Source of the DNA: a virus
Length of the DNA: 20,924 bases
IMG/VR virus record: IMGVR_UViG_3300026519_000074
Span: 1 to 20,924 of that record
Direction: 5' to 3' (one strand)
The notes below the pieces were generated by a model that ran no database searches, was not told the origin of the DNA, and worked only from the letters and a program-made list of their open reading frames with translations. Below are positions 1 to 20,924 of this stretch, one piece after another. Numbering within the stretch: the stretch's first letter is position 1; each line of letters starts with the position of its first letter. The position numbers were made by a program, and so were the translations under genes.

Positions 1-32
1 GCTCTTTTGGTGATTGCATCTATAATCGCCAA

Positions 33-75
33 TTAGAATCCTACATAAAAATAATTTAGAATCCTACATAAAAAT
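33..75. repeat. Two 20-bp direct repeats just after the methyltransferase stop
   Basis: The sequence TTAGAATCCTACATAAAAAT occurs exactly at 33-52 and again at 56-75, a period of 23 bp. The second copy ends 2 bases from the TAG stop (78-80, minus strand) of the methyltransferase gene. The flanks are loosely related too: AATCGCCAAT (25-34) and AATCGCTAAT (73-82) lie outside the pair. This is seen directly. The function is unknown. Because it follows the last gene of the late operon, it could be a phage-end recombinase or transposase site, an att-flanking element, or a chance duplication. It is too short and has too few units to be a CRISPR array. Confidence 0.75.
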
Positions 76-77
76 CG

Positions 78-899
78 CTAATAAAACATTGTGTCAACGC
101 AACAAAGATCGTAGTTAGCTGTTAACACTTCAATTTTCTGCTTTGGCGGTTTTTTAGAATTAACATTGGCAACTGAAACACGCTGCTTTATTTGTAAATT
201 GCTCCACTTTTTTGCCTTTGTAAACTTAGTTAAAATTGGTGATGGATAACTGCTTAATAAAAATTTTCCTTTAATGTTCGAAAGGGTTTCTAACAGCATT
301 TGAAAATCCTCAATTGTATAACCATCATAGTGTCCACAGTCGCTATTGTAGTACGGAGGGTCGCAATAAAATAACGAACCTTCAGTATCTCGAGACTTAA
401 TGATCCGCAAAGCATCGGTACATTCGATTTGAACATCTTGAAGCCTAATTGCCAAATCAATTGAAAAGCCTTCACGCTTGTTCTTAATCTTGGTAGAGGT
501 GGTGTTCTTTTTTATATCATATCCCCAACTGCCATCGAGCATACCAGCAAAGCTCTGTTGCGATAAAACCCATATTGCCCAAGCACGTTTTATTTCAGAA
601 AACATATCGGGATTAGCGTTTATTACTTTAGCCTTTCGGTGTAAATCTCTAGCGTGCAAACTAATAGATATTTCCTTCTCTAATGAAACAAATTCTTGCT
701 GCACTATTTTATAGAAATTTATTAACTCTCGGTTAGTATCATTTAACACCTCTACTGCCGACTTTTCTTTATTAAAGAATATTGCACCACCACCTACAAA
801 TGGTTCGGCATATAGCCTGTGTGTAGGTAACCGTGGTATAATTATAGAACTAAGCTTTTGCTTACCACCATAGTAAGTTATTGGAGTTGTCACACTCAT
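78..899 (-). CDS. dam: D12-class DNA adenine N6-methyltransferase (Dam-like)
   Basis: This 273-residue protein transfers a methyl group from S-adenosylmethionine to adenine in DNA. It has the D12-class motif order. An N-terminal TYYGGK (8-13) is followed by the SAM-binding motif AEPFVGGG (31-38), LNDTN (52-56), and the catalytic DPPY (180-183) followed by Y. Its length is normal for the family. It is the last gene of the leftward late operon, the place where Mu carries mom, so it probably protects phage DNA against host restriction. The target is not readable from the sequence; GATC is the commonest target in the family. The start ATG at 899 directly precedes the conserved YYGGK block. No Shine-Dalgarno is seen, only an A/T-rich leader. 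The family is certain; the role in modification is inference. Confidence 0.93.
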   Translation of the reverse strand: MSVTTPITYYGGKQKLSSIIIPRLPTHRLYAEPFVGGGAIFFNKEKSAVEVLNDTNRELINFYKIVQQEFVSLEKEISISLHARDLHRKAKVINANPDMFSEIKRAWAIWVLSQQSFAGMLDGSWGYDIKKNTTSTKIKNKREGFSIDLAIRLQDVQIECTDALRIIKSRDTEGSLFYCDPPYYNSDCGHYDGYTIEDFQMLLETLSNIKGKFLLSSYPSPILTKFTKAKKWSNLQIKQRVSVANVNSKKPPKQKIEVLTANYDLCCVDTMFY

Positions 900-917
900 A
901 TTAAAAAATGGTTTAAA

Positions 918-1295
918 TTAAACTTTTACTTTTAACCCCGTTGTTTCTCCTTTACAATTATCTTCACAGTAAACTTCGGAAGCTTCGTTTTCATAACCTT
1001 CCTGAAAAAGCTTATACCATAAAACAAAACTGTCTTCATGGGTTCTATCAACCCAAATAACATTATTACCAACATTAACTAACAATGTGTCTTTTATTGA
1101 TTCACCCGAATCTAAATAGTAGTATGAGTAAAAAGAAGTTGTATCATTAATTACAATAAATATCATCTCTACTTCGCTTTCAGAATAAGCCTCTATAATC
1201 ACCTCCTTTTTTAGTGTTTTATTAAGAAAAGAAATGTCAATTGGAGATTCACAGCTTATCATACTTATTAATAAAATAATGCAAATGTTTTTCAT
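918..1295 (-). CDS. Small putative lipoprotein, possible superinfection-exclusion factor
   Basis: I do not recognise a family. Starting at the ATG at 1295, the protein is 125 residues and begins with a short lipoprotein signal: MKN, a hydrophobic stretch CIILLISM, then the lipobox ISC with the lipidated cysteine at residue 15, followed by ESPID. An upstream ATG at 1313 would add six residues and place two Asn before the signal, so the internal start is preferred. The mature part (about 110 residues) is acidic and beta-rich in appearance, with two cysteines close together near the end (CEDNC). The gene lies between the distal tail fibre and the methyltransferase, where phages often carry accessory genes. 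A cell-envelope lipoprotein there could block receptor use by other phages, or be a lysis-related lipoprotein. Both are inference. Confidence 0.6.
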   Translation of the reverse strand: MKNICIILLISMISCESPIDISFLNKTLKKEVIIEAYSESEVEMIFIVINDTTSFYSYYYLDSGESIKDTLLVNVGNNVIWVDRTHEDSFVLWYKLFQEGYENEASEVYCEDNCKGETTGLKVKV

Positions 1296-1358
1296 AAAAT
1301 TTGTATTATACATAAATTACTTAATTCCTGTTGGACTGTTTAGATTAATTTCTTAAGG

Positions 1359-2402
1359 CTAAATATCTGTTGGATAAGAAATACCATATAATGATATGCT
1401 GCCAAAGTTTCCGTGTATATCTGTTCTAACCAATTGAAGCCGACCACTATCATTTATTCTTAAGTATGTCCCTGTTTTTTCTGTATTGTTAGAATAAGCA
1501 CAAATTACATTTATAGAATCTCCATTTCCATCTTTATCAAGAACTCTAGGAACAGAATCATTGCTTGTTATATAAAAGCTAGTCGCAGATGCCGCATTTA
1601 TATTGCCTCTTAAATGAACCATTCCAAATTGATCTACTCTATATCTTGGAGTATTTCCTACCCCCCCTCCTGTAACTGCCCATCCTCCTGAAAGCGTTAT
1701 ATTAGTCCAAACTCCTTGATTTTTGTTAGCTTTATTATCATTCAAAACCTTCCCCTGGGCTGCACTCAAAGGCATATCAATATCCGTACTCGTGAGGTTA
1801 TTAACAATAGCGGCAATGGCCACTTTGGTAGCTATTGAATTAGTAATGGTAGTAGCAAAATTAGGGTCATCTCCTAATGCCGCAGCAAGCTCATTAAGGG
1901 TATCTAATGCTGCTGGTGAAGAATCTACTAGACTTGCAATCGCTGTGTTAATAGCATTCTGCATATCAATAAGTGTGGCTACTTTATCCTTCAAATGCTC
2001 TACTTCATCGTAATCAGCTTCACCACTTCCGGAAGCTCCTAATTCAAGCTTTATCTTGGCATCAATATGCACATCTCTATATTGCAAATCAGCAAACCTC
2101 ACGGCCGGGCCATTAAACACATTATCCAATAAATATACCGGAACTTGCGTAGCATGATTACCCGAAAACGCATCTATATAATAGACCTCGTCTTGATATA
2201 CAACCGCACCGGCTGTTTGGTCGTATTGGTTTCCCACTTGGTTCATTACACAGCCAAATAGTACCGTTACTTTACTGGAATCAACGCCCAATGCACGTGT
2301 AATGGCTTTAAGTGATTCTAAAACCGCATCTTGCTCATGTACTAATGTGTTTCCACTAATTTCTTGGCCTAAAGCCACATTGGAATAGTCTGTCTTTTTC
2401 AT
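1359..2402 (-). CDS. Tail fibre with C-terminal receptor-binding-type domain
   Basis: A 347-residue protein with tail-fibre architecture. Residues about 125-215 contain a helical segment with the very common fibre motif SPAALDTLNELAAALGDDP (about 160-178), followed by ATTITNSIATKV. Residues about 230-347 form a Gly/Ser/Asn-rich beta domain beginning GVWTNITLSGGW and containing YRVDQFGMVHLRGNI, the layout of small C-terminal receptor-binding or trimerisation domains in phage fibres. The N-terminal 110 residues probably attach to the baseplate or to the I-like protein encoded just upstream (stop 2406, start 2402). It is the last structural gene of the tail operon. No variable/template repeat of a diversity-generating system is visible in the window. 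Fibre identity is well supported; the host receptor is unknown. Confidence 0.82.
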   Translation of the reverse strand: MKKTDYSNVALGQEISGNTLVHEQDAVLESLKAITRALGVDSSKVTVLFGCVMNQVGNQYDQTAGAVVYQDEVYYIDAFSGNHATQVPVYLLDNVFNGPAVRFADLQYRDVHIDAKIKLELGASGSGEADYDEVEHLKDKVATLIDMQNAINTAIASLVDSSPAALDTLNELAAALGDDPNFATTITNSIATKVAIAAIVNNLTSTDIDMPLSAAQGKVLNDNKANKNQGVWTNITLSGGWAVTGGGVGNTPRYRVDQFGMVHLRGNINAASATSFYITSNDSVPRVLDKDGNGDSINVICAYSNNTEKTGTYLRINDSGRLQLVRTDIHGNFGSISLYGISYPTDI

Positions 2403-2405
2403 TTT

Positions 2406-2888
2406 TTAATAAGTTACGATTGAAAATGTAGTACCAAAGAGTTTGTATTTAGTAATAAACGCAGTCATCTCATCTACATTAAATGTTATAATCACAGGAA
2501 CATGTACAATAAAACTTACATTGTTTAACTGGTAGCTATTGGCTGGGTAAGCCATTGGATTAGCCAAGTTATTAACCGGGTAAACAAATGGGTTTAATAC
2601 ATTATTAACATTATATAAATAAAATGGATACACATCGTTTAATTCGGTAGTTATATAAATTCCGCTACCATATTTAAGTATTAAAAACCTTTCTAAAATT
2701 ATCGTTTGCCCGTTCCATTTAATTTCCTCTTTTTTTTGCGCAATAAAAGCGATAAAATAAGTATGAATAGCCCTAATTTTAAAAAGTAGTGCATTGAGCC
2801 ATGAAATCCGAACTGGTGTTCGATAAAAACTTGGGAATAACCAAGCAATTAGCTTTTTAAAAGAGAAGTTATAGTTTTTTATGGCCAT
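2406..2888 (-). CDS. Baseplate protein I-like (tail protein preceding the fibre)
   Basis: A 160-residue protein with a basic, aromatic N-terminus (FSFKKLIAWLFPSFYRTP, 8-25) and a long helical segment (about 28-57), then a beta-rich region with GQTIILERFL (60-69) and GSGIYITT. This organisation and position, directly after the J-like protein with a TAATG stop/start overlap and directly before a tail fibre, match the P2 gpI-type protein of Bacteroidota myophages that links baseplate wedge and fibre. The middle contains two consecutive 11-residue repeats, VNNVLNPFVYP and VNNLANPMAYP (94-115), where relatives in my memory carry a longer carbohydrate-binding-like insert. The assignment rests on position and general resemblance, so confidence is moderate. 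Confidence 0.6.
   Translation of the reverse strand: MAIKNYNFSFKKLIAWLFPSFYRTPVRISWLNALLFKIRAIHTYFIAFIAQKKEEIKWNGQTIILERFLILKYGSGIYITTELNDVYPFYLYNVNNVLNPFVYPVNNLANPMAYPANSYQLNNVSFIVHVPVIITFNVDEMTAFITKYKLFGTTFSIVTY
2544..2609 (-). repeat. Two 11-residue repeats within the I-like protein
   Basis: The coding sequence encodes VNNVLNPFVYP followed at once by VNNLANPMAYP, then ANSYQ, which resembles the start of a degenerate third unit. The repeat is clear at protein level (V-N-N-x-x-N-P-x-x-Y-P) but degenerate at DNA level. It suggests an old internal duplication, perhaps a short beta-helical or extended connector. Confidence 0.6.
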
Positions 2889-3733
2889 TATGCTGCATTA
2901 TAAGTTAATGTGATTGCTAAAGGATAGGCTACATCTATTTCGTAATAACCGCTATTTGGGTAATAAACACGAGATACAGATGTAAATGATAATGTATCTG
3001 GTCGAGCCTGAACGTTGCCAAGCACCACATCTTTAACGCCAACAGCAAGTTGTATAGCATCTACTAATTTAGTAAGAGAAAATTCGCCATTAAAAGGCAG
3101 GTTTGCCAAATATCCAGCAATAGCAGCTTCCACATTGACTTTTACAACAGCCTCAGTAACCAAGGCATCAAAATAGATGGTAGCAGGTAGCAATAGTTTA
3201 TCGCTAGCTATAGATACAGCTTTTAGATTAGTGCCTGCCCATTGTATCTGCGAAATATATTCTTTAAAAGCAAGTAACTGCGGTAGTGTTAAAGGAATTG
3301 GTGTGCCGCTGCCATCTTCTGAAGCTACCTTAATTAGCGTAAGGCCATTACTAGAATTAATGGCTTTACGCTTTATAATTTGTTTCGTCTCATCGATTAC
3401 AGCATAGCTATAGGTTGCTGTTTCGTCATCAAAAACTAAGCTGGCGCCATATTGAAATTTAGTAATTTCATTAGCTAGCCATAAATCTGTACCATTTTCA
3501 CCTTTATCAACAATATCTTGTAATTCTAACTTAGCCTCACCCCATAACTGCTCTTGCAGCCAGCTTAAAAAAGAAAACACCATCATCCATAGTTTATAAT
3601 CGGCTGTTTTCGAGGTACTAGTTGCACCGGATAAATCAGCATCATTACTCACCTCATCGTTTATAAGGGTATAAATCTCCTTAACTTCCGATTTGGACTC
3701 TTGGGCTAGGGTTAGGCGTTCTTTTATGGTCAC
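2888..3733 (-). CDS. Baseplate J-like wedge protein
   Basis: A 281-residue protein resembling divergent baseplate J (Mu gp47 / P2 J / T4 gp6) proteins of Bacteroidota phages. The N-terminal third is helical with an aromatic patch (KLWMMVFSFLSWLQEQLW). The middle has YGASLVFDDETATYSYAVID and the polar DGSGTPIPL. The C-terminal half has the J-like pattern: LLLPATIYFDA, a helix VEAAIAGYLANLPFNGEFSLTKL, then LVDAIQLAVGVKDVVLGNVQARPD. These proteins form the wedge ring of the contractile baseplate. It overlaps the I-like gene by one base (TAATG), the usual J-I order. It is separated from the gp25-like and LysM-like genes by a fibre/hydrolase block, which is unusual. The assignment is by pattern and context. 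Confidence 0.65.
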   Translation of the reverse strand: MTIKERLTLAQESKSEVKEIYTLINDEVSNDADLSGATSTSKTADYKLWMMVFSFLSWLQEQLWGEAKLELQDIVDKGENGTDLWLANEITKFQYGASLVFDDETATYSYAVIDETKQIIKRKAINSSNGLTLIKVASEDGSGTPIPLTLPQLLAFKEYISQIQWAGTNLKAVSIASDKLLLPATIYFDALVTEAVVKVNVEAAIAGYLANLPFNGEFSLTKLVDAIQLAVGVKDVVLGNVQARPDTLSFTSVSRVYYPNSGYYEIDVAYPLAITLTYNAA

Positions 3734-3737
3734 TGCT

Positions 3738-4085
3738 CTATTTTTTTACATATTTTAACAACATAGCTATCACAGATACTGGCAATTGCGAAGCGGTAGA
3801 CTTTACCTGATCCATAGTAAATTCAGGAATTTCAACCTCGTGTTTTTTTGCAAGTATTATATCAATATCGGCATTGGTCATTACTTCCCCTTTTTTCTTT
3901 TTTTCAGCCATGCATTTATCTATGGCCGCATCGTATGCTTCAGATAATAATTGCACCTCATTTTTCCATTTAGCTAGCAGTACATTAAAATCAAAATCTG
4001 TGAATCCTATTCCCAGATTTTCCATCGAATTCATTTGCCTACCAATCTCATTAATTGCCAATTGGCTCAATTTTACTTTTGTCAT
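3738..4085 (-). CDS. Unknown small helical protein in the baseplate/fibre region
   Basis: I do not recognise this 115-residue protein. It is predicted to be mostly helical, with a lysine-rich centre (CMAEKKKKGEVM, about 58-69), an acidic N-terminal half containing TDFDFNVLLAKW, and a hydrophobic C-terminal end (LPVSVIAMLLKYVKK) too short to call a membrane segment. There is no signal peptide. It lies 14 bases after the hydrolase gene and 4 bases before the J-like gene, so it is co-translated with tail genes. It could be a fibre chaperone or a small baseplate component; nothing in the sequence decides between these. Confidence 0.6.
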   Translation of the reverse strand: MTKVKLSQLAINEIGRQMNSMENLGIGFTDFDFNVLLAKWKNEVQLLSEAYDAAIDKCMAEKKKKGEVMTNADIDIILAKKHEVEIPEFTMDQVKSTASQLPVSVIAMLLKYVKK

Positions 4086-4099
4086 TTTTCCTGTATTTA

Positions 4100-5155
4100 T
4101 TATATTAAAACACTTAATTCATCTCCTATTCCTATCGAGGCAGGATCATCTAATGTGGTGACATTTAAAGATGCTCCACTTGTATTACCTTCGTTATCTA
4201 TCGCATTTACTTGTACCGAATACTCTGTATTAGGAACTAGATTTATAATATCAAAATTAATATTGGTAGTGGTTCCCTGACTTACGCCTCCCACATAAAC
4301 CTCATAATGGCTTAAGCCACTTCCAGTATCTGTACTAGCCCCCCAAGAAATAGTAGCGGAGTGCTTTTTAATGTTAGAGAAAGTAAGGTTAGATGGTAGA
4401 GTTGGAGGGTCGACATCAGGTGCTGAATTTTGCTCTATTTCATAATAAATTGTATTAACACCATTGCCATGATCTTGGTACGGTACACCCCAAGCTGCTG
4501 AGTTATGGGCAGCTCCTGCAACCTCAGTAAGTTCATAATACGCTGATTGCACTGCATTAATTGCAGATGCCGCAGACGGCATAGAATTTCCTCCGCCTAC
4601 TACCCAACTATTGGGGTCGTTTTGCCCATACCATCCTCTTAGAGGGGTAAAAGCACGATCAACAGCCCATTGTGCTTCCTGTACGGTAAATACTACATTA
4701 CTACCCGAAACAGGAAACACTCCTTTTATAGTACTTCTAAATTTGGAATGTAAGGGATCTAACTCCATTGTAAAATGGATACCAATCGCACCTAAGCTTA
4801 ATCCTGTTAAATAAATCTGATTTACATCAATTTTATAATCAGCTGCATTAGCAACTACATCATCAATTACATCTGCAACCCTTGCGTTGCTCCAGGTTTG
4901 AGAAGAGTCATAAGCCGCCCAAACTATCATAGGCCAATCTGTACCATCAGAATCTTTTACCATTTGGTCAAGATTACATTCGGTAATGGGTGTAGGCGAA
5001 TCTCTTGTTAATCCATCTGCTAAGCTCGTTTGTCCATTACCATGCATGAATATTAAGCATGGGTAGCCCAATGCTGGTGCACTTGCAAAATTAGTAGGTT
5101 TAGCCACATTTGCTGGTAATATTAATCCCGCAGGTTGTTCAATTGCCCAAGCCAT
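4100..5155 (-). CDS. Tail-associated alpha/beta-hydrolase (esterase type) with C-terminal FN3 domain
   Basis: A 351-residue two-domain protein. Residues about 1-245 form an alpha/beta-hydrolase of the esterase / polyhydroxybutyrate-depolymerase kind: oxyanion-hole strand CLIFMHGNG (33-41), nucleophile elbow GLSLG with Ser120, candidate acid Asp180 in WYGQNDP, and His217 in GAAHNS. Residues about 250-337 are a fibronectin type III domain with the ATISW, YEVYVGG and YSVQVNAIDNEGNTS strands typical of the fold. No signal peptide is present, so it is not a secreted enzyme. Its start overlaps the stop of the large fibre gene by one base, so it is made with the tail. The likely role is a virion depolymerase or deacetylase acting on acylated surface polysaccharide at adsorption. 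Fold and catalytic residues are visible; substrate and virion location are inferred. Confidence 0.85.
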   Translation of the reverse strand: MAWAIEQPAGLILPANVAKPTNFASAPALGYPCLIFMHGNGQTSLADGLTRDSPTPITECNLDQMVKDSDGTDWPMIVWAAYDSSQTWSNARVADVIDDVVANAADYKIDVNQIYLTGLSLGAIGIHFTMELDPLHSKFRSTIKGVFPVSGSNVVFTVQEAQWAVDRAFTPLRGWYGQNDPNSWVVGGGNSMPSAASAINAVQSAYYELTEVAGAAHNSAAWGVPYQDHGNGVNTIYYEIEQNSAPDVDPPTLPSNLTFSNIKKHSATISWGASTDTGSGLSHYEVYVGGVSQGTTTNINFDIINLVPNTEYSVQVNAIDNEGNTSGASLNVTTLDDPASIGIGDELSVLI

Positions 5156-7422
5156 TAGTCTGCTTTTTCCACTTCAAGTTTTACATCTTTTAAAGTAACA
5201 GTCGATGTGGTAATCGATGCATAGTGTTGTAACTTAACTGTTTTCGTTCCACTTACTACCTTTATATAAGCAAATCCATTCGAGCTAATATCGGCCGGGT
5301 TCGTTCTTAAATATCCAACCGAGGAATCTTTTATTGTAGACCCGTTTTCCAAAATATCAATCTTGGGCAATACCCGAGTAGTACCCGTTGCAAGGTTATA
5401 AAAAGCTTTATAGGCCACCTTCCAAACGCCAATACCTAATGTTAGCACTCCTGTTGATGGAACAAATGAGATTTTGTCGCTAGGGTCATTCCATTTCGTT
5501 GAAGCATCAAAATTGGTTACATCTTGTTTAGTTATAATCGTTGCAGATGCTGCATCGCTAGTTTTTTCGAAGTAAGCTCTTGGTATAGCAGCAGCACCTC
5601 CCACAGAAGCAGATGTTTCCCAAATTGCATAAAACTCTGGAGTAACATCATCATAGCAAACAATCTTTAAAAAATTGGTAGTTAATGAGCTGTCGAAAGC
5701 ACCCGAAATTCGTTCGGCTGGTATTAAAGAAGTTGCAATAGTTACATCCGTACCAGCTCCTGTAAACGACAATACAATAGCACCAATTTTAGGGTTGGTA
5801 ATGGCCGTAATATTTTGAGTGGTAGCTACTGTTTTTGGCTGAAAAACGCCAATACTCCAGTCTATACTTGCACCAATCGCTGCCGAGTCAGCTTTGTTAA
5901 TGGAAAACCCAAAGTTTCGCCAACCTGTATTTGTATATCCCTCAAATTGGTTAAAAGTGGTACTGAAACGAAACATCGATGTTATAGGAGTTGAAGGTCT
6001 TTGCGCTGTAGTCCCTTTTGGTAATGTTATAGCATTGGTGCCTACAATGTCTAATTTAACATTTTGGTTCGGATTGGAAGTTCCTAACCCTAGTGATATT
6101 ATATCAAAAAACGAATGAAATTGAGAACCTACATTGTTTTCTGCATGTAAGGAGATTTTTTTTACGCCATCGTTATTTAACGCCAAATACCCTGAATTAG
6201 ATGCAGCATCAACATACATCTGCAAACCAATATAACCATTGGAAAAAGATGAAAGTCCCTGAACGTTAAGTTGAGATATTTGGCCACCAGTGATTCCTAA
6301 ATTAAGTCGGCCCCCAAAAGTACTATCCCAATTAAGATTACTAGCTCCTCCAAAAGCACCCGAATTATTAAATTGAATTTCGGTGTCGACACCTGCAGGA
6401 TTACCTCCCACACCTGATCCTGTATAATTAATGGTTACAACTCCTCCAGCACTATAGCTTACGCCAATGTCGGTTCCAGCAACAATGTCTAAATCTCCCC
6501 CAGACACAACACTAATTCTCTGAAACCCATTTGTCTTTAAATTCCATCCAACATAGTTATCAAAATTTCCTATTGGCTGATACCGTCCATCATTATAACC
6601 TTTGTCCGGTATCCATCGATCACCCCTTTGGGCAATACCGTTAACACTGTAATCTGCATTATAAGATAGCCCAATAGAATCAATGTCGTCTCTAAAAATC
6701 ACCCCCCAATTATCTCGAATTCTAAAAGAAGTTTCGTTACCTCCTATGTTAATTCCGACATATACTACTGGTGTATCAAAAGCATTGTTTACCCCCGCAG
6801 ATACTTCAGAATAATTAACACCTGTCTGGTCATAACTCCTCAATAGGGCTTTGTTGGTTCCATACGCATATTTAGAACCATCAAGTGCAATATGTGCAGC
6901 ACCTGCAAGAGCGTTTTGATAATTTGAGGTAAGTCTTATTACTTCTATAGCATCTGCTGATAGTTGTTCGTATGCTGTAATTGTTGCGGGGGCCGTCAAT
7001 AGTGTAGTCCCAAATGTTCTCCAGTAATCAGTGGCAGGGTTTTTCCAAGTAGTATTACCTACAGCGGTATCAATAACCGCCACAAGTTCTCCATCAGTAT
7101 CAATGGTTTTAACAAAATCAACAATTTCTTGAATGGTATCATAATTAATATCATCGCTAGCAACTATTGACTGAGTGGCCGCTATTAATGCACGCAGTTT
7201 TGCAAGTGTATCACCATCGGTGGTTACTCCACCTTTAAGTGCGGTTATTGCTGCATCTATATTAGATTGCTCCACCTTAGTATTAAGGTTGCCAAACATG
7301 GTTATATTAATATCGCTTAACCAGTCATACACCCGAGTTCGGGTGTTACCCCCCTCGGTTGTTTCATCTCTAATTACAGCAGCAGCGGCCTCTAATTCAA
7401 TCTCTGTTTTTACTGTTCCCAT
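5155..7422 (-). CDS. Large tail fibre protein
   Basis: At 755 residues this is the largest protein of the operon. The N-terminal part (1-130) is helical with fibre-type segments such as TLAKLRALIAATQ (72-84) and DTIQEIVDFVKTI (95-107). A long Gly/Asn/Ser-rich beta region follows, with YNDGRYQP (276-283), the repeat-like DTEIQFNNSGAFGG (346-359), and farther on LPKGTTAQRPS...FNQFEGYTNTGWRNF, a motif common at the ends of phage fibres. The last about 150 residues (from about AYFEKTSD) look like a C1q/TNF-type or similar jelly-roll receptor-binding domain. It lies between the LysM-like gene and the hydrolase, with which it overlaps by one base. Fibre identity is strong; domain borders in the C-terminal half are approximate. 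Confidence 0.85.
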   Translation of the reverse strand: MGTVKTEIELEAAAAVIRDETTEGGNTRTRVYDWLSDINITMFGNLNTKVEQSNIDAAITALKGGVTTDGDTLAKLRALIAATQSIVASDDINYDTIQEIVDFVKTIDTDGELVAVIDTAVGNTTWKNPATDYWRTFGTTLLTAPATITAYEQLSADAIEVIRLTSNYQNALAGAAHIALDGSKYAYGTNKALLRSYDQTGVNYSEVSAGVNNAFDTPVVYVGINIGGNETSFRIRDNWGVIFRDDIDSIGLSYNADYSVNGIAQRGDRWIPDKGYNDGRYQPIGNFDNYVGWNLKTNGFQRISVVSGGDLDIVAGTDIGVSYSAGGVVTINYTGSGVGGNPAGVDTEIQFNNSGAFGGASNLNWDSTFGGRLNLGITGGQISQLNVQGLSSFSNGYIGLQMYVDAASNSGYLALNNDGVKKISLHAENNVGSQFHSFFDIISLGLGTSNPNQNVKLDIVGTNAITLPKGTTAQRPSTPITSMFRFSTTFNQFEGYTNTGWRNFGFSINKADSAAIGASIDWSIGVFQPKTVATTQNITAITNPKIGAIVLSFTGAGTDVTIATSLIPAERISGAFDSSLTTNFLKIVCYDDVTPEFYAIWETSASVGGAAAIPRAYFEKTSDAASATIITKQDVTNFDASTKWNDPSDKISFVPSTGVLTLGIGVWKVAYKAFYNLATGTTRVLPKIDILENGSTIKDSSVGYLRTNPADISSNGFAYIKVVSGTKTVKLQHYASITTSTVTLKDVKLEVEKAD

Positions 7423-7425
7423 AAT

Positions 7426-7713
7426 TTATTCAAATGTAAAGTCAAATGTAAAGTCAAAAATTCCTCCTGTGTTAACCCCAATAAAATCGCTCACTCCTGT
7501 TGCTATTATTATATCTCTTTGTTTAAAATAATCTACCAACGGTTGATTATTTATTTTGCTTTCATTCACCTCTAGCATGGCTCCTGCCACCATATCCTCA
7601 TCTAAACTCAAATCATTATCTTTAGCTAATTGAATTAAACCCTCAATCGACCCATATTCCTGAATAGCTAAATCAATAATATTTTGTTGTTTTTGCACAG
7701 TTACTTTTTTCAT
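7426..7713 (-). CDS. LysM-like small baseplate/tail protein
   Basis: A 95-residue protein whose first half has a LysM-like pattern: VQKQQNIIDLAIQEYGSIEGLIQLAKDN, then LSLDEDMVAGAMLEV (about 5-50). Small LysM-like proteins of this kind sit next to gp25 homologues in Bacteroidota contractile phages. They probably bind peptidoglycan or hold the hub together. The C-terminus ends in the alternating FDFTFDFTFE. The DNA for that tail contains a 12-bp direct repeat (7430-7441 and 7442-7453), which suggests a recent four-codon duplication. It overlaps the gp25-like gene by four bases (ATGA), indicating coupling. LysM similarity is moderate; the exact role is unknown. Confidence 0.65.
   Translation of the reverse strand: MKKVTVQKQQNIIDLAIQEYGSIEGLIQLAKDNDLSLDEDMVAGAMLEVNESKINNQPLVDYFKQRDIIIATGVSDFIGVNTGGIFDFTFDFTFE
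7430..7453. repeat. 12-bp tandem duplication at the 3' end of the LysM-like gene
   Basis: TCAAATGTAAAG occurs twice head-to-tail (7430-7441, 7442-7453) and is followed by a partial third copy TCAAA. On the coding (minus) strand it gives the repeated FTFD residues at the protein end. The 12-bp unit keeps the frame. It is probably replication slippage. Confidence 0.8.
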
Positions 7714-8000
7714 CGATAGCTAGCCTTTATGTCTAATCTCCCATCTTCAAAAACATTCAAACGCTCAACCTCCATTCCGTCTAATTCAAATATTTTTCTT
7801 ATTTGAGGGTCAATGTCTCCAAAATTATCGTCATTAATAAAGTTTATAACACCAACAGCCATTAAAGGGTATTGCCTGTTATCTCCAACATTGCTTAACA
7901 GTAAATTAACCTGGTGCTGCTTGGTGCTTTCAATTATTGCTAAATCACCATTAACAAAGGTTAAATCATTGTCGCTATTTAGTAAATAATCCGTTGGCAT
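7710..8000 (-). CDS. gp25-like baseplate wedge protein
   Basis: A 96-residue protein with the compact layout of T4 gp25 / GpW-type baseplate proteins as found in Bacteroidota phages. It has an N-terminal strand pair around DLTFVNGDLAIIEST, a helix TKQHQVNLLLSNVGDNRQYPLMAVG, a short helix DPQIRKIFELDGM, and C-terminal strands VERLNVFEDGRLDIKASY. gp25 is the conserved inner wedge piece of contractile baseplates. It lies immediately after the spike gene (stop/start overlap at 8000) and overlaps the LysM-like gene by four bases. Assignment is by pattern, length and position. Confidence 0.68.
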   Translation of the reverse strand: MPTDYLLNSDNDLTFVNGDLAIIESTKQHQVNLLLSNVGDNRQYPLMAVGVINFINDDNFGDIDPQIRKIFELDGMEVERLNVFEDGRLDIKASYR

Positions 8001-8512
8001 TAATGTGTTACTTTTTCGTCTTCCATACCCGTATAATCGCCTAACTCAGCTGAGGCAAGTATAGAGCTGGCCACCGTTTTAAGTGCAGCTCCACCATCAT
8101 TGGGCACAGGTGTCCAATTATTAAAAACATCTAACAATTTTTGCACAGTATCCTTTGTTTTGTCAAGCTCTTCTATTAGTGTTTGAATGTTAATTAAACC
8201 ACCGTTAGAACCCCCATTTATTACCACTTTATCAACATCGCTGCATTTTAATACAACCGCTTCGTTTTCATTATTGCCAACCAAACCAACCAATACCGAG
8301 CTGCCCTCCTTCGGAAACTCAACCACTCCATCGGTTACCTGGTCTATGCCTGCCTTTAAGCGCACATCATTAATAGGTGCTTGGCCAATAGGTTCTACAT
8401 CAACCGTCATATTGGCTTCATCTACAACCAAAACAGTAGCCACAAATGTTTGCACACTTCCTTTAAAAGCGTCTTTCATTTTGTTTCTTATTTGCTCCGC
8501 TGTTTTACCCAT
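8000..8512 (-). CDS. Baseplate spike-like OB-fold protein (gpV/gp5-like)
   Basis: A 170-residue protein. After an N-terminal helix (1-20), residues about 21-110 are beta-rich with TFVATVLVVDEANMTVDVEPI, INDVRLKAG and a PKEGSSVLVGLVGN segment. This is the OB-fold pattern of phage spike proteins (P2 gpV, T4 gp5 N-terminus). VVINGGSNGGLINI follows, then a C-terminal helical stretch LIEELDKTKDTVQKLLDVFNNW. It lies between the hub and the gp25-like gene, the standard place for the spike, and its first codons overlap the end of the hub gene by 8 bases. It would plug the hub and lead tail penetration. There is no lysozyme domain. Confidence 0.7.
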   Translation of the reverse strand: MGKTAEQIRNKMKDAFKGSVQTFVATVLVVDEANMTVDVEPIGQAPINDVRLKAGIDQVTDGVVEFPKEGSSVLVGLVGNNENEAVVLKCSDVDKVVINGGSNGGLINIQTLIEELDKTKDTVQKLLDVFNNWTPVPNDGGAALKTVASSILASAELGDYTGMEDEKVTH

Positions 8513-9491
8513 TGGTGCTTGCTTTAGGGCCCAGTTCTATAACACGTCTTGCTCCGTTTAAACCAAATTTAACTTCAACACTATCTATAAAATAACTACC
8601 GGTTCTTCCATCGTTATAATCGGGGTCGGCTAATTCTGCCACCATACCGTGGGTAGCGTAAGGAGTGAGGAACGTTGTAAGCGACCCCTCCATGCCATCA
8701 TATTTTAACAAATTAAGCTTAGCCTCTGCCAGTTCTTTTAGTTTTGTTTTATCGGTAATATTATAGAAGAAAAGTGTACGCTCATCTCCATCGGCATCGC
8801 CAACGGGTGTATCAAGCTCAATTTTTTTATTATCAGATGTAATGCCAATAGCGTTTACCTTTATTTTAACATCTTCGGCCTTTCTAAAAGTTAAGTCGTC
8901 TGAAATTACATTGCTTTTTGTACTGTATTGAACCGTGGGCTGCGCATCAAAATAAGCCAAGCCAACATATAAAGAATTGGCTCGAAAATAAGCTACAAGC
9001 CCGTGCTCATCTTTTAGTATTTGTAACGCCTGTGCCGCATTGGTTTTATTAAACCTAAACTTAGTCATTTCAATGTCCGGTATTTTCTCGTGCAGCGTAA
9101 TATTGGTATCGTTAGCAGCGTTTACCTCGCTCACCAAATAGCTTATAATTTCTTTTAAATTAGTGGCTCTCCATGTGTTGGATATTGGCGTGCGTTTTAA
9201 ATTAAAAATATGATCTTCACATTCAATTTCAAAAGGTGTTTTAGGATGTACCTTGGATACATACCCCAAAAACTCTTCGTTTGATTGCACCCCCTTATAG
9301 CCAAGGGTTATGCTTACGGCATCTCCCACTTGTATGGCATCTTCCATTCTATTTTTAAGCGAAGGAAGTTTAATGGTGGCAGTATCGCCAATTTCTCGAA
9401 AATCTCTTACTACAGAAACCTCGTTAACTTTGCCAAATGCTAAGTTGCCGATTAATATATTGCACGATAAAACAAACATAAATAGTTTCAT
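8505..9491 (-). CDS. Tail hub protein (gpD / late control D-like)
   Basis: A 328-residue protein resembling the T4 gp27 / P2 gpD / Mu gpP hub family. It starts with a hairpin FVLSCNILIGNLAFGKVNEVSVVRD followed by GDTATIKLPSL, and then GDAVSITLGYKG and EFLGYVSKVHPKTPFEIECEDH. This strand order opens the hub fold. The middle has the helix NAAQALQILKDEHGLVAYF, and the C-terminal part has GSLTTFLTPYATHGMVAELADPDY and GSYFIDSVEVKFG. It connects the tail tube to the spike encoded next. The hydrophobic N-terminus imitates a signal peptide, but it is the first beta hairpin. The start overlaps the previous stop as TAATG. Confidence 0.75.
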   Translation of the reverse strand: MKLFMFVLSCNILIGNLAFGKVNEVSVVRDFREIGDTATIKLPSLKNRMEDAIQVGDAVSITLGYKGVQSNEEFLGYVSKVHPKTPFEIECEDHIFNLKRTPISNTWRATNLKEIISYLVSEVNAANDTNITLHEKIPDIEMTKFRFNKTNAAQALQILKDEHGLVAYFRANSLYVGLAYFDAQPTVQYSTKSNVISDDLTFRKAEDVKIKVNAIGITSDNKKIELDTPVGDADGDERTLFFYNITDKTKLKELAEAKLNLLKYDGMEGSLTTFLTPYATHGMVAELADPDYNDGRTGSYFIDSVEVKFGLNGARRVIELGPKASTNG

Positions 9492-10093
9492 TATTGGTTG
9501 TTATTATTAATTTCTGTAAGGTCTATTTCTACTGAAGTATCCGAAATACAATCAATACTATATCCTTGCATTTCGGGGCTGCCCGGTACTGCTGGCCAGC
9601 CAATGTTTTTAATCGCAATCCGGTCTATTCCAAACATGCTTAAAAAAGGACAATCTATTTGGTGGCTTTTCGGCTGCTCTAATAAATTACGAAGCTTTAC
9701 TACCTCCTCTTTAGGGTACTCATCGGCAATATTGCTAACAAAAACACCCCTAATGCGTATCTTGTAATTATTAAGATTAATTAGCTCCAGCACATTAACT
9801 ACCCTATCTTCCCGGGTAAGGGGGGTTTCAACAATTCTGTTAGACCCATTAATAGATATTAAAGGCTCTACTGGCAACTGCCATCTTTCCTTTGTTTGCT
9901 CGTTTATAAATGCCAAAGGGAACATGTTTTCGCCCCCCATTTCTGTTTTAAAGTTAAACGAGCCTTTTACAGTTTTAGCAATGGTTTGCAGCGGGTTGCC
10001 TATGCCGCCTCTTATAAAGGCAGGATACGGTGCAGCCACATGGCCAAATACAGTGTTATATACCTCTAATATGTTTATGTTAGTTTCAGCCAT
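9491..10093 (-). CDS. TMP-adjacent baseplate protein (DUF6046-like)
   Basis: A 200-residue protein. The pattern KTVKGSFNFKTEMGG (37-51), LPVEPLISINGSNRIVETPLTREDR, then YKIRIRGVFVSN and the C-terminal GIDRIAIKNIGWPAVPGSPEMQGYSIDCISD resembles a family found after the tape measure gene in Bacteroidota contractile phages; I recall it as DUF6046. By position it would correspond to the XkdP / gp53-like protein joining the tail-tube end to the hub. The start ATG is 2 bases after the TMP stop, and the gene overlaps the hub gene by one base. The family name is from memory; the baseplate role is inferred from gene order. Confidence 0.65.
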   Translation of the reverse strand: MAETNINILEVYNTVFGHVAAPYPAFIRGGIGNPLQTIAKTVKGSFNFKTEMGGENMFPLAFINEQTKERWQLPVEPLISINGSNRIVETPLTREDRVVNVLELINLNNYKIRIRGVFVSNIADEYPKEEVVKLRNLLEQPKSHQIDCPFLSMFGIDRIAIKNIGWPAVPGSPEMQGYSIDCISDTSVEIDLTEINNNNQ

Positions 10094-10095
10094 GT

Positions 10096-11928
10096 TTACT
10101 GCACACTATAATTAAGCCCATTAACTACTCTAAGTAAAGCCTGCTCCACTTCTTTTTTAATGTCTTCTACCGATTCTTTAAGGTTGGTAATGCTAAAATT
10201 TTGCTCCCCAATTAAGTTATCCATACTAATAGTAATATTGGTGCTTTTGCTTCCGCCTCCATTAATGTTATCTATCCCTTCGGCTAGTTTGGTGTCGGTG
10301 TTTCCCGCAGCAGCATCAGCGGTTGGGGCCAATAACTCTTCGGCTTTGCTTTTGTTTGGGCTGGCGGCAGCTAGTTTGTTTACTGCACTAGAATTAGATC
10401 CTACTTTTATCTCTACAGGTGGTAGTAAATCAAATTTCTTTCTAAGGTTTTCAATTCCTGTTACACCAGAGCTTGCCAAATCACCCAAACTACCAGGTAA
10501 CTTAGAGGCTATTTCTAACAATTGTTGCAATGGCATTAACACCGCATCAAGCATAACCAAACCAATTCTTTTCAGCCCACTAACAATTCCTCCTTGATTA
10601 AAAGCTTCTGTTATACTATCCCAGTGCCTTCTAAAACTTTGAACCAAGTTTATAATCATTCCAAACGGTCCAAGCATTAAAGCAAGTGTAGCACCCCACT
10701 CATCATACTTTTTAATAACAACAACCGTTAATGCTATCAATGCTGCTATGGCTCCTACAACCAAACCAATAGGATTCGCATTAAGTGCTATATTTAAAAG
10801 CCATTGTTTTGCTGTTAAAATACTTGTCCATCCAGCCATTAATAACGTTGGAATCTTCATTGCGAACAACAACCCTTTACTAACAAGTAACACTGCATTA
10901 TATCCAAGATATGCAGCAGCTCCAACCCCAACCATATAACCAAGTGCTTCTATGGCTAACAAGTTCTCTTTTATCCAAATTACAGATGATTGAAAAGCCG
11001 TTGTAATTACATCCCATACTGTTTTAACCGCATCTCTAAATATTCTTAAATATGGAATTGCCGCACTTATAAAATCTTGAATTTTAACAGCCGCTACTCT
11101 CGCAAAAGCCACAATCTTGTCTTTATTAATATCTATAACCGTAGCCAATTTGCCAAAAACCTTGGCAATTAATGGATTAAAGGCTTCGCCAATTCCAATG
11201 CCCAAGCCTTGCATCTTGCCAGTAAACGTAGATATACGACCTCCAGCGGTCTTAGATTGCTCTATCATTAAATCAAAAAACATACCTCCTTCACTTGTAA
11301 GGTTGGTAAATGCGGTTTCTAAATCTTTGAATTTAAGTTTGCCTTGGCTAGCCATTTTCTTCACCTGATCTTCAGTAGTGCCTAGAGATTTCGCAAATTC
11401 TCCCATTATAGGAATCCCAGCATCCAATAATTGATTAATGTCTTCGGCCATTAATGTTCCCGCAATTTTTGCTTTTCCATAAATGGTAGATAGTTCATTA
11501 AAATCTTTACCGCTACCTGCAGCAATGTCTCCAATCTTACGTAATGATGGAATGATTTTATCTTGCGCTACTCCAAAAGCAAGCAAACCTTTACCTGCTT
11601 GTAGTACTTGCGCATTATCAAACGGAGTAACATTTGCAAACTCATTAAGCTGCGCTATGGAAGCATTGGCTTTATCTGCACTTTTTAAAAAGGTGGTAAA
11701 ACTGACTCGGGTTTGCTCCATTTCAATACCTAACCTATATGCAGCTCTTGCTCCACTAAACAAGGCGGCACCAATAGCCAAACCAGCAACTACACGCCCA
11801 ACGCCAGAAAAAGCAGACTTTAGCATATTTGCCTGTTTTTCGGTCTGGTTACTAACCCTGCCTAGCTTGCGTAATTTTCTTTCCGCATCGCTGGTTTTAA
11901 ACTTAATTAGGTATTCGTATAGTTTCAC
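10096..11928 (-). CDS. Tape measure protein
   Basis: A 610-residue protein that sets tail length and leaves the tail during DNA injection. The N-terminal part has a coiled start and a hydrophobic Gly/Ala stretch (43-63). Residues about 68-260 form the TMP N-terminal domain, with MEQTRVSFTTFLKS, NEFANVTPFDNAQVLQAGK, AEDINQLLDAGIP and SEGGMFFDLM. Hydrophobic segments lie at about 324-405, including the characteristic NPIGLVVGAIAALIAL. By the usual 1.5 Å per residue the tail would be about 90 nm, if the protein is not processed. The start is a GTG (11928-11926) with no Shine-Dalgarno. The start context AAAAGTGAAACTA is identical to that of the chaperone gene. The gene follows an intrinsic terminator by only 12 bases. 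Confidence 0.92.
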   Translation of the reverse strand: MKLYEYLIKFKTSDAERKLRKLGRVSNQTEKQANMLKSAFSGVGRVVAGLAIGAALFSGARAAYRLGIEMEQTRVSFTTFLKSADKANASIAQLNEFANVTPFDNAQVLQAGKGLLAFGVAQDKIIPSLRKIGDIAAGSGKDFNELSTIYGKAKIAGTLMAEDINQLLDAGIPIMGEFAKSLGTTEDQVKKMASQGKLKFKDLETAFTNLTSEGGMFFDLMIEQSKTAGGRISTFTGKMQGLGIGIGEAFNPLIAKVFGKLATVIDINKDKIVAFARVAAVKIQDFISAAIPYLRIFRDAVKTVWDVITTAFQSSVIWIKENLLAIEALGYMVGVGAAAYLGYNAVLLVSKGLLFAMKIPTLLMAGWTSILTAKQWLLNIALNANPIGLVVGAIAALIALTVVVIKKYDEWGATLALMLGPFGMIINLVQSFRRHWDSITEAFNQGGIVSGLKRIGLVMLDAVLMPLQQLLEIASKLPGSLGDLASSGVTGIENLRKKFDLLPPVEIKVGSNSSAVNKLAAASPNKSKAEELLAPTADAAAGNTDTKLAEGIDNINGGGSKSTNITISMDNLIGEQNFSITNLKESVEDIKKEVEQALLRVVNGLNYSVQ

Positions 11929-11940
11929 TTTTGTTGTATT

Positions 11941-11983
11941 AAAAAAACCTGTTCTATTACTGATTTAATAATGATAGAACAGG
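11941..11983 (-). terminator. Intrinsic terminator between the tail chaperone and tape measure genes
   Basis: On the minus strand a perfect 10-bp stem (CCTGTTCTAT, 11983-11974, with ATAGAACAGG, 11957-11948) encloses a 16-base loop and is followed at once by seven T residues (11947-11941). It begins 7 bases after the frameshift-frame stop and ends 12 bases before the GTG start of the TMP gene. No promoter has room between them. It probably lowers, or conditionally stops, transcription into the TMP and baseplate genes. Confidence 0.85.
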
Positions 11984-11990
11984 CTTCTAA

Positions 11991-12164
11991 TTACATAGAA
12001 TTATGTTTTCTTTCTTCGTTTCTAGCCCATTCTACTCCTTTAAATGCTTCTGCCCAATCCTCGTCTGATAACCTATCTGGGTTTAACCCAGTGTGGTACC
12101 TAATTAGCGCATCTGCTTTAATAAATAACGAGGTCTCGTTTGTTATTTCCGCTTGGGCTAAAGC
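11991..12164 (-). CDS. -1 frameshift extension of the tail assembly chaperone (GT-type product)
   Basis: After the slippery heptamer, the -1 frame stays open from GCT at 12164 to TAA at 11991, giving 57 residues beginning ALAQAEITNETSLFIKADAL and ending EERKHNSM. Joined to residue 228 of the upstream frame it makes a 285-residue fusion. The extension has no suitable start of its own: its only ATG is the last sense codon. It contains a typical T-part pattern with aromatic and charged residues (YHTGLNPDRLSDEDWAEAF). The arrangement matches the lambda G/GT, P2 E/E' and Mu gp41 chaperones, made in two forms that hold the tape measure protein during tail assembly. Frame and heptamer are seen directly; use of the shift is inference. 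Confidence 0.85.
   Translation of the reverse strand, partial: ALAQAEITNETSLFIKADALIRYHTGLNPDRLSDEDWAEAFKGVEWARNEERKHNSM
12123..12148 (-). promoter_or_regulatory. Possible frameshift-stimulating stem-loop
   Basis: Fifteen bases after the slippery heptamer, AAATAAC (12148-12142) can pair with GTTATTT (12129-12123). The 12-base loop itself holds GAG and CTC that can pair. The stem is AT-rich and the spacer is longer than the usual 5-9 bases, so stimulation is uncertain. Lambda's comparable signal also lacks a strong structure. Confidence 0.35.
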
Positions 12165-12847
12165 TTTTTTAGCGTATTATGCTTAATAGACTTTACCTCT
12201 TCTACTGCTATTAGTAATCCCATAAAAGCACGAGTATCTTGTTTGAAAGCTTTTATGTCATCCATTGCCAGCCGTTCTATTAGATATTCGCTACTGGTAA
12301 ATGGTTGGTTCTTTTTATTACGCTTTTCGGCATACTTAATATCTGCTCTTGTTGCTAGCCTCAGCCTACAACTCTTACCTAACACCGTAACGACCGCATG
12401 GTCTTTCTTAAAATCAATGTCGTATTCGGGTAGATCAATAAGCTCGTCTAAATCATCCATTAAGCCAAAAATATGTGCTTCATCCTTGCGCAGCTCTTCA
12501 TCGCCTCCAAGCCAACAGTTATTTAAAATAGATTCTACTATTACAACCCTGCCTCCAGATTGTGCGGATGCAGCTATCATTTTCATGACACTTAGCTTGC
12601 ATGTAGGGTCAAATATATAGCCTACCTTGCCATCCGATTCAATTTCATAAATCTGCGCATATTGTTCTTTCCATGCCTGAATTTCTGCTTTTGTTACTTT
12701 TGCCATTTCTAATGGGGTTAAATTATACTCAATCTCACCTGTGTTTACAGGAATTTCGTTTGCGCTTGCAGGCATTATGAATAATGCCATTAAAGCAATC
12801 ATACTTATTACAATAAATCGTTTCATATTATAGTTATTTAGTTTCAC
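12158..12847 (-). CDS. Tail assembly chaperone (G-type product), with signal-peptide-like N-terminus
   Basis: The protein is 229 residues from the GTG at 12847. Residues 48-155 resemble the small chaperone encoded between tube and TMP genes in Bacteroidota contractile phages: IQAWKEQYAQIYEIE, VGYIFDPTCKLSVM and the distinctive NNCWLGGDEELRKDE. A second part (160-229) runs AVVTVLGKSCRLRLATRADI to VEEVKSIKHNTLKKL. The last codons before TAG form A AAA AAG, allowing a -1 shift into a 57-residue extension. Oddly, residues 8-31 (MKRFIVISMIALMALF, then MPASANE) form a textbook Sec signal peptide with an ASA cleavage site. A chaperone should stay cytoplasmic, so translation may instead start at Met48 (ATG 12706), or the leader may be a fusion. 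The start is therefore undecided; the chaperone assignment is strong from context. Confidence 0.8.
   Translation of the reverse strand: MKLNNYNMKRFIVISMIALMALFIMPASANEIPVNTGEIEYNLTPLEMAKVTKAEIQAWKEQYAQIYEIESDGKVGYIFDPTCKLSVMKMIAASAQSGGRVVIVESILNNCWLGGDEELRKDEAHIFGLMDDLDELIDLPEYDIDFKKDHAVVTVLGKSCRLRLATRADIKYAEKRNKKNQPFTSSEYLIERLAMDDIKAFKQDTRAFMGLLIAVEEVKSIKHNTLKKL
12164..12170 (-). promoter_or_regulatory. A AAA AAG -1 ribosomal frameshift site
   Basis: The minus strand reads CTA AAA AAG CTT TAG in the chaperone frame, so the heptamer A AAA AAG is in the correct X XXY YYZ phase, two codons before the stop. A AAA AAG is the most slippery -1 heptamer known in bacteria (E. coli dnaX). The alternative frame is open for 57 codons. 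The position between tube and TMP genes is the known site of this mechanism in tailed phages. Confidence 0.87.
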
Positions 12848-12892
12848 TTTTTGTTTTCACTTTTTACCCTCCGTAGCTTTAGCGTAAAATGG

Positions 12893-13309
12893 TTACACTC
12901 CCCATTCAACATCGCCTATAATAATAGGCAGCGTGTGTTCGGTGTTGGCATCGCCCTGGTTAATGTCTATCTCAACATCGGTAAATTCGGCATACTTTAT
13001 AATATCAGTACTAATTACGCCACCTGCTTCGGGCGCATAAGCCACCACTATATCAAATGGTTTAATGCTAAGGATAGACTTACCTGCTCCTGCATCCAGC
13101 ATTAATGCCCTTAATTCGCTTTGAAGTACTTTTATCTCCCCCTCGTGGGTTACATTACCTCGACCACGCTTAATGGCTTTTTTGCCTTTGGCATAAATAT
13201 TTTTCTTCTCCTGGGCCTCTTTATACTTAATTCCCAATAAGCCAATAACAGGCCTTCCGCCCATTACCACATTTAAGTCATTCCACCCATATTCTTCGCT
13301 GTTAAACAT
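12893..13309 (-). CDS. Tail tube protein
   Basis: A 138-residue protein that would polymerise into the inner tube of the contractile tail. It begins MFNSEEYGWNDLNVVMGGRPVIG, followed by the lysine-rich YKEAQEKKNIYAKGKKAIKRGRGN. This insertion is typical of tube proteins in which an extended loop contacts the next ring. The C-terminal half has LSIKPFDIVVAYAPEAG and YAEFTDVEIDINQGD strands. Its length (about 140) and its position directly after the sheath gene (5-base gap) and before the chaperone match the tube gene of myophages (Mu M, P2 FII, PBSX XkdM). A 45-base gap before the chaperone gene holds a GGAGGG sequence. Confidence 0.82.
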   Translation of the reverse strand: MFNSEEYGWNDLNVVMGGRPVIGLLGIKYKEAQEKKNIYAKGKKAIKRGRGNVTHEGEIKVLQSELRALMLDAGAGKSILSIKPFDIVVAYAPEAGGVISTDIIKYAEFTDVEIDINQGDANTEHTLPIIIGDVEWGV

Positions 13310-13314
13310 AGCTA

Positions 13315-14502
13315 TTAGATTGCAGGGTTTTCAAACCCTAGTTTTACATCAATTGTTTTACTGTAGAATTTTGGCCGCACCGCCAATGCTACACTTACCT
13401 TATTAGTACTAAGCACATTTTGCTTAGCATCCACTGTAGCACGCACACTGCTTACTTCATCAGCCAGCCCTAAATCAAGCGCATTTTGTATTTTTGCCTG
13501 GTAACTTTTAGCTACTGCTGCATCCATATAGCCGTCCTCATCTACATCAAGGTCATCCAGTATTTCCTCTATATAAGTGCCGTAGGTTATTACCATAGCT
13601 TTATCAATCACACGACCTCGTGCAATACTGGAGTAATCGTCTGATGCCGCAGTTGCGGTTGGGTCATCGTTAAAGAAATACCCGTTTTTACCTTGCCAGG
13701 GGCGCATAAAAATATACCCCTTATCGTGGAGTTGTCCTTGCTCTCCTGCGGTCATCGATTCAATAGTGGTTAAACCATCGCTCATAAAAGAATCGGTAAC
13801 ACCAAGATCGCCATCTTTAACCCTGCCTATATTGCGCTGTACGGGGTTAGCGGCAAGCCTGCCTAGAGCTAGACCAATGGAAGCCGCTTTACTGGTAGCC
13901 ACATCGTTTCCAATTACTACCCCCACCCGGTTATTAGTATTGCCTTTTAAATCGGTAAGGTTGGCTACATTGCCCTGGTAATCATTTGCGCCTATAAGCA
14001 CTCGCAAAGGCTTAAACTCACCTGCATACTCCTCTGCCAATGCGTGAGCAATGGCAATAGAATCATAGGCATCATCATCAAACCCACTAGTGTAGGCAGG
14101 CACATAAGCCCCATCAGGAATACGGCCAATGGCCATTAACCTAATATTGCCACCTGCGGCATCTAACACCTTTTTGGCTATATCGTTGGCTTTGTCGGCC
14201 ACTGTAACCATTAGTGTTGTATTTACATAGAGCATTACCCACAGCGCAGCACCTTCGCCAGCTTGTGCATAAAAGTCTTTTATGTTTTTCCAAACCTCTG
14301 TGCCGTTGGCTGTGTCGTAAGCTTCATCCAGTCCTAAAGCCTTCGCTTCATCTGTGCTAAATATTTGCTTTGGTTCAAGCAAATCTATGTTAGAAGCAAC
14401 CGCTACACCCGAAACCACCAGAGCAGCAACACCATCGGCAGAACCGGCAGTTAAGCCCAAGGCTCCGTTTTGAATTTCAATATCTACACTTGGTAAACCC
14501 AT
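13315..14502 (-). CDS. Tail sheath protein (DUF2586-like)
   Basis: A 395-residue contractile sheath protein of the short kind found in Bacteroidota phages, which I recall as DUF2586. The N-terminus MGLPSVDIEIQNGALG followed by GVAALVVSGVAV matches this group. GTEVWKNIKDFYAQAGEGAALWVMLY is the sheath-like substrate of an alpha/beta domain, and YDSIAIAHALAEEYAGEFKPLRVLIGANDYQG is also characteristic. The C-terminal region carries RGRVIDKAMVITYGTYIEEILDDLDVDEDG and ends VDVKL-like (IDVKLGFENPAI), the strand that links to neighbouring sheath subunits. It is followed by the tube gene, the normal order. A 20-base gap separates it from the HeH-tailed protein upstream. Confidence 0.82.
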   Translation of the reverse strand: MGLPSVDIEIQNGALGLTAGSADGVAALVVSGVAVASNIDLLEPKQIFSTDEAKALGLDEAYDTANGTEVWKNIKDFYAQAGEGAALWVMLYVNTTLMVTVADKANDIAKKVLDAAGGNIRLMAIGRIPDGAYVPAYTSGFDDDAYDSIAIAHALAEEYAGEFKPLRVLIGANDYQGNVANLTDLKGNTNNRVGVVIGNDVATSKAASIGLALGRLAANPVQRNIGRVKDGDLGVTDSFMSDGLTTIESMTAGEQGQLHDKGYIFMRPWQGKNGYFFNDDPTATAASDDYSSIARGRVIDKAMVITYGTYIEEILDDLDVDEDGYMDAAVAKSYQAKIQNALDLGLADEVSSVRATVDAKQNVLSTNKVSVALAVRPKFYSKTIDVKLGFENPAI

Positions 14503-14522
14503 AATTAGTTAAGAGTTAATGG

Positions 14523-14858
14523 TTATTGGTTACTGGTCGCTTCAATCTTATCAAGCAAATCAGCTTTTTTATCCGAATCCTCAAAGGCAACAGAATTTTC
14601 TTCCATATACGCTTTTAATTCAGCTACCTTCCAATCAATGGTAGGATCACCTTCAGGAAAAGCATTATCAGATTCAGCAGAAACACCTGCTTCTTTGCGA
14701 GTTATTAACTCTATTTTGCCTTTCTTCAAGCCTCGCTGGTGGCTCTCGGCCATACTCTTGTTTCCTTCAGGAAAAAAAGAACCATCGCTGGCTGCAAAAA
14801 ATGCATCTACTTTTGGATATGCTTTAAAATAAGCTACCGATTTCTTAATGTTGCTCAT
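14523..14858 (-). CDS. Small protein with C-terminal HeH/LEM- or SAP-like domain
   Basis: A 111-residue protein. The N-terminal half begins IKKSVAYFKAYPKVDAFFAASDGSFF, and similar small proteins precede sheath genes in Bacteroidota phages. The C-terminus (75-107), DWKVAELKAYMEENSVAFEDSDKKADLLDKIE, fits a helix-extended-loop-helix (HeH/LEM or SAP) nucleic-acid-binding fold: V-A-E-L-K-A-Y followed by K-K-A-D-L-L. It could bind DNA at the head-tail joint, or act as a head completion or decoration protein; the true role is unknown. It lies between the lysis genes and the sheath, after a 100-base gap containing a long imperfect inverted repeat. Confidence 0.6.
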   Translation of the reverse strand: MSNIKKSVAYFKAYPKVDAFFAASDGSFFPEGNKSMAESHQRGLKKGKIELITRKEAGVSAESDNAFPEGDPTIDWKVAELKAYMEENSVAFEDSDKKADLLDKIEATSNQ

Positions 14859-14876
14859 AACTTCTTTTGTTTTGCC

Positions 14877-14924
14877 TTGTTACGGCAACCCTCCCGATAA
14901 ATCGTGATGGGCTACCGATAACAA
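14877..14924. promoter_or_regulatory. Long imperfect inverted repeat upstream of the HeH-tailed gene
   Basis: The 100-base gap 14859-14958 holds an imperfect dyad. TTGTTA-CGG (14877-14885) pairs with CCG-A-TAACAA (14915-14924), with CCC/GGG inside after a small internal loop, and the centre contains CGATAAATCG. No T-run follows on the minus strand, so it is not a clear terminator. It could be an operator, or a hairpin that separates lysis from tail expression. Confidence 0.45.
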
Positions 14925-14958
14925 AAGCATGGTTAATATTAAATTGCCATAATGGCGT

Positions 14959-15366
14959 TTATTTGTTCTTAAATAGTGTTACTGCTTTTTCAATAGTTCG
15001 CCCACCAAAATAGAAGTACATAATTGTTTTGCCCCAGTTGCCCAGCAACTCCACATAATCAGGATTTACCGTAAACTGAAAATCTCCATAACTCAGGTTG
15101 CCGTCTGCAATGCTGAATAAGGAATAGACCAGGAGAATGAAAATCAACGTCATTGGTCTAATGTTTTTAGAGAGCCAACTGTCGGAGACCATATCGATTT
15201 TATGCCGCTCTGTTAACTGCTCTTGTGCTTTGCTAAACGAGTTGTTTACAATTTCTGTAAAACGCATATTAAGCTTCGCCTTTTCTTCTTTAGTGGTTAT
15301 AAACTTGCCCACTTCACCTAAAAGTGATTTAATGGTGTCGCCTGTTATTTTACTCAAAAACTTCAT
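14959..15366 (-). CDS. Holin-like membrane protein (3TM holin type)
   Basis: A 135-residue protein with an amphipathic N-terminal half (helices around 10-60) and two clear hydrophobic segments, about 70-87 (RPMTLIFILLVYSLFSI) and 105-122 (VELLGNWGKTIMYFYFGG). The motif DSWLSKNIRPMTLIFIL (62-78) is shared with the small phage holin family usually called 3TM holin. The first 60 residues may supply a third, amphipathic membrane segment. It overlaps the amidase gene by four bases (ATGA). It would form the membrane lesion, or control its timing, so that the amidase reaches peptidoglycan. The family assignment is fairly firm; the holin function is by family and context. Confidence 0.75.
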   Translation of the reverse strand: MKFLSKITGDTIKSLLGEVGKFITTKEEKAKLNMRFTEIVNNSFSKAQEQLTERHKIDMVSDSWLSKNIRPMTLIFILLVYSLFSIADGNLSYGDFQFTVNPDYVELLGNWGKTIMYFYFGGRTIEKAVTLFKNK

Positions 15367-15830
15367 AATCCGATATTACTTTCGTTTATGCCAATTTCTC
15401 GGCAAAAAGCTGCCACGTTAAACGAAGGACAAGCTTTTTTGCTTACATCATTATGGCCAATTACTCTTAATTTCTTGTTTCTAAGAATGTTAAATTTGAT
15501 ATAAATGGCTAAAGTTTCTTTTTGTTCACAAGTGCGAGTGTCTTTTGGTTCTCTGGTGCCTTTTTCTGCTCCACCTACATATACAATGTGTCTAGCAATT
15601 CCATTATAACCTCTTGCTCCGTTGCTAACCTCCCAAGGATCTATAATTGCATCCTGGTTCCAATCTATTAGGTTCTCCAGTGTTCCGTCAAGGTGTACCA
15701 TATCGGCATATCCAACCCTTCGCCACCCATTACCCTGTAAATGCCATTTCTCAATATCATCAGATGATACAGGCCGCCCTTCGGGGGTATCGGTGCAGTG
15801 GATAATAAGGTACTTTTGTTTTCGCATCAT
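15363..15830 (-). CDS. Endolysin: N-acetylmuramoyl-L-alanine amidase (T7 lysozyme type)
   Basis: This 155-residue zinc amidase cleaves the bond between N-acetylmuramate and L-alanine in peptidoglycan. All key positions of the Amidase_2 / T7 lysozyme fold are present: His11 in LIIHCTDTP, Tyr41 in VGYADMVHLDG, His126 in VIGHNDVS, Lys132 and Cys134 in KKACPSFNV. The spacing from His126 to Cys134 equals that in T7 lysozyme (122 to 130). There is no signal peptide, so release depends on holins, and its genes are adjacent: the XhlA-like gene upstream (4-base overlap) and the 3TM-type gene downstream (4-base overlap). The start has two ATGs in a row, MM. Confidence 0.93.
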   Translation of the reverse strand: MMRKQKYLIIHCTDTPEGRPVSSDDIEKWHLQGNGWRRVGYADMVHLDGTLENLIDWNQDAIIDPWEVSNGARGYNGIARHIVYVGGAEKGTREPKDTRTCEQKETLAIYIKFNILRNKKLRVIGHNDVSKKACPSFNVAAFCREIGINESNIGL

Positions 15831-16081
15831 TTAATGATTAATTCAAAAGAAATGGCAACTATTGCTGATGCTATTCCTCCGGAGATAAAACCCCACATTA
15901 ACACCTTGGTTTCTATTATATTTACTTTAACGAGTAGCTCTACGTACTTATCGTCATTCGCCTTTAATTCTACCTTTAGATCGTCAAAATCTCTTGCTAA
16001 TTCCCGCATTCGATCGTTAAGCCGAATAATTAGGTCTCTCTGGTTTAACCTTGTAAGGTCTATGGGTTCGTCTTGGCTCAT
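15827..16081 (-). CDS. XhlA-like small holin/haemolysin
   Basis: An 84-residue protein with a charged heptad-like helical N-terminal part (about 13-58, LNQRDLIIRLNDRMRELARDFDDLK) and one C-terminal membrane segment (about 61-81, LMWGFISGGIASAIVAISFEL). This is the layout of the XhlA family, the PBSX protein that helps its amidase lyse cells. It is the first gene of the lysis block, translationally coupled to the amidase. Upstream is a 64-base gap with a perfect 26-bp palindrome. The family assignment is by architecture and neighbours. Confidence 0.75.
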   Translation of the reverse strand: MSQDEPIDLTRLNQRDLIIRLNDRMRELARDFDDLKVELKANDDKYVELLVKVNIIETKVLMWGFISGGIASAIVAISFELIIK

Positions 16082-16094
16082 TTTTCTTTAGTGA

Positions 16095-16120
16095 AGCCCT
16101 CCGTTAGCTAACGGAGGGCT
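16095..16120. terminator. Perfect 26-bp palindrome between capsid and lysis genes
   Basis: The arm AGCCCTCCGTTAG (16095-16107) is followed directly by its exact complement (16108-16120), a GC-rich 13-bp dyad that can form a strong hairpin in RNA. It lies 25 bases after the capsid stop. No T-run follows on the minus strand (TTCACTAAAG), so it may be a partial terminator or an mRNA-stabilising hairpin rather than a classical terminator. A related left arm, CCCTCCGTAGCT, recurs at 12867-12878 before the chaperone gene. Confidence 0.6.
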
Positions 16121-16145
16121 AATCAATTAGAACACTCACTATACG

Positions 16146-17066
16146 TTAACCCGAAATCATAGCACTATGGCCATAATTATAAATTTTGGTACCCACAGCG
16201 TTTCCAGTAAACCTACCCTCATCTTTAGGTGGGTTATTACGAGTATTCCCGCTCATAGGCTTGTAATGCGATGTTAGGTTTAGCAAGGCCTTGATGGTAT
16301 GTGGAGCATAAAATCCAATACTCGAAGGCCTGTCCGTTCCAATAAGAGCAGCACCTTGTGCTATCTTAACATCGGTAACCGAATAGCTAACAGTTTCTTG
16401 ATTCCAGAAGAATTTAAAACCATACTGATCTACAGGCTCACCATTCATGGTCTTTACATAAATGTCTTTAAAGTTTTGATAGTTTAAAGCATCTATGGCT
16501 AAGTCGGTTAAATGCTCTGGGCATAATACCACATACCATTGATTTTGCTTGGTAACTTTAAGCTTATTCAACTCCTCTTTCCAAGTAATTAAATCCCTAA
16601 TAGTAAGCCTTAACACTCCAGCTCCTCTATCGGGCCCCGTTGTACGCAACACAGGCATTTCTGCAAAAGTGCCATTTTCAGGAGATACATTGTGCAATGT
16701 TTTAGCCGTCCAGCTTTCGCTAATAGCAGCTTGGCTGTCTGCAAACAAACGTCCTTTTCTATCCAAGGCACTCGTGCGTATTTCTTCTTTATCGGTTTCA
16801 AAAGGCGAAGTGGACACATATTGCCAAGGAATTACCTGATTTTCAATATCAAACTGCTTCACATCACCATCAAGGTAATCGTCTGCTTTATCCCAATCAA
16901 CCGTAATGGGTGCGCCAATTTTATGAACGATAATGCCAGCCTTGCTAATTGCTGCTTTAGGTGCCGAAGGAATAACAGACATAAAGTCCATTTTTGTATT
17001 CCTTAGCACATTAACCAATTGAGGGAGTATAAACCTATCTATATATTCTCCGGTAGTATAAGCCAT
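16146..17066 (-). CDS. Major capsid protein
   Basis: A 306-residue protein that directly follows the prohead protease gene, as the coat protein does in most tailed phages. It begins MAYTTGEYIDRFILPQLVNVLR, followed by a hydrophobic alpha/beta mix consistent with an HK97-type coat. Features include DADSQ-like AIS segments, ITWKEELNKLKVTKQNQWYVVLCPEHLTDLAIDALN (an A-domain type stretch, about 155-190), and a C-terminal YAPHTIKALLNLTSHYKPMSGN. There are no signal or membrane segments. The leader is A/T-rich with no Shine-Dalgarno, as expected for a highly expressed Bacteroidota gene. A perfect palindrome follows the stop. The identity rests on length and position, as I cannot quote a named family. 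Confidence 0.78.
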   Translation of the reverse strand: MAYTTGEYIDRFILPQLVNVLRNTKMDFMSVIPSAPKAAISKAGIIVHKIGAPITVDWDKADDYLDGDVKQFDIENQVIPWQYVSTSPFETDKEEIRTSALDRKGRLFADSQAAISESWTAKTLHNVSPENGTFAEMPVLRTTGPDRGAGVLRLTIRDLITWKEELNKLKVTKQNQWYVVLCPEHLTDLAIDALNYQNFKDIYVKTMNGEPVDQYGFKFFWNQETVSYSVTDVKIAQGAALIGTDRPSSIGFYAPHTIKALLNLTSHYKPMSGNTRNNPPKDEGRFTGNAVGTKIYNYGHSAMISG

Positions 17067-17111
17067 GTTAAATTATTTTATTGTTAAGTCTTGTTTTAAA
17101 TATTTGCAGCC

Positions 17112-17579
17112 TTAGCCGTTTTTAACGTTTCCGTATTCTGCATTAAATAATGCTTCAAAAGCTTTGGGGTCTTTCTCCTCCAACTCTTTGCGCTCATTCG
17201 GGGTTAAATCCTCCCATGTTTTTTTAGAGCTTTCAGTGTTTTCACCTTTAAGCGCAGCGATTAGTTCGGATAATCGAAAATCTTTAACCTCGTTACCACC
17301 GCCTGCCTGTGCTGCTGCATCTGGCAATAAATCCATACAAGCATCAATATCAGCTTCTGCCAATTTTTTCATGCTTGCTTCATTTTCTTTGGTTACAACC
17401 CCTGCTTTTTTGCCAAGGGTTAAAAAAGAAGCCACCATTTTTTCTTTGGTTTTTTCGTTTCCTTGGGGTTTTTCGTTGGCTTTAGCTTTGGTTTCTAAAG
17501 CGGTTAATGCTGCTTCAATTTGTTCTTCGGTGGCATCTTCTGCCAAACCAAGTCGTTTAATTAATTTTGATTTATCCAT
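17112..17579 (-). other. Possible internally started scaffold protein nested in the protease gene
   Basis: Within the protease/scaffold gene an ATG (17579-17577) begins MDKSKLIKRLGLAEDATEEQ, preceded by GAAGAGAAA. The product would be 155 residues of highly charged, helical sequence without the protease domain, ending at the same stop. Mu (I/Z) and lambda (C/Nu3) make separate scaffolds from such nested starts. Only the ATG and the domain boundary are visible; use of the start is inference. Confidence 0.4.
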
Positions 17580-18212
17580 TTTCTCTTCAGTTTCATAATT
17601 TGTTGCTAATTTTTCATTATAGTATGCCGCCATTTCTTCAAAAGAAGCCTCGGTACTTGTTTTAGACTTCTTTTCGTTTGGAATAACTTCATCAACAAGT
17701 CCAACTTTTTTGGCCTCCTCGGCAGTAAACCATTTGTCCTCACCTTCCTTCATCCAGTTATCAAGAATCCATTGTTTATCCTTTCCTGTTTTACTGGCAT
17801 ACAACTCAGCTAAGTCATTGTTTAGTGTTTTTAGTAAATTTCCGTAATTGATTATTTTATTGGCACTACCAGACACTCCACCACTTCCTTGATGAATCAT
17901 TATTCTTGTTCCTTTCATCATGGCCGAATGCCCAGTTGAAATTGCGATGGCAGAACCCATGCTAGCAGCAACACCATCTACAATAGAGCCTGTTTCCAGC
18001 TCTGATGCAGATATTACCGAATTAACAGCAACACCTTCAAACATTGCACCACCAGGGCAATGAATCCTAAATACAACTTTTTTAAAACCCTGCCTTTTAG
18101 CCATTTCTAAAGATTTAGAAATATCTAAAGCGTTAATCCTTCCCCATTCCGACACGGTTCCATATAACCTCACCTCGGCTACGCTTTTCGATTTTGCAGT
18201 TAAATTAAACAT
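17112..18212 (-). CDS. ClpP-type prohead protease with C-terminal scaffold region
   Basis: From the ATG at 18212 the protein is 366 residues. Residues about 10-177 form a ClpP-like serine protease. The catalytic triad is visible: Ser84 in GVAASMGSA, His107 in RIMIHQG, and Asp159 in EDKWFTAEEA, followed by GLVDEV as in ClpP. Residues about 185-366 are charged and helical, including ALTALETKAKANEKPQGNEK, as expected for an internal scaffold region. The protein would shape the procapsid and then cleave the scaffold and coat. A TTG at 18302 would add 30 residues, but these contain no conserved feature and lie over the divergent control region, so the ATG is preferred. The capsid gene follows after 45 bases. 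Confidence 0.88.
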   Translation of the reverse strand: MFNLTAKSKSVAEVRLYGTVSEWGRINALDISKSLEMAKRQGFKKVVFRIHCPGGAMFEGVAVNSVISASELETGSIVDGVAASMGSAIAISTGHSAMMKGTRIMIHQGSGGVSGSANKIINYGNLLKTLNNDLAELYASKTGKDKQWILDNWMKEGEDKWFTAEEAKKVGLVDEVIPNEKKSKTSTEASFEEMAAYYNEKLATNYETEEKMDKSKLIKRLGLAEDATEEQIEAALTALETKAKANEKPQGNEKTKEKMVASFLTLGKKAGVVTKENEASMKKLAEADIDACMDLLPDAAAQAGGGNEVKDFRLSELIAALKGENTESSKKTWEDLTPNERKELEEKDPKAFEALFNAEYGNVKNG

Positions 18213-18424
18213 ACATTGTGTTAATTGGTGTTTAGTACACGAAGTACCAAATTTGATGGCATACACAAGTTTTTGCAATAAAAAAACAGATGTGTTTACC
18301 AATTTGGTCGATATTAGCTCCTATTTGGTGTCAAATTCGCACCTAATAGGTCGAGCCATCGCCTTTTTGCTTTAAAAACAAGATTCAATCTTTCAACTTT
18401 ACAGCTGTTAACTAATTACAACCT
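18213..18424. promoter_or_regulatory. Divergent control region with operator-like dyads
   Basis: This 212-base interval separates the divergent protease and terminase genes, so it must serve both transcripts. It contains ACCAAAT (18246-18252), the 11-bp palindrome ACCAATTTGGT (18298-18308), and ATTTGGT again at 18323-18329, exactly 21 bp from the first ATTTGGT (18302-18308), two helical turns. A larger dyad, CCTATTTGGTG (18320-18330) with CACCTAATAGG (18340-18350), encloses a 9-base loop. GGTCGA occurs at 18306-18311 and 18349-18354. No exact Bacteroidota TAnnTTTG promoter was found. Late-gene activator or repressor binding is inferred. Confidence 0.6.
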
Positions 18425-18868
18425 ATGAAGGATCACGAAGCCGCACAGATATTATATAACAACGACATACCCGGCAAAGCAATAGCCCGCACCATTAAGG
18501 TAAGTGAGCAAACCGTTACCAGTTGGAAGAAGAAATATGGCTGGGAAAAGAAAAAAACACTAAAAGCCCTAGCGAGCGAAACAGCCGAAGAAGCCTTGTG
18601 GGAGTTAATTAATTACCAGCTTTCCGCCATTAAAAAGAAAAAAGAAGGCTGGGAAAAACGTGGCGAACCCGTGCTTATAGATAAAGGAGACATAGATGCG
18701 TTAGCCAAAATGTTTAGTGCCGTAAAAGGCAAACAACTGGAATGGAGCAATTATGTTAAAGTTTGCCGAGAGTTGGTTGATTACATTCGAAAAGAAGATT
18801 TGGAGCTTGCCAAGCAAATTTTAGAACACGTAGAGATTTTTCTTAATAATAAGCGTAAAGAGTTATGA
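18425..18868 (+). CDS. Terminase small subunit
   Basis: A 147-residue DNA-packaging protein that would recognise phage DNA and present it to the large subunit. The N-terminus (4-45) contains a helix-turn-helix, HEAAQILYNNDIPGKAIARTIKVSEQTVTSWKKKYGW, the usual arrangement in small terminases. A central lysine-rich helical part (LSAIKKKKEGWEKRGEP) and a C-terminal helical region (KVCRELVDYIRKEDLELAKQILEHVEIF) would form the oligomer. The ATGA overlap with the next gene (18865-18868) indicates translational coupling to the large terminase. It starts the rightward unit from the divergent control region. Confidence 0.83.
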   Translation: MKDHEAAQILYNNDIPGKAIARTIKVSEQTVTSWKKKYGWEKKKTLKALASETAEEALWELINYQLSAIKKKKEGWEKRGEPVLIDKGDIDALAKMFSAVKGKQLEWSNYVKVCRELVDYIRKEDLELAKQILEHVEIFLNNKRKEL

Positions 18869-20466
18869 ACAGGCAGGACAAGGAATGGCTCGCTTGGCTT
18901 GAATTAAGCAAACGAATTGGCGAACAAACCGAACCCATTAAGGATGAATCTGAAAAAGATAAACATGCGAGAGTAATACGCTTGCTTAAAGTTGCCAATT
19001 TTGAAGCCTTCTGCGAATTTTATTTTCCTCATTATATAGATAGCAAGTTTGGCTGGTTTCACAAACAAGCGGCTCGCAAAATACTAGGTTCTAACAACGT
19101 TTTTTCGGTGTTAGAATGGGCGAGAGAACACGCCAAGTCGGTATTTGCCGATGTGTTTATCCCAGCATGGTTACTTGCCAACAAACAGCTTACAGGAATG
19201 ATATTAGGCTCAGACATTGAGCCTAAAGCCAATAAATTAATTGGCGACTTAGAAGCAGAGCTGCGTAACAATAAACGCTTTATAGATGATTTTGGCGACC
19301 AAAATATACTAGGAAGTTGGAAAAATGGACATTTTCAAACAAGCAGCGGTGTGGGCTTTTGGGCGTTTGGTATTGGCCAAAACCCGGCTGGCGTGCGAGA
19401 AGGAGCCAACAGACCAAATTATGGCGTTATAGATGATGCCTCCAGCAAAAAGAAAGCTAAGAACCAACAGCTTGTAAAAGAGGATTTAGATTGGATATTG
19501 GGCGAATTTATGGGCTGCCTTTCTATTAAAGGTAAACGATTTGTATTTGCTAATAACCGAACGGCCAAAAACGACCTTACTGCCCATATTGTAGGCGATA
19601 TTGAAGAAACAGACCCCAAGCGTGAAGGAATAGTACATATTAAGGTGTTCGCAACCGAAGACCCTAAAACGCATAAATTACTAACTATTGTTAATGGCGG
19701 TGTGCCTGCATGGAAAGAAAGATACACCTTAAAGCACCTTGAAACACGGGTGGCAGAAATGGGATACCGCAACTCGATGCGCCAGTTTTACCACCAACAT
19801 ATAGAAGATGGCAATGTGTTTTTGCCCGAACACCTGCCATGGGGCAAAATGTTGCCGCTTGGCAAGTACGATGCACTAATTGTATATAACGACCCCTCTT
19901 TTAAAGGCGCAAAAAGTAACGATTTTAAAGCCGTGGTGCTTATAGGTAAAATTGGTTACCGCTACCATATACTTTGGGCGTGGGTAAGGCAAGCCAGTCG
20001 TGGAGCTATGGTAAGTGCCCATTACGATATTAACGAAATAATTACCAACAAAGCCAAGGTAATTGAAATTGAAGGAGCCACCTTGCGTGAGGTGCTTTGC
20101 CGCCACTATATGGAGGCCAACTTTATGCAAGACATGCTGTTGGAAGAATATGTTATTGAAGGCGAGGCTAGGAATTACCAATTAAGAATACGAGCCGATA
20201 AGCGCAAAAAGCCCGATAAAACGGGTAGAATAGAAGATTTAAGCCCAGTAGCGGAGCGTGGATATTTAATCTTCAATGAAAAGCTTCGAAAAAACCCAGA
20301 TATGAATACGCTTAGAGATCAGTTTTTATCCTTCCCCAGCGGCCACGATGACGGCCCCGATGCGGTAGAAGGTGGAATATGGCTACTTAATAGGCAACAC
20401 ACTACTGGTCGTAGAAAAACAGGAAGGTCAGGCGGCTACACAAAAAACAATAAACGAGCGGCATAA
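18865..20466 (+). CDS. Terminase large subunit
   Basis: A 533-residue packaging motor. ATPase domain: a deviant Walker A, AREHAKSV (86-93), in which the usual Gly before Lys is Ala, and Walker B YGVIDD (186-191). Nuclease domain (RNase H-like, about 330-505): first acidic residue Asp343 in YNDPSFKG, and the C-terminal cluster GHDDGPDAVEG (493-503) with Asp495, Asp496 and Asp499. The final 30 residues are basic (GRRKTGRSGG) as in many large terminases, possibly for portal or DNA contact. The sequence type resembles the Mu gp28-like group of terminases. It is coupled to the small subunit by an ATGA overlap. The next gene starts 90 bases later. Confidence 0.94.
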   Translation: MNRQDKEWLAWLELSKRIGEQTEPIKDESEKDKHARVIRLLKVANFEAFCEFYFPHYIDSKFGWFHKQAARKILGSNNVFSVLEWAREHAKSVFADVFIPAWLLANKQLTGMILGSDIEPKANKLIGDLEAELRNNKRFIDDFGDQNILGSWKNGHFQTSSGVGFWAFGIGQNPAGVREGANRPNYGVIDDASSKKKAKNQQLVKEDLDWILGEFMGCLSIKGKRFVFANNRTAKNDLTAHIVGDIEETDPKREGIVHIKVFATEDPKTHKLLTIVNGGVPAWKERYTLKHLETRVAEMGYRNSMRQFYHQHIEDGNVFLPEHLPWGKMLPLGKYDALIVYNDPSFKGAKSNDFKAVVLIGKIGYRYHILWAWVRQASRGAMVSAHYDINEIITNKAKVIEIEGATLREVLCRHYMEANFMQDMLLEEYVIEGEARNYQLRIRADKRKKPDKTGRIEDLSPVAERGYLIFNEKLRKNPDMNTLRDQFLSFPSGHDDGPDAVEGGIWLLNRQHTTGRRKTGRSGGYTKNNKRAA

Positions 20467-20556
20467 ATAGATGTTAGATGATTAGACAAAAGACATAAGA
20501 TAAACATAAGCAGCTGTGGACTAAAAGCCGTGGTCTGTGGACAAATAAAATAACCA

Positions 20557-20924
20557 ATGAGCACCTTTATAACAAAAGCAGACTATCTGCTACATATTAC
20601 CGACCAACGGATCAATCAAATAATTGAAGATACCGATGCCATTTTAGATGATGCAGAGGACACCGCTATTGCGGTAGTAAAAGATGCGCTAAAGGCACGT
20701 TACGATGTGGACACCATTTTTGCTGCTGTTGGTGCAGCTCGTGCAAAAAATGTAATGCTCTGGGTTAAGCGGCTTGCCATCTATTATATATACGATAGAA
20801 TACCGGATGACTTAGTGCCGGAGCGGGTTGTGAAAAATTACAACGAAATAATGGATCACCTGGAAGCCATTAGCGATGGCAAACGATCGGTTGATTTGCC
20901 CATACTTATTGATGAAGATGGCAA
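20557..20924 (+). CDS. Mu gp36-like (DUF1320-type) head-completion protein, cut by the window end
   Basis: The open frame starts at ATG 20557 (MSTFITKADYLLHITDQRI) and runs off the window after 122 codons. It shows the DUF1320 / Mu gp36 pattern: a start of the form F-x-T-x-x-D-Y, helices with IIEDTDAILDDAEDTAIAVVKDALKARYDVD, then KNVMLWVKRLAIYYIYDRIP and VVKNYNEIMDHLEAISDGKRSVDLP. The family is about 130-150 residues, so little is missing. Proteins of this group resemble gp6/gp15-type head-tail connectors. Here it follows the terminase genes rather than the coat gene, unlike in Mu. It lies 90 bases after the terminase stop. Confidence 0.8.
   Translation, partial: MSTFITKADYLLHITDQRINQIIEDTDAILDDAEDTAIAVVKDALKARYDVDTIFAAVGAARAKNVMLWVKRLAIYYIYDRIPDDLVPERVVKNYNEIMDHLEAISDGKRSVDLPILIDEDG

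Follow-up and report, generated by a model that had tools for sequence, protein, structure and literature searches.

The sequence examined here, hereafter the window, is the whole 20,924-nucleotide stretch of IMG/VR virus record IMGVR_UViG_3300026519_000074. Its minus strand carries a contractile-tail module in the order sheath, tube, G/T, tape measure and then hub genes. The sheath gene (13315–14502) was assigned to DUF2586 by Pfam (PF10758, 1.8e-49) and to PHROG 907, tail sheath, while the tape measure gene (10096–11928) matched Pfam TMP_3 (1.2e-23) and PHROG 9959. The tube gene (12893–13309) was identified from PHROG 4579, a tail protein family (1e-14), and from its position after the sheath; its stronger match is PHROG 9206, named major head protein. 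These Pfam and PHROG assignments of the neighbours bear out the placement of G/T between tube and tape measure genes in the initial annotation. A Clp-type protease gene (17112–18302) and a gene in the capsid position (16146–17066) are also found on the minus strand, and the terminase gene lies on the plus strand. A perfect 26-base palindrome (16095–16120), possibly a terminator, separates the minus-strand genes 16146–17066 and 15827–16081. The gene at 4100–5155, which lies amid the genes for tail fibres and baseplate, encodes a protein in which a fibronectin type III domain (Pfam fn3) follows a sequence that looks esterase-like by eye. A D12-class adenine DNA methyltransferase (78–899) is located at the contig end, past the genes for tail fibres.

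On the minus strand, the 3' end of the chaperone frame reads ACG CTA AAA AAG CTT TAG. It includes the slippery heptamer A AAA AAG (12164–12170) in exact X XXY YYZ phase, followed by a single sense codon, CTT (12163–12161), and the 0-frame stop TAG (12160–12158), a spacing that nearly all relatives preserve. Starting at G12164, the -1 frame encodes the T part (11991–12164), ALAQAEITNETSLFIKADALIRYHTGLNPDRLSDEDWAEAFKGVEWARNEERKHNSM, with exactly 57 sense codons before TAA at 11993–11991; upstream, the frame is closed 5 codons before the 0-frame stop. None of the first 15 codons of T is ATG, GTG or TTG, and its sole Met is the last residue. The window sequence thus agrees with the initial reading of both the in-phase slip site near the chaperone stop and the 57-codon extension lacking a usable start. 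A Mu-type -2 shift into T was considered and set aside: the conserved T sits in the -1 frame, and the -2/+1-equivalent frame stays open over just 14 codons.

By itself the heptamer carries no weight as evidence, since this AT-rich window has many in-phase A6 sites. Over 6444 codon steps, the window genes contain 12 in-phase A6N heptamers, 5 of them AAAAAAG, and 55 in-phase XXXYYYZ heptamers of any kind. The -1 frame is also often open past the ends of other window genes, because adjoining genes use it; a single further in-phase heptamer (AAACCCT, close to where the sheath gene ends) opens into a longer -1 extension. The excess over chance comes from conservation in relatives.

When the window G alone was used as a query for related loci, zero matches were obtained, and the conserved neighbours (sheath and hub genes) were therefore used to reach the loci of relatives; a tblastn search of G against phage records returned two matches only, both unannotated. 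A profile scan of viral contigs identified 318 relatives, of which 80 were kept, and genome contigs contributed 71 loci, nearly all from Bacteroidota, plus one Chlorobiaceae bin. The relatives, approximately 150 in number, come from isolated Winoviridae phages as well as from viral contigs and genomes of Bacteroidota. Nearly all of them share the same layout: G runs into the slip site, a single sense codon separates this from the stop, and the -1 frame continues into a T part in which a P..L....W pattern is conserved. The layout persists at 27–35% G identity. T is 54–58% identical in the three nearest relatives (L002–L004), and a Pro, a Leu and two Trp residues are kept throughout. Homologues with an in-phase heptamer and a -1 extension conserved as protein, which the initial annotation had proposed to look for, were recovered; the refuting outcome named there, loss of the heptamer or decay of the -1 frame in related phages, did not come about.

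The slip site itself varies within this layout. Six of the loci (L002, L003, L004, L009, L010 and L011) carry an in-phase AAAAAAG or AAAAAAC, one codon, the stop and a -1 T, and L012 has G GAA AAG where the others carry the A6 heptamer. A AAA AAG was found in 43 and G GAA AAG in 9 of the 81 dereplicated viral loci, with corresponding counts of 26 and 16 in the 71 genome loci; other relatives have non-canonical sites such as G GTA AAG and G GGG GAG. Runs of A can cause transcriptional slippage, and RNA polymerase stuttering on the six-A run present at the window site could yield an edited mRNA that is translated normally into the fusion. Six A is, however, short for polymerase slippage, and the many relatives whose sites contain no more than A4 or A3 (G GAA AAG, G GTA AAG) keep T and the spacing in the same layout, which makes this route very unlikely; the strict codon phase of the site fits tRNA slippage instead.

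Codon choice at the junction was highly restricted. Of the dereplicated relatives whose G closes with Lys-Lys and one further codon, 70 of 70 have A-AAA-AAR, against 13.2 expected from local codon usage; of those closing with Glu-Lys, 23 of 23 have xTG GAA AAG. Such synonymous constraint is the pattern that a slip site should show. Within T, the differences between 25 close pairs number 213, 143 and 485 at -1-frame codon positions 1, 2 and 3; their concentration at third positions indicates that T is translated in the -1 frame. With the window represented by a single uncultivated virus contig, T might be taken for an unexpressed out-of-frame pseudogene remnant or an assembly error. The same-codon frame break, however, recurs in about 150 records, isolate genomes included, and T is under protein-level selection; this explanation is already refuted for the family as a whole and has a practically negligible probability here.

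Some features of the related loci are recorded in their own right. The second most frequent site is G GAA AAG (e.g., L055, L065, L096, L112 and L146); for tRNA-Glu to pair with GGA in the -1 frame, a G-U pair would be required at the middle position, and this non-canonical site is nevertheless strictly kept (23/23). Throughout L013–L163 the stop lies exactly one codon past the slip site nearly always, even with an altered heptamer, and the 0-frame stop shares bases with a conserved Leu/Val/Ile codon in T. In L100, L148 and L157, T is conserved and the junction has neither a canonical heptamer nor an evident start, the sites being G GAG GAG, G GAA GAG and G GTG GAG. The T frame of L119 stays open over 831 codons and apparently enters the tape measure gene, which may reflect a fusion or an assembly indel. 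L016, L099 and L124 were rejected as counterexamples, as they look indel-damaged or badly assembled.

In L151 and L152, the slip site is lost and an ATG in the T frame overlaps the G stop (ATGA), an apparent switch from frameshifting to translational coupling. Frameshifting is therefore not the sole route to T in the family, since T has an ATG of its own in these two loci. Re-initiation past the stop of G, with T as a separate product and no fusion, gains some plausibility from these loci and from the ability of Bacteroidota starts to do without Shine-Dalgarno pairing. It is exceedingly improbable in the window, where T has no start, the first 15 codons being free of ATG, GTG and TTG and the only Met standing last. 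An ATG near the start of T is likewise absent in 69 of the 81 dereplicated viral relatives, and re-initiation would give no reason to select A-AAA-AAR at synonymous positions.

G belongs to PHROG 19076, a family of "unknown function", which it matched in two stretches. Neither Pfam nor a sequence search of the PDB yielded a real match to G; T had no match in Pfam and nothing significant in PHROGs. The AlphaFold model of G (pLDDT 92.6) shows an order of strands followed by helices that occurs twice, and T was predicted to fold as two helices (pLDDT 82). Foldseek alone returned no PDB match to the G model below E 0.001. Structural alignment against the PDB placed 3FGX at rank 1 (model residues 8–99, N-terminal half, Z 6.6), 3KLU at rank 2 (residues 100–175, C-terminal half, Z 6.1) and 2OB9 at rank 4 (residues 99–176, C-terminal half, Z 3.8), with sequence identities to G of 11–17% and middling Z values, all below 8. 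All three structures (3FGX, YqbN and HK97 gp13) are phage tail assembly chaperones (PMC9603447). Three members of one small functional class among the top model-based matches are hard to ascribe to chance, and the predicted fold of G resembles that of a tail chaperone; at moderate Z, this is the weakest of the lambda-type features found here.

The chaperone domain has probably been doubled in tandem in the window's branch, as L009–L012 each carry a single domain. Direct BLASTP comparison of the two G halves gave no match, and hhalign profile comparison lent moderate support, with E ~1e-4 and a probability of 36–57%. The duplication is graded as probable because its support consists of hhalign, the two PHROG 19076 stretches and the repeated order in the model.

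The start of G was compared with those of its relatives. The frame can be read from GTG 12847, through a 47-codon in-frame upstream extension (12707–12847) with signal-peptide-like residues, MKRFIVISMIALMALFIMPASANE, that probably lies outside the chaperone. The extension, which had no meaningful tblastn match in any fetched relative locus, may be an annotation trap, or else may have been acquired in frame recently. In the relatives, G begins at the site equivalent to ATG 12706, and L002 has an in-frame stop just before the Met aligned with it. This upstream stop and the absence of the extension from relatives make ATG 12706 the better start, giving a G of 182 aa (12158–12706) and a G-T of 238 aa; from GTG 12847 the corresponding products would be 229 residues, the first 47 signal-peptide-like, and 285 residues. 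Based on this alignment of starts, the true start is probably ATG 12706 and the fusion about 238 residues long. The 285-residue fusion given in the initial annotation presumes GTG 12847 and 47 residues that relatives lack, and should be shortened accordingly.

Together, these results make it very likely that two forms of a tail assembly chaperone, G and G-T, are made from this locus by -1 ribosomal frameshifting; the programmed frameshift and G/GT-type chaperone first proposed for this DNA find support in the relatives, the gene order and the predicted structure of G. Most ribosomes would stop at TAG 12158 and release the 182-residue G. In a minority, tRNA-Lys on AAA in the P site and on AAG in the A site would move back one base onto AAA AAA, and the slipped ribosomes would continue with GCT TTA to give the fusion carrying T. 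We infer that this slippage occurs, and its efficiency, and by analogy with lambda we infer the roles of the two forms: many copies of G would coat the tape measure protein, a few copies of G-T would deliver tube subunits to it so that a tube of the right length polymerises, and after tube assembly both would leave (PMC5009743).

Folding of the window predicted a weak AT-rich hairpin at 12120–12147, 16 nt past the heptamer, as a possible stimulator (-4.9 kcal/mol; z -2.1 over 35 nt and -1.6 over 70 nt, ranging from -2.1 to -0.1 by stretch); a canonical -1 signal would have a stable structure 5–10 nt past the heptamer. The stem-loop initially placed at 12148–12123 therefore exists with slightly shifted limits; it is weak, is not conserved, and differs from the covarying hairpin of relatives, which lies nearer the heptamer. 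Across 132 loci, the 50–70 nt downstream folded better than controls, with mean z values of -1.3 and -1.7 compared with -0.2 and -0.3. In 17 two-domain relatives forming one clade, a hairpin starting 8 nt past the heptamer is 90% paired and covarying, with GC, UA, AU and CG at one column pair in which both members are third codon positions. As this hairpin was derived from the same sequences, the shuffles and the compensatory changes outweigh the pairing percentage.

Upstream of the slip site, AAGGAG was present in 24 of the 44 Lys-Glu loci of the single-domain branch, whereas codon usage predicts 8.8 and the Lys-Glu pairs of these loci 11.7, kinship being ignored. The element sits 8 nt upstream of the slip site (e.g., L048, L063, L072, L103 and L114); the window junction has no such upstream AAGGAG or Shine-Dalgarno-like element. 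Bacteroidota ribosomes seldom use Shine-Dalgarno pairing for initiation, and their anti-Shine-Dalgarno sequence is occluded (PMC8710568). Given that occlusion, the enrichment of AAGGAG is unexpected for Bacteroidota.

It is conceivable, though on balance doubtful, that the cassette represents a distinct recoding signal of Bacteroidota phages, composed of X XNA AAR, the stop, a hairpin and AAGGAG, together with a doubled chaperone. Under this joint proposal, the sites A AAA AAR, G GAA AAG and G GTA AAG would all be instances of X XNA AAR, and the stop fixed one codon downstream would belong to the signal itself. AAGGAG, confined to one branch, would work despite a mostly hidden anti-Shine-Dalgarno, and the doubling of the chaperone domain would belong to the window's branch.

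Frameshifted tail chaperones are textbook knowledge for tailed phages. In the open-access papers searched, no frameshifted chaperone was found described for Bacteroidota Mu-like phages; as subscription journals are mostly missing from this literature, the negative is weak evidence of novelty. We consider the novelty modest, but PHROGs lists the family under "unknown function", and reference phage records leave T without annotation. The fixed one-codon spacing, the G GAA AAG sites and the possible Shine-Dalgarno-like stimulator are the more interesting leads. The analysis gives PHROG 19076 a function and supplies the C-terminal part that it lacked; this is a large, widespread and mostly unannotated family of Bacteroidota phages and prophages whose hosts include gut and marine Bacteroidota and whose T is omitted or given a wrong start in reference annotations. 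The natural slip-site variants, with and without the Shine-Dalgarno-like element, also offer material for testing -1 frameshifting in Bacteroidota.

Among known systems, E. coli dnaX has the same heptamer, A AAA AAG, and combines an upstream AAGGAG with a downstream structure at its frameshift site, a layout that many single-domain relatives resemble. The window differs from it in having no upstream Shine-Dalgarno-like element, and in that the dnaX shift yields a shortened product whereas the shift here would extend the protein. With the gp41/gp42 region of Mu the locus shares a Mu-like contractile tail module. The initial annotation had cited Mu gp41 as a parallel, which holds for a frameshifted chaperone but not for the direction: the KS10 paper, citing Xu et al. 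2004, reports the Mu shift as -2 (PMC2628397), in contrast to -1 in the window.

HK97 gp13 (2OB9), YqbN of B. subtilis (3KLU) and Rbstp2171 (3FGX) share the chaperone fold predicted for G, the window protein differing in holding two such domains per chain. The Winoviridae, namely Flavobacterium phages FPSV-S1 and pippi8-1 and Winogradskyella phage Peternella_1, share the gene order, the DUF2586 sheath, A AAA AAG with one codon and the stop, and the -1 T part; phage fF4 has a variant of this arrangement. T is left unannotated in the FPSV-S1 and Peternella_1 records, and a fragment of it is entered in the pippi8-1 record as a separate hypothetical gene with an internal ATG. The Winoviridae core genes comprise Clp protease, major capsid, sheath, protein D and others; the window has a Clp-type protease, a sheath and hub proteins, and is at most a possible member of the family. 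Sheath identity is weak, only 24–28%, and G of these isolates is so diverged as to be hardly recognisable. Lambda G/GT provides a close parallel in design: the position between tube and tape measure genes, the -1 direction, the pairing of G with T, the startless T and the slip site at the 3' end of G are all shared. The lambda site is G GGA AAG rather than A AAA AAG, and the window phage is set apart by its contractile tail, by G and T proteins that have no Pfam match, and by a G that is probably a tandem duplication.
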